A DNA stretch of 64,000 nt, from assembly GCA_013823855.1 (NCBI GenBank), contig PNMW01000015.1:1-64000 (forward strand), in the 5' to 3' direction. Origin of the DNA: Lysobacteraceae bacterium. Its GTDB lineage: Bacteria > Pseudomonadota > Gammaproteobacteria > Nevskiales > Nevskiaceae. Made by a program: the position numbers and the translations under genes. Below, one piece after another: positions 1 to 64,000 of this stretch (the stretch's first letter is position 1; the number at the start of each line of letters is the position of its first letter). The notes below the pieces were generated by a model that ran no database searches, was not told the origin of the DNA, and saw only the letters and a list, made by a program, of their open reading frames with translations.

Positions 1-861
1 CCGGTCTGGAACGACACGGCGGGTCCGCGCTTCCAGAAGACGCAGCCGACCTTCGTGCTCAGCCCGAGCTACCGGTTCAGCGAGCAGTACACCGGCTACG
101 CCTCGTTCCGCTACGGCGAAAAGGCCGGCATTTCGCAGGTCGTCAACAGCGTGCCGTTCGAGGCGCTGCCGGAGGAAACCCGCGCCTACGAACTGGGCCT
201 GAAGACCGCGCTGCTCGACAACCGCCTCACCTTCAACACCGCGCTGTTCTGGAGCGACATCAAGAACTACCAGCAGCAGGTGCAAATCTTCGATGCCTAC
301 ACCACCGAGCTGAACGCCAACGGCGCGCTGGCCTTCACGGCGGCCACCGGCAATGCCGCCAAGGTCCGCGCCCGAGGTGTGGAGATCGATGCGCTGTACC
401 GGCCGATCGATCGCGCCCAGCTGCGGCTGGCGGTGGCCTACAACGATGCCTATTACCGGGACTTCCAGAACTCGGGCCAGCCGTTCGAGCAGAACTTCAC
501 CGGCAACCCGGCGCTGCGCGATGTCAGCGGTTCGACCCTGCCGGGCGCGGCGAAGTGGTCGGGCAATCTCGGTGCCGACTACAACCAGCCGGTCGGCGGC
601 GGTTATGTCGCGCATGCCAACGTGAACCTGTTCCTGACCAGCTCGTACAACTCCGACGTGCGACTCTCGGAGTACGGTCGGGTCAGCCCGTTCGCGATTG
701 CCGATCTCGCCTTCGGTGTCGGTCCTGCCGACCAGCGCTTCGACGTCAGCGTGTTCATCAAGAACCTGCTCGGCAACGATGCCTCGCAGAACGTCACGCA
801 CAACACCTACGTGCCGGCGACGCCGCGCTTCTACGGCCTGCAGTTCAGCGCCAAGCTCTAG
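1..861 (+). CDS. TonB-dependent receptor, C-terminal part (5' end outside window)
   Basis: Frame open from base 1; beta-barrel-like sequence (TRAYELGLKT, VRARGVEIDALYRP, FDVSVFIKNLLGNDA) ending ..FYGLQFSAKL, typical of TonB-dependent receptors. Confidence 0.85.
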   Translation, partial: PVWNDTAGPRFQKTQPTFVLSPSYRFSEQYTGYASFRYGEKAGISQVVNSVPFEALPEETRAYELGLKTALLDNRLTFNTALFWSDIKNYQQQVQIFDAYTTELNANGALAFTAATGNAAKVRARGVEIDALYRPIDRAQLRLAVAYNDAYYRDFQNSGQPFEQNFTGNPALRDVSGSTLPGAAKWSGNLGADYNQPVGGGYVAHANVNLFLTSSYNSDVRLSEYGRVSPFAIADLAFGVGPADQRFDVSVFIKNLLGNDASQNVTHNTYVPATPRFYGLQFSAKL

Positions 862-991
862 AAGCCCGGCGGGCCATCCCCTTGCCGTTGCAGCCGCCGC
901 GACGGCGCCCCGACGATGCCGCGGTCACGGCAGCGTCGGGGCGCTCGCGTTTCATCCGTCCTCCCCGTATGCCCCCACAGGAAAACCGACC

Positions 992-1930
992 ATGACCCGC
1001 AAGACCTCGCGTGATTTCCATCCCGAAGCGCTGAAGCTGTTCGACCAGTACGTGCACGGCCAGCTGTCGCGCCGCGGCTTCCTGCAGCAGGCCGGACGGT
1101 TCACCGCCGCCGGCGTCAGCGCCGAAGCGCTGCTGCTGGCCCTGAGCCCGAACTTCGCCGAAGCCCAGCAGGTGGCGCCGGACGACAAGCGCCTGTGGAC
1201 CGCCTATGTCGAATATCCGTCGCCGGACGGCTACGGCAAGCTGCGTGGCTATCTCGTCAAGCCGGCCGTCGCCGGAGGGGTCAAGCCGGCTGCCGCCGGG
1301 GGAGGCAAGCTCGCGAATGCCAATGGCAAGCTGCCGACCGTGCTGGTGGCGCACGAGAACCGCGGCCTCAATCCGCATATCGAGGATGTCACCCGGCGCC
1401 TTGCGCTGGCCGGCTTCATCGCCTTCGCCCCGGACGCGCTGTTCCCGCTCGGCGGCTATCCGGGCGACGAGGACAAGGCCCGCGAACTGTTCACCCAGCT
1501 CGAGCAGCCCAAGACCCGGGCCGATTTCGTCAATGCCGCCAAGCAGCTGAAGGCGCTGCCGGACGGCAACGGCAAGGTCGGCGTGGTCGGCTTCTGCTAC
1601 GGCGGTGGTGTTGCCAACTACCTGGCCACCCAGCTGCCGGACCTGGCCGCCGCCGTGCCGTTCTACGGCGCCCAGCCACCGGCCGACACCGTCGCCGCGA
1701 TCAAGGCCCCGCTGCTGCTCCAGTACGCCGAACAGGACGAACGGATCAACGCCGGCTGGCCGGCCTATGAAACCGCGCTGAAGGCAGCGAAGGTCGATTA
1801 CCAAGCCTACGTCTACCCCGGCGTCCAGCACGGCTTCAACAACGACACCACGCCGCGCTACGACGCCGCAGCCGCCAAGCTGGCCTGGGAGCGGACGATT
1901 GGGTTTTTTGAGAAGCAGCTGCGGGCTTGA
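992..1930 (+). CDS. Dienelactone hydrolase family protein with Tat-like N-terminus
   Basis: SRRGFLQQAG twin-arginine-like motif; VVGFCYGGG nucleophile motif with Cys; HGFNNDTTPRYD near the C-terminus. Confidence 0.85.
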   Translation: MTRKTSRDFHPEALKLFDQYVHGQLSRRGFLQQAGRFTAAGVSAEALLLALSPNFAEAQQVAPDDKRLWTAYVEYPSPDGYGKLRGYLVKPAVAGGVKPAAAGGGKLANANGKLPTVLVAHENRGLNPHIEDVTRRLALAGFIAFAPDALFPLGGYPGDEDKARELFTQLEQPKTRADFVNAAKQLKALPDGNGKVGVVGFCYGGGVANYLATQLPDLAAAVPFYGAQPPADTVAAIKAPLLLQYAEQDERINAGWPAYETALKAAKVDYQAYVYPGVQHGFNNDTTPRYDAAAAKLAWERTIGFFEKQLRA

Positions 1931-2149
1931 GAATCCGAATGCAGCCGGTGGATCAGCGCTTGGCTGTGAACGTCTCGTGCTGATCGCCGCTGGTCATTGG
2001 CAAGGTAGGCTGGCGGCGTGATGCCGCTGGCCTGGCCCGCTGGCGCATTTCTACGGCTGACGGTTGATGCTGATGCATCCGAGAGCGTCTGCTGATAGCC
2101 AGAAGCAGACCTCAGTGATTCTGAGCCAAACGATTCGACGGAGAACGAT

Positions 2150-3247
2150 GTGAATACAAAAAAGCGCGTTCACCGGTATGTATTGAAGGCCTACCCGAGC
2201 AAAAGTCATCCACGTTTCCATCCGTGGCAGAAAGCGACGGTAGTCTTATTCTTGGCGGGCGTGGACCCGCATGAAGGAGAAAAAATAGCCCTTAATGAGC
2301 TCGTCAAAAAGCACTGGATACCGGAGGGATTCGAACTGAGAGACACCTTGATCCGAAGTAAGGTCGAGGCCGAAGGCGGGCAGATCTGGGAGGCATTTCT
2401 TCAGGCAGAACGAGATGGGCTGTACTGGTCTGAGCACCTCGATAGCGTACCTGTAAGCCATAAGGGCGAGCCGATTTGGGGCACTGGGCCCCGGCTTACG
2501 GAAACGTTTATCGATAACCTGATTAGCGAGAGCGGCGGACGGCGAGTCACCGTTGAAGAGGCCGGTGGGTCGCTCGAAAAGCTCGAGAAGAACGCTGACT
2601 ATGTCTTAGGTCGATATGTCCTAGAAGCCAAGCAGCTCGAGAATGAAGGTTTGGACGTGCCAACCAGGCAGAAAAAAGTTAGCGAAATCTTTGGGCAGTA
2701 TCTTGCGGCAGGGGACGTTCATCGTATCGATCCCTATCGACTGAGCGATGCGGACTTCGAAAAATACTGGGAGATCGTTGGCGTTCCGGTGCAGAGACGA
2801 ATTAAGGACGCGTCCAAGCAGGTCAAGGCCACCATCGCACGGTTGCTTCCGGGCGATTTCGCAGGCGGAGTGATCCTGCTAAACACCGGGTATTTGACTA
2901 TTCCGCATAATTTTTTGGTCGCGATGGCAGAGCGGTACGCGACGAAGGACAGTAGCTCCATCCGAACCGTCGTGGTCATCAGTTCTTGGACGGTTACCAA
3001 TGGCTTCGACACGACGGTGAACTATGGATTTCATCCGCACGAGCCGATCGCCTATGAACTGCTGAAGCTGCGCGATGTTTTCTGGAGCACGGTAGAACGT
3101 CTCATGACAGAAATGGTTCAAGGGAAGCTGGATCCCGATTCTGGAATGCAGGAGCCGATGGCTCCCGTTTATTTCACGCATGACGGAAAATCGTTCACGT
3201 TCGGTGTTCCTGAAATGGAATCGAGCTTTGATCGCAAGAAGCGATAG
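2150..3247 (+). CDS. Hypothetical protein, lower GC than its neighbours (GTG start)
   Basis: 365 aa ORF with visibly more A/T and different codon usage; no family recognised; ADYVLGRYVLEAKQ resembles a PD-(D/E)XK-type core (weak). Confidence 0.7.
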   Translation: MNTKKRVHRYVLKAYPSKSHPRFHPWQKATVVLFLAGVDPHEGEKIALNELVKKHWIPEGFELRDTLIRSKVEAEGGQIWEAFLQAERDGLYWSEHLDSVPVSHKGEPIWGTGPRLTETFIDNLISESGGRRVTVEEAGGSLEKLEKNADYVLGRYVLEAKQLENEGLDVPTRQKKVSEIFGQYLAAGDVHRIDPYRLSDADFEKYWEIVGVPVQRRIKDASKQVKATIARLLPGDFAGGVILLNTGYLTIPHNFLVAMAERYATKDSSSIRTVVVISSWTVTNGFDTTVNYGFHPHEPIAYELLKLRDVFWSTVERLMTEMVQGKLDPDSGMQEPMAPVYFTHDGKSFTFGVPEMESSFDRKKR

Positions 3248-3455
3248 CCTGCTTCCGACATCTGGCCGTCCGCTTCGGGCTGAATTCGGTCGGTGACGGC
3301 GACATGTTTCGCCTCGAACGATAGCAACTTGCGTGTTTGGCCCAGGTGCATCCACCAGCCCAGTGACCGCTGACTGAGCCTTGTTCGATCTGATGAATCG
3401 CCGAAGGCTGTGCTGTTGATTCCCTCCTCTTTGCCGTTCTCCGCGCCTGCGCGCT

Positions 3456-3621
3456 GAAACAGCTTTTCGCTTTCGGCAGCTGGTCGTGACTCGCTTTGAA
3501 ATCAGGACGCGATCGTTCGCACGAAGTACGCAAAGAACACGAAGAAAAGCCTGCAATTCCAGTGAGGTAGCCGTCTTCCTTTGTGACCTTCGTGTACTTC
3601 GTGCGAAACAGCTTTATCGCT
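3456..3621. repeat. Intergenic repeat cluster: 14-bp perfect inverted repeat plus a direct repeat of gaaacagctttNtcgct
   Basis: ttcgcacgaagtac (3516-3529) is the reverse complement of gtacttcgtgcgaa (3594-3607); gaaacagcttttcgct (3456-3471) recurs as gaaacagctttatcgct (3605-3621). Confidence 0.6.
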
Positions 3622-3679
3622 GGATCAACATGGTTGGTGTCGTGCTGGCACGCCTGTGGGCCATGTCCGGGCTTCAGCG

Positions 3680-4108
3680 TTAGAGAAACTGCTCCGCCCC
3701 CACCAGCCCGACCTTGGTCAGGCCCTCGCGCTGCACCGCCGCCATCACGCCGGCGACGACTCTGTACGGCACCTTGGCATCCGGGCGGATGTGCAGCTCC
3801 GGGGTCACGGCGCTGGCGGCGGCCGATTTGAGTCGGGCATCGAGCACGCTGGTATCGGCCACCGCCTCGCCGTTCCAGGTGATGACGCCTGCCGCATCGA
3901 TGTTGATGCGGACGATTTCCGGCACTACCAGCGGCGGCGGCGGATTGCCGGCCGGCAGGTTCAGGTTCACCGCGTGCAGCTGGATCGGGATGGTGATGAT
4001 CAGCATGATCAGCAGCACCAGCATCACGTCGATCAGCGGCGTGGTGTTGATGTCGGCGATCACGTCCGGATCATCGCCGGATCCGCTCGAACCCACGTTC
4101 ATGCCCAT
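3680..4108 (-). CDS. exbD: ExbD/TolR family biopolymer transport protein
   Basis: INTTPLIDVMLVLLIMLIITIP motif; adjacent to exbB and tonB. Confidence 0.9.
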   Translation of the reverse strand: MGMNVGSSGSGDDPDVIADINTTPLIDVMLVLLIMLIITIPIQLHAVNLNLPAGNPPPPLVVPEIVRINIDAAGVITWNGEAVADTSVLDARLKSAAASAVTPELHIRPDAKVPYRVVAGVMAAVQREGLTKVGLVGAEQFL

Positions 4109-4128
4109 GTGCGATTGCTCCGGGTGGC

Positions 4129-4554
4129 TCAGCCGCGCGGTGGCGGCTGGGTGATGAAGCCAAGCTTCAGGATGCCGGCGCGCTGGCTGGCGACGACCAC
4201 GCGGCCGACATGCTCGTAGGCCGCGCCGCCATCGCCGCGGATCTGCACTTCCGGCTGCGGCTGCAGCACGGCGACCTGCTTCAGCCGGTCGACCAGTTCC
4301 TCGTTGTTGCCGATGCGCTGTTCGTTCCAGTAGACGAAGCCGTCCTTGTCGACCGACAGGTTGACGTTTTCCGGCTTGGTCACCCGTGGCTGGTTGGCCT
4401 CCTTCGGCAGTTCCACCGGCACCGCGCGGGTGACCACCGGGATGGTGATCAGGAAGATGATCAGCAGCACCAGCATGACGTCGACGAGCGGCGTGGTGTT
4501 GATGGCGGCGACGAGTTCGTCCTCGTCGTCACCGGTCTTGAAGCTGGCAGCCAT
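4129..4554 (-). CDS. exbD: ExbD/TolR family biopolymer transport protein
   Basis: AAINTTPLVDVMLVLLIIFLITIPV motif. Confidence 0.9.
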   Translation of the reverse strand: MAASFKTGDDEDELVAAINTTPLVDVMLVLLIIFLITIPVVTRAVPVELPKEANQPRVTKPENVNLSVDKDGFVYWNEQRIGNNEELVDRLKQVAVLQPQPEVQIRGDGGAAYEHVGRVVVASQRAGILKLGFITQPPPRG

Positions 4555-4567
4555 GGTCGTCGTCGCC

Positions 4568-5476
4568 TCAGGCAGCAGCGGCGGTGGCGCGCTGTTCGCG
4601 GCGGCGCGGGCTCGGCACTTCGACCGGACGCGAAGCCTGGGCGCCCAGCAGCACGGCGTGCAGTTCGGAGCCGAAGTTGCGGAGCTGTTCCAGTGCCGAC
4701 TTGTTGCGGCGGACCAGCCAGTTGTAGCCGAGCACGGCCGGCACGGCGACGGCCAGGCCGATGGCGGTCATGATCAGCGCTTCGCCGACCGGGCCGGCGA
4801 CCTTGTCGATCGACGCCTGACCGGCGATGCCGATCGCGGTCAGCGCGTGGTAGATGCCCCAGACCGTGCCGAACAGGCCCACGAACGGCGCCGTCGAACC
4901 GACGGTGGCGAGGAACGCCAGGCCGCTCTGCAGCCGGCTCTGTACGGCGTCGATCGCGCGCTGGATCGATACCTGGGTCCATTCGTGCAGGTTGATGTGC
5001 GCGTGCAGGCCGCGATGGCGTTCGGTGGCATCGGCGCCGGCGCGGGCGATGAAGCGGTAGGCGCTGGCTTCATCGAGCGTCTCGATCGCTTCCGGCACCG
5101 CACCGGCGGACCAGAAGGTTTCGCTGGCGCGACGGCCCTGACGGTTCAGACGGGTCTGTTCCCAGAGCTTGGTGAACAGCACGTACCAGCTGCCGACCGA
5201 CATGATCAGCAGGATCGCCAGCGTGGCCTTGGCGACGATGTCGCCGCCCTTCCACAGCGCGTCGAGGCCGTAGGGGTTGTCGACCGATTCGGTGGCCGCA
5301 GCCGCCGCCGCGGCTGCCACCGGCGCGGCTTCGGCGGCAGCAACGGTCGTGGCGGCTTCTGCAGCTGCGGCCACCGCGGCGTCGGGCCCGGCGGCGTCTT
5401 GGGCCTGAAGGCTGGTCGAGGCAAGGCCGAGCAGCAGCGCGGCGACGAAGGTACGGGAGATGCTTGAGTGGAGCAT
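4568..5476 (-). CDS. exbB: MotA/TolQ/ExbB proton channel family protein with signal peptide and Ala-rich extension
   Basis: FLATVGSTAPFVGLFGTVWGIYHAL and GEALIMTAIGLAVAVPAVLGYNWLVRRN motifs; start set at MLHSSISRTFVAALLLG. Confidence 0.9.
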   Translation of the reverse strand: MLHSSISRTFVAALLLGLASTSLQAQDAAGPDAAVAAAAEAATTVAAAEAAPVAAAAAAAATESVDNPYGLDALWKGGDIVAKATLAILLIMSVGSWYVLFTKLWEQTRLNRQGRRASETFWSAGAVPEAIETLDEASAYRFIARAGADATERHRGLHAHINLHEWTQVSIQRAIDAVQSRLQSGLAFLATVGSTAPFVGLFGTVWGIYHALTAIGIAGQASIDKVAGPVGEALIMTAIGLAVAVPAVLGYNWLVRRNKSALEQLRNFGSELHAVLLGAQASRPVEVPSPRRREQRATAAAA

Positions 5477-5529
5477 GGTTGTCTCTCTTGGGTGATGGGG
5501 GATTGCCGAGGGGCTGCAGCCGGAACAGC

Positions 5530-6159
5530 TCAGCTGAAGGTGAAGGCGAACGGCACGCGGACGCGGACATCGCGGCCCTGGCCGTTGCAGCGGAACTCGG
5601 CAACCGCGCGGGTGGCCGTGCTGGTGAAGATCGAACTGCTGCTGCTGATCGCGGTGACGTCGCGGACGCTGCCATCGGCGCCGACCGTGAACTCGACCAG
5701 CACCTTGCCGGACAGGCCCATGCGCTCGGCCTGCATCGGATACGGCACGCGGGCGCGCACCTGGTCGGAGTTCGGGCAGGCCACCGCGGCGTTGACGATC
5801 GGCGCCGGAGCCGGCACCGACGGCGCGGCCGGTGGCGGTTCCGGCACCGGTTCCGGGCTGCTGGTGATGGTCGCGGTCTGCACCGGCGCTTCGACCACCA
5901 CTTCGGCCGGCGGCACGTACGACGGTGGTGGTGGCGTGCGCGGCTGCACACGCACCTGCTTCGGCGGCGGAGGTGGCGGAGGTGGCGGCAGCGGCTTGAT
6001 CTCCTCGATCACGCTGACCGTCAGCGGTGCCTTCAGGACGTCGACCACCTTGTGGGCAAGGCCGGTCGCCAGCGCATAGGCGACGACCAGATGCAGGCCG
6101 ACGACGGCGGCGAGGCCGGCGAGGTTCTTTCGGGGTTCCGGGTACGCGGTGTAGTTCAC
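5530..6159 (-). CDS. tonB: TonB family energy transducer
   Basis: N-terminal TM segment, Pro-rich PLPPPPPPPPPKQVRVQPRTPPPP, C-terminal YPMQAERMGLSGKVLVEFTVGADGSV. Confidence 0.9.
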   Translation of the reverse strand: MNYTAYPEPRKNLAGLAAVVGLHLVVAYALATGLAHKVVDVLKAPLTVSVIEEIKPLPPPPPPPPPKQVRVQPRTPPPPSYVPPAEVVVEAPVQTATITSSPEPVPEPPPAAPSVPAPAPIVNAAVACPNSDQVRARVPYPMQAERMGLSGKVLVEFTVGADGSVRDVTAISSSSSIFTSTATRAVAEFRCNGQGRDVRVRVPFAFTFS

Positions 6160-6318
6160 TGGACTTCAGGCTCGGTTTCGACGGGTGTCCTGCATGGAGT
6201 TGGCAAGCCGTGGCCGTGGCCGCTGGCATTCACCGTGAAAAAGAGGGCACAGCGCATGCCAATCCGGAAATTGGAGTAGTCGTCGCGCTCAAGTCGCTGA
6301 GCCCGGATGGATTTATGG

Positions 6319-6343
6319 AGTTCTTCACGCAGCGTGAAGAACT
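6319..6343. promoter_or_regulatory. 25-nt near-perfect palindrome between tonB and the sigma-54 regulator
   Basis: AGTTCTTCACGC-A-GCGTGAAGAACT: 12-bp arms around one central base. Confidence 0.6.
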
Positions 6344-6781
6344 TGTGGAAATGGCGCTTGTGCTGATGAGCCAGCAGTCTGCGGCGGACGGCTGTTGAAA
6401 TATCAGCACTGCGCGGCTTTCTACATGAATGGATTAAGGATATTCGCTACGGTTTTCACGCGACCTGCAGTTTCCGGACCCGCCCGGATCACGCGCCAAG
6501 CGACTGAAGAGTCGGTCTTTCTGGAACAAGCAAAGAAGCGTTTCAGTGCTCTGCAACGGGCTTAAACAAATACGAATTACATCCATTCCAGCGCTGCGGA
6601 CTCGTGAATAATTTGCTTCGGGAAAAATCGGCACCGGCATTGGGAATGCAACGGATGCTGACGACCATCGAGCCATTGTCAGAACAATGGATTCCGAATT
6701 CTTTCGTTATGCGCAGGCGCTGGACGTAGAGTCCCGCGCCTCGAAGCCGGGTCGGGCGGTTTCACCAGGGAGAGCGGGACC

Positions 6782-7885
<1,104 letters not shown>

Positions 7886-7938
7886 CGCCGCGCAGCCGGC
7901 AATGCCCCCACCCCGAAACAACCCGAAGGAGAGACACG

Positions 7939-8439
7939 ATGACCCGCAAGACCCGGCCACTGACCTGGCTGCTCGCCGCCGCACTGGCGGTCCCCGCGCT
8001 GGCCGGCGCCCAGCAGCCGGCCGCTGCCGCAGCCACCACGGCGCAGGCGGAGCAGGCCTGGAAGTACAAGGTGCAGCGCCTCGATCGCAGCCAGTTCGAC
8101 GCCTTGCTCGCGCGGCCCGACAAGCTGCTGGTGATCGATGTGCGCCGTCCGGACGAGGTGGCCAGCAAGGGCCGCTTTCCGGTCTACCTGAACATCCAGG
8201 CCGGCGAACTCGCCGACAGCCTGAAGTTCATTCCCGGGGATCGCGCGCTGGTCACCGTGTCGAACCACGCCGGCCGCGCCGGCGCCGCCGGCGACCTGCT
8301 GGCGGCCAAGGGTTTCAAGGTGGCTGGCGCGATCGGTGTCGCCAACTATCTGGAGCAGGGCGGGCGCTGGGCGCTGGCCGCCAGCGCCGAACAGGCGGCG
8401 GTCGCGGCGCCGAGCACCGCCGGCGCGGCGAAGCCCTGA
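7939..8439 (+). CDS. Secreted rhodanese-like domain protein lacking the active-site Cys
   Basis: Signal peptide; VIDVRRPDEVASKG rhodanese motif; active-site loop reads VTVSNHAGRAG (no Cys). Confidence 0.7.
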   Translation: MTRKTRPLTWLLAAALAVPALAGAQQPAAAAATTAQAEQAWKYKVQRLDRSQFDALLARPDKLLVIDVRRPDEVASKGRFPVYLNIQAGELADSLKFIPGDRALVTVSNHAGRAGAAGDLLAAKGFKVAGAIGVANYLEQGGRWALAASAEQAAVAAPSTAGAAKP

Positions 8440-8540
8440 GCCGCCGCTGCTGCTGAACCCGTCCGGCATCGTCGCGCGCACCGCGACGGTGCCGGGCGAT
8501 GCTACCGTCTGCCGGTTTCGCCCACCCGACGAGCACGGCA

Positions 8541-9464
8541 ATGACGGCCCCGCAACCTTATCCCATCGGTATCCCCGGCACGCCCTGGGCAGCGCCGGAA
8601 GTCGCCCTGTGGCGCGCGCGACAGCAGATCCGGCGCCGCCATGCCGACGATGTGCGGCCGGCCGTCGAGCGCCTGCGCAGCCGTTTCGACGTCATCGAGT
8701 ACGGCCGCCTCGACCACGATCCGGTGCGCTACCCGCTGCAGGCGATCCGCAGCCGCGACTGGCAGGAACGGCTGCCGACCGTGCTGGTCACCGGCGGCGT
8801 CCACGGCTACGAGACCAGCGGCGTGCACGGCGCGCTGCGCTTCGTCGAGCGTCATGCCGAGGCCTACGCCGGCCGCATCAACCTGCTGGTCGCGCCCTGC
8901 GTCAGCCCCTGGGCCTACGAAACGATCCAGCGCTGGAACCTCCACGCCGTCGATCCGAACCGCTCGTTCCGTGATGGCGGCACGGCGCAGGAAGCGCTGG
9001 CGCTGATGGCGCTGGTGGCGCCGATCCGCGAGCAGGTGCGGCTGCACGTCGATCTGCACGAAACCACCGACAGCGACGAAAGCGAATTCGGCCCGGCCCG
9101 TGCCGCCCGCGACGGCAAGACCTACGCGCCCGGCGTGATTCCGGACGGCTTCTATCTGGTCGATGACACCGAGCAGCCGGAGCCGGCGTTCCAGCAGGCG
9201 GTGATCGAGGCGGTGGCGAAAGTCACCCACATCGCCCCGGCCGATGCCGACGGCCGGATCATCGGCTCGCCGGTGGTGTCGCCCGGCGTGATCCGCTATC
9301 CGCTGCGCGCGCTGGGCCTGTGCGCCGGGATGACTGCCGCCCGCTACCGCACCACCACCGAGGTCTATCCGGACAGCCCGCAGGCGACGCCGGAACAGTG
9401 CGTCGCCGCCCAGGTCGCGGCGGTCTGCGCGGCGATCGACTACCTGCTGGACCCGTCGCACTGA
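8541..9464 (+). CDS. M14-family zinc carboxypeptidase / succinylglutamate desuccinylase-like protein
   Basis: VTGGVHGYETSG (HxxE) and LHVDLHETTDSDE; TTTEVYPDS near the C-terminus. Confidence 0.75.
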   Translation: MTAPQPYPIGIPGTPWAAPEVALWRARQQIRRRHADDVRPAVERLRSRFDVIEYGRLDHDPVRYPLQAIRSRDWQERLPTVLVTGGVHGYETSGVHGALRFVERHAEAYAGRINLLVAPCVSPWAYETIQRWNLHAVDPNRSFRDGGTAQEALALMALVAPIREQVRLHVDLHETTDSDESEFGPARAARDGKTYAPGVIPDGFYLVDDTEQPEPAFQQAVIEAVAKVTHIAPADADGRIIGSPVVSPGVIRYPLRALGLCAGMTAARYRTTTEVYPDSPQATPEQCVAAQVAAVCAAIDYLLDPSH

Positions 9465-9483
9465 GCGGCACCGGCGCCGGGCG

Positions 9484-11769
9484 ATGAGCGCCGTGATCGC
9501 GGTGCGCGAGCTGTGCGAGTTCGCGGCCAAGCGCGGCGATGTCGACCGCCGCTTCACGCCGGCGCCGAGTGCGGCGCAGGGCATGGCCGGCCATGTCCGC
9601 GTTGCCGGCCGGCGTGCCGGCGACTACGAACGCGAGATCACGCTGCACGGCGAGATCGGCGGCCTGACCATCCGCGGCCGGGCCGACGGCTACGACCCGC
9701 AGCTGCACCGGCTGGAGGAGATCAAGACCCATCGCGGCGATGTTGCGCGGATTCCCGACAACCACCGCCATCTGCACTGGGCGCAGCTCAAGGTCTACGG
9801 CGCGCTGTTCTGCGCCGCGCGCGGCTGCGCGGAGATCGCGCTGGCGCTGGTCTACTTCAATGTCGACGACGAGGCCGAGACGGTGCTCGACAGCACCGCC
9901 ACCGGCGAGGAGCTGACCGCCTGGGTCGCGGCGCTGGCCGCGGACTATCGGGCCTGGGCGGCGCAGGAGGCCGCACATCGCGCGCGCCGCAATGTCGCGA
10001 TCGACGCGCTGCGCTTCCCGCATGCCGCGTTCAACGCCGGCCAGCGCGGCCTTGCGAATGCGGTGTTCCGTGCCGCCCGCCACGGCACGGCGCTGATGGC
10101 GCAGGCGCCGACCGGCATCGGCAAGACCGTCGGCACGCTGTTTCCGGCGCTGAAGGCGATGGCCCATGCGCCGATCGACAAAATCTATTTCCTCACCGCG
10201 AAATCGCCGGGCCGGCAGGTGGCGCTCGACGCGCTGGCGCTGATCCGGCCGGCCGATGGCGAGCCGGCGCTGCGGGTGCTGGAACTGCTGTCGCGCGACA
10301 AGAGCTGCGTCAATCCGGACAAGCGCTGCAACGGCGATTCCTGCCCGCTGGCCAAAGGCTTCTACGACCGCCTGCCGGCGGCCCGCGCGGCGGCGGTCGA
10401 AGTGTCGCCGCTGACCCAGGACAGCCTGCGCGAGGTCGCCGCCCGGCACGTGGTCTGCCCGTACTACCTCGGCCAGGAGATGGTCCGCTGGGCCGATGTC
10501 GTGGTCGGCGACTACAACTATTTCTTCGACGGCAGCGCGATTCTCTCCGCGCTGCAGCTGCTCAACGAATGGCAGGTGACGGTGCTGGTCGACGAGGCCC
10601 ACAACCTCGTCGATCGCGCCCGCGACATGTATTCACTGAGCCTGGACGAGGACGCGCTGCGCGCCGCGATCCGGGTTGCGCCCGGCAGTCTGAAGCCGTC
10701 GTTGCGGCGGGTCGGCAAGGCGCTGTCCGATCTCGCCAACGGCGAGGCCTTTGTCGGCGATGCGCGCTACGCGGTGCTCGACGGCGTGCCGGAAGGGCTC
10801 GGTGGCGCGCTGTCGGAGTTCATCGGCAATGCCAGCCGGCTGCTCGCAGAATCGCGCGACGAGTTCGCCGCCGACCTGCAGCAGTTCTACTTCGATGCGA
10901 TCGGCTACACCCGGCTGGCCGAGGTGTTCGGCAGCCATTCGATGATCGACGTGACGCTGGACGAGCCGGACACGACGCGGCTGGCGATCCGCAACATCGT
11001 GCCGGCGCCGTTCCTGAGGCCGCGCTTCGAAGCCGCGCACGGCGCGGTGATCTTCTCGGCGACCTTGAACCCGCCGGCCTACTACCGTGACCTGCTCGGT
11101 CTGCCGGACGCGGCCCCGTGGCTCGACGTGCCGTCGCCGTTCGCAGCGGAGCAGCTGACCGTGCGGATCGCCCGCCATGTCTCGACCCGCTTCGATCGCC
11201 GCGAAGCCTCGCTGGCGCCGATCGTCGAGCTGATCGCCGCGCAATACGCCGCGCAGCCCGGCAACTATCTGGCGTTCTTTTCCAGCTTCGACTACCTCGA
11301 ACGAACGCTGGCCAGCCTGCGCGCGGCGCACCCCGAACTGCCGGTCTGGGCGCAGGCGCGGCGGATGGACGAAGCCGCCCGCCATGCCTTTCTCGACCGC
11401 TTTGCCGCGAGCGGGCAGGGCATCGGCTTCGCGGTGCTCGGCGGCGTGTTCTCCGAAGGCATCGACCTGCCGGGCCAGCGGCTGATCGGCGCCTTCGTGG
11501 TCACGCTCGGCATCCCGCAGGTCAACCCGGTCAACGAGCAGATGCAGGCGCGGATGGACGCGCTGTTCGGCGCCGGCTACGAGTACACCTATCTCTATCC
11601 GGGGCTGCGCAAGGTGGTGCAGGCCGCCGGCCGGGTGATCCGCCATCGCGAGGATCGGGGCGTCGTCGTGCTGATCGATCCGCGCTACGGCCGGCCCGAC
11701 GTGCGGGCGCTGCTGCCGTCGTGGTGGTCCTTGCAGCCGGAGCGGCCGCCGGCCGCGTCACAGCGCTAG
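9484..11769 (+). CDS. ATP-dependent DNA helicase, XPD/DinG superfamily, with N-terminal PD-(D/E)XK-like domain
   Basis: Walker A APTGIGKT, VDEAHN box, CVNPDKRCNGDSC...VVCPYYL putative Fe-S cysteines, QAAGRVIRHREDRG motif VI; N-terminal GRADGYD...LEEIKTH nuclease-like motif. Confidence 0.85.
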   Translation: MSAVIAVRELCEFAAKRGDVDRRFTPAPSAAQGMAGHVRVAGRRAGDYEREITLHGEIGGLTIRGRADGYDPQLHRLEEIKTHRGDVARIPDNHRHLHWAQLKVYGALFCAARGCAEIALALVYFNVDDEAETVLDSTATGEELTAWVAALAADYRAWAAQEAAHRARRNVAIDALRFPHAAFNAGQRGLANAVFRAARHGTALMAQAPTGIGKTVGTLFPALKAMAHAPIDKIYFLTAKSPGRQVALDALALIRPADGEPALRVLELLSRDKSCVNPDKRCNGDSCPLAKGFYDRLPAARAAAVEVSPLTQDSLREVAARHVVCPYYLGQEMVRWADVVVGDYNYFFDGSAILSALQLLNEWQVTVLVDEAHNLVDRARDMYSLSLDEDALRAAIRVAPGSLKPSLRRVGKALSDLANGEAFVGDARYAVLDGVPEGLGGALSEFIGNASRLLAESRDEFAADLQQFYFDAIGYTRLAEVFGSHSMIDVTLDEPDTTRLAIRNIVPAPFLRPRFEAAHGAVIFSATLNPPAYYRDLLGLPDAAPWLDVPSPFAAEQLTVRIARHVSTRFDRREASLAPIVELIAAQYAAQPGNYLAFFSSFDYLERTLASLRAAHPELPVWAQARRMDEAARHAFLDRFAASGQGIGFAVLGGVFSEGIDLPGQRLIGAFVVTLGIPQVNPVNEQMQARMDALFGAGYEYTYLYPGLRKVVQAAGRVIRHREDRGVVVLIDPRYGRPDVRALLPSWWSLQPERPPAASQR

Positions 11770-12723
11770 CTGGCTCTCGAAGCCGCGCTCGGCGCCGGTC
11801 AGCGGATCGATGAAGCGGAGGCTCCGCGCCAGCAGCTTCAGCGGCCGCGTGTAGTCGTCGACGGCATCGTCGAGCAGCGCCGGATACCAGAGGTCGTTGA
11901 CGATCGGCATGCCGAGCGCGGCCATGTGCACGCGCAGCTGGTGCTTGCGGCCGGTCAGCGGCGTCAGGCGATAGCGGCTGATCGCGCCGAGCGTCCCGAT
12001 CCGCTCGATCCGCGTTTCGGTGTTCGGCGTGCCGTCGACCTCGGTCATCCGGAAGAATGGCGCACTGCCGACCAGACGGCTGCGACGGGTCAGCGGGAAC
12101 GCCAGCGCGGTGCGGGTCGGCGCCAGCGCCTCGTAGGTCTTGTCGATCCGCCGCTCGGCGAACAGCGCGCTGTACGCACCACGGGTCGCAGGATTGACCG
12201 AGAACAGCACCAGGCCTGCGGTGGCGCGATCGAGCCGGTGCAGCGGAATCAGATCGTCGAGCCCGGTCTGCTGCTTGAGCCGCACCAGCAGCGTTTCGCG
12301 CAGGAAGCGGCCGGACGGAATCGTCGGCAGGAAGTGCGGCTTGTCGGCGACCAGCAGATGGTCGTCGCGATGCAGGATCGTCGCCGCGAACGGAATCGGC
12401 GGCTCCTCGGGCAGATCGCGGTAATAGTGGATCAGCCGGCCGGCGCGGTAGGGCGCTGTGGTGCCGAGCACGCTGCCGTCGGCGTCGTGGACGCGGCCGG
12501 CCTGCATCCGCGCTTCCCAGGTGGCGCGCGGAATCCCGGCGAAGCGCTGGCACAGGAAGTCGAGCAGCCACGGCCAGTCACCTGGCGGCAGGCGCACGCT
12601 GCTGGCGCCGATGCCATCGACGGTCGGCGGGCGGACAGTGCTGGCGGAGGACGCGTTCACGGCGGCGATTGTGAGCTTTTCCCGCCACGCGGATCGGTGA
12701 TCGCGAAGATAATAGGGAACCAT
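11758..12723 (-). CDS. RluA-family pseudouridine synthase
   Basis: PLHRLDRATAGLVLFS catalytic motif; TGRKHQLRVHMAALGMPIVND. Its 3' end overlaps the convergent helicase gene by 12 nt. Confidence 0.9.
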   Translation of the reverse strand: MVPYYLRDHRSAWREKLTIAAVNASSASTVRPPTVDGIGASSVRLPPGDWPWLLDFLCQRFAGIPRATWEARMQAGRVHDADGSVLGTTAPYRAGRLIHYYRDLPEEPPIPFAATILHRDDHLLVADKPHFLPTIPSGRFLRETLLVRLKQQTGLDDLIPLHRLDRATAGLVLFSVNPATRGAYSALFAERRIDKTYEALAPTRTALAFPLTRRSRLVGSAPFFRMTEVDGTPNTETRIERIGTLGAISRYRLTPLTGRKHQLRVHMAALGMPIVNDLWYPALLDDAVDDYTRPLKLLARSLRFIDPLTGAERGFESQLAL

Positions 12724-12752
12724 ACTTTATTGCCCTTCACGGTGCCGTCGAC

Positions 12753-13760
12753 ATGTTGCGCAAATCGGTCCTGCTGTCCGGCGCGATCACGCTGGCGATC
12801 GCCGCGATCGCTTTCGTGGTGCTGCACGAGTCGCCGGAAGCGCGGCTGCGGCGCCTGCAGCAGCAGTACGACGCGGTGGCCGCCGAACTCGGCACGGTCT
12901 GCCCTTACGCGGCACCCGGGGATCAGGCGGCGTTCGACCGCTGCCGTCACGCCTTGTTCGGCGCGTCGCAGCTGCGCGCCGCGCTGCCGGAGCGGATGCT
13001 CTGGGGCCGCGCCCGCGGCAAGCCGCTGAAGGACACGCCGCTGACCGAGTTCGCGCCGGATGTCTATGCCGGGCTGTACGCGCCGCTGTTCATGTTCGAA
13101 GGCCGCGCCGAGGTCGCTTACGACGAAGGCGAGCGGCTCTACAGGGCGACCTTGCCGGTACGTTTCCGCAACCGGCTGGCGCCCGGCCAGTTTCCGTATC
13201 CGTTCTGGCACGACACGACCAAGTGGGGCGCCTATCAGTCGGCGACCGCGCTGGTGTTCTATCTCCGCGCGAACGACGGCCGGATCAAGGTCGCCCAGTT
13301 CCAGCCGGGGGTCGTCGATGCGCAACTGGCGGCGCGGGTCGAGGCCGATGTCGCTGCCTTCGACGGCCAGTGGCTGTGGACCGATGCCGCCGGCCGCACG
13401 CAGCCGCAGGTGACGCTGTTCGACGGTCTCTATGACCCGGCCAATCCGCACCTGCCGCGGATCGACAGCGCCTACCGCGCGCTGGCGCTGGAACTGCGCG
13501 AGGGCGAGTGCAACGACTGCCACGTGCCGCGCAATCCGAAGAAGATCGAGCGGCTGGTGCTGCTGCAGACAACGGCCCACGCCGCGGGCGAGATCAAGCG
13601 GATTCTCCATTCGGTGCGCGGCGGCGACATGCCGGAAGACGAGGACGGCCACGCAAAGCCGCTGCCGCCGGCCGTGAAGGCGCGGCTGCTGGCCAAGGCC
13701 GAAGCCTTCGACGCGGTGCTGACCGAGGCGCGGGCCTGGGAAGCGGCGCAGGCACGCTGA
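12753..13760 (+). CDS. Putative c-type haem protein (single CxxCH), membrane-anchored or exported
   Basis: N-terminal hydrophobic segment; GECNDCHVPRNPKK haem-binding motif. Confidence 0.65.
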   Translation: MLRKSVLLSGAITLAIAAIAFVVLHESPEARLRRLQQQYDAVAAELGTVCPYAAPGDQAAFDRCRHALFGASQLRAALPERMLWGRARGKPLKDTPLTEFAPDVYAGLYAPLFMFEGRAEVAYDEGERLYRATLPVRFRNRLAPGQFPYPFWHDTTKWGAYQSATALVFYLRANDGRIKVAQFQPGVVDAQLAARVEADVAAFDGQWLWTDAAGRTQPQVTLFDGLYDPANPHLPRIDSAYRALALELREGECNDCHVPRNPKKIERLVLLQTTAHAAGEIKRILHSVRGGDMPEDEDGHAKPLPPAVKARLLAKAEAFDAVLTEARAWEAAQAR

Positions 13761-13812
13761 CCGGATCGGTATCCGCCGCGGGCAGTCCCGGCGCGTGGCG
13801 AATCGCACCTGA

Positions 13813-14138
13813 ATGGCGGGCGTTCGGACCTCCTCCATTCGCCGCGAGGGTTGGCGGCTGCGGCTGTCGGTCGGCCAGACCGGCGATGCCGCAGCGGCCG
13901 GCGAGGTCTGGCTGCTCAGTTCGATCGCGACCGAGCAACCACGATCCGCAGCGGCGAGAACGCCGGCAAGCGGATCGTCTACCCGAACGTGATGCGCTCG
14001 TTCTGCAAGCTGGCCGACGGGTCGAACCAGCCACTGGACCTCGACGCGGCCTTGTCCGACGACGAGCGCGGCGAGCAGCTGGCGCTGCTGGTGCAGGCGC
14101 GCGGCGGCCCGGTCTGGACGGTGGTGGCCACCGACTGA
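13813..14138 (+). pseudogene. Frameshifted C-terminal remnant of a DUF1223-like protein
   Basis: REGWRLRLSVGQTGDAAAAGEVWLLS in one frame continues as FDRDRATTIRSGENAGKRIVYPNVMRSF...GPVWTVVATD in another, with a frame change near 13917-13925; no N-terminal part upstream. Confidence 0.5.
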
Positions 14139-14481
14139 TCCGGCATCGTCGGCGGCTCGGGGTCTGATCGGGGGCTGATGGAGGCTGACCCCGATCTCGC
14201 TGGGGCGGGGGTGGGAAATCAGCTGTGTTGCCAGACGGCCGCCGCAACGCGACTTCGGCGGAAATCAGCCCTGCGGCGCCGTCCATTCGCCGCAGTACGG
14301 ATCGGTGCCGGCCGCACTGCAGCATCCGCCACGCGGGGAAATATCAAGTGGGTTCAGAGGCTTGACTGCGCGGTGCAGCGTCATCGCGTTGACAGCCGGG
14401 CAGGGCTGTGAGTTCATACAAAACAGTCCGGACCGTATGTAACTTCGATTACCGTGCCGGCCCTGACCGAACCCCAACACC

Positions 14482-15648
<1,167 letters not shown>

Positions 15649-15667
15649 TCGGGCGCAACGTCTCGAC

Positions 15668-16828
15668 ATGAGTGGATCGACGCGCTGGTGGGAGCAGCTC
15701 CCGCACGACTACTACCAGCGCGTCGACGAGACCGACATCGACGCCGCGCACCGCTTCAAGGTGCGCGGCTCGGCGGTCGCCGACCGGGTGCTGCGCACCG
15801 GCCTCGGCACCCTGGTGTCGGCAGCGATGGCACCCGGGATGGCGCTCAGCAGCGGCGTCGCCCGCGAACGCGACGTGCTGCGCTGGTATCAGGACTGCGC
15901 CGATCGCGCGGCACTGGACGAGGTATTCGTCGCGCCGCCGGCGCAGGTGCCGATCGATGAACGGCCGCCGGGCCTGCTGGACTGGAAACCGGCCGGCATC
16001 CCGGTGCGGCGCTGGGCCTTCGATTCACCGTTCCAGACCTTGAATCCGGCGCTGAGCGCGCCTTATGCGAGATCCGGCCGCAATCGCCGGGCCCATGCGC
16101 TGCACCTGCATCACCCGGCTGGCCCGCGCAAGACGCTGATCTGGCTGCACGGCTTCACGCTCGACAGCTACCGGATCAACGGCATCGGCTTCGCGCTGCC
16201 GTGGCTGTGGAAAATGGGCTACGACATCCTGATGGTGACCCTGCCGTTTCACGGCGAGCGCGCCGAACGCTGGCATCCGTTCAGCGGCTACGGCTATTTC
16301 GCTGGCGGCATGGCCCATTCCAACGAAGCGATGCTGCATGCGGTGCACGACATCCGCATCTTCGTCGATCACCTGCTCGATGCCGGCGCGCCAGCGGTCG
16401 GCATCTCCGGCCTCAGCCTCGGTGGCTACCTGAGCGCCGTGCTGGCCTCGGTCGACGCCAGGCTCAAGTTCGCGATTCCCAATTCGCCGCTGGTGGTGCC
16501 GATCGACATGGCGCTACAGTGGCAGCCGCTCGGTCCGCTGCTGCGCTTCCTGCAGTGGCGCGACGGCTTCGGCATCGGCGAGATGCGTCACGGCATGGCA
16601 CTGCACAGCCCGCTGAGCTGGCAGCCGCTGATCGCGCCGGAGCGGCTGCTGATCATTGGCGGCGCCGGTGACCGCTTCACCGCGCCGAGCTTCGTCAACC
16701 TGCTGCACCGGCACTGGGCCGGCTCACGGCTGCACTGGTTTCCGGGCAATCATGTCGTGCACCTGCAGCAGGGCCGGTACCTGCGCCTGATGAAACGCTT
16801 CATGGATCACGCCACCGCCGATGTCTGA
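15668..16828 (+). CDS. Alpha/beta hydrolase family protein
   Basis: TLIWLHGFTLDSYR, GISGLSLGGYLSAV nucleophile elbow, WFPGNHVVHL. Confidence 0.8.
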   Translation: MSGSTRWWEQLPHDYYQRVDETDIDAAHRFKVRGSAVADRVLRTGLGTLVSAAMAPGMALSSGVARERDVLRWYQDCADRAALDEVFVAPPAQVPIDERPPGLLDWKPAGIPVRRWAFDSPFQTLNPALSAPYARSGRNRRAHALHLHHPAGPRKTLIWLHGFTLDSYRINGIGFALPWLWKMGYDILMVTLPFHGERAERWHPFSGYGYFAGGMAHSNEAMLHAVHDIRIFVDHLLDAGAPAVGISGLSLGGYLSAVLASVDARLKFAIPNSPLVVPIDMALQWQPLGPLLRFLQWRDGFGIGEMRHGMALHSPLSWQPLIAPERLLIIGGAGDRFTAPSFVNLLHRHWAGSRLHWFPGNHVVHLQQGRYLRLMKRFMDHATADV

Positions 16829-18038
16829 ACTTCCGATCGACGAACTGCCGGACGCGCCGCGTCGTGGCGTGCTGCAACTGAACGGACGGATCGCCGACAC
16901 CATCGCCAACGGCTTCGACTGGCTGTTCCGCCGCGAACGGCTGATCCAGTCCGGCCGGACCCATTTCAAGCTGGTGCTCGACGGCGAGCTGATGTCGGTG
17001 CGCCGCTACGACGCGCCCGACGAAAGCTTCATCGATCTTCCCGATGGCGACCGTCTGGCCGTCAATCGCCAGCCGCATGCGGTGCCGCTGGTGCTGGTGC
17101 CGCCACTTGGCGTCACCTCGGACACCTTCGACCTGATGCCGTCGCGCTCGCTGGCCCGCTACATGGCGGCGCGCGGCTTTCGGACCTATCTGATCGACTG
17201 GGGGCGGCCGACGCCAGCGCACGCCAGCCTCGGCCTGGTCGACTACGTCGATCACATGATGGGCGAGGCCTTGACGGCGATCCGCCGCGACAGCGGTGCG
17301 CAGGACGTCAGCCTGTTCGGCTGGTGCATGGGCGGGCTGCTGAGCCTGATGCACGCCGGTCTCACGCAGGATCGCCATATCCGCAACCTGGTCACCGTTG
17401 CCAGCCCGATCGATTTGCGCGGCGGTGGCGTGGTCGCCGGCATCGCCGGTGCGCTCGATGCACCGGCGCGGCTGGTGCGCAAGTACAGCGACTTCCGGCT
17501 GATGGGGGTCGATCCGCAGAAGCTGACCATTCCCGGCTGGCTGCTGGCGCTCGGCTTCAAGATGACCAATCCGATCGCCAGCATCACCACCTACTGGGAT
17601 CTGATGACCCAGCTCTGGGATCGCGAATTCGTCGAGAAGCATTCGACGACTTCGAACTACCTGAACCGGATGCTGATCTACCCGGGTGGCGTGGTCCGCG
17701 ACATGCTGCTGCGGATGGCGATCGACAACGAACTGGCGACCGGCCGCATCCGGATCGACGCGCGCACCGCCGAAGTCGGCAGGATCAAGGCCTCGGCGCT
17801 GGTGTTCGCCGGCGACCGCGACACCATCGTCGCGCCGCGGATCGCGCGGCGGATCGTCGACCTGCTGCCGACCCGGGACAAGGCCTGGCGGCTGGCCCCG
17901 GGCGGCCACATGGGCGTCGTGCTCGGCAGCACCGCCGCGAAGGAAGTCTGGGGGCCGGCGGCCGACTGGCTGGCCGAGCGTTCGCAGCCGAAAGCGCCGC
18001 GCAAGCGCGCCGGGACCCGTAAGCCGAAGGCCGGGTAG
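16821..18038 (+). CDS. PHA synthase (PhaC)-like alpha/beta hydrolase
   Basis: VSLFGWCMGGLLSLMHAG (G-x-C-x-G lipase-like box), PLVLVPPLGVTSDTFDLMP, LIDWGRPTPAH, APGGHMGVVLG; overlaps the upstream gene by 8 nt. Confidence 0.8.
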   Translation: MSELPIDELPDAPRRGVLQLNGRIADTIANGFDWLFRRERLIQSGRTHFKLVLDGELMSVRRYDAPDESFIDLPDGDRLAVNRQPHAVPLVLVPPLGVTSDTFDLMPSRSLARYMAARGFRTYLIDWGRPTPAHASLGLVDYVDHMMGEALTAIRRDSGAQDVSLFGWCMGGLLSLMHAGLTQDRHIRNLVTVASPIDLRGGGVVAGIAGALDAPARLVRKYSDFRLMGVDPQKLTIPGWLLALGFKMTNPIASITTYWDLMTQLWDREFVEKHSTTSNYLNRMLIYPGGVVRDMLLRMAIDNELATGRIRIDARTAEVGRIKASALVFAGDRDTIVAPRIARRIVDLLPTRDKAWRLAPGGHMGVVLGSTAAKEVWGPAADWLAERSQPKAPRKRAGTRKPKAG

Positions 18039-18056
18039 GCCCGCGGGAACGCCGAC

Positions 18057-19016
18057 TTACCGCGGTCTTGCCGATGCCGCCAGCACGGCGGAAATCGCGG
18101 CGATGTCGTTCAGCGTCCGCACCGCGACGAACAGCGCCTCGGCCTCCGGGTAGCTGCGGCCCAGCCAGACCAGCCACTGCTTGAGCAGGCCCGGCGCATG
18201 GCGCGGGGTGGCGACGCCAGCGCGGACGATGTCCCAGTAGCGCTGCAGCATCGGCTGGATCTCGGCCCAGCCCATCGCCGTGACCTCGCGACCATCGCGG
18301 ACGGCGGCGATCTGCCGGGCCAGATCGGGGCGGGCGATCATGCCGCGGCCGAGCATCACGTCGTCCACGCCACTGACGGCGCGGCAGCGCTGCCAGTCCT
18401 CGACCGTCCAGACCTCGCCGTTGGCGAACACCGGCACCTTGACCGCGTCGCGGATGCCGCCGATCCGCTCCCAGTAGGCCGGCGGCTTGTAGCCGTCGAC
18501 CTTGGTGCGGGCGTGGACGACGATCGAGGCCGCGCCGCCATCGGCCAGCGCCTGGGCGCAGGTTTCGGCGTCATCGGCATGGTCGAAGCCGAGGCGCATC
18601 TTGGCAGTCACCGGAATGTCCGGCGGCAAGGCGCGGCGCACCGCGGAGACGATCGCGTGCAGCAATTCAGGCTCCTTCAGCAGCACCGCGCCGCCCCTGG
18701 ACTTGTTGACCGTCTTCGCCGGGCAGCCGAAATTCAGGTCGATCGCCGGTGCGCCGAGCGTCGCCGCGAACGCGGCGTTGTCGGCGACGCAGGACGGATC
18801 GGAGCCGAGGAGCTGCACGCGCATCGGCGTGCCGGACGGGGTGCGCGACCCGCGTTGCAGTTCCGGCGCCAGCTTCAGGAAGCAGTGCGCCGGCAGCAGG
18901 GTCTGGTTGATGCGGACGAATTCGGAGACGCACCAGTCGATGCCGCCGACCTCGGTCAGCAGGCTGCGCAGGGTTTCGTCGATGAGACCTTCCATCGGCG
19001 CGAGCGCGAGTTGCAT
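18057..19016 (-). CDS. dusC: tRNA-dihydrouridine synthase, DusC-like
   Basis: [75 protein letters not shown]. Confidence 0.9.
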
Positions 19017-19136
19017 CGGAAGCCTTCAGGGTGCGGACAGGCGCGGATGATAGGCGGTCACCCTCCCTCGCGGGAGGGCTTCCTCCGGCTTCCCCAAGCC
19101 CTGGATTCCTGTTGCGGCCTGACTGCGCCCGCTGTT

Positions 19137-19376
19137 CTAGTGGAGGCGGGCTGCGGTCGGTGCGATGCGGCTTTCGAGCGCGGCCAGCAGCGACGGCACC
19201 AGTTCGGTCAACTGGCGCGGGTCATGGCGCGCCACGAGGTGCGTCTCGCTGAGAAGTTCCGATTCGGCGCGGAACGCGGCAATGCTGATCACCCGGCCTT
19301 CGGTTGCCGATTCCAGCCAGGCCTGCAGCTGCACGCTGGCATCGACGCGGGAGGTGCCGGAGTAGAGCTTGCGCAT
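19137..19376 (-). CDS. Small hypothetical protein (79 aa)
   Basis: In-frame ATG; MRKLYSGTSRVDASVQLQAWLESATEGRVISIAAFRAESELLSETHLVARHD; no antisense competitor recognised. Confidence 0.45.
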   Translation of the reverse strand: MRKLYSGTSRVDASVQLQAWLESATEGRVISIAAFRAESELLSETHLVARHDPRQLTELVPSLLAALESRIAPTAARLH

Positions 19377-19444
19377 GGTCGGAAGAAAGCCTGCTGACGA
19401 ACGGTAGAAAAAGCATAGTTCGACGGCTTGCGACCCGACCCGGG

Positions 19445-20065
19445 TCAAGACTGCCCAGTGCTGCCGCCGACGGCGCGGACACAGAACCCGCAGATCGAGC
19501 GGATCAGCGCGTCGCGGTCCTTGACCACCTCGCGCGCCGGGCCGATCGGGCCGACCAGCGCTTCGGTGTAGGCGCCGACGATGCAGGCGGCGCTGGCGTC
19601 GAGGTTCTGCGCCGCGAACTCGCCGCCGGCCACGCCTTCGGCGAGGATGGTCCGGAACACGTCGGCGAAGCGCTTCCGCTCGCGGATGCGGGCGATGTCG
19701 ACTTCCGGATCGGCCGGTTCGGCGATGAAGGCATAGGCGAGGTTCGGCCCGTTCAGGGCACGTCGCACGAACGATTCGACCGCCGCGTGCAGCCGTTCGG
19801 TCGCGGTGCCGGGGCCGGCGCAGATGGCGTCGAGGATCTCGATTTCCAGGGTCACCGCTTCGGCCAGCACTTCGACGAACAGATCGGTCTTGGCCTTGAA
19901 GTAGCGGTAGATCACCCCGGTCGACATGCCGGCTTCGGCGGCCACTGCGCTGATCTGCGCCCCGCGCAGGCCACCGCGCGCGATCAGCACGCGAGTCGCC
20001 TCGAGGATGCGCGCGCGATTGCTGGCGAGGCGTTCCTCCATCAGCGCCGAACGTCGGTAGGCCAT
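19445..20065 (-). CDS. TetR family transcriptional regulator
   Basis: N-terminal HTH: RARILEATRVLIARGGLRGAQISAVAAEAGMSTGVIYRYFKAKTDLFVEV. Confidence 0.92.
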   Translation of the reverse strand: MAYRRSALMEERLASNRARILEATRVLIARGGLRGAQISAVAAEAGMSTGVIYRYFKAKTDLFVEVLAEAVTLEIEILDAICAGPGTATERLHAAVESFVRRALNGPNLAYAFIAEPADPEVDIARIRERKRFADVFRTILAEGVAGGEFAAQNLDASAACIVGAYTEALVGPIGPAREVVKDRDALIRSICGFCVRAVGGSTGQS

Positions 20066-20093
20066 GCGGATCAGGTAGAAGTGATTTGAAATT

Positions 20094-20121
20094 CAAGAAA
20101 TGAATTTTACTTCATTTCTTG
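20094..20121. promoter_or_regulatory. Putative TetR operator: 11-bp perfect inverted repeat
   Basis: CAAGAAATGAA-TTTTAC-TTCATTTCTTG in the divergent TetR/carboxylase intergenic region; adjacent TTGAA-A-TTCAA at 20086-20096. Confidence 0.75.
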
Positions 20122-20158
20122 TGCTAGAGTCCGCCGCAACCTGCCGCCCGGACTCGCC

Positions 20159-21784
20159 ATGCCCGTCATCGAATCGAAGGTCGACACCTTAAGCCCGCAG
20201 TTCCGCCAGCAGCGCGAGGACATGCTCGCCAAGATCGCCGAGTTGCGCGCCATCGAGCGAAAAGGGCGTGACGAGGAAGAGAGCAAGCGCGCCCGCTATC
20301 ACCAGCGCAAGCAGCTGCTGCCCCGCGAGCGCGTCCATCTGCTGCTCGATCGCGGCAGCCCGTGGCTGGAGCTGTCGACCCTGTGCGGCTACAAGATGCA
20401 CGACGACACCGACGGCGCGCAGGCCGGCGGCAACCTGATCGCCGGCATCGGTTACGTCGCCGGCACCCGCTGCCTGGTCATGGCGTCGAACTCGGCGATC
20501 AAGGGCGGCACGATGACCGCGTTCGGCGTGCAGAAGACGCATCGCCTGCAGGAGATCGCGCTGAACCAGAAGCTGCCGGTGGTCTCGCTGATCGAGTCCG
20601 GCGGCGCCAACCTGCTGTATCAGGCCGAGATCTTCATTCCCGCCGGTCGCCAGTTCGCCAACCAGGCGCGGCTGTCGGCGGCCGGGATTCCGCAGGTGAC
20701 GGTCGTCCACGGTTCGTCGACGGCTGGCGGCGCCTACATGCCCGGCCTGTCGGACTACGTGGTGATGGTCCGCAAGAACGCCAAGGTGTTCCTCGCCGGG
20801 CCGCCGCTGCTGAAGGCGGCGACCGGCGAAATCGCCGTTGATGAAGATCTGGGCGGTGCCGAGATGCACACCCAGGTCGCCGGCACCGGCGAGTTCCTGG
20901 CCGAGAACGATGCCGACGGCATCCGCATCGCCCGCGACATCGTCCGCAACCTGGACTGGAACCGGCAGCGCCCGGCCTTGCCGCTGCGCGAGATCCGCGC
21001 GCCGCTGTACGACGGTGACGAACTCTGCGGCGTGGTGCCGCCGGACTACCGCAAGCCCTACGACTGCCGGGAGGTCATCGCCCGCATCGTCGACGGCTCG
21101 GAATTCCTCGAGTTCAAGAACGAGTACGACCAGGCGACGATCTGCGGCCGCGCCGTGATCCACGGCCACCAGGTCGGCATCGTCGGCAACAACGGGCCGA
21201 TCACCACGCGCGGTGCGACCAAGGCCGGCCAGTTCATCCAGCTATGCGGGCAGTCGGACATTCCGATCATCTACCTGATGAACACCACCGGCTTCATGGT
21301 CGGTGCGGAAAGCGAGCAGGGCGGTATCGTCAAGCACGGCTCGAAGATGCTGCAGGCGGTGGCCAACGTGGCGGTGCCGCAGATCACCGTGGTGATCGGC
21401 GGTGCCTTCGGCGCTGGCAACTACGGCATGTGCGGCCGCGGCTTGAGCCCCGAATTCATCTTCGCCTGGCCGAACTCGCGCACCGCGGTGATGGGCGGCG
21501 AGCAGGCGGCGAAGGTGATGAGCATCGTCACCCGCGAAAAGTGGATCAAGGAAGGCCGCACGATCGGCGAGGCCGAGGAGGCCAGGCTGGCGGCGCTGGA
21601 AGCGAAGATCGTCAGCCAGTTCGAGGCCGAATCGACCGCCTTCGCCGCCAGCGCCCGCCTGTTCGACGACGGCCTGATCGACCCGCGCGACACCCGCCGC
21701 GTGCTGGGCTTGAGCCTGTCGATCTGTGCCGAGGCGCGGGCGCGACCGGTCGCCGCCAACAGTTTCGGCATCGCCCGCTTCTGA
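20159..21784 (+). CDS. Acyl-CoA carboxylase, carboxyltransferase (beta) subunit, MCC/geranyl-CoA carboxylase-like
   Basis: LIESGGANL, GSSTAGGAYMPGLSDYVVMVRKNAKVFLAGPPLLKAATGEIAVDEDLGGAEMHTQVAG, GAFGAGNYGMCGRG. Confidence 0.9.
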   Translation: MPVIESKVDTLSPQFRQQREDMLAKIAELRAIERKGRDEEESKRARYHQRKQLLPRERVHLLLDRGSPWLELSTLCGYKMHDDTDGAQAGGNLIAGIGYVAGTRCLVMASNSAIKGGTMTAFGVQKTHRLQEIALNQKLPVVSLIESGGANLLYQAEIFIPAGRQFANQARLSAAGIPQVTVVHGSSTAGGAYMPGLSDYVVMVRKNAKVFLAGPPLLKAATGEIAVDEDLGGAEMHTQVAGTGEFLAENDADGIRIARDIVRNLDWNRQRPALPLREIRAPLYDGDELCGVVPPDYRKPYDCREVIARIVDGSEFLEFKNEYDQATICGRAVIHGHQVGIVGNNGPITTRGATKAGQFIQLCGQSDIPIIYLMNTTGFMVGAESEQGGIVKHGSKMLQAVANVAVPQITVVIGGAFGAGNYGMCGRGLSPEFIFAWPNSRTAVMGGEQAAKVMSIVTREKWIKEGRTIGEAEEARLAALEAKIVSQFEAESTAFAASARLFDDGLIDPRDTRRVLGLSLSICAEARARPVAANSFGIARF

Positions 21785-21833
21785 GCGCGGCGAGGCCGTT
21801 CGCATTCCCGTCTTCCCCTTCACGAGTGCCGCC

Positions 21834-22997
<1,164 letters not shown>

Positions 22998-23080
22998 GCG
23001 GGGGATTTCCGTCGCCGTCGCGGACCTGCGCCTTGCTGTCCGGCCAGCCCGGCGATTCACCGATCGATGTGGGAGTGCCG

Positions 23081-23512
23081 ATGAACAAGCTGAATGCCGT
23101 GATTCCGATGCTGACGCTGACGGCCGCGCTGCTGCTGGCCGGCTGCGGCGGCGACCAGTCCGCCGAGCCGCCTGCCAGCAAGACCGACGACGCGGCCAGC
23201 CCGGCCAAGCCCTTCCTGAAGGCGCCCGCCGAGGCGGCCGCATCGGCGCCGCCGGTCGATGCGGCGAAGGAGTACCAGCGCGTCGTCTACCGCTGCGGCG
23301 ACGGCAAGGAGCTGGTGCTGAAGCTGTACGACGACCAGCGGGCCCGCGTCGAGATCGATCACGAAATCCATGTGCTGCGTCCGGTCACGGCTGACGACGG
23401 CACGCTGTTCCTCGGCGATTTCGTCAATGTCCGGGTGGTCGGCGACAAGGCCACCGCATCGCGCAACGGCATCGTGCTGATGTCGAACTGCCAGGTGCAG
23501 ACCCCGCCGTGA
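23081..23512 (+). CDS. Putative lipoprotein, possible MliC-like domain
   Basis: Lipobox LLLAGCGG; VVYRCGDGKELVLKLYDDQRARVEI resembles the MliC fold (weak). Confidence 0.6.
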   Translation: MNKLNAVIPMLTLTAALLLAGCGGDQSAEPPASKTDDAASPAKPFLKAPAEAAASAPPVDAAKEYQRVVYRCGDGKELVLKLYDDQRARVEIDHEIHVLRPVTADDGTLFLGDFVNVRVVGDKATASRNGIVLMSNCQVQTPP

Positions 23513-23699
23513 CCGCCGTGCTGCCTGCCGGTGCCGGCGACGGCCGGAGCGCCGCGCGACTGCGACTGCGCAGCGGCGAGCGCCTGTTTCCGCATCCTGC
23601 CGATGCGGCCTTCGGGCCGCTGGCCTGTTTCTTCGAGCTCAGCGCGGCCGGCTGGCTGGCCGAGCCGCTGCCACCCCCGACGCAGTCCGGAGTTCCGAC

Positions 23700-23703
<4 letters not shown>
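23509..23703 (+). CDS. Small protein (64 aa), translationally coupled on both sides
   Basis: GTG start overlaps the upstream stop (GTGA at 23509-23512); its TGA overlaps the downstream GTG start (GTGA at 23700-23703). Confidence 0.5.
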
Positions 23704-25718
<2,015 letters not shown>

Positions 25719-25722
25719 CGGG

Positions 25723-25753
25723 AAAGCCCCGGCGCGTGCAGGCCGGGGCCTTC
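25723..25753. terminator. GC-rich hairpin between convergent genes, likely bidirectional terminator
   Basis: aaaGCCCCGGC-gcgtgcag-GCCGGGGCctt. Confidence 0.6.
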
Positions 25754-25775
25754 CAGTGCCGTGTTGCCGCCGGGC

Positions 25776-27734
25776 TCAGAACTGGTAGCCGATGCGCAAG
25801 GTCAGTTCGTCCGCGTAGTCGACCGTCGACAGGCTGTTCGAATTGGCGTTCGACAGATGGCCGTTGACGTAGTTGTAGAACATGTCGACGGTGACATCGC
25901 CGTTCGGCTTCCAGCGCAGCGCCGGCTGGACCAGCACGCCGCCCTGCGTGTCGTAGAGCACCGCGAGGTCGGCGCGCCAGATCAGCTGCGCAAATGGCTG
26001 CTGCATCGCGAACACCACGGCGTCGTAGCCGCCGCTGACGCCGGGCGCCACCGTCTGCTGGTCGCCGCCCTGGCCGCGCAGCGAGCGGCCGAACAGGTCG
26101 CTGCGGGTCTTGTGCAGCCACTGGGCGACCAGATAGGTCGCCGGTACCGAGGTGAAGAAGCGCTGGTACTTCTCGACGACCAGCGCCGTGGTGACCTCCG
26201 ACTGCTCCAGGAAGGCCTGTCGCAGGCTCGGGTCGGTGAAGGTGCGATCCGGCGTGTACAGTGCCTCGAAGTTGACGATCAGCTGGTCGAGCAGCGAGCC
26301 CGGTGCGGCACTGATGACATAGCTCAGACCGCCGCCGACATTGGTCTCCGCCCGGTATTCGCGCGCGATATGGCCGCGCAGGCCACCCTCGCTGCGGCCT
26401 TCGAGATAGCCGCCGGCCAGCGCGAAGAAGGTGTTCAGCTGGACCGCCGCAACGTCATAGCCGGACTGCGGGCCGTCCGGTGTCGGCACTACGAAGGCGC
26501 CGAGCAGGGAGGCCGCCGGAAACTCCTCGATCGAGGCGTTCAGGCCGGTGACGCCGTTGAGGCGGGACATTGCCGCGTAGGTGAACCATTCATCCGCTGA
26601 CCAGACGCCGGTCGAATCGACCTCGAACGCGGTGTCCTGCAGCACGGTGCCGGAGCCGGGCAGGCCGGGGATGTCGCGGTTGACGCCGGACTTGGTCCAG
26701 CGGAACACGCCGTCCGGGTTGTAGCGGCGGCCGGCAATAGCCTGCACGCCAAGATCGCCGATCGAGCCCTTGAAGCGGATGCCGTAGCTGAACTTGGAAT
26801 CGAAGTTGCCGTACATGTCGTGCACGGTGAACTGCGAGGCGATGGCGTTGTACGGGGTGTTCGGATTGCCGTAGACAGTCGGCTGGAATTTCTGCACGTA
26901 GGCGTCGACCAGCCAGTCGTCATCGAGCTGGTACGAAGTTCTCAGCGCCAGTGCCGGCACGCGCTTGTCGGAGAACTCCTCGGACGCGAAGTCGAGCAGC
27001 GAATGACGGCGCAGATCGAGCCCGTCCGGGACATCGAGCACGCGGAAGAAGATCGCCTGGCCCCAGGCGATCTGCTGGTTGCCGAAGCGCACATTCAGCG
27101 GGCCGTCCTGGTAGTCGAGGAACAGCGCCGGGAAGGTGATCAGGTAGTTGCGTCCGCTCCATTCCAGCGGATTCGGATGGTCCTTGCCCTCGGCCTCGTA
27201 CTCGAAATAGTTGGCGCGGCCGTAGAGCTTGCCGGCCGCCTGGCTGTTGTAGTCGCTTGGCCGGAAGTCGGTGTACAGGCCCGGGTCGTAGATCAGCGAC
27301 GCCTTCGCCTGCAGCGACAGGTTGGTGGTGAACTTGATGTCGGCTTCCAGCCGCGCCCGCAGCATGGTCAGGTTCATCGGACCGGTCTGCTGATCGCCGA
27401 AGCGGGTCGTGGTGTCGCTGACCGGAATCACCGTGCCGTCCGGCGCGGTCAGCGCGAAGTTGCGGGTGACGGTGCGGCCGTTGAACAGGTTGCCGCGCTG
27501 GTTGAACGGGTTGTTCTTGGCGCCGGCGGTTGACACGGCTGCTTCGGTACGGACAAAGCCGCTGAAACTGGCGCTGAACGCCGGATTGCCGAGCCAGCCG
27601 CCGCTGGTCTGTTCCGGTTCGGGCGCCGGTTCCGCTGCGGCTGCCTCGCCAGTCTCCTGCGCCTGCGCGGCGGTGCCGGTCAACGCCAGGCACAGCGATA
27701 CCGCACGCCACCATGTGCTGCCATTCGCACTCAT
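25776..27734 (-). CDS. DUF1302-family outer membrane protein
   Basis: Signal peptide MSANGSTWWRAVSLCLALTGTAAQA; RARLEADIKFTTNLSLQAKASLIYDPGLYTDFRP, NLRFGNQQ-like NVRFGNQQIAWGQAIFFRVLDVPDGLDLRRH. Confidence 0.8.
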   Translation of the reverse strand: MSANGSTWWRAVSLCLALTGTAAQAQETGEAAAAEPAPEPEQTSGGWLGNPAFSASFSGFVRTEAAVSTAGAKNNPFNQRGNLFNGRTVTRNFALTAPDGTVIPVSDTTTRFGDQQTGPMNLTMLRARLEADIKFTTNLSLQAKASLIYDPGLYTDFRPSDYNSQAAGKLYGRANYFEYEAEGKDHPNPLEWSGRNYLITFPALFLDYQDGPLNVRFGNQQIAWGQAIFFRVLDVPDGLDLRRHSLLDFASEEFSDKRVPALALRTSYQLDDDWLVDAYVQKFQPTVYGNPNTPYNAIASQFTVHDMYGNFDSKFSYGIRFKGSIGDLGVQAIAGRRYNPDGVFRWTKSGVNRDIPGLPGSGTVLQDTAFEVDSTGVWSADEWFTYAAMSRLNGVTGLNASIEEFPAASLLGAFVVPTPDGPQSGYDVAAVQLNTFFALAGGYLEGRSEGGLRGHIAREYRAETNVGGGLSYVISAAPGSLLDQLIVNFEALYTPDRTFTDPSLRQAFLEQSEVTTALVVEKYQRFFTSVPATYLVAQWLHKTRSDLFGRSLRGQGGDQQTVAPGVSGGYDAVVFAMQQPFAQLIWRADLAVLYDTQGGVLVQPALRWKPNGDVTVDMFYNYVNGHLSNANSNSLSTVDYADELTLRIGYQF

Positions 27735-27980
27735 CGTCTTCCTCCCGGGACTGGGCGGGTGATCCGGAATGGATCCCTCGCTCGTTCTTATGACTGGCGA
27801 GCCGAATCCTGAGACCCCTGCGGCTGGCACGGTCGTCAGCGGACGCTAGGCCCGGGCGGGAGGGGGGGTAATACCCGTTCGAGTAGGTCGCAGTGCGGCA
27901 AAATTTCTGTCGCAGCAGTCACTTATCGCCGGGTTGCCGATCGTCGGTCCGTCTGTGCCGTCGGTCGTGGCGACGATCGC

Positions 27981-28910
27981 TCAGGCCGGTGGCGGAGGGG
28001 TCGCAGCCCGGGCCGGGCGGGTGCCCAGCCAGACGCCGGCGGCGGCGACGAAGAAGCCGGCCACTTCCAGCGGCGTCAGCACCTCGTCGAGCGCGAAGTG
28101 GCTCATCAGCGCGCCGACCGCCGGCACCAGATAGAACAGCGCCGCCACCTGGGTTGCCGCGCCGTTGCGGATCAGCAGGAACAGCAGCGCGAAGCCGCCG
28201 ACCGAGTTGACCAGCACGATCCAGGCGGTCGCCTTCCAGAATGTCGGCGTGCCGTCGAAGTGGAACTGGTCGAGGCCGATCGCCAGCGGCAGCAGGGCCA
28301 GCGTTGCCGCGACATTCTGGATCGCCAGCCCGGCGCGCAGGTCGATCGCCGAACCATGGCGCTTCTGGTACAGCGTGCCGCTGGCGATGCCGATCAGGCC
28401 GACCAGCAGCAGGGCGATCGCCGGCCCGCTGGCCTGGGCGTCGAGCAGGCTGTTGCCGATCACCAGCCAGACGCCGGCGAAGCCGATCGCCAGACCCAGC
28501 CATTGCAGGCGGCCGATCTGCTCGCCGGTGGCCCAGGCGAAGCCGGACACCGCCAGCGGCATCGAGCCGATCACCAGCGCGGCGAAGCTGCCGCTGGCGC
28601 CGAGCCGCATCGCGCCGTAGACGCCGCCGAACTGCATCGCCAGCTGCAGGCAGCCGACCACGGCACTGTGGCCGGCTTCGCGCCAGCCTGGCCAGCGGAC
28701 CCGGCTGATCAGCGCGAGCAGGCCGAAGATCAGCCCGGCGCAGGCGAAGCGCAGGGTCAGCGCGGTGAACGGGCCGCTGTGGCCGACGATGATCTTCGCG
28801 GCCGGATAGCCGGTGCACCAGATGGCGACGAAACCGAGGCCCATCAGCGGCGCCAGCCAGGGCCGATGGCGGCGCGGTGCAGCAGTCACAGCGGGAGTCA
28901 TCGTCGTCAA
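27981..28910 (-). CDS. EamA/DMT family transporter
   Basis: About 10 hydrophobic segments; GFVAIWCTGYPAAKIIVGH..., second repeat with FFVAAAGVWLGTRP. Confidence 0.88.
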   Translation of the reverse strand: MTTMTPAVTAAPRRHRPWLAPLMGLGFVAIWCTGYPAAKIIVGHSGPFTALTLRFACAGLIFGLLALISRVRWPGWREAGHSAVVGCLQLAMQFGGVYGAMRLGASGSFAALVIGSMPLAVSGFAWATGEQIGRLQWLGLAIGFAGVWLVIGNSLLDAQASGPAIALLLVGLIGIASGTLYQKRHGSAIDLRAGLAIQNVAATLALLPLAIGLDQFHFDGTPTFWKATAWIVLVNSVGGFALLFLLIRNGAATQVAALFYLVPAVGALMSHFALDEVLTPLEVAGFFVAAAGVWLGTRPARAATPPPPA

Positions 28911-29055
28911 CCTTGAATGCCGCGCGACCGGAGGCGGCGGGCAAGGATAAGCGTGCGAGGCAAGCGGATAAACTGCGGGGCATGCCTCAGTCCGCCCTCA
29001 TCGCACCCTCTCCCCGGCCTCCGTTGCCAGCGATAGCCACCCGCGTGACGGCCCG

Positions 29056-30081
29056 GTGAGCAGCGACCTGCTGATCGTCGGTCCGGCCTGGGTCGGCGAC
29101 ATGGTGATGGCGCAGTCGCTGTTCATCCGGCTGCGCCAGTTGCACCCGGAGGCGGCGATCGACGTGCTGGCGCCGGGCTGGTCGCTGCCGATCATCGAGC
29201 GGATGCCGGAGATCCGCGCCGGCATCGAGCTGCCGTTCGCCCATGGCGAGTTCGATTTCGGCGGCCGCCGCCGGCTCGGCCGGTCATTGCGCGAGCGCGG
29301 CTACCGGCAGGCGATCGTGCTGCCGAATTCCTGGAAGTCGGCGGTGGTGCCGTTTTTCGCCGGCATTCCGCGACGCACCGGCTACGCCCGCGAGCTGCGC
29401 TACGGCCTGCTCAACGATCTGCGCCGGCTCGACAAGGCGCTGCTGAAGACCACGCCGCAGCGCTTCGTGGCGCTGGCCGGGGACGGCCGGGCGACCGTTG
29501 CGCCCGAAGTGCCGCAGCCGCGCTTCCGGGCCGATGCCGCGCGTGCCGGCGAACTGCGCGAGCGGCTCGGGCTGGACAGCGGCCCGGCCGTTGCGCTGAT
29601 GCCGGGCGCCGAATACGGCCCGGCCAAGCAGTGGCCGGCGGCGCATTACGCCAGCCTGGCCGCCGGTCTGGCGCGGCGCGGCGTGCGCAGCTGGATCATC
29701 GGCTCGAAGAAGGAACAGGCGCTGGGCGACGGCATCGCCCGGGCATCCAAGGGCGCGGCGATCAACCTCTGCGGCAAGACCAGCCTGGTCGATGTCGTCG
29801 ATCTCGCGGCCGACGCCCGCGCCGTGGTCTGCAACGATTCCGGACCGATGCACATCGCCGCCGCCGCCGGTGCCCGGGTGGTGGCGATCTACGGCTCGTC
29901 GACGCCGGACCACACGCCGCCGATGACCGAGACCCGGGTGATCCACTACCGCCGGCTGGCCTGCAGTCCCTGCTTCGAGCGGCAATGCCCGCTGAAAGAG
30001 CCGGCCGAGCAGCTCGATTGCCTGAAGGGCATTCATCCGGATGCGATTCTGGCAAGCCTGAAGGTGCTCGCAGATTTATAA
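29056..30081 (+). CDS. waaF: Lipopolysaccharide heptosyltransferase II (GTG start)
   Basis: LLIVGPAWVGDMVMAQSLF, PGAEYGPAKQWPAAHYA, VVCNDSGPMHIAAAAGARVVAIYGSSTPDHTPP. Confidence 0.92.
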   Translation: MSSDLLIVGPAWVGDMVMAQSLFIRLRQLHPEAAIDVLAPGWSLPIIERMPEIRAGIELPFAHGEFDFGGRRRLGRSLRERGYRQAIVLPNSWKSAVVPFFAGIPRRTGYARELRYGLLNDLRRLDKALLKTTPQRFVALAGDGRATVAPEVPQPRFRADAARAGELRERLGLDSGPAVALMPGAEYGPAKQWPAAHYASLAAGLARRGVRSWIIGSKKEQALGDGIARASKGAAINLCGKTSLVDVVDLAADARAVVCNDSGPMHIAAAAGARVVAIYGSSTPDHTPPMTETRVIHYRRLACSPCFERQCPLKEPAEQLDCLKGIHPDAILASLKVLADL

Positions 30082-30165
30082 TGCGACTGGCCGGCATAGC
30101 TGACACCGCGTGCCGCCGCCCACTTCCGCAGCCTGCTGGCACCTGACACCCGAGGATTGATTGCA

Positions 30166-31116
30166 ATGACGACGATGGCCGACCGCGACGGGTTCATCTG
30201 GCTGGACGGCGAAATGGTGCCGTGGCGGGATGCCAACACCCACGTGCTGACCTACACGCTGCATTACGGCGTCGGCTGCTTCGAAGGGGTCCGTGCCTAC
30301 CACACGCCGAAGGGCACCGCGATCTTCCGCCTCGAGGACCACACCAAGCGCCTGTTCAACTCGGCGAAGATCCTCGGCATGAAGATGCCGTTCTCGCAGG
30401 AAGTGATCAACGAGGCCCAGCTCGAAGTGCTGCGCGCCAACAAGCTGAAGGAAGCCTACCTGCGGCCGATGGTCTTCTACGGTGCCGAAGGCATGGGCCT
30501 GCGCGCCGACAACCTGAAAACCCACGTGATGGTCGCCGCCTGGACCTGGGGTGCCTACCTGGGTGCCGACAACGTCGAGCGCGGCATCCGCGTGCGCACC
30601 TCCAGCTACACCCGCCACCACGTCAACTCGATGCTGTGCCGGGCCAAGGCCAACGGCAACTACATCAATTCGATGCTGGCGCTGAACGAAGTGCTGAAGG
30701 ACGGCTACGACGAAGCGATCCTGCTCGACATGAGCGGTCACATCGCCGAAGGCAGCGCCGAGAACATCTTCCTGGTCCGCGATGGCGTGCTGCACACGCC
30801 GGACCTGAATTCCTGTCTCGACGGCATCACCCGCAAGACCATCATGCAGCTGGCCGCCGACGAAGGCATCGCCGTGCACGAGCGGCGCATCACCCGCGAC
30901 GAGCTGTACATCAGCGACGAAGCCTTCTTCACCGGTACCGCAGCGGAAGTGATGCCGATCCGCGAAGTCGACAACCGGCCGATCGGCAACGGCAAGCGCG
31001 GCCCGATCACCGAGAAGCTGCAGCAGCTGTACGCGGCGACGGTCAAGGGCGAGCGCAGCGAATACGCCGAATGGCGTGCGCATACCAATCCGCAGGCGGC
31101 GGCCAAGGCGGCTTGA
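30166..31116 (+). CDS. ilvE: Branched-chain amino acid aminotransferase
   Basis: WLDGEMVPWRDANTHVLTYTLHYGVGCFEGVRAY; GSAENIFLVRDG; FFTGTAAEVMPI. Confidence 0.93.
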   Translation: MTTMADRDGFIWLDGEMVPWRDANTHVLTYTLHYGVGCFEGVRAYHTPKGTAIFRLEDHTKRLFNSAKILGMKMPFSQEVINEAQLEVLRANKLKEAYLRPMVFYGAEGMGLRADNLKTHVMVAAWTWGAYLGADNVERGIRVRTSSYTRHHVNSMLCRAKANGNYINSMLALNEVLKDGYDEAILLDMSGHIAEGSAENIFLVRDGVLHTPDLNSCLDGITRKTIMQLAADEGIAVHERRITRDELYISDEAFFTGTAAEVMPIREVDNRPIGNGKRGPITEKLQQLYAATVKGERSEYAEWRAHTNPQAAAKAA

Positions 31117-31180
31117 GATACGCGCGCCGCGACGGGGCCATGACCGACCGTCGAGGCGCGGCACCACGGCGGTGAACCAG

Positions 31181-31232
31181 AGGACGCGGTGAAAGGCCCG
31201 GGCAAGGTGCTTTTCCGCGTCCTTTCCTTTTT
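31181..31232 (+). terminator. Candidate terminator in the ilvE-hldE gap
   Basis: AGGACGCGG...CCGCGTCCT perfect 9-bp stem followed by ttccttttt. Confidence 0.45.
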
Positions 31233-31289
31233 CGCCGCGCCGCCGCGCTGAACGCTGTTCCCGCCAGTCCCCCACCGACCGCCCACGCC

Positions 31290-32720
31290 ATGCAGACCGC
31301 CATTCCCCACTTCGACGCCGCCCGTGTGCTGGTGGTCGGCGACGTCATGCTCGACCGCTACTGGGTCGGGCCGACCGGCCGGATCTCGCCGGAAGCGCCG
31401 GTGCCGGTGGTGCGCATCCAGAAGGACGAGACCCGGCCCGGCGGCGCGGCCAATGTCGCGCTCAACATCGCCTCGCTGGGCGGCCAGGTGCGGCTGCTCG
31501 GCGTGGTCGGCCGCGATGACGCGGCGAAAAAACTGCGCGATGCGCTGATCGACAGGCAGGTGCAGCCGGATTTCACCGAAACCGCGTCCTGCCCGACGAT
31601 CACCAAGCTGCGCGTGCTGAGCCGCAACCAGCAGCTGATCCGCCTGGACTTCGAGGAATCGCTGGCGGTGGCCGGCGCCTTCAACCACGACGAGTTCCTC
31701 GGCCGTTTCCGGCGGGCGCTCGACGACGCCCAGGTGGTGATCCTGTCCGACTATGGCAAGGGCACCCTGGCCGATGCCGCGCGGATGATCGCCGAGGCCC
31801 GGGCGCGCAACCTGCCGGTGCTGGTCGATCCGAAAGGCAGCGACTGGCGGCCGTACCGCGGCGCCACGCTGATCACGCCGAACCTGTCGGAACTCGAAGC
31901 GGTGGTCGGGCCCTGTCCTGACGAGGCGACGATCGTCGCCAAGGGCCGCAAGCTGCGCGACGAGCTGGGCATCGACGCGCTGCTGGTGACGCGCAGCGAG
32001 CACGGCATGACCCTGCTGGCGCCGAACCAGCCGCCGCTGCACCTGCCGACCGAGGCGCGCGAGGTGTTCGATGTCACCGGCGCCGGCGATACCGTGATCG
32101 CCACCTTCGGCGCCGCGCTGGCCGCCGGGCACGATTTCGCCCACGCCGCCCGGGTCGCCAATCTCGCGGCCGGCATCGTCGTCGCCAAGCTCGGCACCGC
32201 CACCGTCAGCCCGGCCGAGCTGCTGCGGGCGATCCGCCGCCAGCACGAGGACGACAGCGCCGTGCTGAGCGAGCCGGAACTGCTCGAACGGGTGCGCCAG
32301 GCGCAGGCCCAGGGCCAGGTCGTGGTGATGACCAACGGCTGCTTCGATCTGCTCCACGTCGGCCATGTCCGTTACCTGGAGGCCGCCCGCAAGCTCGGCG
32401 ACGTGCTGATCGTCGCGGTCAATACCGACGACTCGGTCAAACGTCTCAAGGGCCCGACGCGGCCGCTGAATCCGACCGACGACCGCATGCGGATGCTGGC
32501 GGCGCTGAAGTGCGTCGACTGGGTGGTGCCGTTCGCCGAGGACACGCCGCTGCGGCTGATCACCGAAGTGCTGCCCGACCTGCTGGTCAAGGGCGGCGAC
32601 TACCGGCCCGAGCAGGTGGCCGGCCACGAGGTGGTGGCCGCGCATGGCGGGCAGACCGTGATCCTCGATTTCCACGACGGCTACTCGACGACCCGGATCA
32701 TCGAACGGGCGCGGGGTTGA
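31290..32720 (+). CDS. hldE: Bifunctional D-glycero-beta-D-manno-heptose-7-phosphate kinase / 1-phosphate adenylyltransferase
   Basis: PfkB-type [14 protein letters not shown] and [14 protein letters not shown]-terminal cytidylyltransferase-like [25 protein letters not shown]. Confidence 0.95.
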
Positions 32721-32787
32721 ACCACTGGTCGAGCGCCGCCTCGCTGCGTCAGACTTCGCGTCCCCGCATTCCCACTCCGTGCCCGCC

Positions 32788-33549
32788 ATGATCCGATCTG
32801 CCTGCCTTGCCGCCGCCCTGCTCGCCGCTGGCTGCGCGTCCTCTCCCTCGTCGGCGCCGGTCGGCCCGATCGATTACGACGTTGTCTGCCAGCAGCTGGA
32901 GAACAGCGGCAAGGCTTCGCGGGCGCTGCGCTGGTTCCATGCTTCGGCCGAGCGCCGTGCCTCCTACGAGCAGGTGTTCCGGCTGGCCACCGAGCGGGTC
33001 GGCGCGCTGGCGCGCGGCCGGGCGCCCGGCACCTGGGCGGTGGTCGCCGACGCCGACGAGACACTGCTCGACAATTCCAAGGCCGAATGCGCCGATCAGG
33101 TGCAGGGCGTCGTCAACCATGATCCGAATCGCTGGACCCAGTGGGTGCTCGCCGAGCAGGCCGAGGCGCTGCCCGGGGCCGTCGCCTTCGCCAGCGCCGT
33201 CCACAGCCTCGGTGGCCGGCTGATCGTGGTCAGCAACCGCGAGGAAGTGCCGCATCGCGCCGCCACGGCATCGAATCTGGCCAAGGTCGGCATCCAGGTC
33301 GATGTGCTGCTGCTGGCCAAGGATCGCAACGATCTCGACAAGAACAGCCGCTTCCGGCTGATCGAGGAAGTCGGCATCGCCGCCTCGCGCCTGCCGCCGC
33401 AGCAGGTGCTCGCCTACGTCGGCGACAACATCAAGGATTTCCCGTACCTGTCGCAGGTCGACATCGGCGACCCAGCGGTGTTCGGCACCCGCTACTTCCT
33501 GCTGCCGAACCCGGTCTACGGTTCCTGGCAGCGTTTGCCGATGCGCTGA
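32788..33549 (+). CDS. HAD-superfamily acid phosphatase, lipoprotein e(P4)-like
   Basis: Lipobox LLAAGCAS; VVADADETLLDNSK; IVVSNREEVPH; VGDNIKDFPYL. Confidence 0.88.
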   Translation: MIRSACLAAALLAAGCASSPSSAPVGPIDYDVVCQQLENSGKASRALRWFHASAERRASYEQVFRLATERVGALARGRAPGTWAVVADADETLLDNSKAECADQVQGVVNHDPNRWTQWVLAEQAEALPGAVAFASAVHSLGGRLIVVSNREEVPHRAATASNLAKVGIQVDVLLLAKDRNDLDKNSRFRLIEEVGIAASRLPPQQVLAYVGDNIKDFPYLSQVDIGDPAVFGTRYFLLPNPVYGSWQRLPMR

Positions 33550-33607
33550 GTCCGCTGGCCGGCGATTCTCTTGACGCCGCGCCCGCCCGGATCATCCCGT
33601 TACCGTC

Positions 33608-34588
33608 ATGGCTTCACAGGGGAAATCGATGACAAAGCGGTTGAACGTGGAATTCGTTCGCAAGGCCGGACCGGCCCTCGGAGCACTGGCTGGCGTCGTG
33701 CTGGCGCTGTTCGCTTGGCTGCTGGTGGCCCCGGCCGCGCATGCGCAGGGCGGTCTGACCCAGGTGCCCGGCGTCAGCAGCTTCGAGCAGCGCTTCCCGA
33801 TGGCCAGCGGCCGCAGCCGTCGGGTGCTGTATCTGCGGCCGGTCGCCGAAGCGACTGGCCTGGCGCCGGTCATGGTGGTGCTGCACTACGGCGGCGGCAG
33901 CCCGGAGGCGATGGCCAATCTGACCCGCATCGGCGAACTGGTTCGCGACACCGGCGTCTGGGCGATCCTGCCGGAATCCGGCGGCCGCGCCTGGAATCAC
34001 GATCCGCGCCGCGATCGCGACCGCAAGGATGATGACGTCGAGCTGATCACGCGGGTCATCGACAACGCCGTCGGCAGCCTGCCGGTCGACGTGCGCCGGG
34101 TCTACATGACCGGTTTCTCGTCCGGAGGCTTCATGGCCCAGCGCTACGCCTGCGAGCGCCCGGAACGGATCGCCGCGCTGGCCTATGTGTCGGCGACCTT
34201 GCTCGACTCGCTGGCCGCGCGCTGCCGTCTGAACGCCGCGCTGCCGACCCTCGGCATGCACGGCACCGCCGACTCCCGAGTCAGTTACGACGACCGCGTC
34301 GGCCTGGCGTCGGCGCCGGATACCGCGCGTTTCTACGCGCGCCGCAACGGCTGCCTCGGCGCGCCGCGGCGCACGCGGCTGCCGGACATCGCCAACGATG
34401 GCACCACGGTCGAACTCGACAGCTGGGACAGCTGCTCGTCAGCGCAGCCGGTGCGCTTCTACACGATCAATCGCGGCGGCCACACCTGGCCGGGCAACGA
34501 CCTGCAGGTGGGCCTGAGGGGGCGCGTCAGCCAGGACATCGATGCGACCCGGGTGATCTGGAACTTCGCGCGCGACCAGATGCGCTGA
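33608..34588 (+). CDS. PHB depolymerase / LpqC-type esterase, exported
   Basis: MVVLHYGGGSPEAMANLT, VYMTGFSSGGFMAQRYACERPERIAAL, LGMHGTADSRVSYD, INRGGHTWPG. Confidence 0.85.
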   Translation: MASQGKSMTKRLNVEFVRKAGPALGALAGVVLALFAWLLVAPAAHAQGGLTQVPGVSSFEQRFPMASGRSRRVLYLRPVAEATGLAPVMVVLHYGGGSPEAMANLTRIGELVRDTGVWAILPESGGRAWNHDPRRDRDRKDDDVELITRVIDNAVGSLPVDVRRVYMTGFSSGGFMAQRYACERPERIAALAYVSATLLDSLAARCRLNAALPTLGMHGTADSRVSYDDRVGLASAPDTARFYARRNGCLGAPRRTRLPDIANDGTTVELDSWDSCSSAQPVRFYTINRGGHTWPGNDLQVGLRGRVSQDIDATRVIWNFARDQMR

Positions 34589-34635
34589 GTGCGGCGGACG
34601 GCGCGGCCGCCCGGTCGCCGCCGTCGTCTTTCGTG

Positions 34636-35559
34636 TCAGTCGCGGAAGCGCCGCACCAGATCGCCATAGGCTTCGATCCGGCGATCGCGCAGGAACGGCC
34701 ACCAGCGGCGCACGTTTTCCGAGCGGGCGAGGTCGACATCGACGACCAGCACTTCCGGCTGATCGGTCGAGGCCCGGGCCAGGAATTCGCCTTGCGGGCC
34801 GGCGACGAAGCTGGTGCCCCAGAAGCGCTGGCCCGGGGTCTGGCCGGTCGGGTCCGGCTCGTAGCCGATGCGGTTGGCGACCACCACCGGCAGGCCGTTG
34901 GCGACCGCATGGGCGCGCTGGATCGTCACCCAGGCTTCGCGCTGGCGTTCGCGCTCGTCCTCCGGATCTTCCGGGTTGTTGCCGATCGCGGTCGGGTAGA
35001 GCAGCAGGTCGGCACCGGCCAGCGCCATCAGCCGTGCGGCCTCCGGGTACCACTGATCCCAGCAGACCAGCAGGCCGAGCCTGCCGACGCTGGTCGGGAT
35101 CGGCATGAAGCCGCCACGACGACCGCCTTGGGGCGTTGTTTCGGTGGCATCGCCCGGCGTGAAGTAGAACTTCTCGTAGTAGCCGGGATCGTCCGGGATG
35201 TGCATCTTCCGGTACTGGCCGGCCAGTGTGCCGTCGCGCTCCAGCACCACGGCGGTGTTGTGGTACAGCCCCGGCGCGCGCCGTTCGAACAGGCTGCCGA
35301 CCAGCACGATATTCAGCTCCTTCGCCAGCCGGCCCAGCCATTCGGTCGACGGCCCGGGAATGGTTTCAGCCAGGTCGAACAGATCGGTCGATTCGTGCTG
35401 GCAGAAATACAGGCTGGTGTGCAGCTCCTGCAGCATCACCAGCTGCGCGCCGCGCGCCGCGGCTTCACGGATGCCGGCTTCGCTGGCCGCGTTGCTGGTG
35501 TCGCGGTCACCGGAACAGGCCTGCTGGACCAGGCCGACCTTGAGGTTCTTGTTCGCCAT
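34636..35559 (-). CDS. aguB: N-carbamoylputrescine amidase
   Basis: LQELHTSLYFCQHES, KMHIPDDPGYYEKFYFTPGD, LVCWDQWYPEAARLMALAGADLLLYPTAIG; adjacent to aguA. Confidence 0.93.
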   Translation of the reverse strand: MANKNLKVGLVQQACSGDRDTSNAASEAGIREAAARGAQLVMLQELHTSLYFCQHESTDLFDLAETIPGPSTEWLGRLAKELNIVLVGSLFERRAPGLYHNTAVVLERDGTLAGQYRKMHIPDDPGYYEKFYFTPGDATETTPQGGRRGGFMPIPTSVGRLGLLVCWDQWYPEAARLMALAGADLLLYPTAIGNNPEDPEDERERQREAWVTIQRAHAVANGLPVVVANRIGYEPDPTGQTPGQRFWGTSFVAGPQGEFLARASTDQPEVLVVDVDLARSENVRRWWPFLRDRRIEAYGDLVRRFRD

Positions 35560-35574
35560 CGGTTCGGGTCTCGT

Positions 35575-36603
35575 TCAGGCCAGCGCCGGGATCTGCATGG
35601 TCACGCAGTGCAGGCCACCGTACTGCTGGATCAGTGCATTGCAGTCGATGCCGATCACATCGCGGCCCGGGAACAGCGGCCGCAGAAGGCCCAGCGCCAC
35701 CGCGTCGAGCGGCTGGCCGTAGACCGGCACCAGCACCGCGCCGTTGAGGATCAGGAAATTCGCGTAGCCGGCCGGCAGGCGACGGCCGTCGTCCGGATCG
35801 AAGATCGCCGCCGGCAGCGGCAGCGCCACCAGCCGGTACGGCTGGCCGCGCCAGTCGCGCAGTGCCCGCAGCTCGTCGGCCATCGCGGCGAGATCGTCGT
35901 AGTGGGCATCGCCGCGATCGTCGCAGCCCTGGTAGACGATGGTTTCGGCATCGCAGTAACGGGCGATGGTGTCGATATGGCCGTCGGTGTCGTCGCCGAT
36001 CAGGTCGCCATGGCTCAGCCACAGCACCCGGTCGAGGCCGAGCTGCGCTTTCAGCAGCGCCTCGATCTGCGCCTTGTCCAGCTGCGGATTGCGGGTCGGC
36101 GCCAGCAGGCAGCGCTCGGTGGTCAGCAGGGTGCCGCGGCCGTCGACTTCCAGTGCGCCGCCTTCGAGCACGAAGTCGATCGTCTCCACCGGCGCCGACC
36201 AGGCGCCGTACTGGTCGAGCTTGCGGGTCAGGGCGTTGTCGCGACTGGCGGAAAACTTGTTGCCCCAGCCGTTGAAGGTGAAATCCAGATGCACCAGCCG
36301 GCCATCGCGGACCACGGTGATCGGGCCGTGGTCGCGGGCCCAGACGTCATCGTTCGGTACTTCATGGACGATCAGCCGCTGCCGCGGCACCCCGGCGTCG
36401 ATCAGCCGCGCCTGCAGCGCATCCGCCTGTTCGGCGACGTTGACATGGACATTCTGGAAGCGGCCGATGGCGACCGCGATGGCGATGAAGTTGCGTTCGA
36501 CGGCGTCGAAGTGCCGGGCGAAATCGCCGTCCGGGCGCGGCCAGGTCAGCATCACGGCGGTCTGCGGTGCCCATTCGGGCGGAAGGGTCTGTCGATGGCT
36601 CAT
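35575..36603 (-). CDS. aguA: Agmatine deiminase
   Basis: VPNDDVWARDHGPITV, FNGWGNKF, FVLEGGALEVDGRGTLLTTERCLL, GDDTDGHIDTIARYCD, GGLHCVTMQIP. Confidence 0.95.
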   Translation of the reverse strand: MSHRQTLPPEWAPQTAVMLTWPRPDGDFARHFDAVERNFIAIAVAIGRFQNVHVNVAEQADALQARLIDAGVPRQRLIVHEVPNDDVWARDHGPITVVRDGRLVHLDFTFNGWGNKFSASRDNALTRKLDQYGAWSAPVETIDFVLEGGALEVDGRGTLLTTERCLLAPTRNPQLDKAQIEALLKAQLGLDRVLWLSHGDLIGDDTDGHIDTIARYCDAETIVYQGCDDRGDAHYDDLAAMADELRALRDWRGQPYRLVALPLPAAIFDPDDGRRLPAGYANFLILNGAVLVPVYGQPLDAVALGLLRPLFPGRDVIGIDCNALIQQYGGLHCVTMQIPALA

Positions 36604-36715
36604 GCCGGAATCGGGTGCCTGGAAGAAGGGCGACGGGCGCGAGCGCGCGGCGTCAGGGCCGCAATTGTCTCAGGTTGCCGTGACCGTGCAGCGTCGGGCG
36701 ACGCCGGCGCGGGTT

Positions 36716-37057
36716 TCAGCCGCCGGCGCGGTCGAGCTCGTCGGTGTTGAACAGCGGCGCCGGTGCGCTCGGCACGACCGCATCGACAACATGGCGATTC
36801 TCGAAGAACACCGAGAAGCCGCTGTAGTCCCAGCGGGTGATCGGCGGCTGCGCTGCCGAGCCGCCGCCCACCGGTGCGTGGCGCTTGCCCGGCTCGCCAT
36901 AGCGACGCCGCACCGCGCTCTGGGTCTCGCCGCGGCCGGGCAGGCTCAGCCGCGATGCCGACGAGTCCGCTGCCGGCAGGGTCAGCACGTCGGCCTGACT
37001 GACCGGCAGCACCGATGCGGTCAACAGCAGGCCGCAGCCCAGAAGGATGTTGCGCAT
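36716..37057 (-). CDS. Small exported hypothetical protein
   Basis: Signal peptide MRNILLGCGLLLTASVLPVSQA; YGEPGKRHAPVGGGSAAQPPITRWDYSGFSVFFENRHVVDAVV. Confidence 0.7.
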   Translation of the reverse strand: MRNILLGCGLLLTASVLPVSQADVLTLPAADSSASRLSLPGRGETQSAVRRRYGEPGKRHAPVGGGSAAQPPITRWDYSGFSVFFENRHVVDAVVPSAPAPLFNTDELDRAGG

Positions 37058-37297
37058 GGTGGATGCCTTTCGAGTGCTCGAAAAAAGCATAGCACCGGCG
37101 TCGCGCGCCGCCGGGGACGCTCATCGCGGCGCCGGCGCCGCGCATCCGCCGGCTGACCATGACGATCAGCGCACGCGGATCGCGTCCGGGTGCATCCATT
37201 TTTTCGCTTCCAACGTTATCCACCACATCGATGTGATTTTCGCCGGGGCCTGCCAGCGCGGGCGCCCGCACAGGTTCACCCAGGGGTTGGAAGATTG

Positions 37298-37329
37298 CCG
37301 GCAGACCGCAAGGTATGCCGGTTTTTTTT
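37298..37329 (+). terminator. Intrinsic terminator on + strand with no + strand CDS upstream
   Basis: CCGGCA-G-ACC-GCAA-GGT-A-TGCCGG followed by TTTTTTTT. Confidence 0.75.
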
Positions 37330-37340
37330 GTTCCGGGCAT

Positions 37341-37372
37341 AAAAAAGCGGCCGCGCATTGCTGCGCGGCCGC
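37341..37372 (-). terminator. Intrinsic terminator downstream of the aldehyde dehydrogenase gene
   Basis: Minus strand GCGGCCGCGC-AGCAAT-GCGCGGCCGC-TTTTTT. Confidence 0.8.
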
Positions 37373-37395
37373 CCTGCTCCGCCGCGACGACCGGA

Positions 37396-38847
37396 TCAGC
37401 CGGCCGGCAGGTAGATCGACTTCAGCTGCTGGTACGCGGCCAGCGATTCCGGACCCATCTCGCGGCCGAGGCCCGAGGCCTTGATGCCGCCGAACGGCGA
37501 GGCGAGGTCGATCATGTAGCCATTGACGCCGATGGTGCCGGTCTGGACGCGGCGGGCGATCGCCTGGGCGCGCTTGGAATCCGACGACCAGACGGTGCCG
37601 CCGAGGCCGAATTCCGAGTCGTTGGCGATCTTCACCGCTTCTTCCTCGTCGCGGTACTTGATGACGCTCAGTACCGGTCCGAAGATTTCTTCCTGGGCGA
37701 TCACCGCCTTGTTGTCGACGTCGGCGAACACCGTCGGCTCGACGAACCAGCCGTCGCCGACGCCCTTCGGACGGCCGCCGCCCGCGACCAGACGGGCTTC
37801 GACCTTGCCCTTGGCGATGTAGCCCTCGACGCGGGCGCGATGCTCCTGCGACGCCAGCGGCCCGATCTGGGTGTCCTTGTCGAGACTGCTGCCGACCTTC
37901 AGACCCTTGGCGAGGCCGGCGATGGCGTCGACGATCTCGTCATAGCGGCTGGCCGGCGCGAGGATGCGCGACGACAGCGCGCAGATCTGGCCGTTGTTGC
38001 CGAACGACGCGAAATGCAGGCCCGGCAGCAGGTGTTCGATCTTGACGTCGTCGAGGATGATCGCCGCCGACTTGCCGCCCAGTTCCAGGCTGACCGGCCT
38101 CAGCAGGCGGCCGCAGACTTCGGCGACCTTGCGGCCGGCGCCGGTCGAGCCGGTGAACGCGACCTTGTCGATGCCCGGGTGCGAGACCAGATAGGCGCCC
38201 AGCTCGCGGCCGCCCGGCACCCAGTTGATGACGCCGGCCGGCACGCCGGCTTCGTGGGCGGCCTCGGCAATGATGTAGCAGTCGAGGACGGTGCCCGGCG
38301 ACGGCTTCAGCACGATGGTGCAGCCGGTGGCCAGCGCCGGACCGATCTTCATCATCGACAGCACGACCGGGAAGTTCCACGGCACGATGCCGCCGACCAC
38401 GCCGACCGGGCCCTTGCGGATCAGCGTGTCGAAGCCGAGCGGCGACGGACGGCGCTCTTCGACCTGCATGTTCTGGGTCAGTGCCGCGTAGTAGCGCAGC
38501 AGCGCGCAGACGTAGCCGCTTTCCAGCTGCTCGGACAGCGCCAGCGGCATGCCGTTCTGGGCGCTGACGGCGCGGCTCAGGCGGTCGGCGCGCTTTTCGA
38601 TCGCGGCGGCGAAGCGGTTCAGCACCTCGGCGCGCTCGGCCGGCGTGGTGTCGCCCCAGGGGCCTTCGAGCGCCTTGCGGGCGGCCACGACCGCGCGGTC
38701 GATGTCGGCTTCTCCGCCTTCCGGCACGTTGCCGATCGACAGGCCGGTGTTGGCGCCGATGACGTCGATGCGGGCGTCGGTCGACGGCTTGACCCAGTCA
38801 CCGTCGATGTAAAAAGTGTCGTGCTTGATGTTTTCGTCCAGCGACAT
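37396..38847 (-). CDS. NAD(P)-dependent aldehyde dehydrogenase
   Basis: VPWNFPVVLSMMKIGPALATGCTIVLKPS, FTGSTGAGRKVAE, LELGGKSA, FGNNGQICALSSRIL catalytic Cys. Confidence 0.93.
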   Translation of the reverse strand: MSLDENIKHDTFYIDGDWVKPSTDARIDVIGANTGLSIGNVPEGGEADIDRAVVAARKALEGPWGDTTPAERAEVLNRFAAAIEKRADRLSRAVSAQNGMPLALSEQLESGYVCALLRYYAALTQNMQVEERRPSPLGFDTLIRKGPVGVVGGIVPWNFPVVLSMMKIGPALATGCTIVLKPSPGTVLDCYIIAEAAHEAGVPAGVINWVPGGRELGAYLVSHPGIDKVAFTGSTGAGRKVAEVCGRLLRPVSLELGGKSAAIILDDVKIEHLLPGLHFASFGNNGQICALSSRILAPASRYDEIVDAIAGLAKGLKVGSSLDKDTQIGPLASQEHRARVEGYIAKGKVEARLVAGGGRPKGVGDGWFVEPTVFADVDNKAVIAQEEIFGPVLSVIKYRDEEEAVKIANDSEFGLGGTVWSSDSKRAQAIARRVQTGTIGVNGYMIDLASPFGGIKASGLGREMGPESLAAYQQLKSIYLPAG

Positions 38848-38932
38848 GAGCGTCTCCTCTCCTGGCGGGTTGCCGTTTTCGGGGTGTTCTCAAGAGCCGG
38901 GCACCGCTGTCACAGGCCGGGCTGATGGGAAT

Positions 38933-38952
38933 TTAGTATGGCACAGTACTAA
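38933..38952. promoter_or_regulatory. Inverted repeat upstream of the aldehyde dehydrogenase gene
   Basis: TTAGTA-tggcacag-TACTAA about 85 bp upstream of the - strand start codon. Confidence 0.45.
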
Positions 38953-39016
38953 TTGCCCGCAGGAAATTGCGCCGATCTTTCGACGGGGGTCGGTCGGCGC
39001 GGCTGGCGACGGCAGC

Positions 39017-41779
39017 TCAGGTGGTGGTCTGGCGCGCCCGCAGCTCGGCGATGAGGCCTTTCAGCTCCGGCACGCAGGAGCCGCAGTTGGTGCCGCATTT
39101 CAGTTGCGCGCCGAGTTCGGCGGGGGTCGCGCAGCCGCCGCGGATCGCCGCCTCGATGGTCTTGCGGCCGATGCCGAAGCACGAGCAGACGGTGGCGCCG
39201 GCATCCTCGCCCTGCGCCAGCGGCTCGCCGATCAGCAGGCCGATGCGGTCGCCCGGATCAAGCTGCGGCTTGCCGAACAGGCTCGACAGCCAGGCCCGCG
39301 ACGGCAGGTCCGGGCGTGGCGAGATGAACAGGCAGGCGTGGATCCTCCCGTCGACGAGGTGGACGGCGCGGAACACGCCGGCCGTCGGGTCCTCGTATTC
39401 GAGCCAGTCGGCGTCCGGATCGACGACGCCGAGCATCGCGCGGGCGCGCGCCGACCAGTCGCCGTCGGGCCGCCGTCCGGCCAGCTCGCTGCGCGTGTAG
39501 CCGTCGCCGGTGATTCGCGTCCACCAGGCCGCAGCGGCGGTCAGCGGGCTGGCGCCAGCCGCAGCGCCATGGTCGTCGCGGCTCAGCGCAAAACCGTGCC
39601 AGGCAACGCTGAACGGCTCGACTCGCACCGGCGTGTGCTTGAACTCGGGCTCGCCGGACACCGGATCGACGACCGGATTGACCAGCTTGCCGACCCGCGC
39701 GTCGGAGGCGAACTGGCCGCTCCAGTGGATCGGTACGAACACGCTGTTGCGCGGCATCTCGCCGGACAGGCGCACCCGCACCACGCAGCTGCCATGCACC
39801 GAGGAGACGCGCGCCAGCGCGTGCTCGCGCACGCCGGACAGCAGCGCGTCCTGCGGATGCAGATCGACGAACGGCTCGGCGACGTGGGTGGCTAGGCGCG
39901 GCGCCAGGCCGGTGCGGGTCATCGTGTGCCAGTGATCGCGGACCCGGCCGGTGTTCAGGACCAGGGGGTAGTCGTCATCGAGCCGGCCGGCCGGCGCCTG
40001 CGGCGCGGTCGGCACGAAGCGGGCGCGGCGATCGGCCGTGTAGTAGCGGCCGTCGGCGAAGGCCTGCAGCGGGGCTGCGCCATCGGTCGCGGGCACCGGT
40101 GCGTCGGTCCCGGCCAGCACCGGCCAGCGGGTTGGCGCCAGCTGGTCGTAGCCGGCCTGGTCGAGGCCGACCAGGCCGCCGAGGTTCAGGTAGCGGGGCG
40201 CGATGTCGTCGCGGTTGCCGAAGCGGGTCAGCCGCGCGTGCTCGTCGAAGATCTGGTGCGCCGCGTCGTACGGGAACTGCGCGCCGTGTCCCCAGCGCCG
40301 GGCGACCTCGGACAGCGCCCACCAGTCCGGCCGTGCCTCGCCGATCGGCGGCAGGAAGGCGCGCTGGCGGCTGATGCAGCGCTCGGAGTTGGTCACCGTG
40401 CCGTCCTTCTCGCCCCAGCCCTGGGCTGGCAGCAGCAGGTGCGCGAACGCCGTGGTGTCGGTGTCGGCGATCACGTCGGAGACCACCACCAGCTCGCATT
40501 TCGCCAGCGCCCGCTTGACCTTGTCGGCATCGGGCAGGCTGACCACCGGATTGGTCGCCATGATCCACACCGCCTTGACGATGCCGGCATCGATGGCATC
40601 GAACAGGTCGACCGCCTTCAGCCCCGGCTTGTCGGCGATCCTCGGCGACTGCCAGAAGTCCTGCACCAGCGCGCGGTGCGCGGCCACCTCGAGATCGAGA
40701 TGCGCCGCCAGCATGTTCGACAGGCCGCCGACCTCGCGGCCGCCCATCGCGTTCGGCTGGCCGGTGATCGAGAACGGCCCGGCGCCGGATTTGCCGATGC
40801 GGCCGGTGGCCAGATGGCAGTTGATGATCGCGTTGACCTTGTCGGTGCCGCTCGACGACTGGTTGACGCCCATCGAGAATGCGGTGATGACCCGCTCGCT
40901 GCGTGCGAACAACCGGCAGAACTCGGTCAGCACGCCGGGATCGAGCTTGCAGGCGGCGGCCACCGAGCGCAGATCGCCGGCGGTGTTGTCGGCGATCGCC
41001 ATGGTTCGCGCGAAGCCGCTGGTATGGGCCTCGATGAACGCGGTGTCGATGACCCCGTGCTGGTGCAGGTAGCTGAGCAGGCCGTTGAACAGCCAGACGT
41101 CGGTGCCCGGACGCACCGGCAGATGCAGGTCGGCCATCTCGCTGGTCGCGGTGCGGCGCGGATCGATGACCACCAGCTTCATCGCCGGATTGCGCTCGCG
41201 CGCCTTGAGCAGGCGCTGGAACAGGATCGGATGGCACCAGGCGGTATTCGAGCCGACCAGCACCACCAGTTCGGCCTGCTCCAGATCGTCATACGACACC
41301 GGCACGATGTCCTCGCCGAAGGCGCGCTTGTGGCCGGCCACCGCCGACGACATGCAGAGCCGCGAGTTGGTGTCGATGTTGGCGCTGCCGACAAAGCCCT
41401 TCACCAGCTTGTTGGCGACGTAGTAGTCCTCGGTCAGCAGCTGGCCGGAGACATACCAGGCCACCGCGTCGGGACCGTCGCGGTCGATGATCCGCCGGAA
41501 GCCGTCGGCCACTTCGTCGAGCGCTGCGGGCCACGACAGGCGCTGCAGCGCACCGGCGACGCGCTTCGCCGGATGCAGCAGCCGGCCGCGGGGCACCACG
41601 GTTTCGCCGAGCGCGGCACCCTTGACGCAGAGCCGGCCGAAGTTGGTCGGGTGCTGCGGATCGCCGACCACGGTGGTCACGCCGGCGGCCGAGGTACGGG
41701 CGAGCACGCCGCAGCCGGTCCCGCAGTAGGGACAGGTGCTGGCGATGTCGCGTGGCTCGGGGCTGCTTCCGTCCATCAT
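39017..41779 (-). CDS. nasA: Assimilatory nitrate reductase catalytic subunit (molybdopterin), with C-terminal BFD-like [2Fe-2S] domain
   Basis: STCPYCGTGCGVLA Fe-S motif; NSRLCMSSAVAGHKRAFGED; MGVNQSSSGTDKVNAIINCHLATGRIGKSGAGPFSITGQPNAMGGREVGGL; C-terminal TVCSCFGIG...CGTNCGSCVPEL. Confidence 0.95.
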   Translation of the reverse strand: MMDGSSPEPRDIASTCPYCGTGCGVLARTSAAGVTTVVGDPQHPTNFGRLCVKGAALGETVVPRGRLLHPAKRVAGALQRLSWPAALDEVADGFRRIIDRDGPDAVAWYVSGQLLTEDYYVANKLVKGFVGSANIDTNSRLCMSSAVAGHKRAFGEDIVPVSYDDLEQAELVVLVGSNTAWCHPILFQRLLKARERNPAMKLVVIDPRRTATSEMADLHLPVRPGTDVWLFNGLLSYLHQHGVIDTAFIEAHTSGFARTMAIADNTAGDLRSVAAACKLDPGVLTEFCRLFARSERVITAFSMGVNQSSSGTDKVNAIINCHLATGRIGKSGAGPFSITGQPNAMGGREVGGLSNMLAAHLDLEVAAHRALVQDFWQSPRIADKPGLKAVDLFDAIDAGIVKAVWIMATNPVVSLPDADKVKRALAKCELVVVSDVIADTDTTAFAHLLLPAQGWGEKDGTVTNSERCISRQRAFLPPIGEARPDWWALSEVARRWGHGAQFPYDAAHQIFDEHARLTRFGNRDDIAPRYLNLGGLVGLDQAGYDQLAPTRWPVLAGTDAPVPATDGAAPLQAFADGRYYTADRRARFVPTAPQAPAGRLDDDYPLVLNTGRVRDHWHTMTRTGLAPRLATHVAEPFVDLHPQDALLSGVREHALARVSSVHGSCVVRVRLSGEMPRNSVFVPIHWSGQFASDARVGKLVNPVVDPVSGEPEFKHTPVRVEPFSVAWHGFALSRDDHGAAAGASPLTAAAAWWTRITGDGYTRSELAGRRPDGDWSARARAMLGVVDPDADWLEYEDPTAGVFRAVHLVDGRIHACLFISPRPDLPSRAWLSSLFGKPQLDPGDRIGLLIGEPLAQGEDAGATVCSCFGIGRKTIEAAIRGGCATPAELGAQLKCGTNCGSCVPELKGLIAELRARQTTT

Positions 41780-41882
41780 CGATTCGATTCGTCGTGTTCT
41801 GTGGGGCGGCCTGCGATGGCCGCCGTGCCGGCGCGAAAGACGGCGCTTGTCGGCACGGACTTGCCGACCGTGGGTAGGCGCA

Positions 41883-43103
41883 TCACGCCGCCTGCGATTC
41901 GCAGTAGGCGCGGCCGAACAGCAGGCGCTGGCGCAGGCTGCCGATGTCGCGACGCGTCTGCATCAGCTCGAAGTACCAGGGGCCGTCGGCGACATCACCG
42001 TACATCACCACGCCGATGATCAGGTTGCCCTTCAGCACCAGCCGCTTGTAGACGCCGCGGCCGGGATCGCGCAGCACCAGGTCTTCGCTGTCCGGTCCGC
42101 CGATGAAGTCGCCGGCCGAATAGAGATCGATGCCGGTGACCTTGAGCCTTGTTGCGGTCACCGAGCCGCGGTAGCGGCGATGTCCGAGGCCGGCCAGATG
42201 GGCGGCGCAGACCCGGGCCTGATCCCACAGCGGCGCGACCAGGCCGTAGACGTTCTTGCGGTGCTGCACGCATTCGCCAACCGCGTAGATGCGCGGATCG
42301 GTGGCGGTCTGCAGGGTGTCGTCGACGACGATCGCCCGCTCGACGTGCAGCCCGGCGGCCTTGGCCAGATCGATGTTCGGCCGGATGCCGACCGCCATCA
42401 CCACCAGATCGGCGGCCACCTCGCTGCCATCCTTGAAGCGCACTGCGGTGACGCGGTGGTCGCCGACGATTTCCGCGGTGTTCGCTTCGAGCAGGAAGCG
42501 CATGCCGCGTTTCTCCAGCGCTGCCTTCAGCAGCCTGGCCGCCGGCTTGTCGAGCTGCCGCTCCATCAGGCTGTCCATCACGTGCACGACGCTGACCGTC
42601 ATACCCTGGCGCAGCAGGCCGTTGGCCGCTTCGAGGCCGAGCAGGCCGCCGCCGATGACCACGGCATGACGATGGTTGCGCGCTGCTTCCAGCATGGTCT
42701 CGACATCGTGGATGTCGCGAAAGGCGATCACCCCGGGCAGCTGGTGACCGGGCACCGGAATGATGAACGGCCTGGAGCCGGTGGCGATCAGCAGGCGGTC
42801 GTAGGCGACTTCGAGGCCGTCGAGCGCGGTGACCACGCGGCGCGCGCGGTCGATGCCGATCACCGGATTGCCGGCGTAGAGCAGGATGCCGTGCCTTGCG
42901 TACCAGGCGCGATCGTGGGTGACGATGTCCTCGAAGTGCTTCTCGCCGGCCAGTACCGGCGACAGCAGGATGCGGTTGTAGTTGCCGTGCGGCTCGGCGC
43001 CGAACACGGTGATCTGGTAACGCTCGCCATCGAGCTTGAGCAGCTCCTCGACGGTGCGGATCGCCGACATGCCATTGCCGATCACCACCAGCCGCGGCTT
43101 CAC
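41883..43103 (-). CDS. FAD/NAD(P)-dependent oxidoreductase (nitrite/nitrate reductase-associated)
   Basis: LVVIGNGMSAIRTVEELL, VVIGGGLLGLEAANGLLRQGMTVSVVH, YAVGECVQHR; located between nirD and nasA. Confidence 0.85.
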   Translation of the reverse strand: MKPRLVVIGNGMSAIRTVEELLKLDGERYQITVFGAEPHGNYNRILLSPVLAGEKHFEDIVTHDRAWYARHGILLYAGNPVIGIDRARRVVTALDGLEVAYDRLLIATGSRPFIIPVPGHQLPGVIAFRDIHDVETMLEAARNHRHAVVIGGGLLGLEAANGLLRQGMTVSVVHVMDSLMERQLDKPAARLLKAALEKRGMRFLLEANTAEIVGDHRVTAVRFKDGSEVAADLVVMAVGIRPNIDLAKAAGLHVERAIVVDDTLQTATDPRIYAVGECVQHRKNVYGLVAPLWDQARVCAAHLAGLGHRRYRGSVTATRLKVTGIDLYSAGDFIGGPDSEDLVLRDPGRGVYKRLVLKGNLIIGVVMYGDVADGPWYFELMQTRRDIGSLRQRLLFGRAYCESQAA

Positions 43104-43158
43104 GCGCTGCCTCCGTCCGCCGCGACTACCGCGCTGCCGCCGCCGTGGTGCTGCCGCA

Positions 43159-43536
43159 TCACGAGGCCCGGACCATGATCATGCCGTCGTCGCCGCAGGC
43201 CACGGCCCAGGCCTTCACCGACCAGGCCTCGTCCTCCAGGCAGCGGCCGCTGCGCAGGCACAGATGGTTCTTGTAGACCGGCGAGGCGACCACCAGCACC
43301 GGGCCGGTCTCGGTGCTCAGCTCGCCGATCAGGCCGCGACTCAGCACGTTGGCCTGGGCGCGGACATCGAAGTTGTCGATCGCGAAGATTCCGTTGTCCG
43401 GGCCGTCTTCGCTGCCATCCGGGGCGACGACCCGGAACACCGCGACCTGCGCGCCGCCGACCTTCGCGGCAACGCCGGTGTTCGGCACGATGTCGTCGCG
43501 ATGGCAGACGAAGGTCCAGTGGGCGGCGTCGGTCAT
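43159..43536 (-). CDS. nirD: Nitrite reductase (NADH) small subunit
   Basis: Rieske-like NirD sequence (FVCHRDDIVPNTGVAAKVGGAQVAVFRV...VYKNHLCLRSGRCLED); ATGA overlap with nirB. Confidence 0.9.
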   Translation of the reverse strand: MTDAAHWTFVCHRDDIVPNTGVAAKVGGAQVAVFRVVAPDGSEDGPDNGIFAIDNFDVRAQANVLSRGLIGELSTETGPVLVVASPVYKNHLCLRSGRCLEDEAWSVKAWAVACGDDGMIMVRAS

Positions 43537-46055
43537 GGCGTCACCGCCTGCTGCTTCTCCAGCGCCGATTTCGGACGGATCTGGCCGCGCTCGTCGATGA
43601 ACTGGATGTTGCCGTCGGCCTCGTCGGAGTTCACGAAGTGCTTGAAGCGCTTCAGCGTCTCCGGCGTGGTGATGGCCTTTTTCCACTCGCATTCGTAGGT
43701 TTCGACCTGGCGGGCCATGTCGGCCTCCAGTTCGGCGCAGATGCCGAGGGAATCGTCGATCACCACCTTCTTGACATAGCCCAGGCCGCCTTCGAGGTTC
43801 TCGATCCAGGTCGCGGTGCGCTGCAGGCGGTCGCCGGTGCGGATGTAGAACATCAGGAAGCGGTCGATCAGCTTGATCAGGGTCGCGTCGTCGACGTCAG
43901 CCGCCAGCAGTTCGGCGTGGCGCGGCTTCATGCCGCCGTTGCCGGCGACGTACAGGTTCCAGCCACGCTCGGTTGCGATCACGCCGACGTCCTTGCTCTG
44001 CGCTTCCGCGCATTCGCGGGTGCAGCCGGACACCGCCATCTTGATCTTGTGCGGCGAGCGCAGGCCGCGATAGCGCTCCTCGATGCGGATCGCCATGGTC
44101 ACCGAGTCCTGCACGCCGTAGCGGCACCAGGTGCTGCCGACGCAGGACTTCACGGTGCGCAGGGACTTGCCGTAGGCATGGCCGGATTCGAAGCCGGCGG
44201 CAACCAGGGCGCCCCAGATCGCCGGCAGCTGCTCGACCCGGGCACCGAACAGATCGATGCGCTGGCCACCGGTGATCTTGGTGTACAGGCCGTAGTCCTT
44301 GGCCACCTGGCCGATGACGATCAGCTTGTCCGGCGTGATCTCGCCGCCGGGAATCCTCGGCACCACCGAATAGGTGCCGTCCTTCTGGATGTTGGCGAGG
44401 AAGTAGTCGTTGGTGTCCTGCACCGAGGCGTGCTTCGGCTTCAGCACATGCTCGTTCCAGCAGCTGGCGAGGACCGAGGCGACCGCCGGCTTGCAGATAT
44501 CGCAGCCGCGACCCTTGCCGTGGGCGAGGATCGTTTCGTCGAAGGTCTTCTGGCCGCCGACCTTGACCAGATGGAACAGCTCCTGGCGCGAGTGGGCAAA
44601 GTGTTCGCAGAGATGGTTCAGCACCAGCACGCCGCTCTTTTTCAGCTCGGCATCGAGCACCTGCTTGACCAGCGGCAGGCAGCCGCCGCACGAGGTCGCC
44701 GCCTTGGTGCACTTCTTGAGCTGACCGAGGCTGGTTGCGCCGCCTTCGATCGCCGCGCAGAGATCGCCCTTCGAGACGTTGTTGCACGAGCAGATCGACG
44801 CCGTGGCCGGCAGCAGATCCACCCCCAGACCTTTCGCGCCCCCTTCGACGCTCGGCAGGATCAGCGACTCCGGCTGGGCCGGCAGCGGAATGCCGTTCAG
44901 CGCCATCTGCAGCAGGCTGCCGTAATCGTCGGCATCGCCGACCAGCACCGCGCCGAGCAGGGTCTTGGCGTCGGCCGACACCACCAGCTTCTTGTAGACG
45001 CCGGCGACGTCGTCGCTGAACAGGTAGTTGAGGCTGCCCGGTGTCGCCCCTTGCGCGTCGCCGATCGAGGCGACATCGACGCCGAGCAGCTTGAGCTTGG
45101 TGCTCATGTCGGCACCCTTGAACTCGGCGACGGCAGTGCCCTTGATCTGGGCGGCGACCATGCGCGCCATGTCGTAGCCCGGCGCGACCAGGCCGAAGAT
45201 CTTGCCCTGCCACAGCGCGCATTCGCCGATCGCCCAGATGTCCGGGTCGGAGGTCTTGCACAGGTTGTCGATCAGGATGCCGCCGCGCTCGCCGCGGATC
45301 AGGCCGCTGGTGCGCGCCAGTTCGTCGCGCGGCCGGATGCCGGCGCTGAACACGATCATGTCGGTCAAGAGCTGCGAGCCGTCGGCGAACTTCATCGCGT
45401 GACGGCCGCCGACCCCGACGCCGCCGCCATCAGCGATTTCCAGCGTGTTCTTGCCGGTGTGCACCCTCACGCCCAGGGCTTCGATCTTGCGCCTCAGCAG
45501 CCGGCCGCCCATGTCGTCGACCTGCACGGTCATCAGCCGGGGCGCGAACTCGACGACGTGGGTATCGAGCCCCATGTCCTTCAGCGCCTTGGCGCATTCC
45601 AGCCCGAGCAGGCCGCCGCCGACGACCACGCCGATCCGCGACTTCGCGCCCCATTCGCGCATCGCCTCGAGGTCTTCGATGGTCCGGTAGACCAGGCAGC
45701 CGTCGCGATCGCGGCCAGTCACCGCAGGCACGAACGGATAGGAGCCGGTCGCCAGCACCACCCGGTCGTAGGGCACGCGTTCGCCGTCGGCGAGCACGAC
45801 CTGTCTGGTCACGCGGTCGATGTCGACGGCCTTGGCATCGAGCCTGAGCCTGAGGTTCGGCTGCTCGAAGAAGCCGGGCGCGACCAGCGACAGATCGTCG
45901 GCGGTCTTGCCGCTGAAGAATTCCGACAGGTGCACGCGGTCGTAGGCAGGACGCGGTTCTTCGCAGAGCACGGTGATCGCGAGGTTCGGTGTACCGGCCA
46001 GTTCTTCCAGCAGCTTGTGGCCGACCATGCCATTGCCGATGACGACGAGTTTCAT
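43533..46055 (-). CDS. nirB: Nitrite reductase (NADH) large subunit
   Basis: N-terminal FAD domain, ICSCNNVSKGDLCAAI BFD-like domain, GSTWCRYGVQDSVTMAIRIE, KIKMAVSGCTRECAEAQSKDVGVIATERGWNLYVAGNGG sirohaem/4Fe-4S motifs. Confidence 0.96.
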   Translation of the reverse strand: MKLVVIGNGMVGHKLLEELAGTPNLAITVLCEEPRPAYDRVHLSEFFSGKTADDLSLVAPGFFEQPNLRLRLDAKAVDIDRVTRQVVLADGERVPYDRVVLATGSYPFVPAVTGRDRDGCLVYRTIEDLEAMREWGAKSRIGVVVGGGLLGLECAKALKDMGLDTHVVEFAPRLMTVQVDDMGGRLLRRKIEALGVRVHTGKNTLEIADGGGVGVGGRHAMKFADGSQLLTDMIVFSAGIRPRDELARTSGLIRGERGGILIDNLCKTSDPDIWAIGECALWQGKIFGLVAPGYDMARMVAAQIKGTAVAEFKGADMSTKLKLLGVDVASIGDAQGATPGSLNYLFSDDVAGVYKKLVVSADAKTLLGAVLVGDADDYGSLLQMALNGIPLPAQPESLILPSVEGGAKGLGVDLLPATASICSCNNVSKGDLCAAIEGGATSLGQLKKCTKAATSCGGCLPLVKQVLDAELKKSGVLVLNHLCEHFAHSRQELFHLVKVGGQKTFDETILAHGKGRGCDICKPAVASVLASCWNEHVLKPKHASVQDTNDYFLANIQKDGTYSVVPRIPGGEITPDKLIVIGQVAKDYGLYTKITGGQRIDLFGARVEQLPAIWGALVAAGFESGHAYGKSLRTVKSCVGSTWCRYGVQDSVTMAIRIEERYRGLRSPHKIKMAVSGCTRECAEAQSKDVGVIATERGWNLYVAGNGGMKPRHAELLAADVDDATLIKLIDRFLMFYIRTGDRLQRTATWIENLEGGLGYVKKVVIDDSLGICAELEADMARQVETYECEWKKAITTPETLKRFKHFVNSDEADGNIQFIDERGQIRPKSALEKQQAVTP

Positions 46056-46078
46056 GTGAAGTCCTTGTTATTGGTCAG

Positions 46079-46102
46079 GTCGCGGCCGGGGCGGGCCGCG
46101 AC
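46079..46102 (-). other. Intercistronic hairpin between narK and nirB
   Basis: GTCGCGGCC-(6 nt)-GGCCGCGAC, 9-bp perfect stem, no following U-run. Confidence 0.5.
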
Positions 46103-46121
46103 TGCGGAACGCACCGGCGGC

Positions 46122-47465
46122 TCAGGCCGCCACTGCCTGCCGGTCGGCAACGGCCTGCTCGAACAGCTGCTGCTCCTGCGACTTGTGCGCGGCACTGAAG
46201 CGCACCGCCACCGCGCAGCCGGCGGACAGCGTCACCAGGCCGCCGAGGATCAGCAGGCAACTCTGGGTATCGGGCGAGGCCTTCATCAGGAAGCCGGCGG
46301 CGACCGCACCGACATTGCCGCCCGCACCGATGATGCCGGCGACGCCGCCGAGCGCCTGACGATCGATGAACGGCACCAGCGCATAGGTCGCGCCGCAGGC
46401 CATGTGGGTGAACAGGCCGAAGCTCAGCATCGCCACCACGGCGATCGCGACGTGGTCCATCTGCGCCCACCACAGCAGGCCGAGACCTTCGCCGAGCATC
46501 AGCCCGAACAGCAGCAGGGTGCGGCCGTCGAGGCCGCGCGTCCTGGCAATGCGGTCGGAGGCGATGCCGCCGAGCGCGCGGGCGAACAGCGCCAGCAGGC
46601 CGAAGGTGCCGGCGGCGAAACCGGCAGCCTTCAGCGACAGGCCGAAGCGTTCGACGTAGTACAGCGCGGCGACGTTGTGGATGAAGATTTCCACGCCGAA
46701 GCAGGCGCCGTAGGTGACGAACAGCAGCCAGACGCGGTAGTTCAGGCAGGCGCGCTTGAAGCTGGTCAGGCCCACTTTCTTGCCGCTGTCCGGCATCAGT
46801 CCGGTGGCGCGCAGCGTGTCGTAGTTGCCGGCCGGGCAGTCCTGCGTGAACGTCCAGTAGGCCCAGGCCATCGCCAGCATCAGCACGCCGGGCACCAGCA
46901 GCGCGATGCGCCAGCCCCCGGCCTGCTCGACGCCGAACAGCGCCAGCGCGGCGACGATCAGCGGCATCAGGGTCTGCGTCGCACCACCGCCGGAGTTGCC
47001 CCAGCCGGCGGCCGCGGCGTTCGCGGTGCCGACCACGTTCGGCGCGAACATCACGCTCGTGTGGTACTGGGTGATCACGAAGCTCGCGCCGATCGCGCCG
47101 ATGGCGAGGCGGAAGAACAGGAAGCTTTCGTAGCTCTGCGCGGAGGCGACGCCGAATACCGGAATCGCCCCGAGCAGCAGCAGGCCGGTGTAGGCCTTGC
47201 GCGGGCCGTAGCGGTCGCACAGCGGGCCGATCACCAGCCGCACCAGGATGGTCACCGCGACGGCGGCGATGTTGATGTTGGCGATCTGGTCCTTGGTCAG
47301 TCCGAACTCGCCCTTGATGATCGGCATCAGCGGCGCGCAGGCGAACCAGGCGAAGAAACAGACGAAGAACGCCATCCAGGTCAGGTGGAAGGCACGCATC
47401 GCCGGCGTCGAGAAATCGCGCAGGCTGACGCGGGTGGCTTTTACGAATTGCGCGGGTACAGACAT
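46122..47465 (-). CDS. MFS nitrate/nitrite transporter, NarK/NasA family
   Basis: FACAPLMPIIKGEFGLTKDQIANINIAAVAVTILVRLVIGPLCDRYGPRKAY; GWGNSGGGATQTLMPLI nitrate-signature-like segment. Confidence 0.93.
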   Translation of the reverse strand: MSVPAQFVKATRVSLRDFSTPAMRAFHLTWMAFFVCFFAWFACAPLMPIIKGEFGLTKDQIANINIAAVAVTILVRLVIGPLCDRYGPRKAYTGLLLLGAIPVFGVASAQSYESFLFFRLAIGAIGASFVITQYHTSVMFAPNVVGTANAAAAGWGNSGGGATQTLMPLIVAALALFGVEQAGGWRIALLVPGVLMLAMAWAYWTFTQDCPAGNYDTLRATGLMPDSGKKVGLTSFKRACLNYRVWLLFVTYGACFGVEIFIHNVAALYYVERFGLSLKAAGFAAGTFGLLALFARALGGIASDRIARTRGLDGRTLLLFGLMLGEGLGLLWWAQMDHVAIAVVAMLSFGLFTHMACGATYALVPFIDRQALGGVAGIIGAGGNVGAVAAGFLMKASPDTQSCLLILGGLVTLSAGCAVAVRFSAAHKSQEQQLFEQAVADRQAVAA

Positions 47466-47559
47466 GGTCGGCTCCAATGAAGAACGTGAGGTTCGCGGAC
47501 GCCATTGGCCGCAACGAAGGTACTCACGTGATCGCCGTTAACCACGTTGCAGGCTACGA

Positions 47560-47575
47560 AGCAAAGGCCGTGCCG
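47560..47575 (-). promoter_or_regulatory. Sigma-54 promoter upstream of narK-nirBD
   Basis: Minus strand CGGCACGGCCTTTGCT matches TGGCACG-N4-TTGCW with correct GG-N10-GC spacing. Confidence 0.75.
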
Positions 47576-47640
47576 GACCCATAAATTTCGTATAAACAAA
47601 GGTTTGCAGTGAGTTCTCGATCATTTTGCGCAGCGTCGTC

Positions 47641-47655
47641 GCACCAGATCGGTGC
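47641..47655. promoter_or_regulatory. NtrC-type binding site
   Basis: GCACC-AGATC-GGTGC matches the NtrC dyad (GCACC-N5-GGTGC), about 85 bp upstream of the sigma-54 promoter; overlaps GGTGC-TTT-GCACC (47651-47663). Confidence 0.7.
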
Positions 47656-47683
47656 TTTGCACCAAGTCGGAACCGGATGATTC

Positions 47684-47724
47684 AAAAAGCTCCGCCGGCT
47701 TGCCTGGAACCAGGCCGGCGGAGA
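47684..47724 (-). terminator. Terminator downstream of the nrtD-like ATPase gene
   Basis: Minus strand CTCCGCCGG-CCTGG-tt-CCAGG-caag-CCGGCGGAG-c-TTTTT. Confidence 0.7.
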
Positions 47725-47910
47725 CGGTCACGAGCAATCGTTCGGCAGCGGCCCGCGCACGACGGCACTGCCGGCCGCCTCTCTGGCTTCGCGGCCGGAG
47801 CATGCCGCCGGCCGCCGGGGATACGCGTGCTTCAGATGCGGGATGCCGTTGCCTGAAGCGCCGTCATCCCGAGCCTTCTCCGGGGTACGCATGCTGGCGT
47901 CGGACACCCG

Positions 47911-48705
47911 TCATGCGGCGACCGGATGTCCCTGTCGCTCATGCAGGAAACGCAGGATGTCGGCCCGGAGCGCGTGGTAGCGCGGGTCGGTCGCCAGCGG
48001 CAGGCGATGGCGAGGACGTGGCAGGTCGATGTCCAGCACCTCGCCGACGGTCGCCGCCGGGCCGTTGGTCATCATCACCACGCGGTCGGACAGCAGCACC
48101 GCTTCGTCGACATCGTGGGTGATCATCACCACCGTGCTGCGACTCTTCGCCTGGATGTCCATCAGCGCGTCCTGCAGATTGGCGCGGGTCAGGGCGTCAA
48201 GGGCACCGAAGGGTTCGTCCATCAGCAGCACCTTCGGCTCCATCGCCAGCGCACGGGCGATGCCGACACGCTGCTTCATGCCGCCGGAAATCTCGTTCGG
48301 CCGCTTGTCCTTCGCATGCGTCAGGCCGACCAGCGCGAGCGCGGCGTGGGTGCGGTCGGCAAGCTGCGCCTTGCTTTCGAGGCTGCCGAACACCCGCTGC
48401 ACGGCCAGATGGACGTTGCCGTAAGCGGTGAGCCAGGGCAGCAGCGAATGGTTCTGGAATACCACCGCGCGTTCCGGGCTCGGGCCGTCGATTTCGCGAC
48501 CGGCCAGCACCGCGCCGCCGCGTGCCGGTTCGACCAACCCGGCGATCACGTTCAGCACGGTCGACTTGCCGCAGCCGGAGTGACCGATGATGGTGACGAA
48601 CTCGCCCTGCTCGACCTTGATGTCGACATCGCGCACGGCAACGAAGCTCTTGCCGCGCGCCTTGAACACCACCGAGACGTTGTCGATTTCCAGATAGGCG
48701 GTCAT
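47911..48705 (-). CDS. nrtD: Nitrate/nitrite ABC transporter ATP-binding protein
   Basis: [59 protein letters not shown]; adjacent to NtrB and NrtA homologues. Confidence 0.92.
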
Positions 48706-48706
48706 G

Positions 48707-48886
48707 TCAGTTGCTCCGGTAGTCAAAGCGCCGCGCGATCAGGTGCATGCCCTGTTCGATGGCGGGTCCCACCACGCCGCCGCCGACGATGGCGATCAGG
48801 AGGTGTGACCCAAGATTCAGATCGAGGTTGTTCCATGGGTTTTCCCGAATGGACAAGTCGACGGCTGGCAGTGGATGGATACTCAT
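48707..48886 (-). CDS. 59-aa ORF carrying a diverged copy of the permease C-terminus (partial gene duplication or relic)
   Basis: [59 protein letters not shown]; compare ntrB tail [40 protein letters not shown]. Confidence 0.6.
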
Positions 48887-48895
48887 CGGAATTCT

Positions 48896-49801
48896 TCAGT
48901 TCGAACGGTAGTCAAAGCGTCTGGCGATCAGGTTCATGCCCTGTTCGATGGCGAGTCCCACCACGCCGATGACGACGATGGCGATCAGGATGTGTTCCAT
49001 ATTCAGATTGTTCCACTCGTCCCACAGCCAGAAGCCGATGCCGACGCCACCGGTCAGCATCTCGCTGGCGACGATCGACAGCCAGGCGATGCCCAGTGCC
49101 AGCTTCGCGCCCGTCAATACATAGGGAATCGACGCCGGCAGCAGGATTCGGGTGAACACCGTCCATTCGCTCAGGCGCAGCACCCGGGCCACGTTCAGAT
49201 AGTCCTGCGGCACGCTGGCCACGCCGAGTGCGGTGTTCAGCAGCATCGGCCAGATCGAGCAGATGAAGATGGTGAAGACCGCCGCCGGATTGGCGGCCTG
49301 GAACACCGCCAGCCCGATCGGCAGCCAGGCCAGTGGCGACACCGGGCGCAGCAGCGACACGATCGGCTGGAAGGCGGCATTGATCTTGGTGAAACGGCCG
49401 AGCACGAAACCGAGCGGAATGCCGATCAGCGCCGCCATGCCGAAACCCTTGGCGACACGGGCCAGCGAGGCCAGCAGGTTCCAGCCGATGCCCTGATCGT
49501 TCGGGCCGCGGCTGTAGAACGGATCGGAGAACAGCTCGATCGCCGAGGTCAATGTCGAGCCCGGGCCGGGCAGATAGTCCGAGCCCCGGGCGACCAGCGC
49601 CCAGATCAGGATCAGGGCGCTGACGCCGATCAGCGGCGGCAGCACGGCTGCAAGACTGCTGCGGGCGATCGCCGCGGCTCGTGAGGGCGCTGCCGGCAGC
49701 ATCAGTGCTGGAACGGGGCGAGGCCCGGCATCATTGGCGGGTCCTGCGTCCGGCAAGGTCTCATTCTGGTTGTCGCGCACGAGCTTCAGTCTCGATGGCA
49801 T
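48896..49801 (-). CDS. ntrB: Nitrate ABC transporter permease
   Basis: SLARVAKGFGMAALIGIPLGFVLGRF, RILLPASIPYVLTGAKLALGIAWLSIVASEMLTGGVGIGFWLWDEWN. Confidence 0.92.
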   Translation of the reverse strand: MPSRLKLVRDNQNETLPDAGPANDAGPRPVPALMLPAAPSRAAAIARSSLAAVLPPLIGVSALILIWALVARGSDYLPGPGSTLTSAIELFSDPFYSRGPNDQGIGWNLLASLARVAKGFGMAALIGIPLGFVLGRFTKINAAFQPIVSLLRPVSPLAWLPIGLAVFQAANPAAVFTIFICSIWPMLLNTALGVASVPQDYLNVARVLRLSEWTVFTRILLPASIPYVLTGAKLALGIAWLSIVASEMLTGGVGIGFWLWDEWNNLNMEHILIAIVVIGVVGLAIEQGMNLIARRFDYRSN

Positions 49802-49805
49802 GGCG

Positions 49806-51074
49806 TCAGGCTCGGATCGCAAAGCCGCTGGCATAGGCGGCCGCCTTCGACGGATCGAACACCGTGCCGTCGAACAGGGTTTCGGTCTTCATGGCGGTGG
49901 CCGGCACCGGCACGCCGAGCGCGCTGGCAACGCTGGAGTAGAGATCGATCTGATTGACCTGCCGGGCCACCACCGGATAGTCGAGATCTTCCTTGAGCAG
50001 GCCCCAGCGGCGCAGCTGGGTCAGGAACCAGACGCCATGCGAAAGGTACGGGAAGTTCACTTCGCCATCAGCGAAGAACTTCATGTAGTCGGGATCACTC
50101 CACTTCCTGCCGAGCCCGTCCTCGTAATGGCCTTGCATGCGGGCGAGGATCACCTGCGAAGGCGCATTGACATAGGCCTTGCCGCCGATGAGGTCGGAGA
50201 CTCCGGCGCGGTTGGCCATCGCGTCGATGTACTGGCTGGCCTCGATCACCGCCGCGACCATCGCCCTGGTGGTGTTCGGGTACCTGGTCGCGAATTCCTG
50301 CGTGGTGCCGAGCACTTTCTCCGGATGGTTCTTCCAGATCGCCTGCGTGGTGGTGACCGTGAAGCCGATCCGGTCGAACACCGCGCGGGCATTCCAGGGC
50401 TCGCCGACGCAGTAGCCATCCATGTTGCCGACCCGCATGTTGGCGACCATCTGCGGAGGCGGGATGACGATGTTCTTGACATCCTTGAACGGGTCGATGC
50501 CGTTGGCCGCCAGCCAGTAGTACAGCCACATCGCATGGGTGCCGGTCGGGAAGGTCTGGGCGAAGGTGTATTCGCGATCCTTCTTCATCACCGCCTTCTT
50601 CAACGAGGCGCCGTCCTTGATGCCGGCCTCGGCGAGCTTGTTCGACAGGGTGATCGCCTGGCCGTTGTGGTTCAGGCCCATCAGGATCGCCATGTTCTTC
50701 TTCTGCGAGCCGATGCCGAGATGCGCGCCGTAGACCATGCCGTAGAGCATGTGCGCGGCATCGAGCTGGCCGAGCAGCACCTTGTCGCGCACCGCCGCCC
50801 AGCTCGCTTCCTTGGACACGGTGACGTTCAGGCCGTATTTCTTGAACAGGCCCAGCTCGCTGGCCATCACCACGCTGGCGCAGTCGGTCAGCGGAATGAA
50901 GCCGATGCTGATGTCGGCCTTTTCCGGCTTGCCGAAATCGGCAGCGCCGACCGTGGCGAGATACGCGGGCGCCACGCCGCCGAGCAGGATCGCCGACAGG
51001 CCAAGATTCAGCCCGCGGCCGAGAAATTCGCGGCGAGCGCCATCGGCAGCCGGGACGGAGGTGGATGCTTTCAT
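49806..51074 (-). CDS. nrtA: Nitrate ABC transporter substrate-binding protein (CmpA/NrtA family, Tat-like signal)
   Basis: ARREFLGRGLNLGLSAILLGG signal; IGFIPLTDCASVVMASELGLFKKYGLNVTVSKEASWAAVRDKVLLGQLDAAHML. Confidence 0.94.
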   Translation of the reverse strand: MKASTSVPAADGARREFLGRGLNLGLSAILLGGVAPAYLATVGAADFGKPEKADISIGFIPLTDCASVVMASELGLFKKYGLNVTVSKEASWAAVRDKVLLGQLDAAHMLYGMVYGAHLGIGSQKKNMAILMGLNHNGQAITLSNKLAEAGIKDGASLKKAVMKKDREYTFAQTFPTGTHAMWLYYWLAANGIDPFKDVKNIVIPPPQMVANMRVGNMDGYCVGEPWNARAVFDRIGFTVTTTQAIWKNHPEKVLGTTQEFATRYPNTTRAMVAAVIEASQYIDAMANRAGVSDLIGGKAYVNAPSQVILARMQGHYEDGLGRKWSDPDYMKFFADGEVNFPYLSHGVWFLTQLRRWGLLKEDLDYPVVARQVNQIDLYSSVASALGVPVPATAMKTETLFDGTVFDPSKAAAYASGFAIRA

Positions 51075-51109
51075 CGGGAGTCTCGTGAAGGAATGGAGTC
51101 GTCGGGCGA

Positions 51110-52408
51110 TCAGAACTTGTATTCGGCGTACAACCAGCCGCGCTGCACGTTGGTAGCCTGGCCGGCGACCACCGGGAACTCATCGGCAAAATAGGCCGCG
51201 AACTTGGCGAACAGCGTGAAGTTGTCGAGCACCGGATAGCTGGCCAGCAGATCCGCCTCATTGCCGAAATGCGGACCGGCATCGGCGGCGAAATCGTGGA
51301 AGATCGCTGTCAGGCTGGCCTTGGCAACGGTCGCGCCGAACGAGGCATAGATCCGGCGCAGACCCTCGGTCGGCGTGATCAGGAACTGATCCGCCCAGCC
51401 ATCGAATGCGTGCACGGTGCCGAGCGGCGTCTGGAAGCTGGTGCTGCCATTGCCGCCCAGCACTTCGTAGCCGGCCAGGCCTTTCAGTTTCTTCCAGCCA
51501 ACCGTCGCTTCGGCTAAGGCATAGCGGTGGTCGCGATCGGTGCTGCCGCGCCAGTCCTGCTGCACTGCGTATTCCAGCGAGTAGCCCAGGGTCAGCGCAC
51601 CAGCCGGCACCTGGCCGATGGCGCGCAGGCCGAGTGTCTGGCTGTTCGACATCAGCCGGCCCACCGCGGCGCCCGGCACCGTGCCGAAATCGAGGAAGTA
51701 GCCGTAGCCGGTCAGATTAAGCTTCTTGCCGATGACACTGGTCGAGCTGTTGATCAGGTGCGCATCGATATCGACCTGATCGGTATTGCGGCCGCTGATC
51801 AGGAAATTGCGGAACGAGTTGATCCGGTCCAGATGCGCGTACTGCACCGTGGTGCGCGGAATCAGCGTGGTGGTCAGATAGGCCGCATCGAAGGTCTGTT
51901 CATCCTGGCGCCAGGCAACACCGCCGATGTAGCGCTGGTTGTCCAGATTGATGCGCTGGCGGCCGTACTTGATCTGCGTGTTCGGCAGGCCGGAATAGCG
52001 CAGCCAGACCTGATTCACTTCATGGACCTGGGCATCGGGAATCGCCGGATAGTTGCTGCGGCCATTGCTCAGCGAGTTGTAGCGATCGTCGCCGATGGTG
52101 TCGAGGCCCTCGTATTCCAGCTGGCTGTCGAGTCCATTCCAGGCGGCGGTGGTATAGCCCAGACGGACGCGGATGGTGGTGGCATGGGCGGCGTCGCGGG
52201 TGATCGGCGCCGCCAGTGGCGAATCAAGTTTCAGATACTCATAGCGCAGGCGGACATCGAGATTCGGCGTGCCGCCGGTCAGACGAAATGGAAGATCGGC
52301 CAGCGGATCGGTGGCCATGGCTTGAGTGGACCCGAGCATCATCGTCATGGTGACCGTTGGCGCCAGCGCGGCACGCACGAACCCCTGCATCCAGTTGGTT
52401 GCATTCAT
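51110..52408 (-). CDS. Alginate-export/porin-like outer membrane protein heading the nitrate transport operon
   Basis: Signal peptide; LDVRLRYEYLKLDSP..., NQVWLRYSGLPNTQIKYGRQRINLDNQRYIGGVAWRQDEQTFDAAYL; aromatic C-terminus ..WLYAEYKF. Confidence 0.8.
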   Translation of the reverse strand: MNATNWMQGFVRAALAPTVTMTMMLGSTQAMATDPLADLPFRLTGGTPNLDVRLRYEYLKLDSPLAAPITRDAAHATTIRVRLGYTTAAWNGLDSQLEYEGLDTIGDDRYNSLSNGRSNYPAIPDAQVHEVNQVWLRYSGLPNTQIKYGRQRINLDNQRYIGGVAWRQDEQTFDAAYLTTTLIPRTTVQYAHLDRINSFRNFLISGRNTDQVDIDAHLINSSTSVIGKKLNLTGYGYFLDFGTVPGAAVGRLMSNSQTLGLRAIGQVPAGALTLGYSLEYAVQQDWRGSTDRDHRYALAEATVGWKKLKGLAGYEVLGGNGSTSFQTPLGTVHAFDGWADQFLITPTEGLRRIYASFGATVAKASLTAIFHDFAADAGPHFGNEADLLASYPVLDNFTLFAKFAAYFADEFPVVAGQATNVQRGWLYAEYKF

Positions 52409-52451
52409 GGCAAAACCCTTCGGTGAAATCGCTGTTATTGGTGCGGGCAAC

Positions 52452-52503
52452 AAAAAAGCGCCCATCGCTGCCGACCAGTGGAATGGTCGACAGCAATGGG
52501 CGC
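52452..52503 (-). terminator. Leader terminator (attenuator) upstream of the porin-nrt operon
   Basis: Minus strand GCGCCCATTGCTGTCGACCA-ttccac-TGGTCGGCAGCGATGGGCGC-TTTTTT, 20-bp stem with two mismatches. Confidence 0.85.
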
Positions 52504-52561
52504 CTTTACCCGTTGTCTGTCTGCTCAGTGCTGCGAGATCCGGCCGTCTTTAGCCGCGCAG
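52494..52561 (-). promoter_or_regulatory. ANTAR (NasT/NasR)-type two-hairpin antiterminator in the leader RNA
   Basis: Minus strand hairpin 1 CGGCT-AAAGAC-GGCCG (52541-52556) and hairpin 2 CAACGGGT-AAAGGC-GCCCATTG (52494-52515); both are hexaloops with A1 and G4; hairpin 2 overlaps the 5' arm of the terminator. Confidence 0.8.
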
Positions 52562-52610
52562 GAAATGGAGTTTCCGGCGCTCGCAACACTGGGTGTCACG
52601 GTAATGTCGA

Positions 52611-52626
52611 AGCAACGGCCGTGCCA
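52611..52626 (-). promoter_or_regulatory. Sigma-54 promoter of the porin-nrtA-ntrB-nrtD operon
   Basis: Minus strand TGGCACGGCCGTTGCT, full match to TGGCACG-N4-TTGCW. Confidence 0.85.
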
Positions 52627-53202
52627 TGTATGCATGAAAGTTCCGAAACCTGCTTTGAAAAGCCGGTTCCAAGCCTTGCCGAACAAGGGTTTGGAGCGAA
52701 CTCGCGATTTGCCCGGGGCACGCGCCTGCGGTTTCGTGGGGGGCGGAACGGTCCTGAGCTGCCTCGTAGTACGCGCCTGAACATTCGATTGGCGCTCGAT
52801 TCGCACCGATGCGGATCGCGCTCAGCGCATTCGGCGTTCCATTCCGGTGCACGGATTCCGGAATGCCTTTCCGAGGGCCGCCATTCACGGCGACTGCGCA
52901 TCATGGCGACGAGGCACAGCAGCGTCGGCCCGGAAGCCGGCCCTCCGGGAGCCAGGCCGGAAAGCCCTTGCCGACCTGCGCACCTGATGGAATGGCAGGG
53001 GTGTGCCGCCCCGTACCGGTAGGAGACGATTCGCGACGGCTGCGCCCCGCTGCTCCTGGCAGGCTTCTTGCTGCCACTCCGATGGGCGTTATCGACGCCC
53101 GCAGCACGGCCATCGTCGCCCGAGCTACTCCGGACACCGAGGTCCCGTTCCCCCGCGTTTCGACGCGGGCGGGGTCCTCCACCACTGTCCGGACGTTTCG
53201 CC

Positions 53203-53313
53203 ATGCAGAATTCTTCGCCGCACGCGGTCCACCCGTTCGAGATCGCCGCGATCATCGCGGCGGCGCTGCTGCAGGTCGCTGCCACGGCCCTGTGGTTCAA
53301 GGACCTCGCCTGA
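53203..53313 (+). CDS. Small predicted membrane protein (36 aa)
   Basis: MQNSSPHAVHPFEIAAIIAAALLQVAATALWFKDLA: one TM segment; stop lies just upstream of the next gene. Confidence 0.4.
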   Translation: MQNSSPHAVHPFEIAAIIAAALLQVAATALWFKDLA

Positions 53314-53320
53314 GGGCCCG

Positions 53321-54988
53321 GTGCGCGCCGTGAACCGCCTGCTGGCCGTGCTGCTGCTCAGCCTTGCTGCGCTGCCATGCGCGGCGCTGGATGATGCCGT
53401 CGCGCAGGCCCTGAGCCTGGATCTGGCGGCCAGCCGGCTGGCCGCCGCCCCGCAGGCCGGATTCACCGTCTATGTCGGCAGCACGGCGCAGGACAGCCGC
53501 GTGCGTGAAGTCTGGGTGCAGGTCGACAGCCAGCCGCTGACCCGCTACCTGTTCTCGCCGCGCGAGGGCGATGCCCTCAGTGCCGGTGGCCTGCACGTGC
53601 TGCTGGCCGACACGCTGGCGCCGGGCCGGCACCGGATTCGTGCCCAGGCGGCCGCGGTCGGCCTCGATCCGCGCCGCGAGGACGACCGCAGCCGCGCCCA
53701 GGTCGAGATCCACATTGACCAAGGCGAGGCGCCGGTCGAGCTGGAGCTGTCGTGGAACGCCGCCGCCTATGTCGGCAAGGCGACGCTGACGGCCGTCGAA
53801 CTGCAGCGCAGCAGCGCAAGCCTGACACCGGCCGAGGCCGCCGGCGGCCGCTATGCCGCCGGTTCCAGCCGCGACCCGCGGCTGCGGGCGATCCGCTTCC
53901 TCGATGCCACCGGTCGCCGCTACGGTGCCGAGCGGGCGTTCCGCGCGCTGCAGCAGGCGCTGCCCGGACTGCCGCGCCCGGAGCTTGCGAACAGTGCCGA
54001 CCCGCCGCCGGCCCCTGCCGGCGATGACGAAACGCTGGCGGCGATCGGCGGCGCCAAGGGCTGCACCGAGATGCCGAACCTGGTCTGCGATCGCGTCAAC
54101 AGCACGCTCGGCTATGCGCTGCTCGATCAGGGCGAAGGCCTGAAGGCCGCCGATGCCTTCCGCCGGGTGCGCGCGCCCGGCCCGTATGCGACCTCGGCAC
54201 TGCTCGGCCTGGGCTGGGCGCTGCTGACCACTCCGGACGGCAAGGCGGCGGCGAAGGCCGAGCCGGTCGTCGAGCGGCCGGGACGCGAGCCGCGCCATCA
54301 GGTGCGGGTGATGAAGCCGAAGGAACACGCCGACGCGATCCGCGCGGCGCTGGTGCCGTGGATCGAGCTGATCGGCCGCGATCCGACCGATCCGGCGGTC
54401 CAGGAAGGGCAGATCGCGATCGCCTGGGCGCTCGCCGAACTCGGCGCCCAGGTGCAGGCGCAGGACTACTTCAACCGCGCGATCACGCAGCTGACCGACG
54501 TGCTCAAGCATGTCGAGAAGGCCAAGGCCGAGCTGGCGGTGACGCCGCTGCTGGCCGGGGTGATCGCCGATCCGCCCGGCGAAGCCTGGCACTGGCTGCT
54601 GGCCGACCGGCTGCCGGACCCGCGCTGGTGGGTGCTGCCGATCGGCGACGCGCCGGAAACCTTCCATCTCGAAGCGCTGCTGCAGCAGGCCGCGTTCCGC
54701 GAGCGGTTGCTGAGCCTGCGCGACCTGCACGAGGCGAGGGCGTCGCTGCGCAGCCAGCGCGAGCGCCTGGGCGCCGTCGGCAGTGCCGAGGCCGGCGCGC
54801 TGACGGCCGACATCGACCGCCTGCTGCCGGCCCTCGATGCCGGCATCGCCGAGCACAGCCGGCAGGTCGATCGCCTGGCGCTGGCGCAGCTGCTGGCGGT
54901 CAAGAAGCAGGCCCAGCAGGCGCTGGTCGAGGCGCGCTTCGGGCTGGTGCAGCTGTACGACCGGGCCGCCGAGGTCGCCGCGAAATGA
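53321..54988 (+). CDS. Exported TPR-like hypothetical protein of the ExbBD-associated cluster (GTG start)
   Basis: Signal peptide RLLAVLLLSLAALPCAALDD; NSTLGYALLDQGEGLKAADAFRRVRAPGPYATSALLGLGWALL; stop overlaps the next start. Confidence 0.75.
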   Translation: MRAVNRLLAVLLLSLAALPCAALDDAVAQALSLDLAASRLAAAPQAGFTVYVGSTAQDSRVREVWVQVDSQPLTRYLFSPREGDALSAGGLHVLLADTLAPGRHRIRAQAAAVGLDPRREDDRSRAQVEIHIDQGEAPVELELSWNAAAYVGKATLTAVELQRSSASLTPAEAAGGRYAAGSSRDPRLRAIRFLDATGRRYGAERAFRALQQALPGLPRPELANSADPPPAPAGDDETLAAIGGAKGCTEMPNLVCDRVNSTLGYALLDQGEGLKAADAFRRVRAPGPYATSALLGLGWALLTTPDGKAAAKAEPVVERPGREPRHQVRVMKPKEHADAIRAALVPWIELIGRDPTDPAVQEGQIAIAWALAELGAQVQAQDYFNRAITQLTDVLKHVEKAKAELAVTPLLAGVIADPPGEAWHWLLADRLPDPRWWVLPIGDAPETFHLEALLQQAAFRERLLSLRDLHEARASLRSQRERLGAVGSAEAGALTADIDRLLPALDAGIAEHSRQVDRLALAQLLAVKKQAQQALVEARFGLVQLYDRAAEVAAK

Positions 54989-57852
54989 GCCGGAACCGAC
55001 TTTCACCGCTGCTGCTGGTCGCCGCGCTGGCGGCCGGCCCTGGGCCGCTGCCGGCCGCCGAGCCGGTGTCGACGGTCGGCTCGACCACCGAGACCAACGG
55101 TCTCGAACGCAATGGCCGCTTCGTGGTGCGCACGCCCGCGATCCTGCGGCCCGGCATGCAGCAGGCGGTGCCGCCGAACGTGCTGGCGGCGATCGCCCAG
55201 TACGACCGCATCCTGGAAATTCCGACCAGCGCCGCCAACCGGGCCGAGGCGCTGCGCCGCGGTGCCGATCTGCGCGTGCAGCTCGCCGATGTCGACGGCG
55301 AGCCGAACCTGCCGGTGCTGCGCAAGGCGATCGCCATGTACCAGGCGCTGCTGCGCGAAGCGCCGGACTATCCGCTCAACGATCGCGCGCTGTACCAGCT
55401 GGCGCGCGCGCAGCAGGCGGTCGGCGAGGTCGATGCCGCGATTGTCAGCCTGCAGGCGCTTGGCGAGCGCTATCCGTATTCGTTCCGCACGCCGGATGGC
55501 GTGTTCCGCGCCGGCGAGCTGCTGTTCCAGCGCAACCGCTTCGCCGAGGCCGAACCGGCCTACCGGCAGGTGCTGGCGCAGGGCCCGTCGACGCCGTACT
55601 TCGAGCCGGCGCAGTACAAGTTCGGCTGGACCCTGTTGCGCCAGGGCAAGCACGCCGAGGCGCTGACGCCGTTCTTCGCGATCCTCGATCGCGAACTACC
55701 ACCGGGCACCCTCGAAGACCCGAGCCAGGCGCTGGCGGCGCTGGCGCCGGCGCAGGCCGAAGTGGTGCGCGACGTGCTCAAGGTCAGCGGCCGCGCGCTG
55801 GCCGCGCTCGGTGGCGGCAGCAGCCTGAACAGCCGCTTCGAGCAGGCCGGCGGCGAGCCGCGCTACGCCACCTTGCTCTACGCGGCGCTGGCCGCGCAGC
55901 TGCTCGAACAGCAGCGCTACACCGATGCCGCCGAGGTCGACCTGGCCTTCGTCGCGCGCCATCCGCAGCATCCTCGGGCGCCGGAATTCGAGACCCGGGC
56001 GATGGCCGCCTACCAGCAGGGCGGCTTCACCGAGCTGCTGATCGCCGCCAAGGGGCGCTACGTCGAGCGCTATGCGCCGGGCAGCGCCTACTGGGGCAGC
56101 ACTGCGCCGAGCGCCGAGGTGCTGGCGGCGCTGAAGGGCAATCTGGCCGATCTGGCCCGCCACCACCACGCGCTGGCGCAGGCCCGGCCGGCCGCCGAAG
56201 CGGCGGCGCGCAAGGCCGATTTCGCCGCCGCCGCCGCCGGCTACGCGCGGATCCTGGCGCTGTTCCCGGACGATCCCGAGGCCGCCGGGCTGGCGCTGCT
56301 GGAGGCCGATGCGCTGTTCGACGGCGGCCAGATCGAGGCCGCCGCGCGGCAATACGAGCGCGCCGCCTACGAGCTGCCGGGCAGCAAGACCGCGAAGCAG
56401 TCGCCGGCGACCGCGCTGGCCGCCGTGCAGGCCTGGCAGCAGCTGGCCCGGGACAGCGCCGAGCCGGCGAAGGCGGCGGCACTGCGCGAATCGGTGCGCG
56501 CCTCGCTGCGCCTGGCCGACCAATTCCCGGCCCATCCGCAATGGGCGCTGAGCCTGACCCGTGCTGCCGGCGACCTGCTGGCGCTGCACGACCCGGATGC
56601 CGCGTTCACCGTTGCCAGCCGGGTGCTGGCGGCACGGCCGCCGGCCGCGCCCGAGCTGCGCCGCGAGATGCTCGGCGTGGTCGCCGATGCCCGCTACAGC
56701 CAGAAAAACTACGCCGCCGCCGAAAGCGCCTACGGCGATCTGCTCAAGCTGCTGCCCGGCAACGATCCGCAGCGATCGCTGGTGGCCGAGCGGCTGGCGC
56801 GCTCGGTCTACGAACAAGCGGTGGTCGCCCGCGATGGCGGTGACCTGAAGACCGCCGCCGCGGCCTTCCAGAGGGTCGGCGCGGTGGTGCCGGATTCCGA
56901 GATCCGCGCCGCCGCCGACTACGACGCCGCCTCGGCCTGGGTCGAGCTGCAGGACTGGCGCAATGCCGCGCGCAGCCTCGAAGCGTTCCGCGGCCGCTAT
57001 CCCGGACACGCGCTGGTCGTCGATGCCGAAAAGAAGCTCGCCGTGGTCTACACCCGCGACAACCAGCCGGCGCGTTCGGCCGCCGTCTATGCCGTGCTGG
57101 CCGAGCGCGAGGCGCTGGGCGAGGAACTGCGCCGCGACGCGCTGTGGCTGTCGGCCAGCGATTACCGCCGTGCCGGCGACAGCCGTGCCGCCTCGGCACA
57201 GTTCGAGCGCTATGCGACGCGCTTTCCGCAGCCGCTCGATCGCGCCCAGCAAGCGCGCCGCAACCTGGCCGACATCGCCCGGCTGCAGCTGCGCGATCCG
57301 GCCCGCCAGCAGTTCTGGCTGCAGGCGATCGTCGACGCCGATGGTCCGGCCGGGCCGAAGGCCGCCGACACGCCGGCCCGCCAGCTGGCGGCGCAGGCCA
57401 GCCTCGAACTCGGTCAGGCCAGTGCCGCGCGCGCCGCGCTGCTGCGCCTCGGCCTGCCGCTGGACGCCAGCCTGGCCGCGCGCCGCGCGGCGATCGAAGC
57501 GGCGGTGCGCCAGCTCGATCGCGCCGCCGCCTACGGCTACGCCGAGGTGACCACCGCGGCGACCCACGAACTGGCCACCGTCTGGCGCGATTTCGGCCGC
57601 GCGATCATCAAGTCCGATCGGCCGGCCGGCCTGTCGGCCGAGGCGCTGGAGCAGTACCAGCTACTGCTCGAGGAACAGGCCGACAGCTTCGATGAAAAGG
57701 CGATGAAGGCCTATGAGGCCAATCTCGCCTACCTGCGTCAGGGCGTGTGGAACGACTGGGTCCGGAAGAGCAGCCTCGCGCTCAGCGAGATCGCGCCGGC
57801 CCGCTATGGCAAGAACGTGCGTCTGGAGGACCGTTATGACGCCATCCATTAA
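54985..57852 (+). CDS. Large periplasmic tetratricopeptide-repeat protein
   Basis: Multiple TPR-like units (YQLARAQQAVGEVDAAIVSLQALGERYPYSF; AEPAYRQVLAQGPSTPYFEPAQYKFGWTLLRQGKHAEAL); signal peptide; ATGA overlap upstream. Confidence 0.88.
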   Translation: MSRNRLSPLLLVAALAAGPGPLPAAEPVSTVGSTTETNGLERNGRFVVRTPAILRPGMQQAVPPNVLAAIAQYDRILEIPTSAANRAEALRRGADLRVQLADVDGEPNLPVLRKAIAMYQALLREAPDYPLNDRALYQLARAQQAVGEVDAAIVSLQALGERYPYSFRTPDGVFRAGELLFQRNRFAEAEPAYRQVLAQGPSTPYFEPAQYKFGWTLLRQGKHAEALTPFFAILDRELPPGTLEDPSQALAALAPAQAEVVRDVLKVSGRALAALGGGSSLNSRFEQAGGEPRYATLLYAALAAQLLEQQRYTDAAEVDLAFVARHPQHPRAPEFETRAMAAYQQGGFTELLIAAKGRYVERYAPGSAYWGSTAPSAEVLAALKGNLADLARHHHALAQARPAAEAAARKADFAAAAAGYARILALFPDDPEAAGLALLEADALFDGGQIEAAARQYERAAYELPGSKTAKQSPATALAAVQAWQQLARDSAEPAKAAALRESVRASLRLADQFPAHPQWALSLTRAAGDLLALHDPDAAFTVASRVLAARPPAAPELRREMLGVVADARYSQKNYAAAESAYGDLLKLLPGNDPQRSLVAERLARSVYEQAVVARDGGDLKTAAAAFQRVGAVVPDSEIRAAADYDAASAWVELQDWRNAARSLEAFRGRYPGHALVVDAEKKLAVVYTRDNQPARSAAVYAVLAEREALGEELRRDALWLSASDYRRAGDSRAASAQFERYATRFPQPLDRAQQARRNLADIARLQLRDPARQQFWLQAIVDADGPAGPKAADTPARQLAAQASLELGQASAARAALLRLGLPLDASLAARRAAIEAAVRQLDRAAAYGYAEVTTAATHELATVWRDFGRAIIKSDRPAGLSAEALEQYQLLLEEQADSFDEKAMKAYEANLAYLRQGVWNDWVRKSSLALSEIAPARYGKNVRLEDRYDAIH

Positions 57853-58507
57853 GGCGGCGCTGGTCGCCGTGATCGCCACCGCCCTGCTCGCCGGCTGCAG
57901 TGCGCCGGCACGCCGGCCGGTGGCGCCGCGCGGGCCGGTGGAGCGCGCCACGCTTCCGGCGCCGGTGCCGGCGCCAATTCTGGCGCCACCGGCCAACGGC
58001 AAGCCGCCGGCCGACGAGCGCTTCCGCAATGCACTGGGGCTGATGGAGGACCATCGGCCGCAGGAAGCGCAGGCGGCGCTGCAAAGCCTGCTGAAGGACT
58101 ATCCCGACCTGTCCGGCCCGCTGACCGATGCCGGCATCCTCTACGCGCATGCCCGGCAGCGCGACAAGGCGCTGGCCCATTTCGAACGCGCGATCAAGGC
58201 CAATCCGGCCAATGTCGTGGCGCTGAACTGGAGCGGCGCGCTGTATCGCGAGGCCGGCGATCACGCCCGGGCCGAGAAGGCCTGGCAGCAGGCGCTGGCG
58301 GTGAAGCCGGACTATCCGGCCGCCGCCCTCAATCTGGCGATCCTCTACGACGTGTCGATGCGCCGCCCGGCCGATGCGCTGGTCTTCTACCGCCGCTATC
58401 AGCAACTGATCGGCCACGAGGACCTGATCGTCACCGCCTGGGTGCGCGATCTCGAAGGCCGGCCGGCGCAGCTTGCCAGCGCCGCCGGCGACGGGGTGGG
58501 GCGATGA
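57836..58507 (+). CDS. TPR lipoprotein
   Basis: Lipobox ALLAGCSA; AGILYAHARQRDKALAHFERAIKANPANVVALNWSGALYREAGDHARAEKAWQQALAVKPDYPAAALNLAILYD. Confidence 0.88.
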   Translation: MTPSIKAALVAVIATALLAGCSAPARRPVAPRGPVERATLPAPVPAPILAPPANGKPPADERFRNALGLMEDHRPQEAQAALQSLLKDYPDLSGPLTDAGILYAHARQRDKALAHFERAIKANPANVVALNWSGALYREAGDHARAEKAWQQALAVKPDYPAAALNLAILYDVSMRRPADALVFYRRYQQLIGHEDLIVTAWVRDLEGRPAQLASAAGDGVGR

Positions 58508-58818
58508 CCCGCCGGGCGCTGCCGGGCGCCGTCGCGCTGCTGCTGGCCTCGCTGCTGGCTAGGGCCGCAGCGCCGGTGGCCGCGCCGCCCGCCGAGCCGC
58601 TGCCGGCCGGCGCCACCATCGTCGGCGACAGCGACGCGGCGATCGGCCTCTACCTGACGCCATGGAAGGACGAGGAGCCGCTGCCGCCGGGCCGCAATCC
58701 GTCGAACTTCACGGTCGAGGCGGCGCCGGCCGATGCGGCCGCCGATCGCGCCCGCATCGAAGGGCTCGACAGCATCGACGGCTACCGGCGCGCCCATCGC
58801 CACTCCTACGGCAACTGA
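58504..58818 (+). CDS. Small exported hypothetical protein of the cluster
   Basis: Signal peptide; ATGA overlap with the upstream TPR gene; IGLYLTPWKDEEPLPPGRNPSNFTVE. Confidence 0.7.
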   Translation: MTRRALPGAVALLLASLLARAAAPVAAPPAEPLPAGATIVGDSDAAIGLYLTPWKDEEPLPPGRNPSNFTVEAAPADAAADRARIEGLDSIDGYRRAHRHSYGN

Positions 58819-58839
58819 ACTCCCGCGAGGCAAGCCCGC

Positions 58840-59505
58840 ATGTCATTCCCGAGCGTGATCATCCATTTCTTCCAGCAGGGCGGGGTGTTCATGTACCCGA
58901 TCGCCGTGGTGCTGCTGGCCGTGGTCGCGGTGACCGTCGAACGCCTGGCATTCCTGCTGCCGGCCGAGCGCGAGAACCGCGCGCTGCTGCGGGCGCTGGC
59001 GCCGCTGATGGCGCGCGGCGACCTGCAGGCGATCGACACCCTGCTCGGCGCCTCGCCGGCGGCCATCGCCCGGGTGCTCGAAGCCGCCGTGGCGCGCGCC
59101 CGGGTCGACAGCCGGCGCAGCGAGCTGGAGATCGCCACCGAACAGGGCCTGATGGACGTGCTGCCGGCGATCGAGAGCCGTACCCACTACCTGGCCACGC
59201 TGTCGAACATGTCGACCCTGCTCGGCCTGCTCGGCACCGTGCTCGGCCTGATCGGTGCCTTCGCCGCGCTCGGCGCTGCCGATCCGGCGCAGAAGGCGGA
59301 CCTGCTGTCGTCCGGGGTTTCGGAAGCGATGAACTGCACCGCCTTCGGCCTGATGGTGGCGATCCCGGCGCTGTTCCTGCACGCCCACATGCAGAGTCGC
59401 ACGACCCGGCTGATCGACAGCCTGGAATCGGTCTGCTCGCGCTTCGTCAGCGCGATCAGCGGCCGGCCCCCGGCGGCCATCGCCGCTGCCGGCATCACCG
59501 CCTGA
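58840..59505 (+). CDS. MotA/TolQ/ExbB proton channel family protein
   Basis: FFQQGGVFMYPIAVVLLAVVAVTVERL; LATLSNMSTLLGLLGTVLGLIGAFAAL; GVSEAMNCTAFGLMVAIPALFLHA. Confidence 0.93.
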   Translation: MSFPSVIIHFFQQGGVFMYPIAVVLLAVVAVTVERLAFLLPAERENRALLRALAPLMARGDLQAIDTLLGASPAAIARVLEAAVARARVDSRRSELEIATEQGLMDVLPAIESRTHYLATLSNMSTLLGLLGTVLGLIGAFAALGAADPAQKADLLSSGVSEAMNCTAFGLMVAIPALFLHAHMQSRTTRLIDSLESVCSRFVSAISGRPPAAIAAAGITA

Positions 59506-59514
59506 GCCGCGGCG

Positions 59515-60069
59515 ATGCGCGACGCCGCAGCCACCTTCGATGACGCCGACGACGAGGCCCGGCCCCAAGGCCGCCGCGCCCGCCGGCTGCGCCGCCAGCT
59601 GCGCCTGCAGCGCGATGACGAGCTGAACATCGTGTCGATGATCGACGTCTTCGCGGTGCTGATGTTCTTCCTGCTGGTCACCTCGTCGATCAGCGCCGCG
59701 CGTCTGAACGTGCTGGCGCTGGATCTGCCGGCCCGGGCCGCGCAGGCTGACGCCGCGCCGGCGCGACGGCCGAGCATTCGCCTGCTCGAGACGGCGCTGC
59801 TGGCCGACATCGGCGACGGCCGCGTGCAGCGGCTGGACGTGACGGACGCGCCGCGCCTGGCCGCGCTGCTGCTGCGCGCCAGGCAGCGGGCGCCGCGGCA
59901 GGACGGCATCGACCTGCTGGTGGCACCGGACGTCGCCTACGACCGGGTGGTGGCGGTGATCGACGCGATGCGCGCGGTGACTCCGCAGGCGATCGCCGCC
60001 GGCTTTCCCGGCGAGCTGTTCCCGAAGCTCGCGATCGGCGAAGCGGTCGCCGAGGGCGCCCGGCGGTGA
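59515..60069 (+). CDS. ExbD/TolR family protein
   Basis: ELNIVSMIDVFAVLMFFLLVTSSI. Confidence 0.88.
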   Translation: MRDAAATFDDADDEARPQGRRARRLRRQLRLQRDDELNIVSMIDVFAVLMFFLLVTSSISAARLNVLALDLPARAAQADAAPARRPSIRLLETALLADIGDGRVQRLDVTDAPRLAALLLRARQRAPRQDGIDLLVAPDVAYDRVVAVIDAMRAVTPQAIAAGFPGELFPKLAIGEAVAEGARR

Positions 60070-60536
60070 GTTCGAAGCGGCGCCTGCGCCGCGATCAGCG
60101 CCACCTGCGCAGCGGCGGCGCCGCGGTGCTCAACATCGTGTCGCTGATCGACGTGTTCGCGATCCTGGTGTTCTATCTGCTGGTCAACGCGCTGACCGTC
60201 GAAACCCTGCCGGTGCCGTCGGTGCTGAAGCTGCCGGATTCCGAAGCCCGTGCGGCGCCGACGGCGGCGCTGGCGATCAGCATCAGCGAACAGGAGATCC
60301 GCCTCGATGGCCGGCTGGTCGGCCGGGTCGATGATCCGCAGGCGGCGCGCCAGCTGCAGGCCGCGCTGCAGGCTGCCGCTCCCGGCGTCGATGCCGAGAT
60401 CAACATCGTCGCCGACAAGCGCCTGCCGTTCCGGGTGCTGAAGGCGGTGATGTCGGCCTGCACCGAGGCGCGCTACCCGCACGTGTCGCTGGCGGTGATC
60501 GAGAAGGCGGCAGCGCGGCCGGCGGGGGGCGCATGA
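60066..60536 (+). CDS. ExbD/TolR family protein
   Basis: VLNIVSLIDVFAILVFYLLVNALT; overlaps its neighbours by 4 nt. Confidence 0.88.
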   Translation: MSSKRRLRRDQRHLRSGGAAVLNIVSLIDVFAILVFYLLVNALTVETLPVPSVLKLPDSEARAAPTAALAISISEQEIRLDGRLVGRVDDPQAARQLQAALQAAAPGVDAEINIVADKRLPFRVLKAVMSACTEARYPHVSLAVIEKAAARPAGGA

Positions 60537-61492
60537 CGGCCGTGTTCCGGCCGGCGCTGTCGCCGGCGATCGTGCCCGACGGCGATCGTTACGGTCTGGT
60601 CACCGAGGCCGATCGCCGCTTCCGGCGCATCGTCGCCCGCTTCGGGCTGCCGATGCTGGCCTTCGCGATCGCCGTGCCGCTGCTGCATCCGGAGCAGGCA
60701 CTGCCGCCCGCGCCGTCGCCGCGGACGCTGCATCGCGTCGAACTGCTGCCGCCGCCGGTGCCCGTACCGAAGCCGATGCCGATGCCGCAAGCGGTGCCGC
60801 CGAAGCCGCTGCCGGCGCCGACGGCCCGCAGTACGCCGGCACCCGCGGCAGCGGCTGCAGCACCGGCGGCGCCCGGCAGCGCCCGGGCCCGTGCCGAGGC
60901 CGCCGGCCTGATGCAGCTGCGGGAGCAGCTGGCGGCGATCAGCGAGCGCAGCGTCGTTTCCATCGAACGGCCGCAGGCGGTGATCGGCGGCGGCCGGCCG
61001 GCGTCGGCCACGGCCCGTGGTGCCGCGCTGGCCGCCGGTGCGGCGGCGAGCAGTGGCGGCGCTGCCGGCATCGGCCGCAGCGGGGTCAGTCAGGGGGCTG
61101 CGGTCGGCGATCTTGGTGCGCGGCGCACCGCTCGCGTGCAGGCCGCAGCTGGCATCGGCAGCGGCGCGCCGGCCGGCAGCGGCAAGGGACGCGCAGCCGG
61201 TCGCAGCCTGGAGGACATCCAGCTCGGCTTCGATCGCAGCAAGCACGCCTTCAACGCGATCTTCGGTCGTGCCGCGCGCGAGACCGTCGGCCTGCGCGCC
61301 GGCCGCATCGTGGTCAGCCTGACGGTGGCGCCCGATGGCTCGGTGACGCGCTGCGAGCTGGTTTCCAGCGCTTTCGGCGATCCCGCGCTCGAACAGAAGC
61401 TGCTGCGGCAGATTCGCCAGATGAACTTCGGCGCTCGCGAGGTGCCCAGCTACACGGTGCCGAGCTACCCGATCGACTACCTGCCGTCCTGA
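60533..61492 (+). CDS. TonB-like protein with AgmX/PglI-type C-terminal domain
   Basis: TM plus Pro-rich region PPPVPVPKPMPMPQAVPPKPLPAP; C-terminal AGRIVVSLTVAPDGSVTRCELVSSAFGDPALEQKLLRQIRQMNFGA. Confidence 0.82.
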   Translation: MTAVFRPALSPAIVPDGDRYGLVTEADRRFRRIVARFGLPMLAFAIAVPLLHPEQALPPAPSPRTLHRVELLPPPVPVPKPMPMPQAVPPKPLPAPTARSTPAPAAAAAAPAAPGSARARAEAAGLMQLREQLAAISERSVVSIERPQAVIGGGRPASATARGAALAAGAAASSGGAAGIGRSGVSQGAAVGDLGARRTARVQAAAGIGSGAPAGSGKGRAAGRSLEDIQLGFDRSKHAFNAIFGRAARETVGLRAGRIVVSLTVAPDGSVTRCELVSSAFGDPALEQKLLRQIRQMNFGAREVPSYTVPSYPIDYLPS

Positions 61493-61603
61493 TTCGTGCA
61501 TCGATAGCCGAGTTCTGGCACGTCGATTGCTGTAACCAATACAGATGTTCGCTGCCTGAACAGTTTCGATCGGCCAACGACGCCTGATCATCGGACTACG
61601 AAG

Positions 61604-61651
61604 TCCACGCGCGAAGAGATCGCAGATCTCCCCGCGCGTGGATTTTTTTTT
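61604..61651 (+). terminator. Strong intrinsic terminator after the TPR/ExbBD cluster
   Basis: TCCACGCGCG-aa-GAGATC-gca-GATCTC-cc-CGCGCGTGGA-TTTTTTTTT. Confidence 0.9.
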
Positions 61652-61683
61652 TGCCCTTTGCAGATCAAGCCTTCCGGAGCCTT

Positions 61684-63063
61684 ATGAAACCCTTGACGCG
61701 TCGCCTGATCCCCGCCGTGATCGCGACTACGATGTTCAGCGCGCTGGCCAGCCCGGTCGCGAATGCCGACGAGCTTGCGCCGTACTACCTCGCCCCGATG
61801 GGTTCCTACGTGCTCGCCGATGACGGCCGCGGCACCAAGAACGGCATCGGCGGCACGCTGGCGCTGGGCGCCCATCTCGGCGCGCTGATCGATTTCGAGT
61901 TGCGCGGCAGCTTCATCAATTTCGGCAGCAAGGACGGCTCCGGCTCGTCGAAGCTCGGTGCCGGCGGCTTCGGCGTCAACGTCTACCTGTTCCGCGCCCC
62001 GGGCGGCAGCGGCCTGTACATCCACGGCGACGTGCAGGGCAGCGAGAAGGTGCTCTACCACTACGGCGCCGGGTACGAACTGATGTTCGGCGGCTTCGGG
62101 CTGCGCGCCGAAGGCCTGATCCGCAACGAGCAGTTCGAGCATCACGAGCCGATGATCAACGTCGGCCTGCGCATTCCGTTCGGCAGCAATCCGCCGAAGC
62201 CGGTGTTCGTGCCGCCGCCGCCTCCGCCACCGAAGGAAGAGGCCGTGGTCGCACCACCGCCTCCGCCACCTCCGCCGCCGCCTTGCAATGGCGCCGATGC
62301 CGGCACTGCGCTGTCGCTCGATGGCTGCAAGAAGGGCGACAACATCGTGCTGCGCGGCGTGAACTTCGAGTTCGACAAGGACGTGCTGACGGTCAACGCC
62401 ACGGTCATTCTCAATGAAGTGGCGTCGGCGCTGGCGCGTCGCCCCGACATCAAGGTCGAGATCGGCGGCCATACCGATGCCAAGGGCTCGGTGTCCTACA
62501 ACAAGAAGTTGTCCGATCGCCGCGCGGCGTCGGTGCGCAGCTATCTGATGCAGAAAGGCGTGGCCCAGGACCGCATCACCTCGGTTGGCTACGGAAAGAT
62601 CGTCGCCATTGCCAGCAACGACACCGACGAAGGTCGCGCACTGAATCGCCGAGTGGAGTTGACGGTGACCGATGCCGATCCGGCCGCCGGTGGCGTGGTC
62701 AGCGAACAGGCTGGCAAGGCCGATGAAGTGGTGACGCCGCCGGTCGAGGACACCATGCCGCCTGCCGAAGCCGGTGCGATGGAACTGGAAGCACCTGTTG
62801 CCCCTGCGGTCGCTGCCGCGGCAACCGCTGCGGTGTCGATCATCGACTACGAATACTCGCCGAAGGTGACCACGGTGAAAGCCGGCGGCACGGTGACCTG
62901 GACCAACAACGATCGGGTCACGCACACGGTCACTTTCGACGGCACCGACATCAAGGTGAAGTCGGCCGAGACCTACAGCCGTGCCTACCCGGCAGCGGGA
63001 ACCTTCGAATACAAGTGCGGCATTCACCCGACCATGTTCGGCACCGTGGTGGTTGTGCCCTGA
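61684..63063 (+). CDS. OmpA-family outer membrane protein with C-terminal plastocyanin/amicyanin-like cupredoxin domain
   Basis: Beta-barrel-like N-terminus; Pro-rich linker; NFEFDKDVLTVNA...GGHTDAKGSVSYNKKLSDRRAASVRSYL OmpA domain; then SIIDYEYSPKVTTVKAGGTVTWTNNDRVTHTVTFDG...GTFEYKCGIHPTMFGTVVV with H/C/H/M copper ligands. Confidence 0.88.
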   Translation: MKPLTRRLIPAVIATTMFSALASPVANADELAPYYLAPMGSYVLADDGRGTKNGIGGTLALGAHLGALIDFELRGSFINFGSKDGSGSSKLGAGGFGVNVYLFRAPGGSGLYIHGDVQGSEKVLYHYGAGYELMFGGFGLRAEGLIRNEQFEHHEPMINVGLRIPFGSNPPKPVFVPPPPPPPKEEAVVAPPPPPPPPPPCNGADAGTALSLDGCKKGDNIVLRGVNFEFDKDVLTVNATVILNEVASALARRPDIKVEIGGHTDAKGSVSYNKKLSDRRAASVRSYLMQKGVAQDRITSVGYGKIVAIASNDTDEGRALNRRVELTVTDADPAAGGVVSEQAGKADEVVTPPVEDTMPPAEAGAMELEAPVAPAVAAAATAAVSIIDYEYSPKVTTVKAGGTVTWTNNDRVTHTVTFDGTDIKVKSAETYSRAYPAAGTFEYKCGIHPTMFGTVVVVP

Positions 63064-63141
63064 GGACAGTCGCCGCCATCGACGGATCGCTGGCGGCGGC
63101 TGGGTCCTGGACGAAGTTCCCTTTAGCTCGGACCCATTGAA

Positions 63142-63822
63142 ATGAAGACCCAGACTTGTGAAGCATCTTCATCCATGCGTTCGGCCTATGCGCCGAGCAA
63201 GAGTCGAATCGGCAGTGACAAGACGGGCGCGATGAAACACGCAAACCGAGGCTTGCGGGTGATGCTGGTCGATGACGATCAGACGCGCCTTGCCATGATG
63301 GAACAGGCGCTGGTCGCCGAAGGCCACGTGATCGTCGTGCGCCTCGATGCGCAGGCTGATCTGCTGGCCGGCGTGACCCTGCACCAGCCGGACGTGATCT
63401 TCATCGACGTCGATGCGCCGAGTCGCGACACGCTTGAATCGCTGGGTCAGATCCATCGCGAACGGCCACGGCCGATCGTGCTGTTCGCGGCACGAAGTGA
63501 CGCTGAAACCGCGCATCGGGCGATCCACGCCGGGGTCAGCGCCTATGTCGTCGATGGTCTGCATCCGACGCGCCTCAGCGCGCTGCTCGATGTCGCCATC
63601 GCCCGTTTCGAGGTTCATCAGGCGCTGAGCCGTGAGCTGTCGGCTGCCAACGCAAGACTTGCCGACCAGCGCGACATCGAGAAGGCCAAGGGCCTGTTGA
63701 TGAAGCGCCGCAAGATCGATGAGGAGGAGGCTTATGGAATGCTCCGGAAGATGGCGATGGACCGGAAGCAGAGAATCGGCGATTACGCGCGCTTGCTGCT
63801 CGCCGCATCCGACTTGCTGTAA
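63142..63822 (+). CDS. nasT: ANTAR-domain response regulator, NasT-like (start may instead be 63232)
   Basis: Receiver-like LRVMLVDDDQTRLAMMEQAL...; C-terminal ANTAR RDIEKAKGLLMKRRKIDEEEAYGMLRKMAMDRKQRIGDYARLLL. Confidence 0.9.
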   Translation: MKTQTCEASSSMRSAYAPSKSRIGSDKTGAMKHANRGLRVMLVDDDQTRLAMMEQALVAEGHVIVVRLDAQADLLAGVTLHQPDVIFIDVDAPSRDTLESLGQIHRERPRPIVLFAARSDAETAHRAIHAGVSAYVVDGLHPTRLSALLDVAIARFEVHQALSRELSAANARLADQRDIEKAKGLLMKRRKIDEEEAYGMLRKMAMDRKQRIGDYARLLLAASDLL

Positions 63823-63842
63823 GCCGCCCAGGGACGGTCGTG

Positions 63843-64000
63843 ATGATTAACGGGCTGGAAAAAACCAGGATTCGCCTCGGCATGCTGCCGCTGGCAGATG
63901 CTGCGCCACTGATCGTGGCGCGGTCGTGCGGCTTCTTCGCCCGGCACGGCCTGGAAGTGGAGTTGAGCGCCGAGCGTGCCTGGGCCGCGCTTCGCGACAA
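63843..64000 (+). CDS. nasS: NasS-like nitrate sensor (CmpA/NrtA family), truncated by window end
   Basis: MINGLEKTRIRLGMLPLADAAPLIVARSCGFFARHGLEVELSAERAWAALRD; directly follows nasT. Confidence 0.8.
   Translation, partial: MINGLEKTRIRLGMLPLADAAPLIVARSCGFFARHGLEVELSAERAWAALRD

Follow-up and report, generated by a model that had tools for sequence, protein, structure and literature searches.

Nitrate operon and its leader

The window, by which we mean the whole stretch of 64,000 nucleotides that was analysed, carries on its minus strand a set of nitrate transport and assimilation genes that is preceded by a sigma-54 promoter, a leader with two small hairpins, and an intrinsic terminator. In the order of reading, the features are as follows.

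52626-52612, minus strand: sigma-54 -24/-12 promoter TGGCACGGCCGTTGC, an exact match to TGGCACGN4TTGC
52591-52526, minus strand: three-way-junction domain (constrained folding, compensated pairs), made up of a closing helix (52591-52580 with 52537-52526), a side hairpin P0 (52579-52557) and P1
52556-52541, minus strand: P1 hairpin CGGCU-AAAGAC-GGCCG with A1 and G4 (sequence, covariation)
52511-52498, minus strand: P2 hairpin GGGU-AAAGGC-GCCC with A1 and G4, the predicted antiterminator (sequence, covariation)
52506-52452, minus strand: intrinsic terminator with a 22-23 bp stem, a 6-nt loop and U6 (folding and sequence)
52408-51110, minus strand: Alginate_exp-type outer-membrane porin (Pfam PF13372), first gene of the operon
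51074-49806, minus strand: nrtA-like nitrate-binding protein (Pfam NMT1_2)
49834-47911, minus strand: ABC permease and ATPase (nrtB, nrtD-like)
47477-39017, minus strand: MFS nitrate transporter, nirB-like nitrite reductase, NAD(P)H oxidoreductase and nasA-like molybdopterin nitrate reductase

The closest named relatives of the porin are found in Nevskia MAGs, and its reading frame likely starts at 52408, because the in-frame ATG at 52465 sits inside the terminator. The best PDB match of the nrtA-like product is NrtA (2g29, E 6e-81).

The first-pass annotation had described a full-match sigma-54 promoter and two hexaloop hairpins, AAAGAC and AAAGGC, with A at position 1 and G at position 4. 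The promoter is indeed an exact consensus match, and both loops can be read directly in the minus-strand sequence. The terminator had been given as about 20 bp followed by U6; the U-tract (52457-52452) was right, while the length was slightly short, as 52506-52484 pair with 52477-52455 over 22-23 bp. The 5' arm of this stem includes most of the P2 loop and the entire 3' arm of P2, so that P2 and the terminator are mutually exclusive, in line with the earlier proposal. The minimum free energy fold of the leader (z = -7.5 relative to shuffles) contains the terminator and places P1 within a three-way junction. A scan of both window strands for the composite of two A1/G4 hexaloop hairpins and an overlapping terminator returned a single occurrence, and the same scan found none in 60 dinucleotide shuffles of the window.

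Transcription of the leader is expected to start near 52600. On its own, such a sigma-54 match is unremarkable, since the window contains four with at most one mismatch and 2.4 are expected. The stem might simply be the terminator of an upstream gene, with the operon promoter elsewhere, and the ORF listing does contain open frames across the leader. However, the region immediately upstream contains no credible 3' end of a minus-strand gene, and in most of the close orthologous leaders a sigma-54 site occurs at the same place, a short distance 5' of the leader, which makes an upstream-gene terminator exceedingly improbable. NtrC-like sites (GCACC-N6-GGTGC) are about as frequent as expected by chance, and none is claimed here.

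Conservation and fold of the nitrate leader

Orthologues of the porin were found in 31 of the 85 genomes of the order, and leaders were read for 30 matches. Most of these share the two A1/G4 hexaloop hairpins of the window leader; departures from the loop rule are G1 in P2 (L011, L012, L018), a P1 without G4 (L013) and the lack of a clear P1 (L019). Covariation of both hairpins in orthologous leaders had been named as a test in the first-pass annotation, and among 12 aligned relatives the P1 and P2 pairs do covary, with a value of 0.527 against 0.292 in shuffles (0 of 500 reach the observed value) and at most 0.19 when the partners are slid; these 12 leaders were picked for recognisable P1 and P2, which biases the pairing counts upward, and it is the excess over shuffles and slides that is informative. 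The pair closing the loop is C:G in 10 and U:G in two of the 12 leaders for P1, and C:G in nine and U:G in three for P2. The window leader has U:G in both hairpins; in SELEX experiments with NasR, a closing C:G pair was preferred (PMC7496416).

A covariance model, R1, was built from the 12 aligned porin leaders. Genome-wide it has a single strong match (54.8 bits), namely the leader in its own training set. The next matches, at 18.2 and 17.5 bits, were rejected as further nitrate-type leaders; they fall in coding-like sequence with neither promoter nor terminator. The independent evidence for the putative leader family is provided by the R1 matches beyond the training set. Within the order these precede nirB (L066, L070) and narK-type MFS genes (L069, L073, L075), and all five have a sigma-54 site a short way 5' and a U-tract on the 3' side. 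In a search of 369 genomes of the class, R1 gave 13 matches outside the source genome, and all except L175 are immediately followed by an nrtA, porin or nitrite/nitrate-reductase-type gene; in this more distant set, the sigma-54 pattern is limited to some of the leaders. Rfam, searched at gathering and permissive thresholds, returned no relevant match to the leader.

These data also bear on the possibility of a plain intrinsic terminator that has no specific regulator and in which the hexaloops are incidental. The stem is very strong and the sequence AAAGGC is in part imposed by the terminator arm, as such a view would have it. P1, however, is not part of the terminator and is nevertheless conserved in both loop and stem, with compensatory changes; the composite is expected zero times per window; and of the genomes of the order, all 17 that have a strong R1 match (E<1e-4) carry an ANTAR gene, compared with 63 of 85 overall. 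We therefore consider a plain terminator very improbable.

Constrained folding with P1 and P2 held places P1 of the Nevskia leaders inside a three-way junction. In the whole predicted fold, six pairs (four in the closing helix, two in P0) are changed on both sides among five Nevskia leaders, although these leaders are close relatives and the structure was derived from one of them; the compensated pairs thus support the modelled junction and are not decisive. The closing helix is stronger than in shuffles in most of the Nevskia group and in L014, L015 and L025, and borderline in several others. As a universal feature the junction was rejected, as L010, L066, L070 and L075 show no excess over shuffles. 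The linker between P1 and P2 measures 29 nt in the window leader and 9-39 nt across leaders. In the eut leaders of Enterococcus faecalis the linkers are 5-12 nt long and 14 nt already impaired induction, whereas the linker of the general dual-hexaloop motif has been described as variable (PMC3369931). The window linker is outside the eut range, and the junction may shorten it to a free spacer of 14 nt; after predicted folding the free spacer is at most 18 nt in 33 of 33 leaders, a figure that comes without a shuffled control. Folding up a long linker in a junction would be a likely structural solution, added to the known mechanism.

Taken together, the element is very probably a NasT-type antitermination leader of the nitrate transport/assimilation operon in a Nevskia-like gammaproteobacterium. 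The first-pass annotation had proposed an ANTAR-type antitermination leader here, and this is borne out by the covariation, the held-out orthologous leaders, the overlap with the terminator, and the RNA contacts Tyr164 and Met172 of EutV (PMC8934654), whose aligned Tyr and Met are conserved in all three ANTAR proteins of the genome. The leader falls in an established class, the dual-hexaloop ANTAR antiterminators of nitrate assimilation, and by analogy with Klebsiella NasR, Paracoccus NasS-NasT and Enterococcus EutV its function can be pictured as follows. Transcription would begin at the sigma-54 promoter, presumably under nitrogen-limitation control, and by default the nascent leader would form the long terminator, so that transcription would end 5' of the porin gene, near 52452. 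In the presence of nitrate or nitrite, the sensor NasS would release the ANTAR protein NasT, which could then bind the A1/G4 hexaloops of P1 and P2; P2 would thereby be held and the terminator prevented, permitting read-through.

The nasF leader of Klebsiella oxytoca is similar in its nitrate-responsive antitermination, its two A1/G4 hexaloop hairpins and its nitrate assimilation operon, but its regulator is the one-component NIT-ANTAR protein NasR (PMC7496416) instead of a NasS-NasT pair, and the leader described here differs from it by the long linker and the predicted junction around P1. The two-protein type of nitrate sensor is shared with Paracoccus denitrificans, in which NasT was found by gel shift to bind the leader RNA of the nitrate assimilation operon, nasA (PMC3795266); the source genome differs in having two NasS-NasT pairs, both predicted from sequence. 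The eut leaders share the dual hexaloop and the overlap of P2 with the terminator (PMC3369931, PMC8934654). EutV is controlled by phosphorylation, whereas in the NasT receivers Asp and Ala/Gln-type residues replace its Lys and Ser, so that phosphorylation seems unlikely for the latter. Among gammaproteobacteria, NasT-controlled nitrate/nitrite assimilation is on record for Azotobacter vinelandii and Pseudomonas, in work cited in PMC7496416 and PMC3795266. The nitrate leader would confirm a known mechanism in a lineage for which we found no report of it.

Candidate regulators of the nitrate leader

Three ANTAR proteins are encoded in the genome. One is nasT1, within the window; nasT2 is located at C11 about 70.9 kb; the third, a lone protein from contig 12 (L035 7766-8356), has no nasS neighbour and a sigma-54-like site just upstream of its gene (C12 98392-98406). 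The window contains the following regulatory genes.

63235-63822, plus strand: nasT1, receiver (REC) and ANTAR domains (Pfam 57.7 bits), start at 63235 or 63142
63840-64000, plus strand: start of nasS1, an NrtA-like sensor gene that runs past the window to C11 about 65096

An NrtA-like nasS gene follows both nasT1 and nasT2, which gives two receiver-ANTAR/sensor pairs; nasT2-nasS2 lies at C11 69.9-71.5 kb, about 7 kb outside the window.

The nasT-like ANTAR gene that the first-pass annotation placed about 11 kb away is thus real, and its distance from the leader is about 10.6 kb. It is less clear that it acts on this leader. G018 has a single ANTAR gene, a nasT2 arranged as nasT2-nasS2-leader-porin-nrtA; in the ANTAR protein tree, the nasT2 of the source genome groups with it (support 98/83). 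In 10 genomes (G018, G031, G026, G054, G060, G058, G050, G049, G055, G056) the distance between a nasT gene and a nitrate-type leader is about 1.6 kb or less, and none of these 10 nasT genes falls in the nasT1 clade; G026, G058, G049 and G050 have a nasT1-type protein elsewhere in the genome as well. The split between nasT1 and nasT2 is well supported among near relatives. The node uniting the Nevskia nasT1 group with the G026/G058/G049/G050 group lies inside a branch with a high support of 99/100, which also includes the lone type-3 ANTAR proteins, but the order within this branch is weak and several deep rows of the tree are long branches.

Based on this synteny and the protein tree, the nitrate leader is best paired with nasT2, and nasT2-nasS2 is probably its cognate regulator. 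That nasT1-nasS1 is cognate instead, alone or together with nasT2, would agree with nasT1 being the nearest nasT gene, with the similar spacing retained in G013, and with a plausible cross-talk between NasT1 and NasT2, which are 57% identical and have their RNA-contact residues in common. Against this stand G018, which has the leader with the nasT2 type alone, and G020 and G021, in which nasT1 is present at 98% identity and no nitrate leader was recognised. Moreover, all 10 nasT1-clade loci examined adjoin a type-2 leader (see below), and none has a nitrate leader within 1.6 kb. We regard a role of nasT1 as cognate regulator as unlikely for these reasons. Two genomes speak against the proposed scheme: in G020, nasT2 is present and the nitrate leader was likewise not recognised; in G024, an assembly of 89% completeness, the leader is present and neither nasT1 nor nasT2 was found. 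The earlier claim of a regulator and a target that share the window probably does not hold for this pair, and the pairing should be corrected to nasT2-nasS2, with the reservation that functional statements of this kind are read from sequence.

Type-2 leaders and a possible second regulon

A second leader in the window, which we call type 2, precedes the ompA-cupredoxin-nasT1-nasS1 genes.

61516-61652, plus strand: type-2 ANTAR-type leader (sequence; match to the covariance model R2 with E 5.9e-9, the leader itself being in the R2 training set)
61516-61530, plus strand: exact sigma-54 site
61568-61589, plus strand: P1
61593-61606, plus strand: P2, GGAC-UACGAA-GUCC
61643-61652, plus strand: U10 of the terminator

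Its transcription would be expected to start at about 61542. Its linker is short and its P1 is imperfect, as it can be drawn with a loop of seven bases, or with the six-base loop AACGAC plus a bulge; P2 has U at position 1, where G013 and others have A. Orthologues of this leader are found in G013, G019 and G027. From its position, the leader likely forms a self-regulating circuit with nasT1-nasS1. A sister leader lies just outside the window (C11 65165-65310; L034 4166-4310), before a DUF3034 gene with FMN_bind, PepSY_TM and ApbE genes further downstream. Sigma-54-like sites number 22 in the genome, and an attenuator-like leader follows at three of them, all on contig 11.

In the order, 43 of the 85 genomes have a match to R2, which was built from 13 type-2 leaders; a single genome can contain as many as nine, and the strongest matches include the training set. 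Most of the matches inspected precede DUF3034, OmpA-cupredoxin, FMN_bind or other envelope-type genes, and at nasT1-type loci the type-2 leaders precede DUF3034, OmpA-cupredoxin or flavin-related genes. A disrupted second pair of P1 was considered as a mark of specificity and rejected, as it occurs in Nevskia and is absent from G026, G028 and G023.

Whether the two NasS-NasT pairs of the genome form separate circuits, each with RNA targets of its own, is, in our view, evenly balanced. If so, NasT2 would control the nitrate operon through long-linker leaders with a P2 of GGGY-AAAGGC-GCCC, and NasT1 a second regulon through short-linker type-2 leaders with a P2 of GGAC-NNNGNN-GUCC, usually with A1; the targets of NasT1 would be OmpA-cupredoxin-nasTS1, DUF3034 and the FMN_bind/PepSY/ApbE genes. 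The NasT1 regulon would then have an envelope or electron-transfer function, for which no ANTAR link was found in the searchable literature; our search, which covered few subscription journals, returned no paper that ties DUF3034 to ANTAR control. A separate type-2 regulon appears to be more novel than the nitrate leader. The type-2 leaders offer a handle on the uncharacterised DUF3034 clusters and deserve a study of their own, and the paralogous NasT pairs with two leader classes constitute a natural test of RNA-target discrimination by ANTAR proteins.

Some further elements were observed. G023 and G028 have eight to nine type-2 leader matches each, and such copy numbers suggest a multi-operon ANTAR regulon. 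In the window, a one-mismatch sigma-54 site at 53057-53071 (plus strand) is followed by GGAC-ACCGAG-GUCC at 53132-53145 without a U-tract, 5' of a TPR/ExbB-ExbD/TonB-like gene cluster (named from its sequence). Counterparts of this element may exist in G013, G019, G024 and G027, where R2 has matches close to the nitrate leader. At L207 (G001:C2), two hexaloop-terminator arrangements occur in succession near two adjacent nasT genes.
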